Positions 1-64,000 of a DNA stretch of 64,000 nt are shown here, piece after piece. Origin of the DNA: an uncultured Kangiellaceae bacterium (GTDB lineage Bacteria > Pseudomonadota > Gammaproteobacteria > Enterobacterales > Kangiellaceae); assembly GCA_905479925.1 (NCBI GenBank), contig CAJQOL010000007.1:1-64000 (forward strand), read 5' to 3'. Within the stretch, counting starts at the first letter, position 1. Every line of letters begins with the position of its first letter. The notes beneath the pieces were generated by a model. It ran no database searches. It was not told the DNA's origin and worked only from the letters and a program-made list of their open reading frames with translations. A program made the translations under genes and the position numbers.

Positions 1-2218
1 ATAAGTCGGCTGCACCATCAGCGTAAACGCTTAGTCCTTGAGCCGCGCTACCACCGCCACTAGATGCGTTAGGGTTATAGATCTTAGCGTTATCAACTCG
101 GTAAACCGCGCCTTCACCGGTATCCCATGCTGGGAAAATCATCACAACATCAATTGCGCTGATATCTAAGCCCGCATCTGACAATGTTTGCATTGGGAAT
201 GTATAGGTCTGCCATTCGCCAGTAACCGGGTCAACACCTTCAGTACTGGTAGACAAATCAACTTCTACTGCCGTTGAACCATCATCAGATTCGATTTTAA
301 ACTTCCATACCGAAGCAGTATTACTAGGGGCTGTGACTACTTTCATATCAAACTGAACAACACCTTCTTGCAGCAATGCAGTGGCGTCAAACGGTACACC
401 GTTATCTACGCCATGACCTGGTCGGCTTGAAAAGCCCATAACCGTTGGTGCAGCACCTATCTGGAATTCAACCGATGCACCATGTTCTGCATCATCGGTT
501 TCAACCGTAGGAGTAGAGCCACCACAACAATCCCATGGCTGCCATAACGGATTAACTTCGTCTTCAAACATCACTAACTCAGGGAAGCTTGCGCCACCAC
601 CCTCTTGGGCAATCTGCACGTTATCAACACGATAAACGGCACCGTTACCGGTATCCCAAGCTGGGAAAATCATCAATACATCAATATTACTTAAGTCCAA
701 ACCAGCGTCCGCAAGGGTTTGCAAATCGTAGGTATAAGTTTGCCACTCTCCGGTTACCGGCGCTTGGCCTTCATTACTAGCAGCTAGATCAAGCTCAACC
801 GCTTGCGAAGCTCCACCACTTTCAATTTTAAATTTCCAAACAGAGGCAGTATTTACCGGCGGGGTAACCACTTTCATTTCAAAGGAAACGGCACCCGTTG
901 TTAGCATTGGCGAGGCATCGAAAGCCTGTTGAACTTCTGCTTCGAAGGTATTAAAACCCATTACCGTTGGGGCTTCGCCTATCACAAACTGAGCAACAGC
1001 TCCGTGCTCTTCATCATCGGTTTCGATAGTTGGCGTAGTACCTCCACAGCAGTCCCATAAAGGCCAGCCAGGATTTTCTTCATCAGCAAAAATTGTTAGA
1101 TCCTGGGCAATACCCGTTGAAGGAGGCGATGGAATAGGCGCAACACCTAGTACCAATGCATCTTCTTCGTCGTCATAACCTTGACGAACAGTTTCACAGC
1201 CTTTTCCGTCTTCTGGGTTAATTGAACACTCGTAAACTCGCACGTAATCAATTTCATAAGTTTGACCATTTTCAAAAGCTGTAGCATCTATCCCTAAATT
1301 ATTAACGTTAGCAGCCCAATTGCCGCCGACTGCCAAATTTAACAATAAATGAAAGTCTTGATCGAACGGCGCCGCATCCCAGTGATCTTCTAGCTCACCA
1401 GTAACTATATCGAAGTATTCTGCAAACCAACCTCTATGGATAAGACCAACGGCCTCACCTTTACTGTTATAGCGAACTTCTGAAGCTCTTTGGGTTTGAA
1501 ATAGGTAACCATCGACATACCAGCGAATTTCACCTTCTTGCCATTCTAAAGCATAAGTATGGAAATCATCGGCTGGGTTGATGTTATCTGGGAGGTCAAA
1601 CTCTCGACCAGAAGAGGATTGGTTCGGGGAAGATTTACCATAATAAAGCTGACCAACAATACTTGCTTCTTCTACACCGTTTTCATCAACGGTTTTAAGG
1701 TTTACTGCTTCTAAGATATCGACTTCACCTGATTTTGGCCAACCGCCATAAACATAATCGGTTGGCAACATCCAAAACGCTGGCCAGGTTCCTTGACCTT
1801 GGGGAAGTTTTGCTCGCATTTCAAAACGACCATACTTGAAGTCACCTTTATAACGAGTATTTAAACGCGCTGAAGTATAAGGCAGAGCTGCTCCTTCTTC
1901 CGCTGGTAGGGCAACAATATTAAGTACGCCATTTGATACAAAGGAATTATCAGGACTATCGGTATAACATTGCTGCTCTTGATTACCGCCGCCGTTACAA
2001 TTAACTTCATGGGTCCACTTGGAAGTATCAATTTGAGCACCGTCAAATTCATCGTTCCATACCATTACCCAGTCATTGACGGGAGCGGAAGTATTAACAG
2101 CTTCAAAATCCGATTCGTTACTGACGCCTCCGCCGCATCCAATTAGACCCGCTAGCAATAAGCTAAACGTGATCGACAGTAGATGCGTTAGTCGTTTAAC
2201 GCGTACCTTAGTTATCAT
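1..2218 (-). CDS. GH16-family beta-glucanase lipoprotein with two tandem C-terminal carbohydrate-binding-like modules (runs off window start)
   Basis: Read from the reverse complement; not in the ORF track. Starts MITKVRVKRLTHLLSITFSLLLAGLIGCGGG (lipobox LIGC) then WVMVWNDEFDGAQIDTSKWTHEVNCNGGGNQEQQCYTD, typical of GH16. Two similar modules share SVWKFKIES...TGEWQTYT...TLxDAGLDxSxIDVxMIFPAWDTGxGAVYRVDN. No stop before base 1. Confidence 0.88.
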   Translation of the reverse strand, partial: MITKVRVKRLTHLLSITFSLLLAGLIGCGGGVSNESDFEAVNTSAPVNDWVMVWNDEFDGAQIDTSKWTHEVNCNGGGNQEQQCYTDSPDNSFVSNGVLNIVALPAEEGAALPYTSARLNTRYKGDFKYGRFEMRAKLPQGQGTWPAFWMLPTDYVYGGWPKSGEVDILEAVNLKTVDENGVEEASIVGQLYYGKSSPNQSSSGREFDLPDNINPADDFHTYALEWQEGEIRWYVDGYLFQTQRASEVRYNSKGEAVGLIHRGWFAEYFDIVTGELEDHWDAAPFDQDFHLLLNLAVGGNWAANVNNLGIDATAFENGQTYEIDYVRVYECSINPEDGKGCETVRQGYDDEEDALVLGVAPIPSPPSTGIAQDLTIFADEENPGWPLWDCCGGTTPTIETDDEEHGAVAQFVIGEAPTVMGFNTFEAEVQQAFDASPMLTTGAVSFEMKVVTPPVNTASVWKFKIESGGASQAVELDLAASNEGQAPVTGEWQTYTYDLQTLADAGLDLSNIDVLMIFPAWDTGNGAVYRVDNVQIAQEGGGASFPELVMFEDEVNPLWQPWDCCGGSTPTVETDDAEHGASVEFQIGAAPTVMGFSSRPGHGVDNGVPFDATALLQEGVVQFDMKVVTAPSNTASVWKFKIESDDGSTAVEVDLSTSTEGVDPVTGEWQTYTFPMQTLSDAGLDISAIDVVMIFPAWDTGEGAVYRVDNAKIYNPNASSGGGSAAQGLSVYADGAADL

Positions 2219-2350
2219 TTTTATTCTCCCGCAAAGTAAAGCTTCATCCGATTTAGCTAATCCGCTAACTCGGCCTCCTGACTTGTTCCTTTATATGACC
2301 AATGTCCAGAGGGATGGTTGATGTTAACGTCAATATGTAACACAAATGAT

Positions 2351-2368
2351 TTTGCATACGAATGCAAA
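2351..2368. promoter_or_regulatory. Candidate operator: TTTGCAT-ACGA-ATGCAAA inverted repeat between divergent GH16 genes
   Basis: Perfect 7-bp arms with a 4-nt spacer in the 2219-2697 divergent intergenic region. Confidence 0.45.
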
Positions 2369-2697
2369 TGCGTTAAACCGGATTTTAGAAAAGCTAGAAT
2401 GGACGAAAAGCGCTCAAGCTTCCTCCTCATTAATCATTTTAGCCTGATTTATGCCATACGCAGGTCAGTTTGACCCAGATCGATGGTTTTGAGATGTTTT
2501 GTCGCAATAATGGTCCGTTTGAGCGCGTTTATATTGCGCTAGATTATGCGTATATTATTGTCGACGAAATAACCTTATTATTTTTTATAGGTACAGCAAG
2601 CTAAGACGTTTGAAATGGCGCTAATCATAAAGCGCAATAGGCTAATAATAACAAACTATAAATAACGCTTACGCTCTTTGCTTAAAGGAGCCATTAA

Positions 2698-4083
2698 ATG
2701 AAACCATATTCAAAACCGTTAGCGGGTGCTCGCGCGGTCCTACTATTGAGCACGCTATTAACCTCGCTCAATGTGGCGGCAAGTGTCAGCCCAAAGAGCG
2801 ACGAAGGACCTTGTGCCAGCGCTGTATTCGATAACCGCAGCAATCAAACACCATTATTTTGCGCCATAAATATTGGTGGTAAGGCATACACAGCATTAGA
2901 CGGCACTATCTACGAAGCCGATATACTGACTATTAATAATCCAAGCCTTTCGATTGCCTCCATTAAGGGCTCTCAAGATCCATTGCTTTTCAAGAGTTAT
3001 CGCCAAGGTTCATTAAGTTTTTCCATCGACGTGCCAAATGGTGACTATCAAGTTATTTTTAAGTTTGCCGAACCTCAAGATATTGCTGTCGGCGAGCGAA
3101 TATTTAATGTTTACGCCGAACAAAAACAGGTGATTGATAACCTCGATATTCGGCTTGCTCGTGATAATAAAATTCACTCGGCTCTGGTTAGAACAGCAAC
3201 TCAGATTAAGGTTGTCGACCAAAACCTTAGTTTTAACTTTAAGCCGATAAAAGGTCAGCCACTTCTAAGCGCTTTAATAATCCAACAAAAACAGCCGAGA
3301 GATGAGAAATGGCAATTGGTTTGGAACGATGAATTCGACTATATCGGTCCGCCTGATAGCAAAAAGTGGACGACTAACGTATGGCCAGCCAAAAAAGTGA
3401 ATGGCGAAGATCAAGCTTATACCGACCGCCCGGAAAATATAACCGTTAGCGATGGTCATCTAAAAATCACCGCTAAAAAAGAAACTTACGACAATGCTAA
3501 ATATACTTCCGGTCGAATTCACTCTAAGGGCAACGGAGACTTCCTATACGGTCGTGCTGAAGTTCGCGCTAAATTGCCCGCTGGACAAGGAACATGGTCG
3601 GCCATCTGGATGTTACCAAGCGACCCCTATCGCTATGCAACTACGTGCAAAGATGGCGAGGAATGGCAAGGCAGTACCTCTTGTGATGCTTGGCCAAACT
3701 CTGGCGAAATAGACATTATGGAGCATGTTGGCTACGACATGCAGACGGTTCACGGAACCGTTCACACCAAGGCCTATTACTGGATGAATTGGGAACAAAG
3801 AAAAGCCAGTGTAGAAGGAATCGATGTAGACAAACGCTTTCATGTTTATGCCGTTGAATGGACGCCAACGACTATTACTGTTTTCTTCGATGACATCCCT
3901 TACTTTACTTACAGTAACGAGAATAAAGGCTGGCGCGAATGGCCATTTGACCACCCCTACCACATCATATTGAACCTAGCGGTTGGCGGTGATTGGGGCA
4001 GAGCCGGCGGCCCTATAGACGACAGTCTATTCCCCACGCAAATGTTAATTGACTATGTGCGTGTCTTCCAACAACAAAGATAA
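2698..4083 (+). CDS. Secreted GH16 beta-glucanase with N-terminal malectin-like domain
   Basis: Signal peptide; malectin-like FCAINIGGKAYTALDGTIYEAD; GH16 catalytic motif GEIDIMEHVGYD; WQLVWNDEFDYIG. Confidence 0.9.
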   Translation: MKPYSKPLAGARAVLLLSTLLTSLNVAASVSPKSDEGPCASAVFDNRSNQTPLFCAINIGGKAYTALDGTIYEADILTINNPSLSIASIKGSQDPLLFKSYRQGSLSFSIDVPNGDYQVIFKFAEPQDIAVGERIFNVYAEQKQVIDNLDIRLARDNKIHSALVRTATQIKVVDQNLSFNFKPIKGQPLLSALIIQQKQPRDEKWQLVWNDEFDYIGPPDSKKWTTNVWPAKKVNGEDQAYTDRPENITVSDGHLKITAKKETYDNAKYTSGRIHSKGNGDFLYGRAEVRAKLPAGQGTWSAIWMLPSDPYRYATTCKDGEEWQGSTSCDAWPNSGEIDIMEHVGYDMQTVHGTVHTKAYYWMNWEQRKASVEGIDVDKRFHVYAVEWTPTTITVFFDDIPYFTYSNENKGWREWPFDHPYHIILNLAVGGDWGRAGGPIDDSLFPTQMLIDYVRVFQQQR

Positions 4084-4140
4084 CGACCAACTTCTCAACA
4101 ATTGAGACAGCGCTGACAATACAGCTTGCTGGTGCAGTAA

Positions 4141-7100
4141 TTGGAACTAATTATGACTAGAAATTTATCACAGACTATCACTCAAGGTGAGTTCGTCGAT
4201 TTGGATAACGAGCGATTTTACGCGATTAAAAATGTTGACAAGATTGCGCCATTTTTTATAAGCGTAACCTCAAACAGTGATCACTGGCTTTTCGTATCAT
4301 CCGCCGGCGGTTTAACCGCCGGTCGAATATCACCTGCTACCGCATTATTTCCTTACGTAACCGTGGATAAGATTCATGAAAGTGAATTACACACCGGAAG
4401 TAAAACGATTATTCAATTAGCCAAGGAACGAAAAGTTGTCAATTGGGAACCCTACAACAGAGAGCATAATCTAGCCTTTAACATTACGCGTAACCTGTAT
4501 AAGAACTTACTCGGTAATAAGTTATGCTTTGAAGAAATTAACCATGATTTGCAACTCAGTTTTCGAGAAACCTGGTCTACCAGCGAAATATACGGTTTTG
4601 TTCGAAAAGCAGAAATCGAAAATTTATCTGATAGTCAAACTGATGTTAATATTTTGGATGGCTTGCAGAATATATTGCCGGCCGGCACACCTCAATTCAC
4701 TCAAACCAATTCGAGCAATCTGGTAGATGCTTACAAATGGAGCGAGATTGATGAGCAATCTGGCCTGGCGTTATTTACTCTTTTCTCAGCTATAACAGAC
4801 CGCGCTGAGCCCTGTGAGTCACTCCGTGCCAATACGGTTTTTTGTCTAGGTTTAAAAAACAGACAAACTCTGTTATCGAGTAACAAGCTTGACCAATTTA
4901 GAGCGGGATATCCGGTTAAGACGGAGTCTCAAAATAGAGGGGTTAGAGGCGCATATTTCGTAACAACAACGCTTCAGCTTGAACCAGCTCAAAAAGAACA
5001 ATGGCAATTAGTGGCCAATGTTGAACAAAGCCAGGCTCAAGCCGTTGAGTTAACTAAACAGCTATCAGAACCGCAAAAATTAGATTCAGCAATAAATCAG
5101 TCAATTGAGAAAGGTAATGATGAGCTCGCCAAGATCATGGCTAATGCAGATGGTTTCCAGTTAACCGCAGAAGAGAACGTTTCGGTTCATCATTACGCTA
5201 ATGTTATGTTTAATGTTCTTCGTGGCGGTATTTTCGACGATCAATACAACATCTGTACTTTAGATTTCTGCAGAAATTTACAACGTTTTAATAAGGCAAC
5301 CTATAAAAAACATCAACACTGGTTAATGAGCTTGTCGGGAAAAATTCGATTCTCTGAGCTACTAGAAAAAATTCAGTCATTGAAGGACTCGAATTTAGAA
5401 CGGTTATGCTACGAATATTTGCCAATTGCATTTGGTCGCCGCCACGGCGATCCTAGCCGTCCTTGGAATCATTTTGCAATTAAGCTAGTTGATGAAAACG
5501 ACAATCGATTACTTTCTTATCAAGGTAATTGGCGTGATATTTTTCAAAATTGGGAAGCGTTATGCTTTAGTTATCCCGAGTTTACTGAAAACGTTATCGC
5601 TAAATTTGTTAATGCCTCAACCCTTGACGGCTACAACCCTTATCGAGTAACTAAAGAAGGCTTTGATTGGGAAGTTGAAGACCCAAGCGATCCGTGGAGC
5701 TATATTGGCTACTGGGGCGATCACCAAATCATCTATTTGCAGAAATTACTTGAACTATCGGTTCAATTTCATCCACATAAGCTTCAAGAATTATTAGATA
5801 AAGAGTTGTTCAGTTATGCCAATGTACCTTACCGAATAAAATCTTTTGATGCGTTAGTCGAAGACGCAAAAAATACGGTTATTTATGATCAAGCGCTAGC
5901 GGATGAGATTGAGCTGCGAGTCGCCCAAATGGGAGCAGATGGTAAACTTATTCTCGATCAAGACGGTAACGTATATCACGTCAGTCTTTTTGAAAAATTA
6001 CTGGTACCATTACTGTCTAAACTAAGTAATTTAGTGGTTGATGGTGGGATTTGGCTAAACACACAACGCCCTGAATGGAACGACGCAAATAACGCGTTAG
6101 TCGGTCAAGGAATTTCAACGGTTACTCTGTATTATTTGCGCCGCTATTTAGTGTTTATCAATCAACTCTTGCAACATTCTAGCAACGCCCTTAATCTGTC
6201 GAATGAAGTAGCCCAATGGCTGGCGAAAACGAGCAGTGCCTGCGCTGAATTAATCCCATTACTTGGCCAAGGTCAACTTTCGCACCAGCAGCGTTTTAAA
6301 AGCCTCCAAAAGCTCGGCCAAGCCGCCTGCCAATATCGTCAAACTTTGTACGCTAACGGCCAATTTAGTGGTAAGCAATTAGTAGAAAGAAAACTCATTG
6401 CCAAGTTAGTTAACGATTCCCTACAAGCAATTGACCATACCATCGCGGTCAATCAACGACAAGATGGTTTGTACCATGCTTACAACTTGTTATCGATCGA
6501 AAAAGAACAATTAGATGTCGAACATCTATATCCTATGTTAGAAGGTCAAGTCGCTGTGCTTAGCTCCGGGGCTTTATCGGCTTCTGAATCCATAGAACTT
6601 ATTGAATCCTTGTTTAACAGTGACATATATCGTCCCGATCAAAAAAGTTTTATGCTTTATCCAGACAGAGAGTTACCAAGCTTCCTGCAAAAGAATGTCA
6701 TTGATAGTAAGAAAGTAGAATCTATTCCGTTGCTCGCTGCAATGATCAATGATAAAAACCAACAACTTGTTATTAAAGATGGAAGCCAGCGCTATCGATT
6801 TAATTCTGACCTCACTAATAGCAAAGCGCTAGCATCTGAGTTAGAGCTTGTTGATACTAAATACACAGAGCTTGTAGAGAGTTCACGCGGAGCAATTTTG
6901 GAGCTCTATGAAGACGTATTTAATCATCAAGCCTTTACCGGTCGCTCTGGTGGTATGTTTGGTTTTGAAGGTTTAGGTTGTATCTATTGGCATATGGTAT
7001 CAAAACTCTTGCTAGCAATTAACGAGTCATTTTTTACCGCTATTGATAACGGTACCGATAACGAACAATGCAATCAACTAGCCAAACTCTATTACCAAGT

Positions 7101-7620
7101 AAGGGATGGTATTGGTTTTAACAAAACGCCCGAAGAATATGGCGCTTTTCCGACTGACCCTTATTCACACACTCCAAAACATGCTGGGGCAAGACAACCG
7201 GGTATGACCGGACAAGTTAAAGAAGAAGTTTTGGCAAGATTTGGTGAACTTGGAATACGAGTTAAAGCTGGACAAGTACACTGGCAACCGTATCTTTTAA
7301 GAGCCTGCGAGTTTATTAAAAGTAGTAGCGAATTTTGCTATTTGGACGTTAATGACGATTGGAAAACCTTATCGACACCTGAAAACTCTATTGCTTTCAC
7401 GTGGTGTCAGATTCCAATTGTTTACACGCTTAATGAACAACAATCTCCGGCTATAATCATTCAATGGAGCGATGGCAAGCGGGAAACTCTTGACGACTTT
7501 ATTATGTCTGAAAGTATGAGCAGACAAATTTTTGAACGTCGTGGAAACATCGATAGTATTAGTCTTTTCTTTACTAGTCGTTCGCTTTTCGCGGATGCAG
7601 AACTAAGAACTAAGAACTAA
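4141..7620 (+). CDS. GH94-clan glycoside phosphorylase-like protein, probable beta-1,3-glucan phosphorylase (GH149-like)
   Basis: 1159 aa, no signal peptide; SSAGGLTAGRISPATALFPYVTVDKIHE and DWEVEDPSDPWSYIGYWGDHQIIYLQKLLE resemble large GH94-clan phosphorylases; sits between GH16 and GH17 genes. Confidence 0.6.
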   Translation: MELIMTRNLSQTITQGEFVDLDNERFYAIKNVDKIAPFFISVTSNSDHWLFVSSAGGLTAGRISPATALFPYVTVDKIHESELHTGSKTIIQLAKERKVVNWEPYNREHNLAFNITRNLYKNLLGNKLCFEEINHDLQLSFRETWSTSEIYGFVRKAEIENLSDSQTDVNILDGLQNILPAGTPQFTQTNSSNLVDAYKWSEIDEQSGLALFTLFSAITDRAEPCESLRANTVFCLGLKNRQTLLSSNKLDQFRAGYPVKTESQNRGVRGAYFVTTTLQLEPAQKEQWQLVANVEQSQAQAVELTKQLSEPQKLDSAINQSIEKGNDELAKIMANADGFQLTAEENVSVHHYANVMFNVLRGGIFDDQYNICTLDFCRNLQRFNKATYKKHQHWLMSLSGKIRFSELLEKIQSLKDSNLERLCYEYLPIAFGRRHGDPSRPWNHFAIKLVDENDNRLLSYQGNWRDIFQNWEALCFSYPEFTENVIAKFVNASTLDGYNPYRVTKEGFDWEVEDPSDPWSYIGYWGDHQIIYLQKLLELSVQFHPHKLQELLDKELFSYANVPYRIKSFDALVEDAKNTVIYDQALADEIELRVAQMGADGKLILDQDGNVYHVSLFEKLLVPLLSKLSNLVVDGGIWLNTQRPEWNDANNALVGQGISTVTLYYLRRYLVFINQLLQHSSNALNLSNEVAQWLAKTSSACAELIPLLGQGQLSHQQRFKSLQKLGQAACQYRQTLYANGQFSGKQLVERKLIAKLVNDSLQAIDHTIAVNQRQDGLYHAYNLLSIEKEQLDVEHLYPMLEGQVAVLSSGALSASESIELIESLFNSDIYRPDQKSFMLYPDRELPSFLQKNVIDSKKVESIPLLAAMINDKNQQLVIKDGSQRYRFNSDLTNSKALASELELVDTKYTELVESSRGAILELYEDVFNHQAFTGRSGGMFGFEGLGCIYWHMVSKLLLAINESFFTAIDNGTDNEQCNQLAKLYYQVRDGIGFNKTPEEYGAFPTDPYSHTPKHAGARQPGMTGQVKEEVLARFGELGIRVKAGQVHWQPYLLRACEFIKSSSEFCYLDVNDDWKTLSTPENSIAFTWCQIPIVYTLNEQQSPAIIIQWSDGKRETLDDFIMSESMSRQIFERRGNIDSISLFFTSRSLFADAELRTKN

Positions 7621-7627
7621 GAACTAA
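7600..7627 (+). repeat. Four perfect tandem copies of heptamer GAACTAA across the stop codon
   Basis: gcaGAACTAAGAACTAAGAACTAAGAACTAAatt; stop codon is 7618-7620. Confidence 0.95.
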
Positions 7628-7696
7628 ATTTATTGCTATCACAAAACATAGACAACAATTCCAACATGGTTGGCAGCGTAATACAGGATCTATACA

Positions 7697-8581
7697 ATGA
7701 GTCGCTATAACAAATATATGTCTCTTGCCGGGGTTAACTTTCAAGGGCTGGAACTGGATGAACTTCGTCGTTTATCCTCTGAGATTTTACAGCAAAAAAT
7801 TCACGGCCTCTGCTTTAGTCCTTATATTGATGAGCAAGGCCCAGGTACGGTAGTCACGGAACAGCAAATTAGACAGCGTTTAGACATTATTGAACCAAAC
7901 ATAAACTGGATTAGAACGTTTTCTTGTACCGAGGGTAATGAACTAATTCCGGCGGTTGCTGCAGACAAAGGAATTAAGTCTCTTGTGGGAGTATGGTTAG
8001 ACGATGATCTTGATAATAATGAGTTAGAAATAATTAACGCTATAAAGATCGGTAATGCAGGCCATGCAAATATCATAGCTGTTGGTAACGAAGTTTTACT
8101 GCGAGGCGATCTAACCGAACAGCAGCTAATAGACTATATTCAACGAATAAAATTAACACTACCTGATATCCCCGTAGGATATGTAGACGCATATTTTAAG
8201 TTTGAAGATTATCCCAATGTGACCGAAGCTTGCGATGTTATTCTTGCTAATTGTTACCCGTTTTGGGAGGGCTGCCCGGCGGATTATTCGTTGTTATATA
8301 TGAAAGATATGTACCGCAGAGCGACACGAGTAGCCAATGGTAAGCCGGTTATTATTACGGAAACGGGCTGGCCAAATGAAGGAAGCAATGAACGCGGCGC
8401 CGTTCCTAGTTACGAAAATGCGCTAAAGTACTTTATTAATACTTATCTTTGGGCAGAACAAGAAGGTATCGAGATATTTTACTTCTCCGGATTCGATGAG
8501 GGATGGAAAGTAGCTGACGAAGGTGATGTTGGTGCCTATTGGGGCCTTTGGGATAAAGACGCAAACTATAAATATGGTTAG
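7697..8581 (+). CDS. GH17-family glycoside hydrolase, leaderless (probably cytoplasmic)
   Basis: GNEVLLRG and VIITETGWPNEGSNERGAVPS motifs of the GH17 fold; no signal peptide. Confidence 0.8.
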   Translation: MSRYNKYMSLAGVNFQGLELDELRRLSSEILQQKIHGLCFSPYIDEQGPGTVVTEQQIRQRLDIIEPNINWIRTFSCTEGNELIPAVAADKGIKSLVGVWLDDDLDNNELEIINAIKIGNAGHANIIAVGNEVLLRGDLTEQQLIDYIQRIKLTLPDIPVGYVDAYFKFEDYPNVTEACDVILANCYPFWEGCPADYSLLYMKDMYRRATRVANGKPVIITETGWPNEGSNERGAVPSYENALKYFINTYLWAEQEGIEIFYFSGFDEGWKVADEGDVGAYWGLWDKDANYKYG

Positions 8582-8692
8582 TGTCTTTTTTGTAGACAGA
8601 CTTCTACAGTCTTTATGCTTTCCGTTTTTATTGTGGTTAATTAAGAAGCAATAAATATAATAATAATATCCAACAAACAAAGTGAGTAATTA

Positions 8693-9649
8693 ATGTTGTA
8701 CCAAACCCTATTTGGCGGTGCTTACCGCCATGGCAATGCTATTTGTTATTCCGGTTATCGCGAAGGTCAAAGCCCGGTTACCGGCGTTTATCCAAGCAAA
8801 TCAGAGATAAAACAAGATCTAGAAATCTTAACGCATAACTGGCAGTACATTAGGCTTTATGATTGTGGCCCCCATGCTGATCTAGTTTTGAGTTCAATTA
8901 AAGAAAACGGCTTTCCATTGCTGGTTATGTTGGGCGTCGATATGGCTGCGGAAATGAGCAACCCTAATTGCCCATGGGGTGCTGATTTTGATCAACAGAC
9001 CCTTGACAAAAATGAACAAAGAAATGCTCAACAGGTCAAACGTCTAATCGAGTTATGTCAGCAATACCCTGAAATTATTTTCTCTGTGTCGGTCGGCAAT
9101 GAAGCTACCGTTGATTGGAATGACCATATGGTTTCCGTAGAAAGCTTGATCAACTATGTAAAAGAGGTTAAAAAGTCGATACCGCAACCGATTACATTTT
9201 GCGAGAACTACGTACCGTGGACTAATAAGCTAGACGCGCTCGGTGAAGAGCTAGATTTTATTTCCGTTCATACCTATCCCGTTTGGGAATACCAAACCAT
9301 TGATCAAGCGCTAGATTATACTAAAAGTAATTATTATTCTGTCAAACAACGCTATCCCGATAAACCGGTAATTATTACGGAGGCTGGTTGGGCTACGGCG
9401 TCAAATGGACGGGGAATTGAGCCGTGGAATGCAAATCAAGACCTGCAAAAAGCCTATTACCAGCAGTTATTGGATTGGTCCAACCAAGAACAGATCATGA
9501 CCTTTGTGTTTGAAGCCTTTGACGAACCCTGGAAGGGATCGGATGATCCGTTGGAGCCAGAAAAGCACTGGGGGCTTTTTTATTTAGACCGTAGTCCTAA
9601 GCTAGTTATGGAAGAAGTGTTTGCGGCTCAGGTTTCAGTTAGCAGTTAA
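8693..9649 (+). CDS. GH17-family glycoside hydrolase, leaderless (second copy)
   Basis: SVGNEATVDW, VIITEAGWATASNGRGIEPW, FEAFDEPWK; no signal peptide. Confidence 0.8.
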   Translation: MLYQTLFGGAYRHGNAICYSGYREGQSPVTGVYPSKSEIKQDLEILTHNWQYIRLYDCGPHADLVLSSIKENGFPLLVMLGVDMAAEMSNPNCPWGADFDQQTLDKNEQRNAQQVKRLIELCQQYPEIIFSVSVGNEATVDWNDHMVSVESLINYVKEVKKSIPQPITFCENYVPWTNKLDALGEELDFISVHTYPVWEYQTIDQALDYTKSNYYSVKQRYPDKPVIITEAGWATASNGRGIEPWNANQDLQKAYYQQLLDWSNQEQIMTFVFEAFDEPWKGSDDPLEPEKHWGLFYLDRSPKLVMEEVFAAQVSVSS

Positions 9650-9717
9650 CATTCTTTTCACAAAGGTAATTTTTCAATCTGTCACTATGTTCTATCTAAC
9701 TTTTAGAAATTCGATTT

Positions 9718-9759
9718 ATTGCAACTGGCCAATTACAAATGGTCTATTACAACTAGCCT
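9718..9759 (+). repeat. Three degenerate 14-nt tandem repeats upstream of the LytS-type kinase gene
   Basis: ATTGCAACTGGCCA / ATTACAAATGGTCT / ATTACAACTAGCCT. Confidence 0.7.
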
Positions 9760-9843
9760 ATTTGACGAACCAATAGCTGTTAGTCCAATTTGTAAACGTT
9801 AGCCATTAAACGTTATGATTGAGTAAAGCCTAAGTCATTCTCG

Positions 9844-11043
9844 ATGGTAAGGGAGATTAGCATGCCCGACGAGGTAGCTGAAAAAATACAAGGTAATTTA
9901 GAAACCAGCCCGGTAAAGCAATTTTGGCTGTTACAAACTAGCTATTGGACATTTCTTTGCTTTGTTAGCTTGTTCACTCTAACGCTTTGGTACGGACAAC
10001 AGGAATGGTCCTATATTAGCCATACATTGTTGCAGGCTTTTATTGGTTTAATTTTATCGATTCCCCTTTTCTTGGCGCTTATGCGTATCTGGCATTGGTC
10101 GTTGCCCAAACGAGTCAGTGTAAGCATTGTTCTTGTTATGTTAATTTCGTTTCTATGGACGGTTGCGCGAGTAAGTACGTTTATTCTAATGACGGAAGAA
10201 AAGGATGTATGGCGCGATTTTGGTGGTTGGTATTTCGGTAGTATTTTCATCTTTCTTTGCTGGACAGGCCTTTTTTATGGTATCCGTTATTACCAGCTTT
10301 TTCAGTTAGAGCACCGCATCATGGCTAGAGCGGAAGCGGAAATTAGGGAAGAGCAGTTAAAACGGATTCAAGCGCAGTCTATTGCCAGAGATGCACAAAT
10401 TAAGATGTTGAGATATCAGCTTAATCCGCACTTTTTATGCAACACACTGAATGCAATTAATTCTCTAATAGAACTTGAAGAATCTGATAAAGCGCAAAAA
10501 ATGACGGTCCAATTGAGTAAATTCCTTCGTTATTCTCTAGATAATAACCCTGATACAAAAATCTCACTAGAAATAGAACTCAATGCGCTTAACTTGTATT
10601 TGGAAATTGAAAAAACGCGATTTGGAGATCGTTTAACACTGCAATTTGATATTTCTGAACAAGCACATCAAGCTTTAGTCCCTAGTTTATTGTTGCAACC
10701 TATCATTGAAAACTCAATGAAACATGTTATTGCACAAAACGAGGACGGCGGCACCATCAGTTTAAGCGCAAATGTTAGAAATGATCGCCTTATCTTAACC
10801 TTGAGCGATACCGGTTCGGGTGTTACAGTCGAGAGGACCAAAGTAAGAAGTTCAAAAAGACGGGGCATAGGCTTGAGAAACATTGATGAAAGGTTAAAAG
10901 TGCTATACGACCAAGACTATACCATTGATCTCACTACCCGCCCTTCTGGTGGTCTAAGAACCACCATCAGTATTCCCTATGAAACCGAACCTTGCTCTGA
11001 AGAAGATATCGACCGGCGAAATCACCGCGGGTTTATAGTATGA
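9844..11043 (+). CDS. LytS/YehU-type sensor histidine kinase (start more likely at 9862)
   Basis: N-terminal TM helices; His-kinase motif RYQLNPHFLCNTLNAINSLIE; GIGLRNIDERL; GGGAG just upstream of the ATG at 9862. Confidence 0.9.
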   Translation: MVREISMPDEVAEKIQGNLETSPVKQFWLLQTSYWTFLCFVSLFTLTLWYGQQEWSYISHTLLQAFIGLILSIPLFLALMRIWHWSLPKRVSVSIVLVMLISFLWTVARVSTFILMTEEKDVWRDFGGWYFGSIFIFLCWTGLFYGIRYYQLFQLEHRIMARAEAEIREEQLKRIQAQSIARDAQIKMLRYQLNPHFLCNTLNAINSLIELEESDKAQKMTVQLSKFLRYSLDNNPDTKISLEIELNALNLYLEIEKTRFGDRLTLQFDISEQAHQALVPSLLLQPIIENSMKHVIAQNEDGGTISLSANVRNDRLILTLSDTGSGVTVERTKVRSSKRRGIGLRNIDERLKVLYDQDYTIDLTTRPSGGLRTTISIPYETEPCSEEDIDRRNHRGFIV

Positions 11044-11870
11044 AAAAATTATCCACCGTCATTGTTGACGACGAACCACTAGCTCTTAAGCTATTACGCA
11101 AAAAGCTGGAATTATGCGACCAAGTAGAAATTGTCGCCGAATGTAAAAATGGACGAGAAGCCATCAATACTATTATCAGCAAAACGCCTGATTTAGTGTT
11201 TATGGATATTCAGATGCCGGGTCTCGACGGACTAACCGTTGCGAAACAGCTGCAGTCTGATATTTTACCGCTGATAGTATTTACTACCGCATATGAACAA
11301 TACGCCTTGGACGCTTTTGACGTACATGCAGTCGACTATGTTCTAAAACCAATAGATACCGAAAGAATTCAACGGGCCGTTCATCGAGCCTTAGAACGTT
11401 TTGAAAATGGTGAAGAGGACAACCAAAATAAGTCCCGTATTATTGGTGCAATTGACGCCATCAATGAAAAAGAGGCATCGAATAAGGGAAATACAGCAAA
11501 CAAACAAAACACAGAAGTTAACCAGGCCAATGAGCAAATAGAAAGAAAAATTGTCATTAAAGATCGAGACGACATTACTTTGCTTGAGCAGTCGCAGATA
11601 GACTGGGTTGATGCTGCCGGAGATTATGTCTGTATTCACGCCAATGGAATTACCCATATTAAAAGAAGTACACTAACCAAGCTGCTCAAAGAGCTAGATC
11701 CGGTCATCTTTAAACGGGTTCATCGATCAACAATCGTCAATCTTAATAGCATTAAGAAAGTTATTCCTCACACAAAAGGCGAATTTTTTCTTAAGCTTGG
11801 TGAGTTTGATCAAGTAAAAGTTAGTCGTAATTATCGTGAGACCATCAAGATTTTTCTTACCGGTATGTAA
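11040..11870 (+). CDS. LytTR-family response regulator
   Basis: Receiver domain (TVIVDDEPLA, LVFMDIQMPGLDG, FTTAY, DYVLKPI) plus LytTR domain (WVDAAGDYVCIHA...RVHRSTIVNL); ATGA overlap with the kinase gene. Confidence 0.93.
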   Translation: MKKLSTVIVDDEPLALKLLRKKLELCDQVEIVAECKNGREAINTIISKTPDLVFMDIQMPGLDGLTVAKQLQSDILPLIVFTTAYEQYALDAFDVHAVDYVLKPIDTERIQRAVHRALERFENGEEDNQNKSRIIGAIDAINEKEASNKGNTANKQNTEVNQANEQIERKIVIKDRDDITLLEQSQIDWVDAAGDYVCIHANGITHIKRSTLTKLLKELDPVIFKRVHRSTIVNLNSIKKVIPHTKGEFFLKLGEFDQVKVSRNYRETIKIFLTGM

Positions 11871-12116
11871 ATAGCAGCTAGTTTCTAGCGATCTACCGGT
11901 TACCAATGGTAGTTTGACGGTATCGATTCAACTGCAGCTCAAGCTCTCGTTCAACCTGGCCTTCAACCTAGGATCAAAACGACTATAACTCACCATTTGA
12001 TTCTGAATTCAAAAATAGTGATCGAGATCGGTTATAACCGTGCTTGCTTCTTCTATAATTAAAACTTCGGTAATAGACTTAGCAAACCAATTAACCGATT
12101 ACCCATAAATCAACAA

Positions 12117-12617
12117 TTGACCAAGAAGAGTCTCACCATGTCAAACGATGATCTAGTCACCGCCGAAAGTATTGAGAATTGGAGCATGGTATTTCCCAAC
12201 CAAGCTAATCCTAACGGTAATATGTTTGGTGGTGATCTGCTGGCAATCATGGATACAACGGCGGCCATGGCTGCCAAACGTTATAGCCAACGGCAGGTAT
12301 CTACGGTTTCGGTTGAAGCGGTTCATTTTGCAAAACCATTTATGGTTGGCGACAATATAAAAGTAACCGCAAAGGTTGTGCTAGTGGGAACTAGCTCAAT
12401 GATGGTTAAAACGCTGGCATTCAAAGATATCGGCCAGAATCAGGTAGAGCAGTGTGTTAGTGCTTATTTCAACTTAGTTGCGTTTGACGAAGATAGAGTC
12501 CCGACAGCGGTTCCTAAACTGCGACTTTTGAAGGAGAATAACGCTGACTACCAACGCGCGTTAGTCATTAAAGAAAGTGCTCAAACTCGCCACAAACAAC
12601 TGCAAGCTGTAAAGTAG
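12117..12617 (+). CDS. Acyl-CoA thioesterase, hotdog fold (start probably the ATG at 12138)
   Basis: FPNQANPNGNMFGGDLLAIMDTTAAMAAKRY, VEAVHFAKPFMVGD. Confidence 0.88.
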   Translation: MTKKSLTMSNDDLVTAESIENWSMVFPNQANPNGNMFGGDLLAIMDTTAAMAAKRYSQRQVSTVSVEAVHFAKPFMVGDNIKVTAKVVLVGTSSMMVKTLAFKDIGQNQVEQCVSAYFNLVAFDEDRVPTAVPKLRLLKENNADYQRALVIKESAQTRHKQLQAVK

Positions 12618-12656
12618 ACAAGTTGGATAGTTCGAGACAATAACCACTCACTTCGG

Positions 12657-12860
12657 CTAGCGTTTGTTGCTTTTACGGCGTCGCTCAGTATTGCTTAGAA
12701 TCTCTAACCGTCTTTCATTGTTAGCGCTGTGCCAACCCGTAATTTCATCAACATGCCTAAAGCAGCCCATACAAATATCTTCGTCATCTAAACAGCAATT
12801 GCTGATGCAGGGTGATGTAATGAGCTTTTGCTCTAAATTATTGATTGGAATCTTACTCAT
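12657..12860 (-). CDS. DUF1289-family small Cys-rich protein
   Basis: SPCISNCCLDDEDICMGCFRHVDEITGW. Confidence 0.88.
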   Translation of the reverse strand: MSKIPINNLEQKLITSPCISNCCLDDEDICMGCFRHVDEITGWHSANNERRLEILSNTERRRKSNKR

Positions 12861-12886
12861 AACGAAAATGTTTAAGACTAATTACA

Positions 12887-14164
12887 CTAGTTTAAGTTTG
12901 ACGGTAAACGAGGCGTTGACAACAAAGTTGCAAAACGCTTCCAGCGCCCTTCCAGACTTTGGTCAGGACCAGACTCTACCCATTGCTTTACCATGTCCTT
13001 TCCCCAATTATAATTGATGACATAAGCACCATAAGTATCCCAAAAATCAACTCTCTGCGCTGATTTTTTGGCACTGGTTAGGGTGTATTTTTGCAGTAGC
13101 TCTACCGAAGCCTGCTTGTCGATTTTGCCATCTAAATAAAGGCGAGCTATTTCATTACCCGCATAATTCAGTCTAGCGGTTAGTTGATTAAATTTTTGAT
13201 AGCTAGCCGCAAGCTTTTGATCAATACCGATCATTGGAAACAATACATCACGTTCAAAAATCATCTTTTCATCGCCGGGAAACGCCATTTCAATACCATA
13301 ATTTGCACTTCCCTCAGCAATTAAAGATTGGGGACTAAACAGTGCGTAGACGCTAAACTCTTTCCAACCCTGTTTTTTTGCCAAGTTAGCTTCTAATAGC
13401 GCGTTGTAAGTATGATGACCTGGATAACCTTCATGACAACCCAAATCGATTGCCCTTGAAACATGAATAGGTAACTCAACATTTACTTGAATAAGGGAAA
13501 AGGCATTTCCCTGATACCAGTTATAACCACTCCAAGGTTTATTTTCTACAAACTCCAGTTTGAAGTTTTCATTCTCGAGCAAATCGACGAACTGTTGGGT
13601 TCTTTCCCTACAAGCATCAATCGCGACATCAAACACGGCTTTCAACTTATCTTTTGGGATAACAAATTGTTTCTTAAATGAATCAACTTTTTCGGAAAGC
13701 GGTTGCTCTCCAACCAACATTTTATCTAGCTCAGTAAGTACTCGGTCGAAATCCTTCAACTTATTATGTGGCGCTTCGGTATCATAGAGTGCTTTACTTT
13801 GCTGATCAAAGTCGTATTTTGTATCACCCTTTAACATTTTGCTTCTAGCATTTAAGGAAGATAATTGTATTCTTAAATAGTCTAACCTAAGTTGCTTTAA
13901 CGGGTCTTCGTCGGTCATACCGGTTACAAACTTGACTAAATGTGCAGATGCCTTATCAATACTCTCTAAACTAATTTTTTTGTCATTGGCCGCCTGTCGC
14001 CATTCTTTAGGACCATAATATGCATCAACGTAGGCCGAGTCATGGACACCAAGAGCCAGAACCAACTTAACATATTGTTCAGATACCTCATTAACTAACA
14101 CATCATTAGCACTGAATGCTGATAGTGGTAAACCAATTAAAATAAGAAGAATGATTTTTTTCAT
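12887..14164 (-). CDS. DUF885-family periplasmic protein
   Basis: Signal peptide MKKIILLILIGLPLSAFSA; DLGCHEGYPGHHTYNALLE; IAEGSANYGIEMAFPG. Confidence 0.75.
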   Translation of the reverse strand: MKKIILLILIGLPLSAFSANDVLVNEVSEQYVKLVLALGVHDSAYVDAYYGPKEWRQAANDKKISLESIDKASAHLVKFVTGMTDEDPLKQLRLDYLRIQLSSLNARSKMLKGDTKYDFDQQSKALYDTEAPHNKLKDFDRVLTELDKMLVGEQPLSEKVDSFKKQFVIPKDKLKAVFDVAIDACRERTQQFVDLLENENFKLEFVENKPWSGYNWYQGNAFSLIQVNVELPIHVSRAIDLGCHEGYPGHHTYNALLEANLAKKQGWKEFSVYALFSPQSLIAEGSANYGIEMAFPGDEKMIFERDVLFPMIGIDQKLAASYQKFNQLTARLNYAGNEIARLYLDGKIDKQASVELLQKYTLTSAKKSAQRVDFWDTYGAYVINYNWGKDMVKQWVESGPDQSLEGRWKRFATLLSTPRLPSNLN

Positions 14165-14180
14165 TATAATTTCCCTTCAA

Positions 14181-15629
14181 CTAACTTCGCCAGAAATCCG
14201 GCGAGAATAAGACTAATAGTGTAAAGATCTCAAGTCGACCAAACAACATCGCGAGTGAAAGCACCCATTTTGAAACGTCGCTAAGCTGCGAATAGTTGCT
14301 TGCCACATCACCAAGTCCGGGCCCCAGATTATTCATACAAGCTGCAACCGCCGAGTAAGCAGTAATTTGGTCGTGACCATCGGCCATTAACACGAGCATA
14401 AAGATAAAAAACAGCACCACATAAGTGGAGAAAAAACCCCATACGGATTCAACTATTTTTTCTGGAACAGCATTATTACCTATACGAATTTTGAAAATCG
14501 CATTAGGATGTATTAAGCGTTTTATTTCTCGGGTTCCTTGTTTAAATAACAGCAGAATCCTGATTACTTTCATGCCTCCGCCGGTTGATCCGGCGCAACC
14601 ACCAACAAAGCTGACAAACAATAATAAGACCGGTAAAAAAATCGGCCATGTTGTAAAGTTGTCGGTTGCAAATCCCGTAGTGGTCCCTATAGAAATGGTA
14701 TGAAAAATCGATTTAACAACGGCATCTGAGAAATTGTAATAATCATGAGCAACTAAAATTAGAACCGAGACGATGGCGACCACTAGCAAAATAGACATAT
14801 AAACTTTAAATTCAGTATCGGCAAAATAAGCGCTTAAGCTCAAACGTCGTACGGCAACAAAATGCAGCGAAAAATTAACGCCAGATACAATCATAAAGAA
14901 GCTACAAATTAGCTCAATATTCGTATTATCGAACCAACCAATACTTTCATCATGGGTGGAAAAACCACCGATCGCAATGGTTGAAAAACTATGACTTATG
15001 GCATCAAATAAGTTCATTCCTGCGCCCCAATAGCTCAAGGCACAGATAACCGTTAGACCAAAATAGATATACCAGAGCGCTTTTGCGGTTCCCGCAATAC
15101 GAGGGGTAAGTTTGGCATCTTTTACCGGTCCCGGAGTTTCTGCGCGATACAACTGCATACCACCAATACCTAACATGGGTAGAACCGCCACCGCCAAAAC
15201 AATGATACCCATTCCACCTAACCACTGTAGCTGCTGCCGATAAAATAAAATGGAATGTGGTAATTGATCAATACCGGAAATGACCGTCGCACCGGTTGTC
15301 GTTAGCCCTGAAAACGATTCAAAAACAGCATCCGAAATGCCAAAATTAGGAATGCCTCCTAAATAAAGCGGCAATGCCCCCATGAAACTTAACACCGACC
15401 AGAACAAAATAACCACGAGGAAGCCATCGCGGGTGCGGAGCTCGCCGCGGGCGTTTTTGCGAGGTAAATATAAAATTAAACCGAGTGACGAGCTAACGAT
15501 AAAAGCAGTAAAAAATGCCAAACCGCCACCATCACCATAATGAAGTGCGACCAAGATAGGCGGCAACATTGCTAAGCTGAAAATTAGCAATAAAATGCCC
15601 AATATTCTTATGATGACCTGAGTTTGCAT
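14181..15629 (-). CDS. trkH: Trk potassium uptake membrane subunit TrkH
   Basis: Multi-TM; SGLTTTGATVISGID, QWLGGMGIIVLAVAVLPMLGIGGMQLYRAETPGP, FVGGCAGSTGGGMKVIR. Confidence 0.95.
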   Translation of the reverse strand: MQTQVIIRILGILLLIFSLAMLPPILVALHYGDGGGLAFFTAFIVSSSLGLILYLPRKNARGELRTRDGFLVVILFWSVLSFMGALPLYLGGIPNFGISDAVFESFSGLTTTGATVISGIDQLPHSILFYRQQLQWLGGMGIIVLAVAVLPMLGIGGMQLYRAETPGPVKDAKLTPRIAGTAKALWYIYFGLTVICALSYWGAGMNLFDAISHSFSTIAIGGFSTHDESIGWFDNTNIELICSFFMIVSGVNFSLHFVAVRRLSLSAYFADTEFKVYMSILLVVAIVSVLILVAHDYYNFSDAVVKSIFHTISIGTTTGFATDNFTTWPIFLPVLLLFVSFVGGCAGSTGGGMKVIRILLLFKQGTREIKRLIHPNAIFKIRIGNNAVPEKIVESVWGFFSTYVVLFFIFMLVLMADGHDQITAYSAVAACMNNLGPGLGDVASNYSQLSDVSKWVLSLAMLFGRLEIFTLLVLFSPDFWRS

Positions 15630-15681
15630 CGCTTATTATTGACCCATTATTTGTGATCGTTACTCTTGGCAGACATTTCGT

Positions 15682-17055
15682 TTAGAAGAATGTTAAGTCA
15701 ACTTGGAATATACGCTCAACATCACCAACGTATTTTTTATCAACTAGAAATAAAATCACGTGATCATCAGACTGAATAACAATATTATGATGGGCAATTA
15801 TGACCTTTTCTCCACGGACAATTGCACCGATGGTTGTTCCTTTCGGTAACTCAATTTCACCGATTGCTTTACCGACAACTTTTGAAGTATCTTCGGTACC
15901 ATGTGCTATCGCTTCCATCGCTTCGGCAGCACCACGACGAAGGGTGTAAACATTGGCAACATCACCTCGTCTAATATGGGTGAGCAACTTTCCCGTTGTT
16001 GTGTGCTGTGGCGAAACGGCAATATCAATTTCATTACCTTGCAATAAGTCGGTATATGCCGTTCGATTTATAAGAACCATCGTTTTGCGCGCACCAAGAC
16101 GTTTTGCCAGCATTGCTGACATAATGTTTGCTTCATCCTTATTAGTTACCGCAATAAATACGTCCATTTGGTCGATATTTTCATCCAGCAAAAGCTGCTG
16201 ATTACTGGCGTCACCATGAAGTACAATGGTATCTTCTAAATCATCACTTATTGCCATTGCTTGGGTCGCATTCATTTCCAAGAGTTTGACGTAATATTTA
16301 TCTTGAAGCGCCGAAGCTAAGCCGCGTCCAATATTACCGCCGCCGGCAATCATAATTCGTTTGTACGGATTTTCTAGTTTTTGAAGCTCACCCATAATTT
16401 GTCTTATATGGTTGCTTGCTGCAATAAAAAACACTTCATCATCAGCTTCAATGACGGTATCACCGGTGGGCATTATAGCTTTACCTCTGCGGAAAATAGC
16501 CGCAACCCGCGCTTCGATATTTGGCATATGTGAGCGTAATGTTGATAACGTGTTACCAACTAACAATCCACCGTAGTAAGCTTTTACCGCCACTAATCGA
16601 AGTTTACCTTCGGCAAAATCCATTACCTGCAAAGCACCGGGATTTTCGAGTAAACGGTGAATGTGTTTCACTACTAGTTGTTCTGGGCTAATAACAACGT
16701 CAACCGGCAGGTTATCAGCATTAAACAGCGTTTTCTCTTTTAGATACTCTGGGGAACGTATTCGAGCGATTTTGGTTGGGGTGTTAAAAACGGAATAAGC
16801 AACCTGACAGGCGATCATATTAGTCTCGTCGCTGTTAGTAACTGCAATCACTAGGTCGGCGTCTTCGCACCCGGCCTGACGAAGAATTTGTGGATGAGAG
16901 CCGTAACCAACAACCGTTCTTAAATCGAGTTGATCCTGCAGCGCACGCAGTTTTTTAGGATTAGTGTCCACCACGGTAATATCATTATCTTCCCCGGCTA
17001 AACTAACCGCCAAGGTACCGCCCACTTGACCGGCACCCAGTATAATAATTTTCAT
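15682..17055 (-). CDS. trkA: Trk potassium transporter NAD-binding subunit TrkA
   Basis: [30 protein letters not shown]; duplicated RCK domains; adjacent to trkH. Confidence 0.96.
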
Positions 17056-17233
17056 ATCCGCCTAACCACCTAGTATTCCTAACAATCTATTGGAAAAAAG
17101 CTCTTTAAACCTTCATTAAGCGCAATAAACGCTGTCATTATTTAATTAAATATCAGCTAACCATACACCCTAACGGGCTAATTTGCAGAAAAATTGGCGT
17201 AACACCAACGACTCTCTTGGTTAAGCTGCTATT

Positions 17234-18589
17234 TTAGACGGGTTTTACCAAAGCGCACAGGTAAAAGCCATCCATTTGATATTCTCCAGGAAAAATTTGT
17301 TGCCCGATACTAGCGCTATCATTGAGTTTATAGTCTTCTAATGGCGCTAATTGATAGGCCTCGCTGGTATGTTTTTGCATAAACCTTTTAATCTGCAGTT
17401 CATTTTCCCGTTTTAAAACCGAACACGTAGCGTAAACGAGGCGACCACCGGGTTTTAGTAACTGCCACATTCGTTCTAGAATTTTTTCCTGCAACTCAAC
17501 TAAATTGGCGATGTCGGTCTTCTTTCTATGGATTTTTATGTCTGGATTTCTACGAATAACCCCGGTCGCGGAACAGGGTACATCTATCAAGATTCGATCA
17601 AAATATTGACCGTCCCACCACGCTTCCACATCAACAATATCTGCACATTTGAGGTTGCTGCTAAAACCAAACCTTTCCAATGTCTGATCAATTCTAGCAA
17701 GCCTGTTTTCCGACATTTCTACCGAAGTTAACGTTACGGAGGGCTCTCTTTGCAATATATGAGTGGTTTTTCCGCCGGGTGCAGCGCAACCATCTAAAAC
17801 CCGTTGACCAGGTTGTAAATCAAGTAGTTCCACCGTCAACTGCGCCGCCGCATCTTGAACGGTAACATGTCCCGACTCAAAATTTGGCAGTTGAAAAACA
17901 TCACAAGCCTGTTCAAGAACTAGTCCGTCTGTCGCTAATGGATGCTCCTTCGATTCTAAGTCATTCTCTAGAAGTTGTTGCTGATAGTCTTTGCGGTTGC
18001 AGTGAAGAGAATTTACCCGAATGGTCATAGGCGCTTGTTGATTGTTCTGTTGCAAGATTTGCCCAGCTTGTTCCTCTCCCCAATCTTCGCTTAATTGATT
18101 GATGATCCAATTTGGATGGGAATACTGATAGGTTTTCGCTTTTTGCAGCTTTTTCTCAATGTCCGATTGTTGCCGCTGAAAATTTCTTAATGTTGCGTTA
18201 ACTAAGCCAGAAGCCCAAGGTTTTTTTATTTTGCGGGTTAGCTCGACACATTCCGACAATGCAGCGTGGTCTGGAACAGATAAATAACGCAATTGATAAA
18301 TACCAATTAACAAAATGGTCCAAACGTCAGTATCTTTTAGTTTTAAAGGTTTCTGTAATAGCTGGTCTAAAATAGCTTTGATTTCATGGTAAAAACGCAA
18401 ACTGCCAAATAACAACTGTTTGGCAAAAGCCGGTTGGTCAATATTTATCTGAGAAACACTATCCCTCGCTAGCAGTTCATTCACCGAACGTCCGTCTTTG
18501 ATAACCGCGGTTAACCATCTAAGCGCTTGTAACCTAGCGTTCACCAATGGCTGCTGGGAATTAGCGGACATCAACCAAGCACCGGACAA
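17234..18589 (-). CDS. rsmB: 16S rRNA (cytosine-967-C5)-methyltransferase RsmB (start probably 18571)
   Basis: NusB-like N-terminus; QDAAAQLTVELLDLQPGQRVLDGCAAPGGKTTHI; DVPCSATGVIRRNPDIK; YATCSVLKRENE. Confidence 0.95.
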   Translation of the reverse strand: MSGAWLMSANSQQPLVNARLQALRWLTAVIKDGRSVNELLARDSVSQINIDQPAFAKQLLFGSLRFYHEIKAILDQLLQKPLKLKDTDVWTILLIGIYQLRYLSVPDHAALSECVELTRKIKKPWASGLVNATLRNFQRQQSDIEKKLQKAKTYQYSHPNWIINQLSEDWGEEQAGQILQQNNQQAPMTIRVNSLHCNRKDYQQQLLENDLESKEHPLATDGLVLEQACDVFQLPNFESGHVTVQDAAAQLTVELLDLQPGQRVLDGCAAPGGKTTHILQREPSVTLTSVEMSENRLARIDQTLERFGFSSNLKCADIVDVEAWWDGQYFDRILIDVPCSATGVIRRNPDIKIHRKKTDIANLVELQEKILERMWQLLKPGGRLVYATCSVLKRENELQIKRFMQKHTSEAYQLAPLEDYKLNDSASIGQQIFPGEYQMDGFYLCALVKPV

Positions 18590-19563
18590 TCTTCAAACCA
18601 TTGGCGTTTAGAATTAAGTAAATCAGAAACCGCCATCGCTCGACTGCCGTCTGCCTGCAATTGGGTCAAGCGTATGCAGTTTGAGTCCCCACAGGCCACC
18701 AAAATTCCGTTCTTATCAAAACTAATCACCTGTCCTGGTTTCGCATTCGCTGATGCCGGTTTTTCATCGAGTTCTGCACCCCAAATCCTTAGCCGTTGAC
18801 CATTAACATGGGTAAAACTCACCGGCCAACTGTTATACGCGCGTATTTTTCTTTCAATTTGTTGAGCCGATAATCGCCAATCAACAACGGCCTCATCCTT
18901 GCTGAGCTTATGTGCATAAGTCGCCAGCTCGGCCGACTGTATTTCACCGGGAGCTAAGCTAGATGGATTTCCCTGCTGATAACTGTTTAAAAATTCAATA
19001 ATTGATTGGCTACCCAGTAGCATCAGTTTATCGTGCAACGTTGAACCGGTATCATTTGCCTCAATATTGCAACTAACCTTAGACAACATGTTGCCAGTGT
19101 CGAGCCCTTTATCCATCTGCATGATGGTAATACCGGTTTGTTGATCCCCAGCTTCAATTGCTCTTTGAATAGGAGCCGCACCTCGCCAACGAGGCAATAA
19201 CGAGGCATGGATATTGACACAACCAAAACGCGGTCGGTCCAAAACGGCTTGAGGCAGAATGAGTCCGTAAGCGACCACGATCATTAGGTCCGCTTGGTAG
19301 CGAGCTAACACCGCTAACGGAGTATCACCATCTTGATTAAGTGTTTGATCAAATTTTAGCGGCTGCTCAACGGGAATATCATGTTCCACAGCTAAACTTT
19401 TGACCGGTCCAAACGCTAGTTTTTTGCCGCGACCTACCCGACGATCCGGCTGACAATACACAGCCACAATATTGTGGCCGGCGTCAATCAATGCGTTAAG
19501 GATATTCGCCGAAAAGTCAGGCGTTCCGGCAAAGACGATTCTTAAGGGAGGATTAGAAGGCAT
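18571..19563 (-). CDS. fmt: Methionyl-tRNA formyltransferase
   Basis: RIVFAGTPDFSANIL; NIHASLLPRWRGAAPIQRAI; gene order with def and rsmB. Confidence 0.97.
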   Translation of the reverse strand: MPSNPPLRIVFAGTPDFSANILNALIDAGHNIVAVYCQPDRRVGRGKKLAFGPVKSLAVEHDIPVEQPLKFDQTLNQDGDTPLAVLARYQADLMIVVAYGLILPQAVLDRPRFGCVNIHASLLPRWRGAAPIQRAIEAGDQQTGITIMQMDKGLDTGNMLSKVSCNIEANDTGSTLHDKLMLLGSQSIIEFLNSYQQGNPSSLAPGEIQSAELATYAHKLSKDEAVVDWRLSAQQIERKIRAYNSWPVSFTHVNGQRLRIWGAELDEKPASANAKPGQVISFDKNGILVACGDSNCIRLTQLQADGSRAMAVSDLLNSKRQWFEDCPVLG

Positions 19564-19638
19564 ATATTTTCTCTATGCTGTTATCACCAGACTAGGGTAT
19601 TTCTGCCCATCAAGTAAAGTAACAACGATCTTGATTGG

Positions 19639-20169
19639 TTACATACTTGACGATTGCTTTGCTTTTAACTCTTTTTCTAATCGCTTTTTAATACGATTTC
19701 GTTTCAGCGCAGACAAATAGTCAACAAACAACTTACCTTTAAGATGGTCGAGTTCATGCTGAATGCACACCGCTAATAAACCATCAGCATCCATTTCAAA
19801 CACTTTTCCTTGTCGATCTAACGCTTTAATAGTTACAGCGTCGGCACGTTCTACTTTCGCGTAAACACCCGGGAAAGACAGGCAACCTTCCTCCATTTCT
19901 TCAACACCACGTAATTCGACAATCTCAGGGTTTATAAAAACCAATGGATTATCCTTATTTTCAGAAACATCCAGAACAAACATCTTTTGGTGGAAGTCGA
20001 CCTGAGTGGCCGCTAAACCTATACCTGGCGCGGCATACATGGTTTCAAACATGTCATCGATTTGGGTTTGAAGCGATTGTCCGAAATCGGAAATGGTACT
20101 CGCTTTTTTACGCAATCGCGGGTCAGGGTATTCAAGAATTTTTAATAAAGCCATAAGTGTGTGACGCAA
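19639..20169 (-). CDS. def: Peptide deformylase (start probably 20154, [11 protein letters not shown])
   Basis: [31 protein letters not shown]. Confidence 0.97.
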
Positions 20170-20304
20170 GTTATAGTAAAAACATAAGAAATACTGCTAA
20201 GATTATGATCATACTGGAAAATTTGTTGAGTTTATACTGGGTTTTTCGACTTATTTTACGCTAAAATAAGCTCAATGCTTAAATTTTCATCTATTATTTA
20301 AGCA

Positions 20305-21432
20305 ATGCAAACCGCAATTGCGAAGGAACTATTCATGAAAAAGCTAACGATTAGCCTGCTTTCTGCTCTGCTGAGTTTTTCGGCGCTGACCTCTCAGGCC
20401 GCAGAGTTACGTGAAGGGCACCCTGATTTTCACGTCGTCCAACCAGGCGATACACTTTGGGATATTTCAGAATCGTTTTTAAAATCTCCATGGTTATGGC
20501 CAGAAATTTGGCACGTAAATGAGCAAGTAGACAATCCTCATCTGATCTTCCCTGGGGATGTATTATCGCTGGTATACATCGATGGCGAACCAAGAATTAT
20601 TAAATCCAACAAATTGCCGAATGGCACAATAAAATTAACCCCTAGACCCCGCGAGCTCAGTCGAGATCAAGCCATCACAACAATCTCTTTGGATGCTATT
20701 TTACCTTTCTTATCATCGGCTAGAGTATTAGATGGAGATGAACTAGACAAAGCACCCTATATTATGGGAAGTGATAGTGAGCGGTTACTTGCAGCGCAAG
20801 ACCATCGTGTATATGTTAGAGGTATTATCGATCAAACCACCGATAACTATTCATTTTTTAGAATTGGCGATAACTATTTAGACCCCATGACCGGTGAGTA
20901 CCTGGGAACCGAAGCGATTCATCTTGGCGAAGGTTATAAGGTAGAAAGTGGCGACCCCACGGTAGTTCGCGTTAAAAAATCGATCGAAGAGCTAAGAAAA
21001 GGTGACCGTGTTTGGCCAACCAATGACGAGCAGATTCGCCCAGTATATTTCCCGCGAGCACCTCAAGACTTCCAAGGTGGGCAAATTATTTCTGTCTACG
21101 GCGGTGTTGAACAAATTGGTCAGTTCGATATTGTAGTTCTTAATCGTGGTGAAAGAGAAAACATGGAAGTAGGACATGTGCTAGATATTTACAAACGCGG
21201 TCAAACGGTTATTGATGAAATCGCTACAAAACGTCGCCGTGAAGATGATAATGTAAGTACCTGGGATAAGGTAAAAGACAGCGTAACCAACAATAAGCAA
21301 AAAGTAACATTGCCGGACGAAAAAGCCGGTCAATTAATGATTTTTAGAACATTTGAAAAAGTTAGCTTGGCGCTAGTTTTAAAAGCAACCAAGGTGATTC
21401 ATACCATGGATAAAGTAAAAACACCGCTATAG
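20305..21432 (+). CDS. LysM-domain secreted protein
   Basis: Signal peptide; HVVQPGDTLWDISESFLKSPWLWPEIWHVN LysM domain; divergent from def. Confidence 0.92.
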   Translation: MQTAIAKELFMKKLTISLLSALLSFSALTSQAAELREGHPDFHVVQPGDTLWDISESFLKSPWLWPEIWHVNEQVDNPHLIFPGDVLSLVYIDGEPRIIKSNKLPNGTIKLTPRPRELSRDQAITTISLDAILPFLSSARVLDGDELDKAPYIMGSDSERLLAAQDHRVYVRGIIDQTTDNYSFFRIGDNYLDPMTGEYLGTEAIHLGEGYKVESGDPTVVRVKKSIEELRKGDRVWPTNDEQIRPVYFPRAPQDFQGGQIISVYGGVEQIGQFDIVVLNRGERENMEVGHVLDIYKRGQTVIDEIATKRRREDDNVSTWDKVKDSVTNNKQKVTLPDEKAGQLMIFRTFEKVSLALVLKATKVIHTMDKVKTPL

Positions 21433-21480
21433 CACCAATTTATTACTGTTGAACACAGTCTCTTAACTCAACAATCAAAA

Positions 21481-21502
21481 GGCCGGTATACCGGCCTTTT
21501 TT
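21481..21502 (+). terminator. Rho-independent terminator after the LysM gene
   Basis: Perfect palindrome GGCCGGTATACCGGCC (21481-21496) then TTTTTT. Confidence 0.93.
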
Positions 21503-21657
21503 ATTTCTAAGCAATCACAAAATGTGGCATGATTAGCTAACGGTAAGCGTCTGATTACGTGTTAACACGGCTAATTGAAGGAAAACTGACTTCTTAGCTA
21601 ATACTATTTGAGCTTCACAATTAGACGCAATTTTCACCAAAGGAATGGGAAAATATC

Positions 21658-22755
21658 ATGCTATCTCTAGGTTTACCCCATAATCTAAAATACTGGCTTG
21701 CACTTCGCAGCTTGCCTGGTGTCGGTGCTATCACCGGCAAACGACTTATTGACAAGTTTAAAACGGCGGAGGCGCTTTTTAACGCTGATCGCCAACAGCT
21801 GATTAAGGCAGGAGTAAAAAAAGCAACAATTGGCGCTATAGAATCATTTAATTTTTCTCAGTTTGATTCTATCTTTGAATGGTTGGAAGAGACAAATCAT
21901 CATGTAATAACACTTAATTGCCCTCAGTATCCACCGTTATTAGCGGCCACTCACTCGCCGCCCATATTACTTTTTACTATCGGCGATGTAGAGCATTTAC
22001 TTAATCCCCAAATAGCGGTGGTTGGCAGTCGCTCCCCCACTCCCCAAGGCTTATTAAATACAGAGCATTTCTGCACGGCTTTGGTAGAAAACGGTTTAAC
22101 CGTTACCAGCGGCTTAGCTCTCGGAATAGACGGCGAAGCTCACCGAGCGGCGCTGCAAGCAAAGGGTCATACTATTGCGGTAACAGGAACCGGGCTTTCT
22201 AGAGTATATCCGGCGTCACATAGGGAGCTAGCGCACCAAATTGCAGAAAAAGGCTTATTGGTTTCTGAATGCTTTCCAGATGAGGCCGCTTCTGCAGCTA
22301 ACTTCCCTAAGCGTAATCGTATTATTGCTGGCCTTTCCTTAGGAACGCTGGTGGTTGAAGCTGCAAAAAAGAGTGGCTCTCTTATTACCGCACAGGTCGC
22401 ACTAGACGAATCCCGTGAGGTTTTTGCAATCCCAGGCTCTATCCATAACTTACTCTCCCATGGTTGCCATGCTTTAATCCGCCAAGGGGCAAAATTAGTA
22501 GAAACCTGCGAAGACATCCTGGAAGAACTGCCTAGTATGGCAAATACACATCTATGCAACCAACGCCAAGATAACCGGCCAATGCTCAATAGCGACGCCG
22601 CCGAATTCCTAAGCCATATTGACTACGAGACGACAAGTATTGATAAGATCGCCGAGAGAGCGCAAATACCTATAGAATCCGTTGCAAATAAACTGTTACT
22701 ATTAGAGCTTGATGGTTGGATCATTAATAGTACCGGCGGTTATACCAGAGTATGA
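21658..22755 (+). CDS. dprA: DNA-processing protein DprA
   Basis: VVGSRSPTPQG, VTSGLALGIDGEAHRAAL, FPKRNRIIAGLS, KKSGSLITA. Confidence 0.96.
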   Translation: MLSLGLPHNLKYWLALRSLPGVGAITGKRLIDKFKTAEALFNADRQQLIKAGVKKATIGAIESFNFSQFDSIFEWLEETNHHVITLNCPQYPPLLAATHSPPILLFTIGDVEHLLNPQIAVVGSRSPTPQGLLNTEHFCTALVENGLTVTSGLALGIDGEAHRAALQAKGHTIAVTGTGLSRVYPASHRELAHQIAEKGLLVSECFPDEAASAANFPKRNRIIAGLSLGTLVVEAAKKSGSLITAQVALDESREVFAIPGSIHNLLSHGCHALIRQGAKLVETCEDILEELPSMANTHLCNQRQDNRPMLNSDAAEFLSHIDYETTSIDKIAERAQIPIESVANKLLLLELDGWIINSTGGYTRV

Positions 22756-22867
22756 TAGAAGCGGGCTGCCAGAACCGTAAATATCAACTCAGCAATAACG
22801 CGAAGTTGCTGAATCAATTTCCATCAGAATAATAAAAAGCAGTTAAGAGTAGTTTTGGGGATAATCA

Positions 22868-23335
22868 ATGAAGGCCGATGTAATCGACGTATTGCAGTAT
22901 ATTTTTGAACGATTTCAAGAAGAAGCCTATGTCGCAATCGATGAGACAGAGTCGCTAGTCGACGAGCTAACCGAGGTTGGCTTTAAAAAGGGCGAAATCG
23001 ATTTTGCTCTCGACTGGTTAGATGGTCTTATTGAAGCTAGTTCTGCTAGTTTTGCGCCGTCAACCGACGGTCAGCATAAAACTCGAATATTCCACCCCTA
23101 TGAACAGACATTTTTTAGCGTTGAATGTCGCGGTTTTATCTACTTTCTTGAGCAATCAGGTGTACTGGATGTTCACAGTCGAGAGGCAGTTATAGACCGT
23201 GTTTTAGCGCTAGAGTCAGAAAAGCCCGTTGATTTAGACCAACTAAAATGGGTAGTTAGCATGGTGCTATTTAATATCCCGGGGAAAGAAGAAGCGGCCA
23301 TTTGGCTTGAAAATATCGACGCTTGTTTGCACTAA
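22868..23335 (+). CDS. smg: Smg family protein (DUF494)
   Basis: MKADVIDVLQYIFERFQEE; position directly after dprA is a conserved gammaproteobacterial arrangement. Confidence 0.9.
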   Translation: MKADVIDVLQYIFERFQEEAYVAIDETESLVDELTEVGFKKGEIDFALDWLDGLIEASSASFAPSTDGQHKTRIFHPYEQTFFSVECRGFIYFLEQSGVLDVHSREAVIDRVLALESEKPVDLDQLKWVVSMVLFNIPGKEEAAIWLENIDACLH

Positions 23336-23358
23336 ATTAGACTAGACCGAATCCCTCA

Positions 23359-24288
23359 CTAAGACTTTCGATACAGACCTATACCATTTTCTTGGTGTTT
23401 ATAGCGCTTATAATCCCATACATATTGACTGGGATTACGGTTCACCATTTTTTCAATCTGCTGGTTTAAACCACCATTAAATAGCGTTACATCCGCTTCA
23501 CTCGCGTCAAAACTCGGCTTCTCAACGCTAATATCAAACCCTTGCTGATCATCTCTGCGCACGCAGTCAGCAAATAACAAAGTAGCACCGCTCTTCTTTA
23601 AGAGTTTATGCAGTAATGTCATGGTATAGGCGGGCTGACCATAAAAAGGCGCGTAAACACCACTTCCCTTTTGCGGAGCTTGATCGGGCAAAATGACCAT
23701 TAATCCGCCTTTTTTAATGTTTCTAAGCAAGTTCAAAACACCCTTTGGCTCCGCTGAAAAAGGCATGCAGCCAAATTTACTGCGCGCGTGAAACAGCAAT
23801 TCATCTAATTGCGGTAAACGTGAAGCTGAATAAAGGCCAAACATTGGATAATTAATTTGCGCCCATTGGACAAAAAATTCCCAATTACCTAGGTGCGGTG
23901 TAACCAAAATCACCGGTGAACTATCTTTTAGCCCTTCTTCTATAAGGGCTTGATTAGAGACATGGTTAATCTGTTGTAAAATCTGCTGCTTACTACCAAA
24001 CCATGCAAGTGCGAACTCAGCTAATAGCTGGCCAGACTGTCGATTACTTTGTTCAATTAACTCGGTTCTTTCTGAGGTGGATAAATTAGGGAATGCGAAC
24101 TGCAAGTTAGTATTCATTATTAATCGTTTCTTACTTGAAAAACGATAACTCAAGCGATTAAAAAAGATACCGAGTTTTCTAGCTAGATTAATTGGTAACC
24201 AATAAAATAACCGAAAGGTATTTACCACAATCCAACCCTTCAACGGCAAAAATGCGATTCGAGGTTGCTTGTTATTAACTGAACTCAT
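23359..24288 (-). CDS. LpxL/HtrB-like lysophospholipid or lauroyl acyltransferase
   Basis: ILVTPHLGNWEFF, GGLMVILPDQAPQKGSGVYAPFYG, PSQYVWDYKRYK. Confidence 0.88.
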   Translation of the reverse strand: MSSVNNKQPRIAFLPLKGWIVVNTFRLFYWLPINLARKLGIFFNRLSYRFSSKKRLIMNTNLQFAFPNLSTSERTELIEQSNRQSGQLLAEFALAWFGSKQQILQQINHVSNQALIEEGLKDSSPVILVTPHLGNWEFFVQWAQINYPMFGLYSASRLPQLDELLFHARSKFGCMPFSAEPKGVLNLLRNIKKGGLMVILPDQAPQKGSGVYAPFYGQPAYTMTLLHKLLKKSGATLLFADCVRRDDQQGFDISVEKPSFDASEADVTLFNGGLNQQIEKMVNRNPSQYVWDYKRYKHQENGIGLYRKS

Positions 24289-24312
24289 GCGAAATGGCCG
24301 GTAACTAAATGG

Positions 24313-25188
24313 CTATTGGTTCAATAAGTTAGCAGGGGAATACTGATCCGTTAATACCGGTACCGTGGTATCCCAGTCAGAATTTCCGTTTATTAAAGGT
24401 AATAAACTTTTCAAATCCACACCGAGTGGAGCCAAGCGCTTATGCAGAGCGTCATCATAGGTAAATTTAGGGGCTTCGTTTTCACAATTACAAGCGAAGA
24501 TTACACGATTGCCTTTGGTAGGTGACTTAAGAATCTGAAGCTCTCCAAAAGCCTTCTGGTAGGTCACTGACTCATAGTCATACAGCCTACTACTATTAAA
24601 TGTATTGGCAGAAAGCAGACCTTTTGGGGTTAGCAATTGTTTGGTTTCATTAAGAAATTCAACCGTTAAAAGGTGCTCCGGAATATAGTCACCATTAAAC
24701 GCATCCAATATTATCCAGTCGAACTTCTGTTCGGTTCTAAGAGCACGCTTAATATAAACCCGACCGTCTTTAACGGAAGTCTTAATTCGATCGTTTTCTT
24801 GATAAAAGAAATAGCGTTTTGCCAGCTTAACCACCGCAGGGTCAATTTCTACACTAACAATTTCAGTATTAGGCAACACTTTTTCAAATGCCCTTGGCAA
24901 ACTACCGCCACCCAAGCCAATAATTAAAATACGCTTAGGGTCAGCATTATAAGCCAGCCCGCTCATCACCGAATGTGCATACTCAAAGACTAAACGATCA
25001 GGCTCTCGTAAATCCATACACGCTTGATTAGAAATTGACTTGCGGCGAGTTTCAAAGCGCATACAACGCTTCTTATTGGTCTCATTGATCACAATATTTC
25101 GATATATTGAGCGCTCCTTATGTATTGTCTTCGCCGAGACTACACAACTCATTACTACTAACAAAGCGCACCCTATTAACCGTTTCAT
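24313..25188 (-). CDS. Spermidine synthase-like (SpeE-fold) protein with N-terminal signal/TM sequence
   Basis: MKRLIGCALLVVMSCVVSA; ILIIGLGGGSLPRAF; VSVEIDPAVVKLAKRYF; WIILDAFNGDYIPEHLLT. Confidence 0.8.
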   Translation of the reverse strand: MKRLIGCALLVVMSCVVSAKTIHKERSIYRNIVINETNKKRCMRFETRRKSISNQACMDLREPDRLVFEYAHSVMSGLAYNADPKRILIIGLGGGSLPRAFEKVLPNTEIVSVEIDPAVVKLAKRYFFYQENDRIKTSVKDGRVYIKRALRTEQKFDWIILDAFNGDYIPEHLLTVEFLNETKQLLTPKGLLSANTFNSSRLYDYESVTYQKAFGELQILKSPTKGNRVIFACNCENEAPKFTYDDALHKRLAPLGVDLKSLLPLINGNSDWDTTVPVLTDQYSPANLLNQ

Positions 25189-25871
25189 ACCGCCTCCGCT
25201 TCTATAGCTTGCTCTGAGGAATCAAGAAAATGAACGGCCAAAGCAATTAATCCAGCAACAAACATGATACTAAAGGTCAACCAAAGAATTTGATTGATAC
25301 TAAACCACAAAACAAAATAAAAGGACGTAACAATGGTTCCAATCGCGCTCCCTAATGTAGACACAAAATACAAGAAGCCCGCCGTTTGACCCGAGGAGTT
25401 CTTTGACTCAGTCAATATTCTTACCGAGTAAGGAGCAATCATCCCCATAATCACTGTCGGCACTAGGAACATCAGTGTCGACGCCATAAGCGAGCCATAT
25501 CGAGGATCTTCAAGTACTTCAAAGACAGCATCCATCACCTGTTCGGAAAAGAAAATAGTAGGAACAATGGCGATAGCCGCCGCAATATAAATAAGGCCAT
25601 AGCGAAAAACGCTGGGAGCAAACAAAGAAAATTTTCCTCCGATAAGATAGCCAATAGAAAGCGCCAACATAAAGACCGTAATAATGCTTCCCCAGACATA
25701 AACGCTGCTACCGAAGTATGGTGCTAGCAGTTTTCCGCCTAAAAGCTCAAAACACATGATTGAAAAGCCAGCACAAAAGGCTAGTGATAGGATCGTTGCT
25801 TTCTTCATTGACTGTCTTAAATAATGGTGAATAGTGACCAATAAGATACAGGGGTTATAGCCTGTCAGCAA
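25185..25871 (-). CDS. Integral membrane protein resembling the TM half of fused MFS/spermidine synthase proteins
   Basis: Multi-TM; CFELLGGKLLAPYFGSSVYVWGSIITVFMLALSIGYLIGGK; ATGA overlap with the SpeE-like gene. Confidence 0.8.
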   Translation of the reverse strand: MLTGYNPCILLVTIHHYLRQSMKKATILSLAFCAGFSIMCFELLGGKLLAPYFGSSVYVWGSIITVFMLALSIGYLIGGKFSLFAPSVFRYGLIYIAAAIAIVPTIFFSEQVMDAVFEVLEDPRYGSLMASTLMFLVPTVIMGMIAPYSVRILTESKNSSGQTAGFLYFVSTLGSAIGTIVTSFYFVLWFSINQILWLTFSIMFVAGLIALAVHFLDSSEQAIEAEAV

Positions 25872-25922
25872 CTGCTATCACAACACATAAACCAAGTATG
25901 TTGCGGTTAGTACTAGTGAGGG

Positions 25923-27413
25923 CTATTTTAGTTTAGAAATTATCGAAAAAACTTTCTTAGAAACACTAGTATCGGCTTGTGAATAGCTGCCGCTCATTGA
26001 CGGCTCATCAACAAAACGGGTATTAGCTAAACGGTTGGTAATATTAGCTTGGTCCATCACAGACTTTGAATGCTTTAAGCTATTTTTCATAACCAGCGAC
26101 TCTAACTCAGGCAACAAAGAGGGATCTTCATCGCAGAGCATTTCAAGTTCAGCAATCAACTGACGTTTACGGCTCAACCTTGTTTTCTCAGTCGCTTTCT
26201 TTGGCAACAAAAACGATGATAGTTGGGCAAGCCAGCTTTCATAAGGGTCATTTTCTGTACCCGCTTGAATAAACGATGGCTGCGACGGTATCACTTCCTC
26301 AGCGACAGGCTCTGAGGTAGACATATCCTCACTTTCAGAAAGGATATCACTGTTATTTGAGGCAGCGATTTCGTTATTTGATTCAGAAGGTTGCTCTAGC
26401 TGTTCAGAAGTATCTGGTGCCTGGTTTTCAGTTTCGCTAGCTAAAGGCTCAGTGGTTCCAGACTCATCTATAGCTTCGGTATGCTGCAACTCACCATAAG
26501 TCTGCCTAGTATTTGCTGACTCAGCTGTCGACCCCGAGTGGTTGCTCTCTGGCTGTTCATTTTCTGTTTGTCCGATTTCTGTCTCACGGTCATTTGTTTC
26601 ACCGCTATTTGTTTGCAGATGCTCTTGGTTAGCTTGCTGCGCTGAATTGGGTGCGTTATTGTACTGCTCAATTATTTTTTTTGATAAGCTTCTCGCAATA
26701 CGCTTAATACTTTGGCTCGCTAAACAGCTCGGACTATAGCTAACGACAGGTGTTTGACTCAAAACCGCAGCCGATACAAAAGAATCTTCACTGATATAAC
26801 CTATTGCACCTAACTGCGCACCAATATACTTTCTAACTGCTCCTGCAAACCGCTTGTAAATAGCTGTTGCTGCAGCGGCATTACTTACTCGATTAATGAT
26901 GATGTTATAAAATGGCTGGATATTCTTCATTTTACGAACTAACCCAAACGCATCGGTTAATGAAGTCGGTTCAGAATTAATAATTAACAACGCGTGATCT
27001 GCTGCTGCGAGATAGTTTTTAACATTTCTATCGATTCCCGCGGAAGTATCAACGATGATCACGTCATAGTGAGGTTTTAAGCGTTCAAATAACTGAAAAA
27101 TTTGCGTTTGGTCAGGCTGGCCTTCAATTGTAGTTTGGCTAATACCCGAATAAGACGGCAGAACATCAACACCGTAATCGGTATTAATCATGACGCTGAT
27201 CAAATCGCAATCGGGTTCAAAAAGATTTTTAGGGGGTTGAGTTGCTACTAGACCAAGAATTAGGTTTATATTGGCTAAACCGTGGTCAGCGTCTATTAGA
27301 CAGGTTCGGCGACCTTGCTTTGCTAGCATAATACCTAGATTAGCAGCTATATGAGTTTTACCTACGCCACCTTTTCCACTGGTAACCGCTACAACACTGG
27401 CATGCCGAGTCAT
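25923..27413 (-). CDS. MinD/FlhG-like ParA-family ATPase with long S/T/E/Q-rich C-terminal extension
   Basis: VVAVTSGKGGVGKTHIAANLG, LIDADHGLANINLILG, DVIIVDTSAGID; low-complexity region roughly residues 255-385. Confidence 0.83.
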   Translation of the reverse strand: MTRHASVVAVTSGKGGVGKTHIAANLGIMLAKQGRRTCLIDADHGLANINLILGLVATQPPKNLFEPDCDLISVMINTDYGVDVLPSYSGISQTTIEGQPDQTQIFQLFERLKPHYDVIIVDTSAGIDRNVKNYLAAADHALLIINSEPTSLTDAFGLVRKMKNIQPFYNIIINRVSNAAAATAIYKRFAGAVRKYIGAQLGAIGYISEDSFVSAAVLSQTPVVSYSPSCLASQSIKRIARSLSKKIIEQYNNAPNSAQQANQEHLQTNSGETNDRETEIGQTENEQPESNHSGSTAESANTRQTYGELQHTEAIDESGTTEPLASETENQAPDTSEQLEQPSESNNEIAASNNSDILSESEDMSTSEPVAEEVIPSQPSFIQAGTENDPYESWLAQLSSFLLPKKATEKTRLSRKRQLIAELEMLCDEDPSLLPELESLVMKNSLKHSKSVMDQANITNRLANTRFVDEPSMSGSYSQADTSVSKKVFSIISKLK

Positions 27414-27677
27414 TTATTCCTTCCCTATGTACAATCAATTTTTTATGAATCTTATTCTTATTGGTCATCTGCACAGCAATTATCTGCACAAAACGAAATT
27501 ATAGTTAACTGATTAAGTAACTGCTCAATATATTTTTTGATTAATATTTGTACCATTCTATCCCTCGACAAACGATTAATCAATTCTGAATGGGTTATAA
27601 AAAGTCTATTTTTTGCAGTCTTTTACGGAAAAGGTTAGTCTCAACATTATTCTCTATATAGCCATTTTTTCGACTAG

Positions 27678-28214
27678 GTGACCTACATGAACAGCAAGCT
27701 ATTGAAATTATTCGGATTAGTCTTTTTTTCTGTTACTTATTTAACGGCTACCCCTTCAATTGCCTCCCCTCAATCTGATGAGGCTCGAAAAATCTTGCTG
27801 GTTCGCCACGCCGAGAAAATAGTAGGGGGTAGTAAAGACCCATCATTAACGGCGAAAGGCTTTCAGCGGGCCAGAAACCTAGCGGAAATGTTAAAAAAGC
27901 ATCAAATCACAGCAATTTACTCGACAGACTACAAGCGAACCAAACAAACTGCAGCACCAGCAGCTCGCTTATTGGACTTATCGGTAGCACTTTATGACCC
28001 GCGAAAGCTCAAGGAGTTTGCGACGCAAATAAAACAATCCTCTGGAAATGTGCTAATTGTTGGTCACAGTAATACCACCCCACAACTTGTCAATTTACTG
28101 GGAGGAGATTCGCACGGAGAAATTGATGAGTCGGAATACACTCGGCTTTATATACTTAGCATAGATAAAGACGACGTTAGAACTGAGTTAGTTAAAACAA
28201 CCGCGGAAAAATAA
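27678..28214 (+). CDS. Secreted histidine phosphatase family protein
   Basis: Signal-like N-terminus; ILLVRHAEK; YSTDYKRTKQTAAP; VLIVGHSNTTPQ. Confidence 0.85.
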   Translation: MTYMNSKLLKLFGLVFFSVTYLTATPSIASPQSDEARKILLVRHAEKIVGGSKDPSLTAKGFQRARNLAEMLKKHQITAIYSTDYKRTKQTAAPAARLLDLSVALYDPRKLKEFATQIKQSSGNVLIVGHSNTTPQLVNLLGGDSHGEIDESEYTRLYILSIDKDDVRTELVKTTAEK

Positions 28215-28379
28215 GACGGAGTCTTCATACTAGAAAATTCAATAAACATCACACGAGGAACTCTCGAATTTTTAATGAGAGGCTGTAAGCATTAAGAATA
28301 CTAAGTTAGAGGAAAAAAGTAAAAACCTTAAATCCGGTTAATTTTCCGAGAGACTAAAAACAACAAGGAGTTATTTTTT

Positions 28380-29072
28380 ATGTCGACTTACAGAAATTTA
28401 TTCATCTATCTGTCAGCCCTATTCATTGCGACAGTCGCTGCTTTCTGGCCGGTTTATTTCGCTCGTTTAAGTGAGGTAAAAACCGCCATTCATGTTCATA
28501 CATTACTCGGTATACTCTGGCTGCTACTAATGATTGCTCAAGCCTATCTTATAAGACAGAAAAAAATTCAACAACATCGAACAATTGGGCGGATTAGCTA
28601 CTTTATCGTGCCGGCTTTCACCCTATCGAACCTCCTGCTTTTTCGTGACTTTGTCAATATGGACTCAGAGTTTGAGCGCATGTTTGGTGCTCAGATTACC
28701 TTTTACGATTTAACAGGATTATTACTATTTGTTGTCTTATTCACACTGGCGGTCACGAAATACAGAAGAAACATTAATATTCATTCAAGACTGATGGTTG
28801 CCTCTTTATCTTTCTTATTATTTCCCATAATCTCTCGCCTCTTTCTGTTCTATGCCAGTCTAGGTTTGGGCGTAACCGATATTCTTCTAACTGGTATATA
28901 TTCGACGGAATTACTTTATCTAGCGCTGGTTATTCATGATTGGCGCAATGGGAAAATTTATTTCGTTTACCCATTAGTTCTGGGATATGTAACCATTCAG
29001 CACATTGGCTTTTTATATTCGAAAGAATGGCAATGGTGGCATGAATTTATCACATGGTATGCATCAATCTAA
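28380..29072 (+). CDS. Integral membrane protein of unknown function
   Basis: About six predicted TM helices; no confident family. Confidence 0.6.
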   Translation: MSTYRNLFIYLSALFIATVAAFWPVYFARLSEVKTAIHVHTLLGILWLLLMIAQAYLIRQKKIQQHRTIGRISYFIVPAFTLSNLLLFRDFVNMDSEFERMFGAQITFYDLTGLLLFVVLFTLAVTKYRRNINIHSRLMVASLSFLLFPIISRLFLFYASLGLGVTDILLTGIYSTELLYLALVIHDWRNGKIYFVYPLVLGYVTIQHIGFLYSKEWQWWHEFITWYASI

Positions 29073-29181
29073 TCGACTCAAGCAGTTCATATTTCACCAA
29101 CTTTTCACTTGGCAGCAGTTTAAAACGAATGCAAGTACCTAGCAGATTTAAAAGTTCTGCTAGGTTATTAACTTTATCCAA

Positions 29182-29619
29182 CTAAGACTGGCTAGAAAGG
29201 TAGTTCAGTATTTCAACGACTTGCGCAGGAGAAGTAGCCCAAGCATGTGCCGCTGCATCCACCTCTTTTAAGGGGTGAATAATATCATCACTATGAAGCG
29301 TGATATAAGGCTTGCCTAGTGCGGAACAAATCCCGGCGTCAAATGCCGCGTTCCATTGTTTGTATTTGTCACCAAACCGAATGATAGCGATATCGCAGTT
29401 TTTGATGAGGGTTTTCGTTCGTATAGCATTAACTTTTGCTGACTTATGGTCACGCCAAAAATTTTTCTCTTCTTCACCAAGTAGATCGCCTGCAGCATCA
29501 CTGGCCTCATGATTCGTAACTGCGGAAGTGAACACGAAATCATTTCCCTTGCAGCCGTCAATAATACGTTGCCGCCAGTCGGTATGGATTTCACCGGATA
29601 GGTAAATATTTAAACTCAT
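29182..29619 (-). CDS. YtoQ family protein
   Basis: IYLSGEIHTDWRQRIIDGC; VTNHEASDAAGD; FGDKYKQWNAAFDAGICSALGKPYITLH. Confidence 0.85.
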   Translation of the reverse strand: MSLNIYLSGEIHTDWRQRIIDGCKGNDFVFTSAVTNHEASDAAGDLLGEEEKNFWRDHKSAKVNAIRTKTLIKNCDIAIIRFGDKYKQWNAAFDAGICSALGKPYITLHSDDIIHPLKEVDAAAHAWATSPAQVVEILNYLSSQS

Positions 29620-29736
29620 GGGATAGTTTCCTTTTAATTGCCAATAGTCCTGTATTCACTCAACTAATGCACTGGCTTATTATCAATATTCGTTAAATAG
29701 TAGAAAATGCCGTTCAGTCGCTTAGAGTAGTTCCGA

Positions 29737-29931
29737 TTATATCCTCGATAATTGAGCTATCGCTAGCTTTCGACCACTTTCTCCTTTTTTATGAAATATA
29801 GCATGTTTATACTGTTCGATTTCTTCATTCAGCACTGCGCAGGATGGGCATTTAATAGCCCCTCCCCCGACGATAGAATAGAGCGCACCGTTACATTGAA
29901 AACATGTCTTTTCTTCCATTAAAGCATCCAT
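29737..29931 (-). CDS. Small CxxC zinc-ribbon-like protein
   Basis: CFQCNGALYSIVGGGAIKCPSC. Confidence 0.5.
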   Translation of the reverse strand: MDALMEEKTCFQCNGALYSIVGGGAIKCPSCAVLNEEIEQYKHAIFHKKGESGRKLAIAQLSRI

Positions 29932-30055
29932 TGTTTTTTTCTTACTAGAAGTGACACCTTAAAAATAGCAAGATATCAAAAATCACCTACAGAGCTCGTG
30001 CTCCACTACTTGAAAGGTTGAGCTTTTAGAGTTCTCAATATTGAACCTGGCACTT

Positions 30056-30352
30056 TTAAAAATCAGCATCGAAGTCACCATCTTTGCTCTTAAAAATACG
30101 CACCAGTAGTCGAAATAACCACAATACCATTTCAACGGGTAACTCTATAACTAATTCAAGCGTATCTAAAAGCCAGTGCCCTTCATCCCGTTGTCCCCGT
30201 TTTTTGCTCGGCCATATGAAGTACGCCTCGGTAAAGCACCCCAAACTACCGCAAAGCAATATCCAGTCAAATTCTGAACGAAAAAAATTCAAAGCTAGAA
30301 GCAGACCGGCAATAAAAATAGTGGTACTTGCTATTTCACGAAGTAAGTTCAT
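30056..30352 (-). CDS. Small membrane protein, unknown function
   Basis: 98 aa with two to three hydrophobic segments; same strand as neighbours. Confidence 0.5.
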   Translation of the reverse strand: MNLLREIASTTIFIAGLLLALNFFRSEFDWILLCGSLGCFTEAYFIWPSKKRGQRDEGHWLLDTLELVIELPVEMVLWLFRLLVRIFKSKDGDFDADF

Positions 30353-30471
30353 ATCGACTCACAATATTTCTAAAAAGTTCTCGCTTCAAGAGCTAAAGAT
30401 ATTCACCAGCTAGACAACTATAGTCGCTTTACTTCTTATCAATGCGAATTTAGCTACTACAGATTCTATTA

Positions 30472-30837
30472 CTATGTAAATGGCGACTCCATGTTCATTT
30501 TCGAACCACACCAGTAACAGTTAGGTCGTTGCTTTTTTATTTTGTGACCACAATCACTGCATTGTCTAATTTGCGTCTTAGTAATTCTTCCGTCAGCTTT
30601 TCCGTCACGTAGATCAATGTCACTCATTAGCTTGACTAGCTCGGATTCAGTTACACCAAGTTTTTTAGAAAGAATCTCCCACATTGCTTGATTAGCCAAT
30701 ACCAATGTATCTAGCTGTGCCTGTACATTAGAAATCGCGTTGCCAGAAGTTATAGCAAGTTGCTTTGCATTTTCAGCTTTATGTTTAGTTTCTCTAATTT
30801 GAAAATTCTGGAAGACATCCCACATTGAATTTAACAC
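30472..30837 (-). CDS. Coiled-coil plus C-terminal zinc-ribbon protein
   Basis: QCSDCGHKIKKQRPNCYWCGSKM at the C-terminus; SD-like GAGGAG just upstream (revcomp of ctcctc at 30843). Confidence 0.6.
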   Translation of the reverse strand: MLNSMWDVFQNFQIRETKHKAENAKQLAITSGNAISNVQAQLDTLVLANQAMWEILSKKLGVTESELVKLMSDIDLRDGKADGRITKTQIRQCSDCGHKIKKQRPNCYWCGSKMNMESPFT

Positions 30838-30927
30838 AAATTTCTCCTCTATAAATTATTTCTCGTTCCAATAGTTAATATGCGCTTGAAAATAGTAGTG
30901 CAATGGCCGGTCAGTTATTTGAAATTC

Positions 30928-31170
30928 CTAACCTAGAATAACGATTGCACTAATAACGGTGGCATAAAAGACTAACCCCAAAAGAGAAACATACGTTGAA
31001 TTATTGTTTGATCGACTTTTCTCGGCTCTAAATTCACCAAGGCTAAAGAAAGGAACATTTTTCTGTCCAAAAGTAGCGATGCGAAAAATAGCAGCGCCTG
31101 TAATATAGAAAATGAACTCTAGAAAAACCGCGATTAATGCGGGACTGATTAACTCTAGTAAAACACTCAT
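30928..31170 (-). CDS. Small membrane protein, unknown function
   Basis: 80 aa, two TM segments; AAGGAG upstream (revcomp). Confidence 0.5.
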   Translation of the reverse strand: MSVLLELISPALIAVFLEFIFYITGAAIFRIATFGQKNVPFFSLGEFRAEKSRSNNNSTYVSLLGLVFYATVISAIVILG

Positions 31171-31253
31171 TGATTATCTCCTTTCTAACAAAGCCAAACG
31201 ACTAAGTATATTGTTTATTCCAATTTATGCGACACGGTATTAGTCTCTAATAT

Positions 31254-31496
31254 CTACGGTAGAATTTGCGAATCCTCTTCTTCATGACATACCATTTCAA
31301 TATTATGGCCGTCTGGATCTCGGATAAAGAAGAACTTTACTCCTTTAAACTCAACCTCTTCAGTAATTGTAAGCCCTAATTGGACTATTTTCTTAGCAAG
31401 AGATTTAGCATCAGAAATTTCCAGTGCAACATGTGTATAGCCAGGATATTTAGTTGTGCCTTCCATCAACGCTTCAAGCAGTTTCGCGTTCTTTGC
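31254..31496 (-). pseudogene. C-terminal fragment of a VOC/glyoxalase-like protein
   Basis: KYPGYTHVALEISDAKSLAKKIVQLG...FFFIRDPDGHNIEMVCHEE is a VOC C-terminal half; the frame continues upstream as QVKAVYAKNAKLLEALMEG to a TAA, and the N-terminal half is missing. Confidence 0.55.
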
Positions 31497-31893
31497 GTAT
31501 ACTGCCTTGACTTGTTAATCCCCAATGTTTATTTCCGAGCCTTAATACAATTAAACAAACGCTAAAATTGAGAGTTAAGATAATTACTAGCTCTTGAACT
31601 TCTATAATTGCATTCTCGGTTGGATAAGACAACATGCGAGAAATGAGAGGCAGTGACAATAACAATAAATAGTTAATTAACGATGCTATAAAAGAAGCAA
31701 CGAGCATACTTGAAAAAGATAACTTTTCTTTGAACTCTTTGAGTAATGAGACACCCATTGCTGACATTGCTACAACAAATAGATTCATCGAAGCGAAAGG
31801 ATCTCCCATAAGCCGCTGAAGTATGAAATGCGACAACATCCCCGCGAGATAAAATAAGGCATATAAAGATATAAATTTTAAAGCTTGCTTCAA
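31474..31893 (-). CDS. Integral membrane protein, unknown function
   Basis: 139 aa, about four TM helices. Confidence 0.5.
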   Translation of the reverse strand: MKQALKFISLYALFYLAGMLSHFILQRLMGDPFASMNLFVVAMSAMGVSLLKEFKEKLSFSSMLVASFIASLINYLLLLSLPLISRMLSYPTENAIIEVQELVIILTLNFSVCLIVLRLGNKHWGLTSQGSIRKERETA

Positions 31894-32307
31894 CAGTTTC
31901 TCTCGTAGGGTTAACAGCTGTTTATATGCAGTAAAGCAACCTAATCTGCCACTGCAAGCCCAGCTTTTCAGTTGTTTTTCGAATTAAATCAATACTATAC
32001 AGTCATCTAAGAGATTTTCAACGCTTGGATGTTTTAACACTTTTAGTTCATAAACATTCCTATACTGTTTTATAGATAACCCGATACTTTCAATTGCTTA
32101 CGCCAGAAATTGACGAGTTAAAAGCAACCTAAACTACCAGCCTTTGCAACCACCAGCCTATATAAGTACTGATACTCAACGCTATTCATCTAGGCAAACT
32201 TTTTGCTACAACTTGCCGTCTTATACCCTATAAAACCAAAAAATTTGCACAAAACCGGGGTCTATCGAAATACTTTGTCACATCTTTAACACCGAATTTC
32301 GGCTAAA

Positions 32308-32323
32308 AACTAATTAATTAGTT
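32308..32323. promoter_or_regulatory. Candidate BlaI-type operator 1 (AACTAATTAATTAGTT)
   Basis: 16-bp perfect palindrome containing ACTAA-N4-TTAGT, upstream of blaI-like gene. Confidence 0.65.
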
Positions 32324-32358
32324 GATCAAGTTCGATAACGTGGGATATAGTATTTAAA

Positions 32359-32372
32359 ACTAACGAATTAGT
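32359..32372. promoter_or_regulatory. Candidate BlaI-type operator 2 (ACTAACGAATTAGT)
   Basis: Same ACTAA-N4-TTAGT dyad, exactly 50 bp downstream of the first and 10 bp before the start codon. Confidence 0.65.
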
Positions 32373-32381
32373 AGGTAAAAC

Positions 32382-32762
32382 ATGGCTAGGAAAAAATCGA
32401 AACAACTCACTGATAGTGAGCAAAATATTATGGAAGTCCTGTGGAGAGAAGGCGAAGCCTCGGTTAGAACCATTGCTGACGAACTTTCTAAAGAAAAGCC
32501 AACCGCTTATACCACCGTACAAACCATGTGCAAAATACTAGCAGAGAAAGGCTACGCCGATTTTCATAAAGAAGGAAAAGCCTTTATTTATACCCCCAAA
32601 ATTTCTCAAAAAGATGCTCGCCAGGGCGCTTTAACCACCATGCTCAACCGTTTCTTTGGTGGGTCACCGGAAGTGCTCGCTCAACATCTTTTGCAGGAAA
32701 CGGACATTGATATGAAAGATATCGAAGCCTTACAAAAGAAAATCGACCAGATTGGCGAATAA
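32382..32762 (+). CDS. BlaI/MecI/CopY family transcriptional repressor
   Basis: LTDSEQNIMEVLWREGEASVRTIADELS...AYTTVQTMCKILAEKGY. Confidence 0.93.
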   Translation: MARKKSKQLTDSEQNIMEVLWREGEASVRTIADELSKEKPTAYTTVQTMCKILAEKGYADFHKEGKAFIYTPKISQKDARQGALTTMLNRFFGGSPEVLAQHLLQETDIDMKDIEALQKKIDQIGE

Positions 32763-32796
32763 CGTTTAGAGCTGCTTATAAACCAGGACCAACAGC

Positions 32797-34356
32797 ATGA
32801 TTTCTGAATATACACTTTTTACCACTTTAGCTTTTCACCATCTGGTGATTGGTAGTGCGCTTATTCTTATTTTGTGGACGGCGGTAAAACTACTGAAGCT
32901 ATCAACCGAAATGCAAAGTTGGATTTGGATGACAGCGTTAATTCTTTCAACCCTTGCGCCTTTTACGTTGTTTGCGCCCAATACATCCAGCTCTTCACTA
33001 TCGACGATTAAGGCATCACCAACTGAGTCACCGATAGCGGCCCAAATGCCAAGTAATATGCCACAGGGAGAAGTGTCTGAACCTGGTAAAGCCGGAGACG
33101 ATCTTTGGCACCTACCAACCGAGATTGTATTTGAGTTAAGTAGTCTTATCGTGTTGTTTTGTTTGCTTTGGGTTTTAGGCAGTTTATGGCGAACAAAAAA
33201 TGTCATCGCAACCTTTATTAGAACCCGTCAATTGATCAATCAGCGACAACCTCTTGAGTCTAATCATGCGCTTTCGCGCACTAGTAATTACCCTGTTTGT
33301 ATTGCCGACTCCATTGGCTCACCAATGGTTGTTGGCTTAATAGCGCCCAAGATACTGATTCCGCAACAAATGATGCAGAAATTTAATACCGAACAATTGA
33401 AGCCAATCCTGTTACACGAACAAGCGCATATAAAACGCGGTGATATTTGGTTTGGTTTCTTTCAAGAGATTATTGCCATCGTTTTTTGGTGGAGTCCTGT
33501 CATTAGAATTCTTGATAGAAAAATACATTTACAACGGGAGTTGGCTTGCGACTTGAGAGCCGCAGATCAACTCAGCAACAAAAAACAATACGCTCAGTCG
33601 CTAATTGATTGCGCAAAATTAATGGTTACCGAAAATAGGAGCTTACTAGCTATGGGATTATTTAGTCAGAAAAAAGATCTAACCAAACGAATTAACTTGG
33701 TTATTAGTAACAACAGAAAAGTCACACCAAGTCTAGCTGCGGTATTAGCGGTTTGTGCTGGACTTTCCGTTACCACCGTTCAAGCAACACAATACCTGTC
33801 GCCAAAAATTAGTGTGACTCAAACGGAAAAAGATGCAAAACACTTTTCCTTGCTGCCTAAGCGAGACGGCTTACGATTAATTGAAGCAGTCGCGGCCAAC
33901 GACTTAGAGTCTATACGACAAATGCAAGCGGATGGTGTCGATATTGATACCCCAGCGGTTGGTGATGGAACCGCCATGATTATTGCCGTTAAAACCAATA
34001 ATCGACAAATGGTTCAAGGGCTTATCGATTTAGGTGCCGATGTCAATCAATCATCTCGCGGTGATGGTAACCCGTTGATTACGGCAGCAATGAAAAACAA
34101 TTTGGAATTAGCTCAACTGCTAATTGACAACGGCGCGGATGTGAATGGCATTGTGCCTGCTGATGAAACACCTCTGATTAATGCGACCCGTCGAGGATAC
34201 TTAGCGATGAGCGAACTACTTATTACTCAGGGCGCAGATGTGAACCTAGCGGTACAGACTGGTGCAAGTGATGGCAACGTTATTCGTACGCCGCTGAATA
34301 TGGCTCGCGGTGAAGACGTGATAGAGCTATTAAGAAACAACGGCGCCATCGAATAA
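32797..34356 (+). CDS. M56 (BlaR1/MecR1-like) membrane metallopeptidase with C-terminal ankyrin repeats
   Basis: TM helices; LLHEQAHIKRGDIWFG (HExxH); ELACDLRAAD; ankyrin repeats ...LIDLGADVNQ...LIDNGADVNG...LITQGADVNL. Confidence 0.9.
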   Translation: MISEYTLFTTLAFHHLVIGSALILILWTAVKLLKLSTEMQSWIWMTALILSTLAPFTLFAPNTSSSSLSTIKASPTESPIAAQMPSNMPQGEVSEPGKAGDDLWHLPTEIVFELSSLIVLFCLLWVLGSLWRTKNVIATFIRTRQLINQRQPLESNHALSRTSNYPVCIADSIGSPMVVGLIAPKILIPQQMMQKFNTEQLKPILLHEQAHIKRGDIWFGFFQEIIAIVFWWSPVIRILDRKIHLQRELACDLRAADQLSNKKQYAQSLIDCAKLMVTENRSLLAMGLFSQKKDLTKRINLVISNNRKVTPSLAAVLAVCAGLSVTTVQATQYLSPKISVTQTEKDAKHFSLLPKRDGLRLIEAVAANDLESIRQMQADGVDIDTPAVGDGTAMIIAVKTNNRQMVQGLIDLGADVNQSSRGDGNPLITAAMKNNLELAQLLIDNGADVNGIVPADETPLINATRRGYLAMSELLITQGADVNLAVQTGASDGNVIRTPLNMARGEDVIELLRNNGAIE

Positions 34357-34410
34357 GCAGCACTAGATAATAACAATAATGCTAACCATTGTTACCTCAA
34401 GGAGCAAACG

Positions 34411-35823
34411 ATGATATTTAACACACCGATATTTTTCTGGTTTTTCTGTATATTTATTTTGTTTTATGGATTTGTATTTCTAAAACAAAAACCTCGGGTC
34501 TACCTAATTTTAGTCGGTAGTTTAGTTTTCTACGGTGCTTGGAATTACAGTTTTATTCCTCTGTTAGTCGGAAGCGGAATCGCCGACTATTTTATCGCTC
34601 AGGCTATTGGTAATAGTAATAACCAAACCAGAAAGAAACGCTTAGTGACGCTTTCCTTAGCCATAAACCTTGGTTTATTAGGCATGTTTAAATATGCCGA
34701 CTTCGTGCTGGTATCGGTAGCGGACTTATTGTCAACTTTGGGTTATCAAGCTTCACTACCAACGCTTTCTTGGGTGCTTCCGGTTGGGATCTCCTTTTAT
34801 ACTTTTCAGAGTTTGAGTTACACCATTGACGTATATCGTGGTGATATGAAACCGAGAAAAGGATTGGTTGAATTTGTGGCCGCTTTGTCTTTCTTTCCGC
34901 AGCTAGTCGCTGGTCCGATTCTTAGGGCAAAGCAAATTTTGCCACAAATGCATGGGATTGCATTGCCTACTTGGGAGTCTGCAAAGCACGGTTTTTTACT
35001 GATTACTGTTGGTTTAATTAAGAAAACTGGTGCCGATATTTTAGCCATCCCTGCGGAAAAAGCCTTTGCAGCCCAAGAAGCGCTCAGCACATTAGAAGTG
35101 TGGACCGGTGTATTAGCTTTTGCCGGACAAATCTATGGTGACTTTTCTGGCTACACTGATATGGCGATTGGTATCGCATTACTATTGGGTTTTAAGATTC
35201 CGCTTAATTTTAGAGTACCCTACTTTGCATTATCACCGGTTGATTTTTGGCGGCGATGGCATATTTCACTTTCCAGCTGGCTGAAAGATTATCTATATAT
35301 TTCATTAGGCGGCAATCGTAACGGTCATAGAACACGAAATGTATTCATTACCATGTTGCTAGGTGGTTTGTGGCACGGCGCGGCGTGGACCTTTGTTGCC
35401 TGGGGTGCATTTCACGGAGCGATCATAACGGCTACTCATTACCTTGGCAGCTTGCCTTTGTTTCGCTCCTTCAATCAATCGAATAGTTTTGCAATAAAAA
35501 TCCTAAAATGGGCGATAACTTTCTATCTAGTTCTTATTGGCTGGGTATTCTTTAGAGCAACTGATATTCAAAGCGCTATGGAAATACTAACGACTATGCA
35601 TAGCTTTGGTAATCCCGCAGAACTAGGCCGACATGCCGTTGCATTTTTCATTTTGACAAGTGTTTGGGTGTTATTAGTTCATATCATGGATTTCTTTGTC
35701 ATTGAAGGCGCTGACAAACTAGAAAATAAACCGTGGCTATTTTGGCTATTAATCATTTTAGGTCAGGCAATCTGCTTATTTATAGGAGAACCCAGCAATG
35801 AGTTTATCTACTTCCAATTCTAA
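34411..35823 (+). CDS. MBOAT-family O-acyltransferase (AlgI/DltB-like)
   Basis: VGISFYTFQSLSYTIDVYRG; FPQLVAGPILR; FWRRWHISLSSWLKDYLYISLGGNR; LLGGLWHGAAWTF. Confidence 0.93.
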   Translation: MIFNTPIFFWFFCIFILFYGFVFLKQKPRVYLILVGSLVFYGAWNYSFIPLLVGSGIADYFIAQAIGNSNNQTRKKRLVTLSLAINLGLLGMFKYADFVLVSVADLLSTLGYQASLPTLSWVLPVGISFYTFQSLSYTIDVYRGDMKPRKGLVEFVAALSFFPQLVAGPILRAKQILPQMHGIALPTWESAKHGFLLITVGLIKKTGADILAIPAEKAFAAQEALSTLEVWTGVLAFAGQIYGDFSGYTDMAIGIALLLGFKIPLNFRVPYFALSPVDFWRRWHISLSSWLKDYLYISLGGNRNGHRTRNVFITMLLGGLWHGAAWTFVAWGAFHGAIITATHYLGSLPLFRSFNQSNSFAIKILKWAITFYLVLIGWVFFRATDIQSAMEILTTMHSFGNPAELGRHAVAFFILTSVWVLLVHIMDFFVIEGADKLENKPWLFWLLIILGQAICLFIGEPSNEFIYFQF

Positions 35824-37017
35824 TTTAAAAGAGGCCGAACCAATGCATACTCGAAAACAGTACGCAAAAATTATTTTTGCAATGTTTGCAGGCATGGCGG
35901 TCGCCATGTTAATTATTCGTGGTTTACTTGAACTACAAGGCGCCAATAAGCAAGGTATTTTAGGAAGGGTCGCCGAGGCACAATCCGCCCTCAATAAAAT
36001 TACTCAGGAACCGAACGAGCTAGTGATGTTCTATGGTTCTTCGATGACTCGCGCGGGATTCTCGCCACGTAAATTTGATAGAGAGCTTGCTGAACAAGGA
36101 AAGGCGATCACTTCATTTAATTTTGGTTTTGGTGGTCTTAATCCTTTCTATCAAGATTTGTTATCGCGTCGAATAGGCGAGCACTTTGTAAAAGAGGACC
36201 GCCGATTAAAGTTAGCATTAATTGAGTTTAATCCATTTCAGACAACGACTACTCGATGGCAACGCGCCAAATTTACCGTTGACTCTTTTCTTACAATGTT
36301 ATCAACCGATGAGGAGCTACTTGAAATTACTAAACAAGATCTAACCCGTGGCATTCGTTTGTTTAACATTAAATATATACGTGGTGATATCTCAGCGGAA
36401 ATGATTACCAGCTACTACGGCCAAGCCTTATTTCCAACACGGCCGCGTCAACAATTTGAAGATACCGAGAAATCCATGAAAAAGGACGTGAGCTTGGTAA
36501 GAAACTTGGTGAAAAATTTGAGCAGGAATACCCAGATTATAAAGGTGAAGAATGGTCATATGATTGGCAAGGTGGTGGGACCATACCCGAAGAACGTTCG
36601 GAGGAAACACTCAAACTATTTGAAGAGTATTACTCGGTTGTGTTGACGGACGCTCAGATGAAAAATGATCGCTTAAGTCGTATACGAACCGCCGATATTG
36701 AAGAAATGCATTTCGAGCCGTTATTGGTAAAAAGCTTTATTCAGATCATTAAGAATTTTCAACAATTTTCCGATGACGTAGAAGTCGTGATGTTGCCCAG
36801 AAACACACGGTGGATTAACTATTCGGAAGAAGGTAAACAGCGGCTAGCGGAAGCGATTAAACAAATTGAAGAGGCGACGGGAATAACAATTGTCGATCAC
36901 AGAGAGCTTGATGAAATTAGTCCGGAGATGTTTTCGGATACCACTCATCTGGCACGATATCGCGGTGATGTTGCGTATACCGATTACTTGATAAAAACTT
37001 ATGCTCCTGATTTATAG
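35798..37017 (+). pseudogene. SGNH/DltD-like partner of the MBOAT protein, split by a single -1 frameshift (ORFs 35798-36646 and 36640-37017)
   Basis: MFYGSSMTRAGFSPRKFD in the first ORF; the -1 frame from about 36460 reads RELGKKLGEKFEQEYPDYKGEEWSYDWQGGGTIPEERSEETLKLFEEYYSVVLTDAQMKND without a stop, straight into the second ORF. Confidence 0.75.
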
Positions 37018-37079
37018 GGATTAAGACTGACGTCGATTGAAATCAGCTAGTCGCTATCTATTAATAATAATTCTAACGA

Positions 37080-37104
37080 CCAAACCGATGATAAATCGGT
37101 TTGG
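37080..37104. terminator. Possible hairpin terminator between convergent genes (no U-run)
   Basis: CCAAACCGAT-GATAA-ATCGGTTTGG, 10-bp perfect stem. Confidence 0.45.
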
Positions 37105-37122
37105 AGGTAGCTTGGGTTGATA

Positions 37123-37542
37123 CTAACTATCGCTGTTTCTTTGACTCGGTTGGTCTGAAAAATACTCGACAAACTCTACTTCAAATCCAGCGGGATCAAT
37201 GAAATAAATATTATTGCGATATGAATTTTCTGCGCCATCCTGTGCGATTTTGAACCCAGCCCCAGTTAACCGTTTAATTAAGTCCGCTAAGCCACTGACT
37301 TCAAATGCGAAATGTGCCAACCCTACTTGATGACCGCTTAAATCGCGGTTATCAGCTTCACCATTATCACTAAGAGCAAGATAGGTAAAATCATCGCCAA
37401 AGTGCACCCAATGTCGTGGTTTTCCATACCAATCGCTATCTCCTTGGCGAAGAACCTTCCAGTGAGGAAAGACTATTTTATAAAAGTCCATCATTTCAGA
37501 AACATTACTAACGACCAGATTTATGTGTTCAATACGTAACAT
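37123..37542 (-). CDS. VOC/glyoxalase-family protein
   Basis: RIEHINLVVSNVSEMMDFYK...VGLAHFAFEVSGLADLIKRLTGAG...IYFIDPAGFEVEFVEY. Confidence 0.88.
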   Translation of the reverse strand: MLRIEHINLVVSNVSEMMDFYKIVFPHWKVLRQGDSDWYGKPRHWVHFGDDFTYLALSDNGEADNRDLSGHQVGLAHFAFEVSGLADLIKRLTGAGFKIAQDGAENSYRNNIYFIDPAGFEVEFVEYFSDQPSQRNSDS

Positions 37543-37579
37543 AGGTTCTCCTTAATTCATTTGTTGCAAACAGTATAAA

Positions 37580-37599
37580 ACCTCAAGTAAGCTTGAGGT
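37580..37599. promoter_or_regulatory. SoxR-binding box
   Basis: ACCTCAAGTAAGCTTGAGGT dyad; minus strand has TTTACC - 19 bp - TATACT. Confidence 0.88.
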
Positions 37600-37650
37600 A
37601 AAGCGTTTTATTAGTATTTTTCGAATAATGTTGAAATTAGGGGGAACGCG

Positions 37651-38109
37651 GTGACGATAAAAGCACTAAGTATTGGAGAAGTTGCTACTAGAGCGGGTGT
37701 GAAGGTATCTACCCTCCATTTCTATGAGGAGAAAGGGCTTATAAGCAGCAGCCGCTCTGCAGGCAATCAACGGCGTTATAAGAAAGATGTTTTGCGAAGA
37801 ATTTCTATTATTAAAGCCGCCCAAAAAGTTGGAATTAATCTTAAGTCTATTAAGCAAGCTTTTTCCGCTCTTCCCGATAGCCGAACCCCAACGCAAAAGG
37901 ACTGGGAGCTTCTTGCTGGACAATGGAATGACGAGCTAACTCAAAGAATCGAATATCTGGAGCGGTTAAGAAGTTCTTTCAGCCAGTGCATAGGATGTGG
38001 TTGTTTATCCCTAAGTCAGTGTCCAATCTATAACCAAAATGATGAATTAGCGAAGACTGGTAGTGGCGCCATTCTCTTAGATAAAAACCTAACATTAGCT
38101 AGTGATTAA
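37651..38109 (+). CDS. soxR: Redox-sensitive MerR-family regulator SoxR
   Basis: LSIGEVATRAGVKVSTLHFYEEKGLI; [2Fe-2S] motif CIGCGCLSLSQCPIYN. Confidence 0.95.
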   Translation: MTIKALSIGEVATRAGVKVSTLHFYEEKGLISSSRSAGNQRRYKKDVLRRISIIKAAQKVGINLKSIKQAFSALPDSRTPTQKDWELLAGQWNDELTQRIEYLERLRSSFSQCIGCGCLSLSQCPIYNQNDELAKTGSGAILLDKNLTLASD

Positions 38110-38218
38110 TTGGCAAAATGCCTATTTATTTTCCAATTAAATTAGAACTATTCAGGTACTGAATTAAATAGTTGTAGGTTTAGTAAAAGCAATAACTAGC
38201 AGGCATACACCTCATAGA

Positions 38219-38989
38219 CTAAGGTTTAACAAATCTAAAGGAAAACCGGTCTTGAGTTCCTTTTAAGCGGCTCCATGCTTTTTTGAGGTCATCATTATAG
38301 TTTCTCAAAACTTTAGATTCAGCGTCCCACTTAAAACCCGCAGCAAGCACTTTTTCTTTAACAAAGTTTTCACCAATTCGATGGAGCGTTCTTGTGTATT
38401 GCAAACCTGAATCAGGCTCAGCAGCGTTATCTAGAACAACTAGGTGACCACCAGGCTTAAGCAGTTTATATAGATTAGACAAAAACTCGTCATGATCGAT
38501 TCGAGAGTTCATCAATACATCATGAAGCGCAAAGAAGATTATTACTACATCAAGCTCATTTGATTTAACTTGGTGTTCAGATAATACATCCGGCAGTTGA
38601 AAGAGCTTATGTCGTTTTAGTGCCACCACATTCTCTAATCGATTTCCCGATATCCTACGTGGAGAAAGGGTTTCCGCATAAACTTTTCCGTTAGGTCCAA
38701 TAATTCTAGACACAAGCTCGGTGGTATAGCCGCCGCCAGCGCCTATTTCCAGCAATTTTATTCCAGGTTCAATTTTTGAGAACTTAAGAATTTCTAAGGG
38801 TTTCCTAGCCGCATCCTTAGTCATATCCAACTTAGGTCTGTCGGGATGATCGATCGCTTGTTGATAAATGGATGCATCAGCAGTTAGGGCTTTAACAGGA
38901 AAAATAAACAACGATACAATAATAAGCATTATCGATTTCCGAGAAATGACTTTCCAAGAGTTATTGAATCTGATGAGCGTATTTAACAC
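38219..38989 (-). CDS. Class I SAM-dependent methyltransferase-like protein, secreted or anchored
   Basis: N-terminal hydrophobic segment; IKLLEIGAGGGYTTELVSRIIGPNGKVYAE; LLKPGGHLVVLDN. Confidence 0.8.
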   Translation of the reverse strand: MLNTLIRFNNSWKVISRKSIMLIIVSLFIFPVKALTADASIYQQAIDHPDRPKLDMTKDAARKPLEILKFSKIEPGIKLLEIGAGGGYTTELVSRIIGPNGKVYAETLSPRRISGNRLENVVALKRHKLFQLPDVLSEHQVKSNELDVVIIFFALHDVLMNSRIDHDEFLSNLYKLLKPGGHLVVLDNAAEPDSGLQYTRTLHRIGENFVKEKVLAAGFKWDAESKVLRNYNDDLKKAWSRLKGTQDRFSFRFVKP

Positions 38990-39109
38990 GTTATGAATTA
39001 CCTTCTTTTATTGGCTGGTACCTATTTAAAGCTTACTATTAAAACCTTTTGAATACACTGACGATGTTGTTACATTTTATTGATTAACAAGCGTTGAGAA
39101 AAATAACTT

Positions 39110-39168
39110 TCAAGCATCAAGATAGTCTTTTAGTTGCTCAAAAGGTAATCTTTTAACTGCTCGAACGG
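39110..39168 (-). repeat. 23-nt imperfect tandem duplication of the EAL C-terminus coding sequence
   Basis: Reverse strand: CCGTTCGAGCAGTTAAAAGATTA / CCTTTTGAGCAACTAAAAGACTA; second copy reads PFEQLKDYLDA-stop in another frame. Confidence 0.85.
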
Positions 39169-41961
39169 TAGCGGCCGACTATGCAAATAGCCTTGATAGA
39201 TATCACAGCCGTTATTTTTCAAAAATATTTGTTGTGTTTCGGTTTCAACCCCTTCAGCGACAACCGTCAAACCAAACCGGTGGGAAATGTTAATAACGGT
39301 TTGCACAAGTAATGCATCTTGAGGATCTTCCTCAATATCAAATACAAACGATTTATCAATTTTCAACTCGTTAATTGGTAATCGTTTCAGATGACTTAGT
39401 GATGAATAACCAGTACCAAAATCATCAAGTGATAGCCTTACACCAACATGTTTCAAATCTTCAAATTTTTCTATGGTATCGTTCAAATTTTCAATTGCTA
39501 TACCCTCAGTCACTTCAAGCGTTAAAAAGTTCTTATCAAGTTGATTATTTTCAATAATTCTTTTTATTTTCTCTACAAAATCTTCTTTCACAAACTGATG
39601 CGGACTGATATTGACTGAAAGATTTAAATGCTTATTACGGTCTTGATTAATCAATTTAACGTCTGTTATGGCTTTGTCTAAAACAAAATCACCAATATCA
39701 TAGATTAGGCCGGTATCCTCTGCGATAGGGATAAACTCATCGGGGCTTATAAAACCCAGCTCTGGATGAATCCACCTGACTAGTGCTTCAACGGCAATAA
39801 CGGAATCATTGCTATCAAGTTGAGGTTGATAATAAACATCTAATTGGCTCTGTTTGATCGCGGCTCTTAAATCTTTTTCTAAACCCAGCCGCTTTATGAC
39901 CTTTTCATGCATTTCGGATAGATAGAAAGCAACCTGATTTCTTCCGGCATCCTTGGCACTATACATTGCTGTATCTGCTTGCTTGAGAATATCTTCAATA
40001 CTCTCGTCACGGATTGGAAACATTGAGATTCCTATACTGATCGTTACATGAAGTTCCTGATTATCGATATTAAAGGCTTGCACAAATGACTGCTGAATCC
40101 GTGTAGCTATCTTTTTGGCCCTTAAACTAGCAACCGCTTTATCTTCACCGAGATTCTTGATTAACGCCACATACTCATCACCTCCAAACCGCGCAACGGT
40201 ATCTTCATCCCAAACCGCAGACTGTATGCGACGTGCGGATTCAACCAATAATTTATCGCCAACGGTATGACCAAGAGAGTCGTTAATACTCTTAAAACGG
40301 TCAATATCAATAAAAAATAGTGCAGAGAATGACTGATGACGTCGGCTGCTAATGTGGGCCTGCCCTAAGCGGTCTAGCAGTAATTTACGGTTTGGCAGTC
40401 CCGTCAAAGAATCGTAATAAGCTTGGTACTCTATCTCCGCCGCAGCACGCTTACGCGCCGATATGTCTCGCCATACAACGTGCAATAACTGTGAGTTTTC
40501 AAAGGGAATAGCGGTTAATAAAACTTCTACGGGAAAAACTTCACCGTCTTTCTTTTTATGATCCCATTCAAACCGATGACTACCTTTGTTAAACGCCGTC
40601 TCAATCATAAGGTCAGCTTTAGTGCTAGATAGTTGGCCATCTGGCTGTGTTTCTGGAGACAGTTCTGAAGGATGAGTATCGTAAAGTTCCTTTTTACTAT
40701 TGAATCGCAGCATTTCTAAAGCTGCTCTATTACAGTCTACGAATTGATGACCCTCGATAATTAATAATGCATCTGCAGTTTTATCAAATAAAGTCTGATA
40801 ACGTCGATTACTTTGCTCTAAACTAATATCCCGTTGTTCTACTAACTCACGTAAGTCTTCTTGCTTTTTGGTTAAAGAAGCTTCGGTTTCTTTTCTAATC
40901 TTGATTTCCGAACTTAAAACATCATAGTTATCTCTAAGGGACAGCTCTAATCGACGGCTATAGAAGGTATAGAAAAGTAACAAAAGAGCGCTTACACCAA
41001 CTCCAATAGCACTTACCTGTTGAATGAGCTCTTTTTGATGTAATACATGTGAAGAACGATCGACAAGATAGAATAAGGTTGCGATTTCCTGCTCCTGGAA
41101 ATTACTAATGGAAATATTAGATAGAAGGTAATCTCTGCCTTCAGTGGAATAAGTTTGGCTTTCTTTGAAGTTTGGTCGGTCGATGATTCTTTCTAATTCT
41201 TCCGAGTAGTCTGAAAATGTTGTATCAATAACATAGACATTGGAAACCCGCTGCAACTTTTTAGCATGTTTCTTAAAGTAGTCTGTTTGTTGCAAATTGT
41301 TTTCGGCAATAAAACTCTTATAAATTGCCAAAATTAAGGGATAGTCATTATTTGTAGACAGCCTGTCAATAATTTGGTCTATTTCTTTGCCTAACTCTAA
41401 GTAGCCAACAATTTCACCATTTACCCTCCATGGGATAACAACTCTCAATACAAATTGACCTAGCGCTCCAAACTCTAACCCTGCGGCTTGCTCACCGGTT
41501 TGAATTGCTTGTGCTAGCGTAGCCCTGTTTATTTTATCGCCATAACGATTAGGGGAATGCACCCTAAGAAAGTTAACACCCGATAGGTCATGATAATAGA
41601 AATGAGTGACATTATGCTGATAACGCATTTCGGTAAAAATGGGATAGCTTAGCTCTTGCAGTTTATTTAGATCACGGTCTTGCCATTGCTTTTGTAGGTT
41701 TTGATTCTTGTCGATAAAATTGAGGAAACCCGAAAGTGCGCTTATATTCGAGGTAATTTCTTGATTGAAATTGTTATTCAGTTGATTTTCAATTCGTTCT
41801 TCTAGTTCTTCACGCTCTATCGCGCGGTAAAAATTTAAACTCCAAAGACTGACTACAAGCAAAGCAATCATTCCGCCTACAAACGGAGCGAGTAATCTAA
41901 AACGTATATTTTGCAGAACTTGAGATACCATAATAGTGTATGCGTTATATTTATCAGACAC
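39130..41961 (-). CDS. Membrane PAS-GGDEF-EAL c-di-GMP signalling protein
   Basis: N-terminal TM/periplasmic sensor; PAS region [47 protein letters not shown]. Confidence 0.95.
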   Translation of the reverse strand: MSDKYNAYTIMVSQVLQNIRFRLLAPFVGGMIALLVVSLWSLNFYRAIEREELEERIENQLNNNFNQEITSNISALSGFLNFIDKNQNLQKQWQDRDLNKLQELSYPIFTEMRYQHNVTHFYYHDLSGVNFLRVHSPNRYGDKINRATLAQAIQTGEQAAGLEFGALGQFVLRVVIPWRVNGEIVGYLELGKEIDQIIDRLSTNNDYPLILAIYKSFIAENNLQQTDYFKKHAKKLQRVSNVYVIDTTFSDYSEELERIIDRPNFKESQTYSTEGRDYLLSNISISNFQEQEIATLFYLVDRSSHVLHQKELIQQVSAIGVGVSALLLLFYTFYSRRLELSLRDNYDVLSSEIKIRKETEASLTKKQEDLRELVEQRDISLEQSNRRYQTLFDKTADALLIIEGHQFVDCNRAALEMLRFNSKKELYDTHPSELSPETQPDGQLSSTKADLMIETAFNKGSHRFEWDHKKKDGEVFPVEVLLTAIPFENSQLLHVVWRDISARKRAAAEIEYQAYYDSLTGLPNRKLLLDRLGQAHISSRRHQSFSALFFIDIDRFKSINDSLGHTVGDKLLVESARRIQSAVWDEDTVARFGGDEYVALIKNLGEDKAVASLRAKKIATRIQQSFVQAFNIDNQELHVTISIGISMFPIRDESIEDILKQADTAMYSAKDAGRNQVAFYLSEMHEKVIKRLGLEKDLRAAIKQSQLDVYYQPQLDSNDSVIAVEALVRWIHPELGFISPDEFIPIAEDTGLIYDIGDFVLDKAITDVKLINQDRNKHLNLSVNISPHQFVKEDFVEKIKRIIENNQLDKNFLTLEVTEGIAIENLNDTIEKFEDLKHVGVRLSLDDFGTGYSSLSHLKRLPINELKIDKSFVFDIEEDPQDALLVQTVINISHRFGLTVVAEGVETETQQIFLKNNGCDIYQGYLHSRPLPFEQLKDYLLSN

Positions 41962-42095
41962 TTATAGTGACAACTACTTATGATAAATAGGATTTGATTT
42001 AAACGGTATAAGTATAGTCTAGGATAAAAAGAAAGGTGTAAAATTGGTTGCTTGGTTAACAGCTTACATGTTCACTATCAATCACATGCATTCAC

Positions 42096-43913
42096 TCAAT
42101 TTAATGAGTCGCCCACTAAACGCATTCTCGAAACAGCAATTAATAGACTAATTATCAAAAGCCAGACAGTGAAACTGCCACCACCTGAGGATTCTTCTTC
42201 GGTTGAAAACGCAATAGAAACCGTTTTTATCTCAATATCAGAAAACCCGTCATCATCAATAACCGTCAACGAGGCCTGATAAGTTCCCGAAAATTCGTAG
42301 CGGTGATTAGGCCTTTGGTCAGTGGAGGTTTGTTTATCACCAAAATCCCAAAGATAAGAGACAACCGCACCGTCAGGATCAACCGATGTACTTTGAAAAC
42401 TAGCAGTAGCGGTGCTATTGGTAGACGCATTAAAACGAGCCTTAGGGGTAAAAGACCCACTGATCGCCGTTAAAGCAGAAAAGCCATCGATAGCGCCGTA
42501 GCCAATTTGGCTATTTGGTCGGTCAAAGTCGTCCGCTGTATCACGTAATAAGTCTCGAACCTGAACCGCCGTTAAGTTGGGGTTTGCTTGCATCAATTGA
42601 GCAGCAACACCCGCGACTAAAGGGCACGCAAACGAGGTTCCAGCCACAGCAAGGTATTCATTGTCACTTTCTGCACCCGCTACCCAAATATTCGATCCAG
42701 GAGCCATAACATCAGGTTTTATACGCCCATCAGCGGTAGGCCCCACACCACTGAAAGAAGCACGTTCACCATTGACCTGTAATGCCCCAACGGTAAGTAC
42801 GGAAATACCATCAGATGGTGCCCCAATAGTTGTAGTGCCATCGCCTGCATTACCCGCTGAATTTACCACCAGCATACCGAAATCGGCGGCTTGCTCAGCA
42901 CAAACGGTAATTAACGCTGTCTCGCCATCCATATCTGAAGGCGCGTAGCTATTCCCCTCATCAAACTCAGTATAATTTAATGAACTCGCGATAATCTGAA
43001 CACCTCGCTGCTCAGCCCATTCCATGGCTGCACACCAATTATCTTCATCAAGATGATTATTTTGCTCGGTATTTTCAGTTTTGGCTAAATAGAAAGTAGC
43101 CCCAAATGCCGGGCCAATAAGGTTGCCTGGACTATAACCAGCGATGGAACTCAGTGTATGTATACCATGCTCACCGATACCCATATCTAATCCGTCACTT
43201 ACATCGCTATCGTTATTGACAAAGTCCCATGTTTCCGCAATATTTAACGAACTTAAACTCTCATGACCTAATCGACTAAAACCAGCATCAAAAACCGCAA
43301 CTCTAATGCCCTCGCCATTAAAGCCCAAATCATGCAGCGCAGGAATATTTAGCTGATCAACCTGTTGCGATGAAGCGCCATAATCAAGCAGTGTTTCTAT
43401 AGTTTTAGGGGTAACAGACGAATAACGCGACACTTCAAGACTAGGCGTTTTTGGATGGTTTAGTTTTCCTGTTAACCGATTTACTACCGCTATACGATCA
43501 ACAAAATCTAAGTCAGCTAACTCGCTAACATATACGGGATCAATGTCTATCGAAACTGCATTGAGGCTTTTCAAGACATGTCTTATGTTTTTTGCCTTAA
43601 CGCGCAGTTGCTCTATGTAGTTTGAATCGACAGGCAAATCTTTTGAATCAACAACCCTTTCTGGGCCACGATTAATAAACCGACGGTGTTTAGCAGAATC
43701 CGATAGCCTCTGCTCAGCTGCTAGTAACTCAGATTGAGGGATATCTTTATTATCTTTGAAATAGACAATCAGCCGCAACGACTGCGAACTGTTCGGCTTT
43801 TTTAGTTGCTGCTTAACTTGAGCTGATAACTTAGTAGAATCAGCGAAGGCACCCACTTGATGTGCTGTAATACCGAACAAAACGACTAAAACCCATACAA
43901 CGAGGTTATTCAC
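42096..43913 (-). CDS. S8 subtilisin-like serine protease with PKD domain and GlyGly-CTERM-like tail
   Basis: VAVFDAGF, GEHGIHTL, GTSFACPLVAGVAAQ; PKD VSYLWDFGDKQTSTDQRPNHRYEFSGTY; tail SSGGGSFTVWLLIISLLIAVSRM. Confidence 0.93.
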   Translation of the reverse strand: MNNLVVWVLVVLFGITAHQVGAFADSTKLSAQVKQQLKKPNSSQSLRLIVYFKDNKDIPQSELLAAEQRLSDSAKHRRFINRGPERVVDSKDLPVDSNYIEQLRVKAKNIRHVLKSLNAVSIDIDPVYVSELADLDFVDRIAVVNRLTGKLNHPKTPSLEVSRYSSVTPKTIETLLDYGASSQQVDQLNIPALHDLGFNGEGIRVAVFDAGFSRLGHESLSSLNIAETWDFVNNDSDVSDGLDMGIGEHGIHTLSSIAGYSPGNLIGPAFGATFYLAKTENTEQNNHLDEDNWCAAMEWAEQRGVQIIASSLNYTEFDEGNSYAPSDMDGETALITVCAEQAADFGMLVVNSAGNAGDGTTTIGAPSDGISVLTVGALQVNGERASFSGVGPTADGRIKPDVMAPGSNIWVAGAESDNEYLAVAGTSFACPLVAGVAAQLMQANPNLTAVQVRDLLRDTADDFDRPNSQIGYGAIDGFSALTAISGSFTPKARFNASTNSTATASFQSTSVDPDGAVVSYLWDFGDKQTSTDQRPNHRYEFSGTYQASLTVIDDDGFSDIEIKTVSIAFSTEEESSGGGSFTVWLLIISLLIAVSRMRLVGDSLN

Positions 43914-44047
43914 TGCGTCTCCTTATCAAACCGCTCTCCTTTTCAGACAAACTACTCTCCTTTTCAAACTGCTTTCCGTCTAATAACAAAACGCTTTGTT
44001 TCAAACACCAAAATTTGGCCGGCCAAACATACTGACCGGCAGCTAAA

Positions 44048-47000
44048 CTAAGGCTGTTCAAGCATGACTTTCTGTGCTGCAGATAATAACCCTAAGCCAG
44101 ACTTTTGGTATTGTTCTCTAAAAGCAGCGATATCCTTTGCTAACAATTGGTTAATCTTATCAACTTTCTGAGTCAGTTCCGACTTAGCCTTATTGACAAA
44201 AACTTGAGAACTTGGAGAAGGTTTTCCATAGCGACTTCCAACATAAGCCCAAGCATTATAGATATGAGAAATAGTTTGATAACTTCCGTCTGTAATACCT
44301 TTAGTTTGGGGCAAAGTACGCAGTTGTTTATCTAGATCGTTAATTTTCTCGGTTAATGTATCAGCTTCAGAGACTAACATTGAAGCCGGGTTTTTCTCTA
44401 AATCAACCGAGGGGTCCTGCTTTTTCTTGTTCTCTAACGAACGATTCGCCATTGTCTTGATCAAATTGATATCTTTCTTGCTTAAGGACAACGCTTCAAC
44501 CGCATTTGCCAAGGTCGATAGCATATCAACAATTTGATGTTGAATCTGATAATTTTCAACTAGATCTTGGTCACTCACTTTGAAACGTGGATCTTTTAAA
44601 ACTTTAGCATTAGTAGTGAACACATTGTCATTCATTGATACTTTAATCGAATATGTGCCCGGAGGTACTTCCGGACCGCCAGGTAAAATATCCTTATTCT
44701 TGCTCGGCTCATTTCCGGGCATACGGCGTGAACCGTCGGATTCCATTGGCCATACAATTCGATTGACACCTTGCTTTAACTGACTAACAAAAGTCCTAAC
44801 GACCTGACCATTGCTATCGGTAACGGTAATGCGAGCTTGATCAGACAGAGGCTTATCTGGCTTTTCTTGTTTTGACTTTGTCTTTTTAGCGGCTTTCTCT
44901 TTTAGCGTTTTCGCAGCCTTAGCGTCTATTCTCCGCTTTTCAGCAGCACTATCTGGGTGAGATAAGTGTTCCCCCGATGCCATAACCGTCAGTACCACCC
45001 CATAAGATTCATTTTCTCCCTCATAGGCTGCATCCCCCCAAAAACGACTTGAAGGCGCTCGACTAGAAATGTATTGCTGTCCATCGGTCACACTAAGCAA
45101 AGAAAGGGACTTTTCAAAGGATTTTTTTGTCATTCCGCGCAATGCACTGTAATCATCAATCACAATAATTGAACGTCCATGGGTACCAAGAATCAAATCG
45201 TTTTCTCTCGCTTGAATAGCCATATCCATGACAGATACGCTTGGGACACCTTGGTCAAACTTGAACCAGGAGTCGCCGCCATTGGTAGACACATATAAGC
45301 CTAACTCGGTGCCCAAAAACAGCAAATTTTGATCAACATGATCTTGAACCACCGATAGTGAATATCCTTTGATGGTTTTGCTAGTTAAGTTTTCAAATGA
45401 ACGGCCATACTTTTTCGCCTTTAAGATATATGGCTTCATGTCGCCACGTCGATGATTATCAAACACTACATAGGCTTCGTCTGCGTTGAACTTAGAAGGC
45501 TCGATATGAGGAATAAACGCATTCTTTGGCGCTTTTCTCGCATTTTTCTCAACACTAGACCAAGTTTTTCCACCGTCTTTGGTCACATGTAATCGACCGT
45601 CATCGGTACCTACCCAAATAACCCCTTGTTTAATGGGACTTGGCGCAATGGTAATAATAGCCGTGTGATTTTCGGCGGCGGTCACATCCGGAGTGAGTCC
45701 ACCAGAGTCTTTATATCGTTGCCACTTTGGATTGTTGGTCGAAAGATCCTTAGAAATCACCTCCCAAGTTTCCCCCCTATCCGATGACTTATGGACAAAC
45801 TGGCTACCATAATAAATCACATCATTATTAAACGGATCTTGGGCTAAGCCTGCATTCCAGTTATAACGTAGCTCAGTTTCTTCATCGGGTGCCGGTGGGC
45901 GAATAACCATTTGCTCACCAGTATTTAAATCCCACCGTGATAAATAACCACCCTGTGATTGGCTATAACCTTTAGTCACATCATCCGGGAACGGCATAGC
46001 ATCAAAACCGTCACCAAACCCTATTTCCTGCCAATGCAAGTTTCTAATTCCCGCGGTATGCCATACTTCCGCCGGTCCTCGCCAAGTGCCGTTGTCCTGT
46101 AATCCACCGTAAATATTATAAGGGTGCGCGTTATCAACTCTTATATGGTAAAACTGCGAAAGCGGCAGGTTTTGCACAAAGCGCCAGCTGTCTCCTTTGT
46201 CTTGGGTGATAGCAATACCGCCGTCATTACCCAATACTATATGAGAGGAATTATCAGGGTTGATCCATAAAGAATGGTTATCAATGTGAATGGTATTACC
46301 GGTTGCACAACAATTAACTTTTGCCAGGGTAGAAAAACGTTTACCGCCATCAATGGAGCGACGAATGCGAGTTGCAATATTGTAGATAACATTTGGATTA
46401 TTTGGATCAACTTCGATTTCCGAATAATAAAAAGGTCGGTCTGATACATTAAACTCACTGTTCACCGTACGCCAATTGTCACCGCCATCATCCGAGCGAA
46501 GTAAAGCACTTTTTTCGGCTTCAACTAGTGCATAAACCGTACTCGGTGAGCTCTCAGCAATATCTAGGGTAATACGCCCCAGCTCTCCCTTTGGAAGACC
46601 GTCTGCAGCTGTTTTACGCAACCAGTTTGCTCCACCATCAACCGAAACATATAAACCTGAGCCAGCACCGCCAGATTCGAATCGATCTGGCCAGCGCCGA
46701 AATTGCCACATTGAGGCATACAATTTATTCGGATTAACCGGGTCCATTTTAACGTCACTGGCGCCGGTTTTTTGATCAACATATAAAATATTGTTCCAAG
46801 TTTTACCGCCGTCGGTGGTTTTAAAAATCCCTCGCTCTTTATTTTCACTCCATAGGGTACCTAAGGCAGCAGCATAAGCAATATCTGGATTGGTGGGATG
46901 CAATGCAATTCTATTAATTCTTTCGGTCTTTTTAAGCCCCATGTTAGTCCAGGTTTTTCCTGCATCAATTGACTTATAAATTCCGCCGCCAATGGAAGTT

Positions 47001-47368
47001 GAGTTCCTTACATTGCCCTCACCGGTCCCAACCCATAAAATATCAGGGTTTGCTTGGTTAATAGCGATAACTCCGATAGATGAGTAGTCTTCCTTGTCAA
47101 AAATAGGCTGCCAATTAAGTCCCGCGTTAACGGATTTCCAAACGCCTCCTGACGCGGCAGCCGCATATATAATATTGGGATTATTTATAACAACTTCCAC
47201 ATCAGAAATACGTCCACTCGTTGCCGCGGGACCTATATTTCTAGCTTCCAAGCCCGCCAGCAATCTCGTATCGAGATTTGCAGCCTGACTTGGGGAAAAA
47301 GGAGATAGAAGGAAAGTTATAAAGCCGATGGTGACAGATGCCTTCAATAGCGCAATTCTTTTGATCAT
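44048..47368 (-). CDS. VPS10/sortilin-like BNR-repeat secreted protein
   Basis: Signal peptide; NIGPAATSGRISDVEV; repeated GGVWKS, SIDAGKTWTNMG, TTDGGKTWNN, SSDRGETWE. Confidence 0.88.
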   Translation of the reverse strand: MIKRIALLKASVTIGFITFLLSPFSPSQAANLDTRLLAGLEARNIGPAATSGRISDVEVVINNPNIIYAAAASGGVWKSVNAGLNWQPIFDKEDYSSIGVIAINQANPDILWVGTGEGNVRNSTSIGGGIYKSIDAGKTWTNMGLKKTERINRIALHPTNPDIAYAAALGTLWSENKERGIFKTTDGGKTWNNILYVDQKTGASDVKMDPVNPNKLYASMWQFRRWPDRFESGGAGSGLYVSVDGGANWLRKTAADGLPKGELGRITLDIAESSPSTVYALVEAEKSALLRSDDGGDNWRTVNSEFNVSDRPFYYSEIEVDPNNPNVIYNIATRIRRSIDGGKRFSTLAKVNCCATGNTIHIDNHSLWINPDNSSHIVLGNDGGIAITQDKGDSWRFVQNLPLSQFYHIRVDNAHPYNIYGGLQDNGTWRGPAEVWHTAGIRNLHWQEIGFGDGFDAMPFPDDVTKGYSQSQGGYLSRWDLNTGEQMVIRPPAPDEETELRYNWNAGLAQDPFNNDVIYYGSQFVHKSSDRGETWEVISKDLSTNNPKWQRYKDSGGLTPDVTAAENHTAIITIAPSPIKQGVIWVGTDDGRLHVTKDGGKTWSSVEKNARKAPKNAFIPHIEPSKFNADEAYVVFDNHRRGDMKPYILKAKKYGRSFENLTSKTIKGYSLSVVQDHVDQNLLFLGTELGLYVSTNGGDSWFKFDQGVPSVSVMDMAIQARENDLILGTHGRSIIVIDDYSALRGMTKKSFEKSLSLLSVTDGQQYISSRAPSSRFWGDAAYEGENESYGVVLTVMASGEHLSHPDSAAEKRRIDAKAAKTLKEKAAKKTKSKQEKPDKPLSDQARITVTDSNGQVVRTFVSQLKQGVNRIVWPMESDGSRRMPGNEPSKNKDILPGGPEVPPGTYSIKVSMNDNVFTTNAKVLKDPRFKVSDQDLVENYQIQHQIVDMLSTLANAVEALSLSKKDINLIKTMANRSLENKKKQDPSVDLEKNPASMLVSEADTLTEKINDLDKQLRTLPQTKGITDGSYQTISHIYNAWAYVGSRYGKPSPSSQVFVNKAKSELTQKVDKINQLLAKDIAAFREQYQKSGLGLLSAAQKVMLEQP

Positions 47369-47528
47369 ATTGAAATTCCAGTGAGTGATTTTTTAGTTAT
47401 ACTTCTCCATCACCATTAATACGCTAGCACCCACAAATTATCAATCTTTTTGTCTATCATCTTGAAATACGAAGGTTTCAGTTGTTAAAAAAGAAGGGGA
47501 ATTTTACGGATTCTTCAACCGGAACAAT

Positions 47529-49986
47529 TTAGATTGCTGGTAGCACTAGATCAATGTTTTCAAAATCTTTTCGAGGCATAGGTCGACCAAATAAATAGCC
47601 TTGAACATTATCGCATCCGATACTTTTTAGCATTGCAAATTGTTCCGGAGTTTCAACGCCTTCGGCGATAACCTTCATTTGCAATCCGTGAGACATACCA
47701 ACCATGGCTTTAATCAGTTCACTACCGTTATTAGTTAAGGTCATATCATTAACAAAACTTCGATCGATTTTCAGAATATTGAAGGGATACTTTCTTAGAT
47801 AGTTTAGCGAGGAGTAACCAGTCCCAAAATCATCCATAGCAATACAAATTCCTAATGAATGTAATTCCTTTAGTGTATTGTAAACATGCTGACTGCCGCC
47901 AAGTAGTACACCTTCAGTAATCTCTAATTCTAATCGCTCTGGTTTAATCCCTGCATCATCTAACTTAGATTGTATAAAATTAACTAGATTTGCATCTCTA
48001 AACTGTCTTGGAGAAAGATTAACCGCAATACGAAAATCATCAAGGTTAACCGTATAACTTTTCGCTAGTATTAGCGCCTCAGATAAAACGAATTCGCCAA
48101 GCGCCACTATAGTGCCGGTTTGTTCTGCGACGGGAATAAACTCACTCGGAGAAACACTTCCCAATTTAGGTGATGTCCAACGTAATAATGCTTCCGCGCC
48201 TATTAACTTGCCACTAGCCACTTCAAACTGTGGTTGATAATAAACTTCAAATTCACCTCGGTCGAGAGCGCCATAAAGCTGCTCTTCAATCGCCAAACGC
48301 CTTGAAATTTCTTGGTTCATACTATCGGTATAAAAAGAGAAACAGTTTCTGCCAGCAGCTTTGGCATGATACATCGCAGAATCAGCATTACGTAATAAGT
48401 CTGAGGTATTATCACCGTCACCTGGAAAAACTGAAATACCAATGCTCGCTGACACCATCAATTCTCGCTCGTCGATCGTAAAAGGTTTCTCGAAACAATT
48501 TAGAATGCTATCCGCAACTCCATTAATATCCTTTGGGCTGGTAAGATTACTTAGCAGGATAATGAACTCATCACCGCCAAGACGGGAGACAGTATCGACT
48601 TCTCGAACGCAGTCTTTTAAGCGCAATGCTGTATCAATTAATAGCTTATCGCCAGTTTCATGACCAAGCGAATCATTAATCAATTTAAAATCATCAAGGT
48701 CCAAGAATACGACACCAACAAAAAAACTGAGCCGTCTCGCTTCATGCAAAAGTTGCGTTAGTCGATCATGCAGCAAGGCTCGATTGGGCAGATCAGTAAG
48801 ACTATCAAAATAAGCCTGATGAGTAATTTTGTCTTCTGCATTGCGTCGACTGGTAATATCTCTAATAACCGCAATGATTGAATTGCCTTCATTGAGTACG
48901 CTCATACGAGCTTCGAAATAACGAGTGCCTTCTTGCACCGCCAATTCATATTCGAAAGTAGTAATTTTCTCGCTTTCTGATAAGCCCTCGACGGCGTTTG
49001 AAAATAGCAAAGCTATTTCGGGGGGGTAACACATCCAACATACTTTTATTAAGAAATTCCGTTGGTTGTTTATACAATGCATCTTTGTTGCCTGTACGAA
49101 AATCCATGATAGTAAAATTTTCATCCATAAGAAAAAACAAATCGGGAATCGAATTAAATACACTATCCAAAACACGCTTATTCCACAGGGCTCTACTTTG
49201 CGCTTCCTGTTGCAGATTAAGGCTAATCACTAGCTCATCAGCCATTTGATTAAATGCGCTACCAATGCGCGCGAACTCTCCCCTTCCTGAAATATTGGTT
49301 CTAGCGGTTTGCTGATTAATAGCGAAATTTTCTGTTATATCTAACAGATGATCAGAAGGTTTTCTAACATAACGATAAATAAAAAATATAACGCAAAGTA
49401 ACGTCAGACCAAAAACAAAAGCAATAATTAAGCTTTGTCGTATCACTCTATCTAACAAAATTGAGAAGTCATTCTCGAGCGAATAATTGAGAAATAAGCT
49501 ACCGGTTCGAAGCGAACGAATCTCACCATCGTTACGGACTAATTTGAGTGGCGCATAGAGATTAAGAGCCTTATTATTAGAATCATAATTGATTAGAATT
49601 TTTTTTGATTCTATCGCTCGTCTATTCTCGCCAGAGTCAAAATAATCAATAACGTTTTTTGCCCACATGTTAACGGTACTTTGTCGAGTCGAATAAATAA
49701 TTTGTCCGCGGTCATTTATCGCGGTCAGAATGATGTAGTTTTGGTTGACGCCACGTGCAAGTAAAGAATTTTTTGCAGCCTGTTGCCCCTGATAAGTTAA
49801 ATTATTTTCCATTTCTCTTATTAACGCTGCAATATCTTGTTGAATAAATCGTTTATTCTTAGCAATCATATCCGACGCTTGATCTTGATAATTGAGCAAA
49901 AACGAAAAAATTGATAATAATAGATAGATACTGATAGACATCACAGGGAGCGATTTTTTTAGCGATATAGAATGAACAGGTTTCAT
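47529..49986 (-). CDS. Membrane HAMP-PAS-GGDEF-EAL protein, split at a C7 tract (ORFs 48946-49986 and 47529-49175)
   Basis: First ORF has TMs, HAMP-like region and PAS to DVLPP; second frame continues [31 protein letters not shown]...GGDEFIIL...EALLRW. Frame change is at the 49020-49026 homopolymer. Confidence 0.8.
49020..49026. repeat. G7/C7 homopolymer at the frame break of the GGDEF-EAL gene
   Basis: ttcGGGGGGGtaac on the plus strand. Confidence 0.95.
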
Positions 49987-50996
49987 CGCTTGTCCAAAAA
50001 CTCTGAGTTAGAGAGTTTTGACACCTCTACGGTTTTACTCATGAGTTTTCTTTGCAACATCACCGAATTAAGTTTAGTTGCTAATTTTTCGAGTTTTGAC
50101 GGACTACCTTCAAGTATGCTCACAATTTCGTTTCTGCCAGGTAGGTGAAGCCCTTGATAGGCTAAAGAAACTTCTCTTTCATTAAGCCCAATTAATTTTC
50201 CGATGGTCACATTAGCGGCGCGGGTATTTTTTCTCATATGCGCACGCGCATCAAAATAACCTTCAATTAAACGTTTGATGCCCTTAGGATGAGTAACCGA
50301 TGTGCTTTTGTTGACGACAAGCACATCCATAATTTCCCCGTCAATTTGAGAACTGTCGAAAAGCGTATTAGCTCCTAGCTTTAAAATACGACTTTTAACG
50401 GGCTCAAAGGTCACGATTGCGTCGGAACGTTGATAGCAGTCCAAATGTTTATCAAACGTACATCCAACTATATTAATATCTTTTACCGCCAATCCAGCAG
50501 CAACGAGAGCCTTGTCTAATAACAACGCGCCAACCGCGGTATGCTCAACAGCGACCGTTTTTCCGACTAATTGCTGTACAGAACTAATTTCCGGTTTAGC
50601 GAGCAAAACGTCGGCACCACGAGAGATATCCAAAACTAGAATAACCTGCAGCTCCATCCCCTCTTCAATCAGCGTGAGGACCTCATCCAAAGTTAGCGCT
50701 GCGACTTCAAGATTGCCATAACGAAATGCGTGAATCACTTCAGATGCCGACGGCAACTCGATAAGTCGAACAGTTGAATCATCATACGCTCCTATTTCTC
50801 TTCCAAGAAATAGTGGCGAATAACCAACCCAGTTATTGGACCCCACCCTTAAAACATCTTCCGTTTTTTCACCACAAGCTGTTAATAGAAGATAAGCGGG
50901 TATAAGAGCAATAAGAAGTAAAAGACGAAGCAATTTGCGAATTGGATTAGTATTTTCCAACGGGTACTTGTCGTTATGAAGCTCTTTTTTAATCAT
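49983..50996 (-). CDS. ABC-type substrate-binding lipoprotein (NMT1/TauA-like)
   Basis: Lipobox LLLTACGEK; RVGSNNWVGYSPLFLGREIGAYDD; VGKTVAVEHTAVGALLLDKAL; ATGA overlap with the GGDEF-EAL gene. Confidence 0.88.
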   Translation of the reverse strand: MIKKELHNDKYPLENTNPIRKLLRLLLLIALIPAYLLLTACGEKTEDVLRVGSNNWVGYSPLFLGREIGAYDDSTVRLIELPSASEVIHAFRYGNLEVAALTLDEVLTLIEEGMELQVILVLDISRGADVLLAKPEISSVQQLVGKTVAVEHTAVGALLLDKALVAAGLAVKDINIVGCTFDKHLDCYQRSDAIVTFEPVKSRILKLGANTLFDSSQIDGEIMDVLVVNKSTSVTHPKGIKRLIEGYFDARAHMRKNTRAANVTIGKLIGLNEREVSLAYQGLHLPGRNEIVSILEGSPSKLEKLATKLNSVMLQRKLMSKTVEVSKLSNSEFLDKR

Positions 50997-51168
50997 TTGA
51001 TATTATTAGAGTTTACGTAAAAAGTTATGTGCTGAAATGTTTAAAAGCTAAAGAATACTGACAGCGAACTATCGCTTAGCTATGCATACTGACAATCTTA
51101 GACCTTTTTAAAGATTTTCGCTAATTCTCAGCCACTTATCTCTAGGAAGAATAGTGCCATGTAGAAAT

Positions 51169-52392
51169 TTATAATCGCCCAGAATTTATTAACCCATAGA
51201 ACAACCCTACAAATCCTCCACCGAGCCCAAAAAGAGTACCTAAAATTCGACAATAAAGCTGCACTAACTTCTTCCTCACTATCGTTCTATTTTTGAGGTC
51301 GCTATACAACTCTTGATCAATGATTCGCCAAGAACGAGTAATTAGGCTAAACAATACTAGAACAAATACCGAATAACTAAACACTGGCATTATCCAACCA
51401 CTAGTAAACTCGAAACTAACCGCTAACATCAGACCCGATACAGCTATCCATACCATGGTTTGGTTTCTATTTTTTATCATGAGCGCTTTTGCTTGCTGAT
51501 CGGTCATTTTTTTTATCGGTATGCTCGCTTGCCAATATGTCGCTAATAGTGCTGCCGCGACACCAACCATCACACCGCCGAGCATGGCAACAAGCTTGCC
51601 AGCTAAAGTCGTTTTACTGGATGCGCTAGAGCTCGCCAGTGCTGCTGCAGCCAATGGGCTACTTGCAGTTAAACCGCCTAAAATTAAGCTAGTAAAGCCA
51701 ATAGCAGGGGCCGTACTTAATATAAGTCGACCATATTTTTGTAGAATTTGATCTTTAAGAAGCGATCTTACCCGCGATAGCTTTTTTCGAACGTTAGATT
51801 CAGAAAGTTCAAGTAAGGCCGCTACTTGTTTGCTAGATTGCTCTTCCCGATAATAAAGTAATACCACTTCGCGACTTTCATCGGGTAACTCACTAATAAA
51901 ATCCTGCAGAATAAGTGACTGCTGATCACGCTCAAGCACTTCATCATTCGCTAAGTCTGGGTCACAAAAATCCGCTAGTAGTCGTTCTGCGTTTTCCCCA
52001 GTAATCTTACGGTCGACTTTGTTATCCCGCAGGAAATTGAAGGCCTGATAGCGCGTAGTTTGTCGTATCCAAGGTAAAAAACTCTCGTTGTTTTGCAGTG
52101 ATTTTAGGTTATTCCAAGTCGCAATAAAGACCTGTTGCGCTACCTCCTCACTATTGTCGATATCTTTTACAATGGCTAACGCTATACTGGTAACGGCATT
52201 TTTTGCAGTATTGATTAAACCGGCAAAAGCCTTTTGATCGCCAGCTTTGGCGGCTTCAACCAGTTCACCAATCGATTGGCCATTTTGTCTCACCAATAAA
52301 TCTGTCATTTTCTTGTTCCTACTCCAATGATTAACAGTTAAACAAGCGCTTATGAAGCGGCCAGGAATTGAACGACTTGTTGATTTAGCCAA
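51169..52392 (-). CDS. ECF-like sigma-70 factor fused to a C-terminal membrane domain (start probably 52308, MTDLLVRQ)
   Basis: AKNAVTSIALAIVKDIDNSEEVAQQVFIATWNNL; ELPDESREVVLLYYREEQSSKQVAALLELSESNVRKKLSRVR; several TM helices after it. Confidence 0.87.
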   Translation of the reverse strand: MAKSTSRSIPGRFISACLTVNHWSRNKKMTDLLVRQNGQSIGELVEAAKAGDQKAFAGLINTAKNAVTSIALAIVKDIDNSEEVAQQVFIATWNNLKSLQNNESFLPWIRQTTRYQAFNFLRDNKVDRKITGENAERLLADFCDPDLANDEVLERDQQSLILQDFISELPDESREVVLLYYREEQSSKQVAALLELSESNVRKKLSRVRSLLKDQILQKYGRLILSTAPAIGFTSLILGGLTASSPLAAAALASSSASSKTTLAGKLVAMLGGVMVGVAAALLATYWQASIPIKKMTDQQAKALMIKNRNQTMVWIAVSGLMLAVSFEFTSGWIMPVFSYSVFVLVLFSLITRSWRIIDQELYSDLKNRTIVRKKLVQLYCRILGTLFGLGGGFVGLFYGLINSGRL

Positions 52393-53252
52393 GAAGCGTC
52401 ATCGAACATAATAAAATGCCGCGAATCAGTATTCATCATTAATTTAGCATTTGATGCCCCTGACAATTGCTCATTGTACAATTTTCTAACCCGTAAATGA
52501 TCCTTCTGCTCAGTGAACGCCCCAGATGCACCTAATAGCAATATTGGACTTTTGATTTGACTCAATTGTGAACGCAAATCGTGGGTCATCAGGGTATAAA
52601 CGGCGTCACCAACAACAGCCGGAGATGACTTGCCTGCCATCTCAATAATCATATTCTTTGAGCTTTCCGATTTAGCTTGTCGATTAAGGCCAAAACGAGT
52701 TTGGGCAACTAGCTGTTGTTGAGTCATTGACCCATACATACCTTTCATTGTTTCCGCTTGCCCCTTAAGACTGTCAACCGTTGTGCTGTTAGTTTGGGTA
52801 AATAGCGGGCCAATAAACGGTAAACCATCCACAGAGACAATCGGTCCAACCATGTCAGGCTTTTCGGCAGCTAGCCAAAATGCCATAAAACCGCCCAAGC
52901 TATGGCCGATAATTGCTGGTTTATCGAGTTTATTGACCGCAATATAGGTCAAAAGCTGCTGCTTTACTGCACTAAGCGCCTGCTCTTTTACCGCCGGCGT
53001 TTCACCAAAACCCGCAATACTAATGCGATGAACACTGTTGGTTTTAGATAACTCCACCGCCAATGAATCCCAAACTCTTTGATCCGACATAAGGCCAGGA
53101 ATGAGTATCACGGGTTTACCGCTACCAACCACCTCACTAGTAAAATTGCTTGCTCCAGCGGAGTTAGTTAGAGTTATGATTAGCGCGATTAGTATAGCGA
53201 AAGGTATCGATATTTTTTGTTTACAGAATCTGTTTTTTAGTTTTTGTTTCAT
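52350..53252 (-). CDS. Secreted alpha/beta hydrolase
   Basis: Signal peptide; VILIPGLMSDQRVWDSL; IIGHSLGGFMAFWLA. Confidence 0.9.
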   Translation of the reverse strand: MKQKLKNRFCKQKISIPFAILIALIITLTNSAGASNFTSEVVGSGKPVILIPGLMSDQRVWDSLAVELSKTNSVHRISIAGFGETPAVKEQALSAVKQQLLTYIAVNKLDKPAIIGHSLGGFMAFWLAAEKPDMVGPIVSVDGLPFIGPLFTQTNSTTVDSLKGQAETMKGMYGSMTQQQLVAQTRFGLNRQAKSESSKNMIIEMAGKSSPAVVGDAVYTLMTHDLRSQLSQIKSPILLLGASGAFTEQKDHLRVRKLYNEQLSGASNAKLMMNTDSRHFIMFDDASWLNQQVVQFLAAS

Positions 53253-53368
53253 GGTATTACCTATTTTTTAGTGAATGTACTTACTAAGTAACCCCGGCAC
53301 GGTAAAGTGTGACAACTTTTGTGAAATTATTTTTAATTTAATTAAAAAACCACTGATTTTTGTTAGGT

Positions 53369-53634
53369 TATACCCATCCCACCTCAAGATGCATGCTTCA
53401 GAGCTTCACCAGAAAGCTTGAACGAGGCGCAGCTTGTAGGGAATGGCTAGCCCTTGGCAAAAACTGTAACGCTGTGCAAGTTTTCTGGTGAAACTCCCGT
53501 AGGGCGCGGCAATAAGCTATCACCTTCTTCGTTACTGCCACTTGAATTAGAGTGACTAATACGGCATTGCAGCGCCTTAAATATGACAGCTTATTGCCAC
53601 GCTGAAGTATGCATCTTGAGGTGGGATGGGTATA
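53369..53634. mobile_element. 266-bp MITE-like non-coding element with 33-bp terminal inverted repeats
   Basis: TATACCCATCCCACCTCAAGATGCATGCTTCAG (53369-53401) and its reverse complement with one mismatch (53602-53634); internal stem pairs 53405-53420/53477-53492 and 53508-53521/53585-53598. Confidence 0.75.
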
Positions 53635-53672
53635 TACTGGATAAAGACTCAGCCAACGCGGACGAATGATTA

Positions 53673-54323
53673 ATGAAACTGACCTGGTATTTCGATTTTA
53701 TCTCACCCTTTGCTTATCTTCAGCATAGCCAGTTCAACCGATTACCTAATAATGTAGAGGTTGAATATAAACCCATTCTATTAGCTGGGTTACTTAACCA
53801 TTGGCAAAACGTCGGACCGGCAGAAATACCGCCAAAGCGGGTATTTACTTATCAACATTGTTATTGGCTGGCGAAAAAGAGCAACATTCCGATGACTATG
53901 CCACCGGCACATCCATTTAACCCGTTAATCGCTCTTCGAGCTGCGATTGCCACGGGGTCAACTAAAGAGAGCATACAAACGATATTCGAAGCCATATGGA
54001 AAGAAGGAGGAGATCTTAATCAGCCCGAAACGTTCAGCAAGCTAGAGCAAAAACTTGACCAATCCAATCTAGCTGATTTGGTTGGTGAAAGTTCCGTAAA
54101 GAATAAATTGAGAAGTAATACCGAGCAAGCGATTGAAAGCGGCGTATGGGGCGTTCCGACCTTTCATTTGGAAAATACAAGCCAATCAGGACCTCAAAAT
54201 TTTTGGGGATTAGACGCATTCGATATGTTGCTCGACTACCTAGAATCGCCGAACGATTTCTATGACAAAGAAATGTTAAGAATTGAGTCGCTGCCTTCGG
54301 CTATTCAGAGAAAAAAGGGCTGA
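53673..54323 (+). CDS. 2-hydroxychromene-2-carboxylate isomerase/DsbA-family protein
   Basis: WYFDFISPFAYLQHSQF; PPKRVFTYQHCYWLAKKSNIPMTMPPAHPFNPL; GVWGVPTFHL. Confidence 0.9.
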   Translation: MKLTWYFDFISPFAYLQHSQFNRLPNNVEVEYKPILLAGLLNHWQNVGPAEIPPKRVFTYQHCYWLAKKSNIPMTMPPAHPFNPLIALRAAIATGSTKESIQTIFEAIWKEGGDLNQPETFSKLEQKLDQSNLADLVGESSVKNKLRSNTEQAIESGVWGVPTFHLENTSQSGPQNFWGLDAFDMLLDYLESPNDFYDKEMLRIESLPSAIQRKKG

Positions 54324-54415
54324 TAACGTTAGCCCTAAAAATCTATAAGCCGATGGCAGGAACAAACAATTAGCGGTGCCTGCTTGGTTTTTGCTACCCA
54401 AGAATTCTAGCTGCA

Positions 54416-54844
54416 CTACTTTTCACGGGATCTCCTTGGCACCTCTGGAAGCGTTTCTACTCGACTCTCATATATTTTAAGCAACGCTTCTTTTTTCTGC
54501 AAAAACTCATGAATATTATGGTTAGCTTCTAGCTCAATCAACGCATCCGATAACTGTAGTTCCGCTTCCTCTCCAACAGCCACCGTTCCCGCCGGATTAT
54601 AATGGCAATACTTAATATTGGTAAAAACGTCGCCATGATAATAAGCATGACTGTCCATTGCTGCCTGAAATTGAGCTACGCAAGCCGCATAACTAGAGTC
54701 GGTTACAACAATTCCAGAGTGACCGGGTGCACCCACAGTATCCGCAGAGGCCTTCCAAGGCGCTCCATCAACACCACCAAGTGCTGCATTTGCAGCGTTA
54801 GAAAGAACCAGCGAGCTAGCCAAAATTAATAGTTTTAGTTTCAT
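54416..54844 (-). CDS. Secreted protein of unknown function
   Basis: Signal peptide MKLKLLILASSLVLSNAANA; no family recognised. Confidence 0.6.
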   Translation of the reverse strand: MKLKLLILASSLVLSNAANAALGGVDGAPWKASADTVGAPGHSGIVVTDSSYAACVAQFQAAMDSHAYYHGDVFTNIKYCHYNPAGTVAVGEEAELQLSDALIELEANHNIHEFLQKKEALLKIYESRVETLPEVPRRSREK

Positions 54845-55115
54845 AATATTTCACCTTTTAGAAAATTGAGTCTTTGTTGACGAGTCCTAGGCTAATTGAA
54901 AAAAACCGATTTGGCTCTCACTTCAACGGGCGAAATGGGATAGGTTTGGGAAGCTATTGGGATGATTTAGAAACACATTGCATTTCTTTAAAAAATGTTG
55001 AACCCGAACTTCAGTTGGTACGACTCATTCTTAAAAGATAAGGAACAAAACTTTATTTAATAAAAAGTTTTATCACCTTATTGAGAACAACAATAAATTC
55101 TGGAGAACATCACAA

Positions 55116-55598
55116 ATGAACGAATTTCAAGAGAATCTGCATTTTTCAACCGAAAACAATCTAGTTCTACCTAGTATTAAAACGATAACCGGTAAACCTG
55201 AAGTTCATCTGCATCAATTATTTTCCTTTCAAAAAAACATGAACCCACTTACCTCTTTCAATGAGCGACGAAAAGCGCTGAGCTTTCGCGGAAAACTCAC
55301 GGACCTCATGTTGTTTAGCATTCAATGTTGGGAGTTTTCAACTAACCTATCGCAGCTTGAGTTAGCGGAGCAAAGTGGTATTTGGAAAATAACCATAGAT
55401 GACGGTCGACTTAGAACCCGCTCCTTAGACCGATACCTATCAATAAAAAAAATACCGAAGAATCCTCGCTGGCGTCAAGTATTACGCACCGCCCGATTTG
55501 TATTAGCTGAATGCAAGCTAGAATCAGTCGCGAGAACTCAGCTATCGGATAAATTGCAATCCGTCATCCAACACATTCACCAAAAAGCTTTAGGTTAA
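55116..55598 (+). CDS. Protein of unknown function
   Basis: 160-aa ORF with SD-like GGAGA upstream of the ATG. Confidence 0.55.
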   Translation: MNEFQENLHFSTENNLVLPSIKTITGKPEVHLHQLFSFQKNMNPLTSFNERRKALSFRGKLTDLMLFSIQCWEFSTNLSQLELAEQSGIWKITIDDGRLRTRSLDRYLSIKKIPKNPRWRQVLRTARFVLAECKLESVARTQLSDKLQSVIQHIHQKALG

Positions 55599-55648
55599 AA
55601 AAGCGCTGCTTTAAAAAATCAGTTAGAGAGACACAGCTAACCGAGAGC

Positions 55649-57664
55649 CTACAGGTGCTCAGTTAAGAATCTAGCCACATTGGTATAAATGGACTCTATA
55701 TCTTCTTGATAATAAAAAACATTATGACCCGTATCTTCTAACTGCAAGAATTCAACCTGTTTACCATTATCCTTCAATGCGTCATGCATCATTTCCGCCT
55801 GCTCAAAAGGTACTCGTCTATCTTTATCACCGGCTATCAATAAAATCGGAATATTAATTTTATCTGCTCGATTTACGGGTGAATTGTGAGCAAGTTTCTT
55901 CGAGTCTATGTTTGGGTTTCCTATTCTTTTATATAGAATATTTCGTAACTTTTTCTTATTTCCGCTATAGCGATCTAACGAAAAATCAATCTGTTCCTCT
56001 AAATGCGTTACGCCTGCGATACTAATGGCACATTGATACAGTTCAGGGGTTTTAATTGCTCCCATCAAGGCTGAGTATCCGCCGTATGACAATCCTGCAA
56101 TACATATTTTTTTAGGATCGGCATACCCCGCGCCAATCATAAAATTCACCGCGTCAGTCACATCATCCTGCATCAATCCGCCCCATTCGCCAAACCCAGC
56201 TTCTTCGAACGATCTACCATACCCAGTAGATCCTCTAAAATTGGGTTTAATAACAATAAAACCTAGACTAGCTATCATTTGTGAAAAATTATCGTAAGTA
56301 GCGCTGTCTCTAGCATGGGGTCCGCCATGGGGTAACACGACCATCGGCATTGGCAGTTTTTTATTATAGTCTGTAGGTAACAAGATATAAGCTCTAATTG
56401 ATTGCCCATCTCTTGCTTTATAGTTAACTAAAGCCGGAATAGACAATGTCTTTGGTGACAGTTTTGAATACTGATCCGCTAAAAATTGTAACTTTTGCGT
56501 TTTGTAATTGTAAATATAGAACCTTCCCGGATTATCCGGTCCATAAGACTTTACAATAGCGTTTTTTTCTTGCTGTCTAGACGAATAGACAAAAAAATTA
56601 TACTCTCCAACCTGGTCGGCTAATGTGTTGTACGCTTGTTGCAATTCTTTATCGAATAGGTGGTACCGAATAAAATCTTTCTCTGTCGTATAACCTAATA
56701 TTTGATCAGTGCCACGAGATAATACAATACCTTCAATATCTTGCCCGGGGGAGCTAGCGAGTACAGAAATCTCGTTCGACCCTCTCTCTCTAATTAATAA
56801 CTCGTAGTAACCAGAATCAACATTTTGCTTTCGATAAACAAGCTTGTCATCACCAATTAGGCCAATTAGTCCTTCAGCGTCAATATTTTCCTTCCGTTCA
56901 CCACTTAAATCAATCCGATCTATTTTTTCCCACTCATCTTCTTTCTTTTCATAAATATCAATCACTTTTGCTACTCTTAAGTAATCGTAGCGATACTGTG
57001 GTTCACCTTTATCGTTACTAAGAAAGGCATAGGTAAATCTTGTGCCTCTCTCTATTTTCTTTGAAACTCCTGTATAAATATTGACTTTGAATAACTCTAG
57101 CCTCCCGTTTCCAAAAACGGGCATCAAAATATGTTTAGGATCATCAGGAATAAAATTTCGTATTCGAGACAAATTTCTGTTGTTGCTTAACCGTCGCCTA
57201 TCACCCATTAACAAAATACTGTTTTTTGCTTCAACATCGATAGAAATCGTTCTACGATACATGCGATAGTCATCAATATCGAAATCATCTTCTTCTTGGG
57301 ATTTTTCAATGACTCGTTGTGTTCTTTCCGGAACCAATAGATTAACCAATAGTCGTTCGTTATTTGCCCAATAGATAGACGTTGGACGGATAACTTTTTC
57401 GCTCAACATACCGGTCACAGGCCTTCCAGGCTGCTCGATATCTCTTATTACAACGTGATACGACTTTTCCTTATTAAAAATAAGCGCCAAATAGCGACCA
57501 TTTGGAGAGATCTCTGCATCTGCTACATCCGCTTTTGCAAGGAAATCTTCAATAGTTAAATTCATTTCCTCACTTACACTAGCAGCCTTCGCAATGACTG
57601 TGAGTTCGGTGAGAATAAGCAATGTAAAAAGTATCGATGTGACTAAGAAATTCCCTAACTTCAT
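55649..57664 (-). CDS. S9 prolyl oligopeptidase family protein
   Basis: Signal peptide; VVLPHGGPHARDSATYDNFSQMIASLGF; IAGLSYGGYSALMGA; GDKDRRVPFEQAEMM; DTGHNVFY. Confidence 0.94.
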   Translation of the reverse strand: MKLGNFLVTSILFTLLILTELTVIAKAASVSEEMNLTIEDFLAKADVADAEISPNGRYLALIFNKEKSYHVVIRDIEQPGRPVTGMLSEKVIRPTSIYWANNERLLVNLLVPERTQRVIEKSQEEDDFDIDDYRMYRRTISIDVEAKNSILLMGDRRRLSNNRNLSRIRNFIPDDPKHILMPVFGNGRLELFKVNIYTGVSKKIERGTRFTYAFLSNDKGEPQYRYDYLRVAKVIDIYEKKEDEWEKIDRIDLSGERKENIDAEGLIGLIGDDKLVYRKQNVDSGYYELLIRERGSNEISVLASSPGQDIEGIVLSRGTDQILGYTTEKDFIRYHLFDKELQQAYNTLADQVGEYNFFVYSSRQQEKNAIVKSYGPDNPGRFYIYNYKTQKLQFLADQYSKLSPKTLSIPALVNYKARDGQSIRAYILLPTDYNKKLPMPMVVLPHGGPHARDSATYDNFSQMIASLGFIVIKPNFRGSTGYGRSFEEAGFGEWGGLMQDDVTDAVNFMIGAGYADPKKICIAGLSYGGYSALMGAIKTPELYQCAISIAGVTHLEEQIDFSLDRYSGNKKKLRNILYKRIGNPNIDSKKLAHNSPVNRADKINIPILLIAGDKDRRVPFEQAEMMHDALKDNGKQVEFLQLEDTGHNVFYYQEDIESIYTNVARFLTEHL

Positions 57665-57899
57665 TTAAATGTCCTTTTAGTGTGAGCTTGGAGAGTTTAA
57701 CCAACTATGTTTGCTTAGTAAAAGTCTTTGTTATTGACAATCATAAAAAATAATCGAAGAGGGCCCGCTCGTTCCCAAATAGAGGGCAAGGTACCCCAAC
57801 GAGGAATTAATCTATCGAATACTATTATGATTAACATCGCTCTATCCAAACTGTTAAAACATCGTCGGATCAACTACACTCGTAAGCGATATTTTAGTA

Positions 57900-60539
57900 A
57901 TGGAGAGCAACGCAATCATGACTAATGATTTACCTTCTGACTCAACGGCGGACAAATCTAGTGCAAATGCTACCGACACCTTCAAGTATCACGCTTTCAT
58001 TTCTTATCGACATGCCGATAATAAAGAACCGGGGCGGCAATGGGCGACATGGCTCCATCAATCAATTGAGACCTATCAGGTTCCGGCGGATCTAGTCGGA
58101 AAAATTAATGGACGCGGCGAAAAAATTCCCGCAAGAATCTACCCGATATTTAGAGATGAAGAAGAGCTTCCTGCGAACGCTGATCTCGGTAACTCAATTG
58201 TTGGTGCTCTCGATACAAGTCGAATTTTAATTGTACTCTGCTCTCCACAAGCCTATGCATCAACCTATGTTGCCGATGAAATACACCATTTTAAACGCAT
58301 AGGACGTTCCGATTCTATTATTGCGGGCCTGCTCTATGGCGAGCCAAATACAAGTTGGGATAAGGGAAAACTAGCGCTTGGTTTCACTAGTGACGACGAG
58401 TGTTTTCCACAGCCTCTACAATATCAATATGATGACAATGGTCAACGAACAACGCGACGTGCAGAACCGATTGCAGCGGATTTTCGAATAAATAACGAAG
58501 GTAATATAGAACAAGGGTGGACATCGCCGGAGGCGTATCGGCTGCACTTAGAGAAAGATCTATCTCTCACTAAATCGCAACGCCAGTTGGCAATACAAAA
58601 ATATCAGAAGCAACAACATTTAATGTTACTCAAAATAATTGCAGGCATTCTAGGAGTTCCGCTCGGACAATTGAGCCAAAGGGATAAAGAGTATCAATTA
58701 CAACAGGCGCAGTTAAAAGCAAAAAAGCTTAGACGATGGCTTGCCCTTGTTGCTCTACTAGCGGTAGTTGCGATTGGCGCAGGATTTACTGCCTATTTGA
58801 AACAACTGGAAGCCATAAAGCAAACAAAACAGGCGCAAATTTCCCAGTCTAAAACCCTCGCCCAAAACGCCATAGATGCTTTTGCCAGGGGAGAGTTTCA
58901 GCAGTCCATCGATATTGCTCGTTCAGCCTTACCTCGCTCGCTGGCCACCTCTGACAGAGCTTACTCCCAAGATGCCGAAGCGATTTTAAGCAGTGCCGTG
59001 TTTCACGACATGTTGCTGTTTAGTGACAAAGCTGATGAACAATGGACGGATGCCGATTGGCTAAGAAAAGATCCTTATAAGAGCCAATTATCCTCAGATA
59101 AAAGCAGACTAATTATCTACGATGGCGCAGCACCAGCTGTAGTTGACTTGAGCAATTTCTCTCGCGTATCACTGCAAGATATGCCGAGCGGGTTAACCTG
59201 GCAATCGAGCGTTTCTAAATCAGGACGATATCTTTCAGGTTCGGTGACGCAAAACGATCAGTATCAAAGTTACCTATGGGACACCAGCAATGGAGCGCTA
59301 CTAAAAAAGCTTAATACCAAGCTGCTTAAGTTTAGCCACAGTGAAAACTATGTTGCGGTAAAAGGGAGTTCAAACAAACAGCCTAACCAGCTGATTGATT
59401 TACAATCCGGCGATACTGCAATGGAATTTCTAGGCAATTTTAAAGGCCTATTTGCTGCTGATTCTCTATTACTAGCTGAGGGAAAAAGAAATTGTAAATG
59501 GGTAGATTTTAACCGAGTTTGTCAATCACCGACTTATGTTTACTCAGTTGAAAGCGGCGAGCTTATTAACACCATACAAGGCAAAATAGCCGAGCAGTTT
59601 TCAGATGACGAGCTAGTGATTTTGGATGGCGCAGTCAAACCCAATGATTTACCCGGTTTCGCCGAGAGCAATGAACAGCCGATATCGGAACGGAAAAACT
59701 CTCTCGGCGTGCTAGTCTGGAAAGCAAAAAATAGGCAAGTTAATGCCTTTTATCCAGGAAACCTTATTCATTATAACGCGACGCATCGACGACTGATTAT
59801 CGAAAACCAAAAAACAGACAAGGTTGAGCTCTGGGATATCGATAACAATAAAATTATTGCTCAGATAAATGGTCAGATTCAAACAAGGATCAGCGACTCT
59901 CATTATGATGTTCTAAAGAAACGAAAAATTCTATGGGATGATCATACAGACGATCCATTTTTTATTTCATTGATCGAGCGAGGTGAACAACAATCAACGA
60001 TTAAATATTCATTTTTGAGTGGCTCGGTCCTCAGTGAAACTCCCGGACAATTTATTGGCGTCACTGAAAATTCAAGAGTTCTTAGTCATGTTATTGATAA
60101 TGGTTTGCATAAAATTTATGCAGAGCTTGGTCAGCAGGCTGAGTTAGAAATACCGGAGAATCTTTGTTTAAACCAATATGAAGAGCAGCCGGTTATTGAA
60201 CGATCGCGAATAAAAACCTCCACAATCATCTTTAACTGCAGCGACTATATAGCGGTATTTTTTCCGGAAAGTAGTGAACCTAGCAAACCGCGTATAATTC
60301 TTTCTGAGCACCCTGCTCAATGGGTTGATGGCGGTCAGTTTTTCTATTATGGCAAGGGGACTGCTAATTTGCTTGGAACAAGTCAATGGGAAGGTGGTCA
60401 CGTTCAGTTAGAACAGATGATGAGAGTTAAAACGAAAGAATGGACAACATTTAGAAGCATCGATAATGGCCGCTTTCTTTTGTCGCTTTCTCCCAATTCA
60501 GAAATTAACCTATGGGATTCAACTGGCAGTATATTTTAA
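57900..60539 (+). CDS. TIR-domain protein with TM helix and beta-propeller-like C-terminal region (first part of an interrupted gene)
   Basis: KYHAFISYRHADNKEPGRQWATWLHQSIETYQVP...RIYPIFRDEEELPANADLGNSIVGALDTSRILIVLCSPQAYASTYVADEIHHFKR; TM RWLALVALLAVVAIGAGFTAYL. Confidence 0.88.
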   Translation: MESNAIMTNDLPSDSTADKSSANATDTFKYHAFISYRHADNKEPGRQWATWLHQSIETYQVPADLVGKINGRGEKIPARIYPIFRDEEELPANADLGNSIVGALDTSRILIVLCSPQAYASTYVADEIHHFKRIGRSDSIIAGLLYGEPNTSWDKGKLALGFTSDDECFPQPLQYQYDDNGQRTTRRAEPIAADFRINNEGNIEQGWTSPEAYRLHLEKDLSLTKSQRQLAIQKYQKQQHLMLLKIIAGILGVPLGQLSQRDKEYQLQQAQLKAKKLRRWLALVALLAVVAIGAGFTAYLKQLEAIKQTKQAQISQSKTLAQNAIDAFARGEFQQSIDIARSALPRSLATSDRAYSQDAEAILSSAVFHDMLLFSDKADEQWTDADWLRKDPYKSQLSSDKSRLIIYDGAAPAVVDLSNFSRVSLQDMPSGLTWQSSVSKSGRYLSGSVTQNDQYQSYLWDTSNGALLKKLNTKLLKFSHSENYVAVKGSSNKQPNQLIDLQSGDTAMEFLGNFKGLFAADSLLLAEGKRNCKWVDFNRVCQSPTYVYSVESGELINTIQGKIAEQFSDDELVILDGAVKPNDLPGFAESNEQPISERKNSLGVLVWKAKNRQVNAFYPGNLIHYNATHRRLIIENQKTDKVELWDIDNNKIIAQINGQIQTRISDSHYDVLKKRKILWDDHTDDPFFISLIERGEQQSTIKYSFLSGSVLSETPGQFIGVTENSRVLSHVIDNGLHKIYAELGQQAELEIPENLCLNQYEEQPVIERSRIKTSTIIFNCSDYIAVFFPESSEPSKPRIILSEHPAQWVDGGQFFYYGKGTANLLGTSQWEGGHVQLEQMMRVKTKEWTTFRSIDNGRFLLSLSPNSEINLWDSTGSIF

Positions 60540-60545
60540 CCAGTT

Positions 60546-61451
60546 GTGACCATCGATGAAATGCAGACAGCTGAAAATTTCGTTGACAATTTTGCAGCGG
60601 CGGATAGAGAACAACAAGGAGCAATGATTCAGGAAAAATTCAGTTCGTTTGCAAAACTTGGTTTTAACCTAGAAAAATCAATATCTTTAAAACAACCATC
60701 CGACAACCCCAAAAACAGACGCGCTTTTAAGTCAATAGGAGATAATCTAAAACTCAAAGAGTCATTTTCATCGGAGGCTATTTATTTTGAAATGTCGGAT
60801 GCTAATAAGGTGATTGTTGTTGATGATGATAATAGCTATTTGGTCAATCCGTTAACCGCTAAAACGATAACTGAACTGTATCTATCGCAGCCGTCGGAAA
60901 TTTATTTTGAGGCTTTCGATGAACCTATCGGCGTTTTTGAAAGTCCCACAGGCGATGGTTTTCTTTATTACAATATGCATGGTATGTGGTTATTTGATAA
61001 AGTAGGTAAGAAGTTACGCACGTTTTGTGTTGATCAATCGAGTTGTGATTATAATACTGACTTTGAATGGATGGACAACGGAAAAAGTATCTTCTTAAAA
61101 GATAGTTTACCGTCTATTTACTCATTTTCAACGGGTCGATATATTAGTCTCTGTCGGAGCTTTGATTCAAATTCTCAATGCCAGGAAAAGCTTCGAGGTC
61201 ATGCGCTAATCGGAGAAAATACCATTGCAACAGGCTCTATTATTCTTGACCGTCACACGGGCATAAAATTACTTGAATTACCGGGTGGTTTAGGTGGCAT
61301 GTATAGCAGCCCTGTATCTTTCAACTCAAACGAGACAGCGATATTAATGGTTGCAGAAACTGGAGGTGGTTCTCTTTTATATGGCGCCTGGAAATTACCA
61401 TTACGTGGAGAAGCGTTACTGAAATTCCTTAGTCCAATAGAAGCTGAATAG
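60546..61451 (+). pseudogene. In-frame C-terminal continuation of the TIR/propeller gene after a single TAA
   Basis: Same frame as 57900-60539; ...GSIF-TAA-PVVTIDEMQTAENFVDNF...; GTG start without a Shine-Dalgarno; ends YGAWKLPLRGEALLKFLSPIEAE. Confidence 0.6.
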
Positions 61452-61510
61452 TTACAGAATCTAAAATTTATTGAAAAAACGACCTAAGGGTTTTTCCCAG
61501 AGAATTTTTG

Positions 61511-62014
61511 TCAAAAACCTTTCTTCATAATATTTCTTATTCGCGCCTTAACCGAAGGCGCCTCATCACGCATTGCCAATTCAAAGTATTGTTTCGTTTC
61601 TGTCTTATATTGTGGATATGATTTGCTTAGCTCATAAAATCCATTGTAAGACCACGCCCTTACAAATTTGTTTTGATGCGTAAGTGTCATTCTCAGAAAG
61701 GTATGTAGAGTTTCATTTTCGGCCTCGGCAATTGGCATATATGGAATACATTGCAATAAATGTAACTTAGCTTGCCAATGTTGCAACTGATTTAGTGAGC
61801 AACATATTGTTTTAATTTGAGATTGCTTTAATTGATTTCCATCTTCAAGCCATGCTTTCAGTAGCCATGTCGCTGCGTTTTCGTAATCGCATATAAATGA
61901 TAGTTCGACAATATCATTAACAAAGTTAAGCTCTGTCTGATAGATATCATAGATCGCCTTTATATCAGCGGCCGACTTTCCATCCCATTCTTTTAAAGCG
62001 CTTTTAATATTCAT
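61511..62014 (-). CDS. Alpha-helical, possibly HEAT-like, protein of unknown function
   Basis: Helical repeats such as LTHQNKFVRAWSYNGFYELSKSYPQY and MRDEAPSVKARIRNIMKKGF. Confidence 0.6.
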   Translation of the reverse strand: MNIKSALKEWDGKSAADIKAIYDIYQTELNFVNDIVELSFICDYENAATWLLKAWLEDGNQLKQSQIKTICCSLNQLQHWQAKLHLLQCIPYMPIAEAENETLHTFLRMTLTHQNKFVRAWSYNGFYELSKSYPQYKTETKQYFELAMRDEAPSVKARIRNIMKKGF

Positions 62015-62171
62015 TCATTTATTCGAGAATCTTTATCTTGTAGCCTTTTTTCCGTATCGAACATCCCGTCTCGAATATCCCGAAATTTTTACTACGACTA
62101 TAAATTGGAAATCGTTAATGAGCTTAACCTATAAGTAGCCAGAAGAAGTCGTTTTTTATACCTACGGTTTG

Positions 62172-62624
62172 TCAGTCTGACTTATTGATCGGGTTCAAAT
62201 GAGACGAGCGCAATAAAGAATAGCTAACCTCATATTTATCTTTCATCTCCCCTCTAGTCCAACCTTGGGTTTTGTAAAAATCGTCTGCTCTTGTGTTCGC
62301 TTCTGTATCAAGCGTTATTTTTTGCGCGCCAATCTCAAAAAGCCACTGTGTAGCAAGTTGAATTAAGCCTTTGCCGGTGCCGATACCTTCGAATTCAGGC
62401 TTAACAAAAAGCGCCCATATAGAATGATTCGCTTTTTCAGCATAGGAAAATCCTATAACTTTATCATCCAACTCACATACCCAGCCTCGCCCCAATTTAT
62501 CTAAATAATCTTCATACATTTTTCGCGTGATTAACGTTGGATCTGATAATGCATTTTCGGTAACGGAAATTCTTATTTCAGACATTGCGTCTATATCATT
62601 ATTTGAGGCCTGTCTAAATTTCAT
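62172..62624 (-). CDS. GNAT-family N-acetyltransferase
   Basis: FRQASNNDIDAMSEIR; ALFVKPEFEGIGTGKGLIQLATQWLFE; FYKTQGW. Confidence 0.9.
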   Translation of the reverse strand: MKFRQASNNDIDAMSEIRISVTENALSDPTLITRKMYEDYLDKLGRGWVCELDDKVIGFSYAEKANHSIWALFVKPEFEGIGTGKGLIQLATQWLFEIGAQKITLDTEANTRADDFYKTQGWTRGEMKDKYEVSYSLLRSSHLNPINKSD

Positions 62625-62692
62625 AAATATTCCATCCTAATTAACTCCACCCTTATTAACTTTATCCATTTCCCGTTGCTCGTTGCTCGTCA

Positions 62693-63457
62693 TTAACCAA
62701 TTATTAACGCAAAATAGACACCAACAGGATCGCGGATAATGGCATACTTTTGCTCAGTGCACTCGCTAATGATTTCACCATCATTCTCGATAACCCGTTT
62801 TAGACTTTCGGCAATATCATCCACAGGCAAATGAATTAACCAAGTCGATGGAACACCGTTTAGCTCATTGGGAAACTCGCTGATTTTCGCGGCGGAATTC
62901 TCGTTGTCAATTTGCATTTCAAAACCTGCGGCTTTACCTACACTATGTTCGGCCTCACAGGACTTGGCTCGCCAGCCCACCACCTGTTGATAAAAGTCTC
63001 GGCTTACCATCGCGTCTGGAACCATCAATGAAAGCCAACCGATACAGCCAAAGCGTTCATTTGGTTTGCTGTTGTCTAGATCAGCATCCAAAGCCGGAAT
63101 TATGCCAAAAGCAGCTCCGTCTGGGTCGGTAATGACAGCCCACTGGCTTAAACCATTGTCGTCCTTTCCATGCATGAGTTCTTTGCCACCCCTCTCAACA
63201 GCATTGGCTGCACTAGCGGCAACGTCGGCGACCTGAAAGTGTGGCATCCATTGTAACGGTAACCGGTCATATTCGGGAGTTCGAGCGCCAAGACCAATTA
63301 TCGGCGTGCCTTGGTTGTTCATCAAGTCATCACGCCAAAGTGGATTATTCCCCGTTGTGAGGACTTTTGAGTAGAAAGCGAGTTCACTCTCATGATTAGG
63401 TACTGCAATATCCGCACTGAGGACACCACCAACACCATAGAAAAATGGTTTTTGCAT
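62693..63457 (-). CDS. Two-domain VOC/glyoxalase-like protein
   Basis: HFQVADVAASAANAVERGGKELM...ITDPDGAAFGII and second module RDFYQQVVGW...IRDPVGVYFALI. Confidence 0.88.
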   Translation of the reverse strand: MQKPFFYGVGGVLSADIAVPNHESELAFYSKVLTTGNNPLWRDDLMNNQGTPIIGLGARTPEYDRLPLQWMPHFQVADVAASAANAVERGGKELMHGKDDNGLSQWAVITDPDGAAFGIIPALDADLDNSKPNERFGCIGWLSLMVPDAMVSRDFYQQVVGWRAKSCEAEHSVGKAAGFEMQIDNENSAAKISEFPNELNGVPSTWLIHLPVDDIAESLKRVIENDGEIISECTEQKYAIIRDPVGVYFALIIG

Positions 63458-63504
63458 TATTTGCCTCCTTTCGCTTCAATATATGACTTCGACTGGTTAT
63501 AAAT

Positions 63505-63993
63505 TTAACTTCCAACAACATTAAATAGGGAAACAGTATGAACCAAACCCTTCTTAATTATTATATTAAGAGTCGTTATATCGTCATAAGGTAAGTTATG
63601 AATTGGACGCTGATAGTGCCAATAAATTTCATTGTCACCTTCAGTTAACTGAATACCAATCAACTCCGAAGCCTTTCGTTGAGAAATTCCAACAGTCAAA
63701 CCTAGCTTATTATTTGTGCTGATATTACTTTTTGAAGAGATACACTTTAAATTCGGTTTGTCCGATAAAAATGAGTATCCATCACCGAGTACATTTTTTG
63801 AATAGACAACATATATATCATTTGTTTTATAACAATACTCTCTAAGCCCATGTGCACCCTTTGAAGCTTCTCCCTCGTACACTTTCTGGTATTCCAGCAA
63901 AAGTAATTCTACGGGCGCAGGACTATTAAACTCATTCGCAGAATTCACGCCACACCAAAATAATAGAATAAAATTTCTTATCTTAAATTTCAT
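63505..63993 (-). CDS. Secreted protein of unknown function
   Basis: Signal-like N-terminus MKFKIRNFILLFWCGVNSANE; no family recognised. Confidence 0.5.
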   Translation of the reverse strand: MKFKIRNFILLFWCGVNSANEFNSPAPVELLLLEYQKVYEGEASKGAHGLREYCYKTNDIYVVYSKNVLGDGYSFLSDKPNLKCISSKSNISTNNKLGLTVGISQRKASELIGIQLTEGDNEIYWHYQRPIHNLPYDDITTLNIIIKKGLVHTVSLFNVVGS

Positions 63994-64000
63994 AGTCCTA

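Follow-up and report, generated by a model that had tools for sequence, protein, structure and literature searches.

The 266-bp element at 53369-53634 of the window, by which we mean the whole 64,000-nt stretch of Kangiellaceae DNA analysed, is a real MITE: it is short, has no transposase gene, carries long terminal inverted repeats (TIRs), is dispersed and lies at a presumed TA target. The best explanation, which we consider likely, is that it is a MITE of the IS630/Tc1-mariner type that is mobilised in trans and whose interior consists of two inverted hairpin modules acting as RNA. The left and right TIRs, both taken on the plus strand, occupy 53369-53401 and 53602-53634, are 33 nt long and are 97% complementary; the left repeat is of the TATACCC-N9-CAAGATGCA type, and the first TA of the left repeat (TA 53369-53370) and the last TA of the right one (TA 53633-53634) are the presumed target duplication. 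Inside them, inner stem 1 pairs 53401-53423 with 53474-53496 (87%), and inner stem 2 pairs 53504-53522 with 53584-53602 (89%). Folded as single-stranded DNA, the unit reached -72.3 kcal/mol versus -33.4 +/- 3.2 in 200 shuffles (z -12), none of which (0/200) folded as well. The element sits in a 420-bp intergenic gap between two divergent genes, one for an alpha/beta hydrolase (52350-53252, minus strand) and one for a DsbA-family protein (53673-54323, plus strand, Pfam PF01323), and the ORF of the latter starts 38 bp past the element end. No ORF of 60 aa or more is present within the element. The original prediction, which had described 33-bp terminal inverted repeats, two internal long-range stems, no convincing ORF and a position 38 bp before a DsbA-family gene, was correct on all of these points. 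A scan of the element for sigma-70-like promoters and terminators found none, and the terminal motif does not occur again in the 64-kb window.

The host assembly comprises 224 contigs and is 94.8% complete. It contains eight full copies with 96-98% identity, together with several shortened derivatives produced by deletion, the smallest of which is a 47-bp unit of two ends. Diverged relatives with 65-75% identity were present in three of the five other genomes of the genus, and an exact scan of named genomes with the terminal repeat gave matches in Kangiella sp. NORP56, the gammaproteobacterial MAG NORP108 and a Mariprofundaceae MAG. This last one, AMOR20_M1349, holds five TATACCC-type copies (L079, L083, L084, L090) and carries the label of a different class; the explanation is either horizontal transfer or contamination or misassignment of the bin. 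No close orthologue of the DsbA-family gene exists in the genus, and so the evidence for empty sites comes from homologous copies in other species, not from 53369-53634 itself. For four order-wide copies, the two flanks were joined and searched against 32 genomes; some species carry an insertion at these sites and others have them intact. In the cleanest pair, filled at L157 and empty at L184 (94% identity), the flanks join through one TA. At another site, filled in L164, 32 nt of the left end remain in genome G151 (L183), followed by a deletion to the flank via the 8-nt repeat TATATCAG, which is a decay footprint left by deletion through microhomology.

A transposase with the same terminal repeats was found in a relative. 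At locus L080, the repeat lies directly behind a gene for a 319-aa transposase of the IS630 family (DDE_3, 1.6e-36; IS630 equivalog NF033545, 241 bits), whose stop codon overlaps the repeat. The left end of the MITE and the right end of this IS are identical at 25 of 25 nt, and the left end of the IS falls outside the contig. Genome G001 has a related IS whose 356-aa transposase is intact. Order-wide, and including named Vibrio and Klebsiella plasmids, the left end of these IS is TATACCC-N9-GAAGATGCTTGATT and the right end TATACCC-N9-(C/G)AAGATGCAGG, and named IS630 elements with TATACCC-N9-GAAGATGC ends occur in Vibrio alginolyticus, V. campbellii, V. anguillarum and Klebsiella pneumoniae. 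With the IS630/Tc1-mariner group the element shares its ends, the TA duplication and the preference for CTAG seen in some members. PMC2170065 cites both the duplication and the preference, and TA/CTAG ends are typical of IS630 (PMC2170065 and its references). It differs in that the transposase gene is absent and the interior is unrelated to the IS; moreover, the left and right ends of the IS differ in N9, whereas the MITE is similar to the IS right end on both sides. No intact cognate IS630 transposase was found in the host assembly, and therefore any movement there must occur in trans or belong to the past. The element is probably moved by a borrowed enzyme of the IS630 family. The MITE of the original prediction was thus borne out by multiple copies, the TA target, the empty sites and an IS630 transposase with matching ends.

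Arm 1 (53401-53496, sense plus), which is supported by covariation, by models R1 and R2 and by order- and class-wide matches, consists of a lower stem (53401-53423/53474-53496), an internal loop (GAGGC 53424-53428 / AACGC 53468-53472), an upper stem (53429-53435/53461-53467) and a conserved apical loop (53436-53460). The inter-arm linker (53497-53503) is part of the motif CCCGTAGGGC, which alignments A4 and A7 show to be strongly conserved. By profile comparison (arm 2 against inverted arm 1, score 32.0 versus 16.3 +/- 2.9) and by the matches of the arm-1 model R2 on the opposite strand in many relatives (E down to 7e-18), arm 2 (53504-53602) is an inverted copy of arm 1, and its sense strand is therefore minus.

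The stems of these arms covary far above shuffled controls. In 27 full elements, 96.2% of pair cells were standard, 47 of 86 pairs had changed on both sides, and covariation was 0.390 versus 0.163 +/- 0.007 after shuffling and at most 0.09 when the pairing was slid. An order-wide alignment of 30 elements, most of 264-268 bp and with identity down to 51%, gave 0.451 versus 0.167, with 60 of the 86 pairs changed on both sides. For arm 1 class-wide, 98.2% of cells were paired, covariation reached 0.970 versus 0.243, and 26 of 29 pairs had changed on both sides; unpaired positions were more conserved than paired ones (1.42 versus 0.75 bits, p 3e-6). Length and spacing were nearly constant across the class. 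The proposal of selection on structure is strongly supported by this covariation in all three sets and by the excess of G-U over A-C described below, and a single-copy sequence without covariation, the outcome that would have spoken against the original prediction, is contradicted by the data.

In double-stranded DNA, a G-T on one strand is an A-C on the other, and therefore both selection on a cruciform and templated correction predict equal counts of the two. Counted as parsimony events in each arm's own sense strand, arm 1 showed 29 G-U to 2 A-C and arm 2 showed 43 to 12, in a model-fitted alignment that leans towards G-U; an alignment not fitted to the model gave 32 G-U to 2 A-C cells. The stem of the terminal repeats, used as a control, showed 17 G-U to 13 A-C. 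Given these unequal counts, the arms look selected as single strands, most simply as RNA. The pattern points to selection on folded RNA, not cruciform DNA, in the sense of each arm read inward from its own end, and strand-specific single-stranded DNA may also fit the G-U excess.

An unlikely alternative is that the element is an ordinary IS630 MITE whose hairpin symmetry arises only from templated arm-to-arm correction during replication, without selection on the fold. The nine-nucleotide spacers (N9) of the two ends do match within an element (0.88) and not between elements (0.54; alignment A4), and since they match in the MITE though those of the cognate IS do not, something homogenises the MITE ends, a pattern that correction between arms would produce. 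However, such correction is strand-symmetric, while in arm 1 G-U outnumbers A-C about 14:1, and it would account neither for unpaired loop motifs that are more conserved than the stems nor for the near-constant total length and spacing class-wide. We give a similarly low probability to the arms acting as DNA, by cruciform or hairpin extrusion that aids transposition or the binding of a host protein to double-stranded DNA. The very stable DNA fold would suit this idea, as would the lack of G-U bias (17:13) in the outer stem, a feature at the DNA level, but a cruciform uses both strands and should yield equal counts of G-T and A-C, and in IS630 elements the place of the arms is taken by the transposase gene. 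That the element serves the dsbA-like gene locally, as a cis-regulatory RNA or a leader, as its end 38 bp before the start codon might suggest, is very improbable, because many copies lie at unrelated loci and in both orientations; across 37 copies there was no preference for gene orientation or side, contrary to what a specific cis-regulatory role predicts. The REP-like identity that had also been suggested, a REP/BIME-type palindrome moved by a RAYT (IS200/IS605-like) transposase, can practically be dismissed: the element is palindromic, intergenic and multi-copy, but its long 33-bp TIRs share 25 identical nt with an IS630 end and its insertion is at TA, unlike short RAYT-linked palindromes.

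In the preferred explanation of a trans-mobilised MITE with RNA-forming arms, an IS630-family transposase would recognise the terminal repeats in trans, excise the unit and insert it at a TA. The interior is made up of two inverted copies of one hairpin module, not of a decayed transposase. Each module has an internal loop CAAGGC/AACGC and a conserved apical loop, and each arm points inward from the end next to it; MITEs with different IS630-like ends across Gammaproteobacteria have this core in common. Because G-U exceeds A-C in each sense strand, each arm is predicted to act as folded RNA once a transcript enters the element from that arm's side. Most likely, the hairpin would serve to mark or protect transcripts that read through from neighbouring genes, or be processed out of them, and insertions might thus be tolerable or useful, which would favour survival of the element.

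The core is widespread. The arm-1 covariance model found it order-wide in 99 of 395 genomes (30 of 114 genera), and a wider arm model found it class-wide in 89 of 369 genomes (73 of 272 genera), so that the two-hairpin core is present in roughly a quarter of the sampled Gammaproteobacteria. The elements found in this way usually measure 265-270 bp. Nearly all of the 35 class-wide loci inspected had near-perfect flanking inverted repeats, in sequence not used by the model, and they were mostly two-arm units of about 263-290 bp. Their end types, CTAGTACTCTTTCAAGG, TACTAAGACAAACGATAAC, TATTAACCCGGCAAC, CTAGTACATCAACCAC and CTAGTGTCC/CTAGTGTACTGC, are mutually unrelated, and at least five unrelated IS630-like end types are found on the same core. 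The host genome alone has three end types, with two copies bearing other ends at C9:28007 and C165:6960. For the non-TATACCC ends, the search gave only one clear IS630 match (L266) and one loose one (L264). An IS630 transposase fragment in genome G595 has the end CTAGTACATCGACCAGTTTATATTGACGG, which matches one of these types. Unexpectedly, the interior is better conserved than the ends, and the ends are exchangeable. As the same core carries several unrelated ends, we infer that it is older than, or independent of, any single end type. MITEs are usually viewed as IS ends that enclose decaying filler, whereas in this element it is the filler that is conserved and the ends that can be exchanged. 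In the plasmid collection, neither the window element nor two order-wide relatives nor one class-wide relative had a match, and the only match in element-based searches was obtained with a second class-wide relative. It is a partial match near 19292 of the Azotobacter chroococcum plasmid pAcX50f (L253), a two-arm member with CTAGGGTCTGTTGACGTTTTG ends in a named host. Plasmid searches with the TIRs alone of two other end types gave nothing useful.

Among known elements, ERIC (IRU, RU-1; MITEEc1 in ISfinder, MITEPlu5 in Photorhabdus) shares the TA insertion, the strong fold and the intergenic location. The ends of RU-1, TATACCC-N9-C(A/G)AG(N)TGCA, are of the same type as those of our element (PMC2759123), the ends of ERIC-like MITEs in Photorhabdus are reported to resemble the 'CCC-type' IS630 elements ISPlu3/8/19 (PMC6267812), and RU-1 has AAGGC...AACGC motifs placed comparably to our core. 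However, ERIC is 127 bp long with one arm, whereas the two-arm family is mostly 264-272 bp (266 bp in the window) with two inverted arms. Model R2 applied to an ERIC copy gave E = 0.035, and the profile score was 33.5 versus a null of 28.8 +/- 3.6; this resemblance is suggestive of common descent of the two cores, and because it reaches only E = 0.035 we have not filed the element as ERIC. RUP of Streptococcus pneumoniae is also small and proposed to be mobilised in trans at TA by an IS630 transposase, that of IS630-Spn1 (PMC2229807), but it is 107 bp long and described from one species, without the class-wide two-arm core. Correia/NEMIS elements are MITEs ending in TA whose transcript is structured and reportedly processed by RNase III (PMC10969869, PMC2229807); their ends, size and host group are different. 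The MITEPsy1/2 elements of Pseudomonas syringae were rejected as an identity because they differ in ends, size and target duplication. No Rfam family scored above the gathering score in the window or in 20 class-wide relatives; the sole match above threshold was the SRP RNA beside the element of L223. No description of the two-arm family appeared in the non-subscription literature searched, and the family may stand in ISfinder under a MITE name. The element is a known kind of MITE in an apparently undescribed two-arm form, with a structured core that is class-wide and outlives its ends.

More tentatively, the two-hairpin core could be a mobile RNA module, widespread in Gammaproteobacteria and uncatalogued, a passenger kept through selection on its RNA fold and loops that has switched between IS630-type end lineages, with ERIC as a one-armed relative. 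It would then probably be bound by a conserved host RNA-binding protein or ribonuclease via the CAAGGC/AACGC and apical loops, whichever way the adjacent gene is read. Since the loop motif is defined, a transposase family matches and natural variants are very numerous, the long-open questions of the role of ERIC-like elements and of why they retain their structure become directly testable.

Two further observations concern individual copies. In the arm loops of L057, L066 and L067 (copies of G001/G002), there are small nested insertions, each of two hairpins with a GGA loop (ACAGGACGT, ACATGGATGT and CACGGATG with AGGA/TGGAG). These resemble CsrA/RsmA-binding sites and are possibly a second tiny mobile element; such double hairpins are not enriched in the 64-kb window. 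The order-wide copies at L157, L158, L161 and L164 are inserted at a TA beside or within intrinsic-terminator-like hairpins of the adjacent genes.
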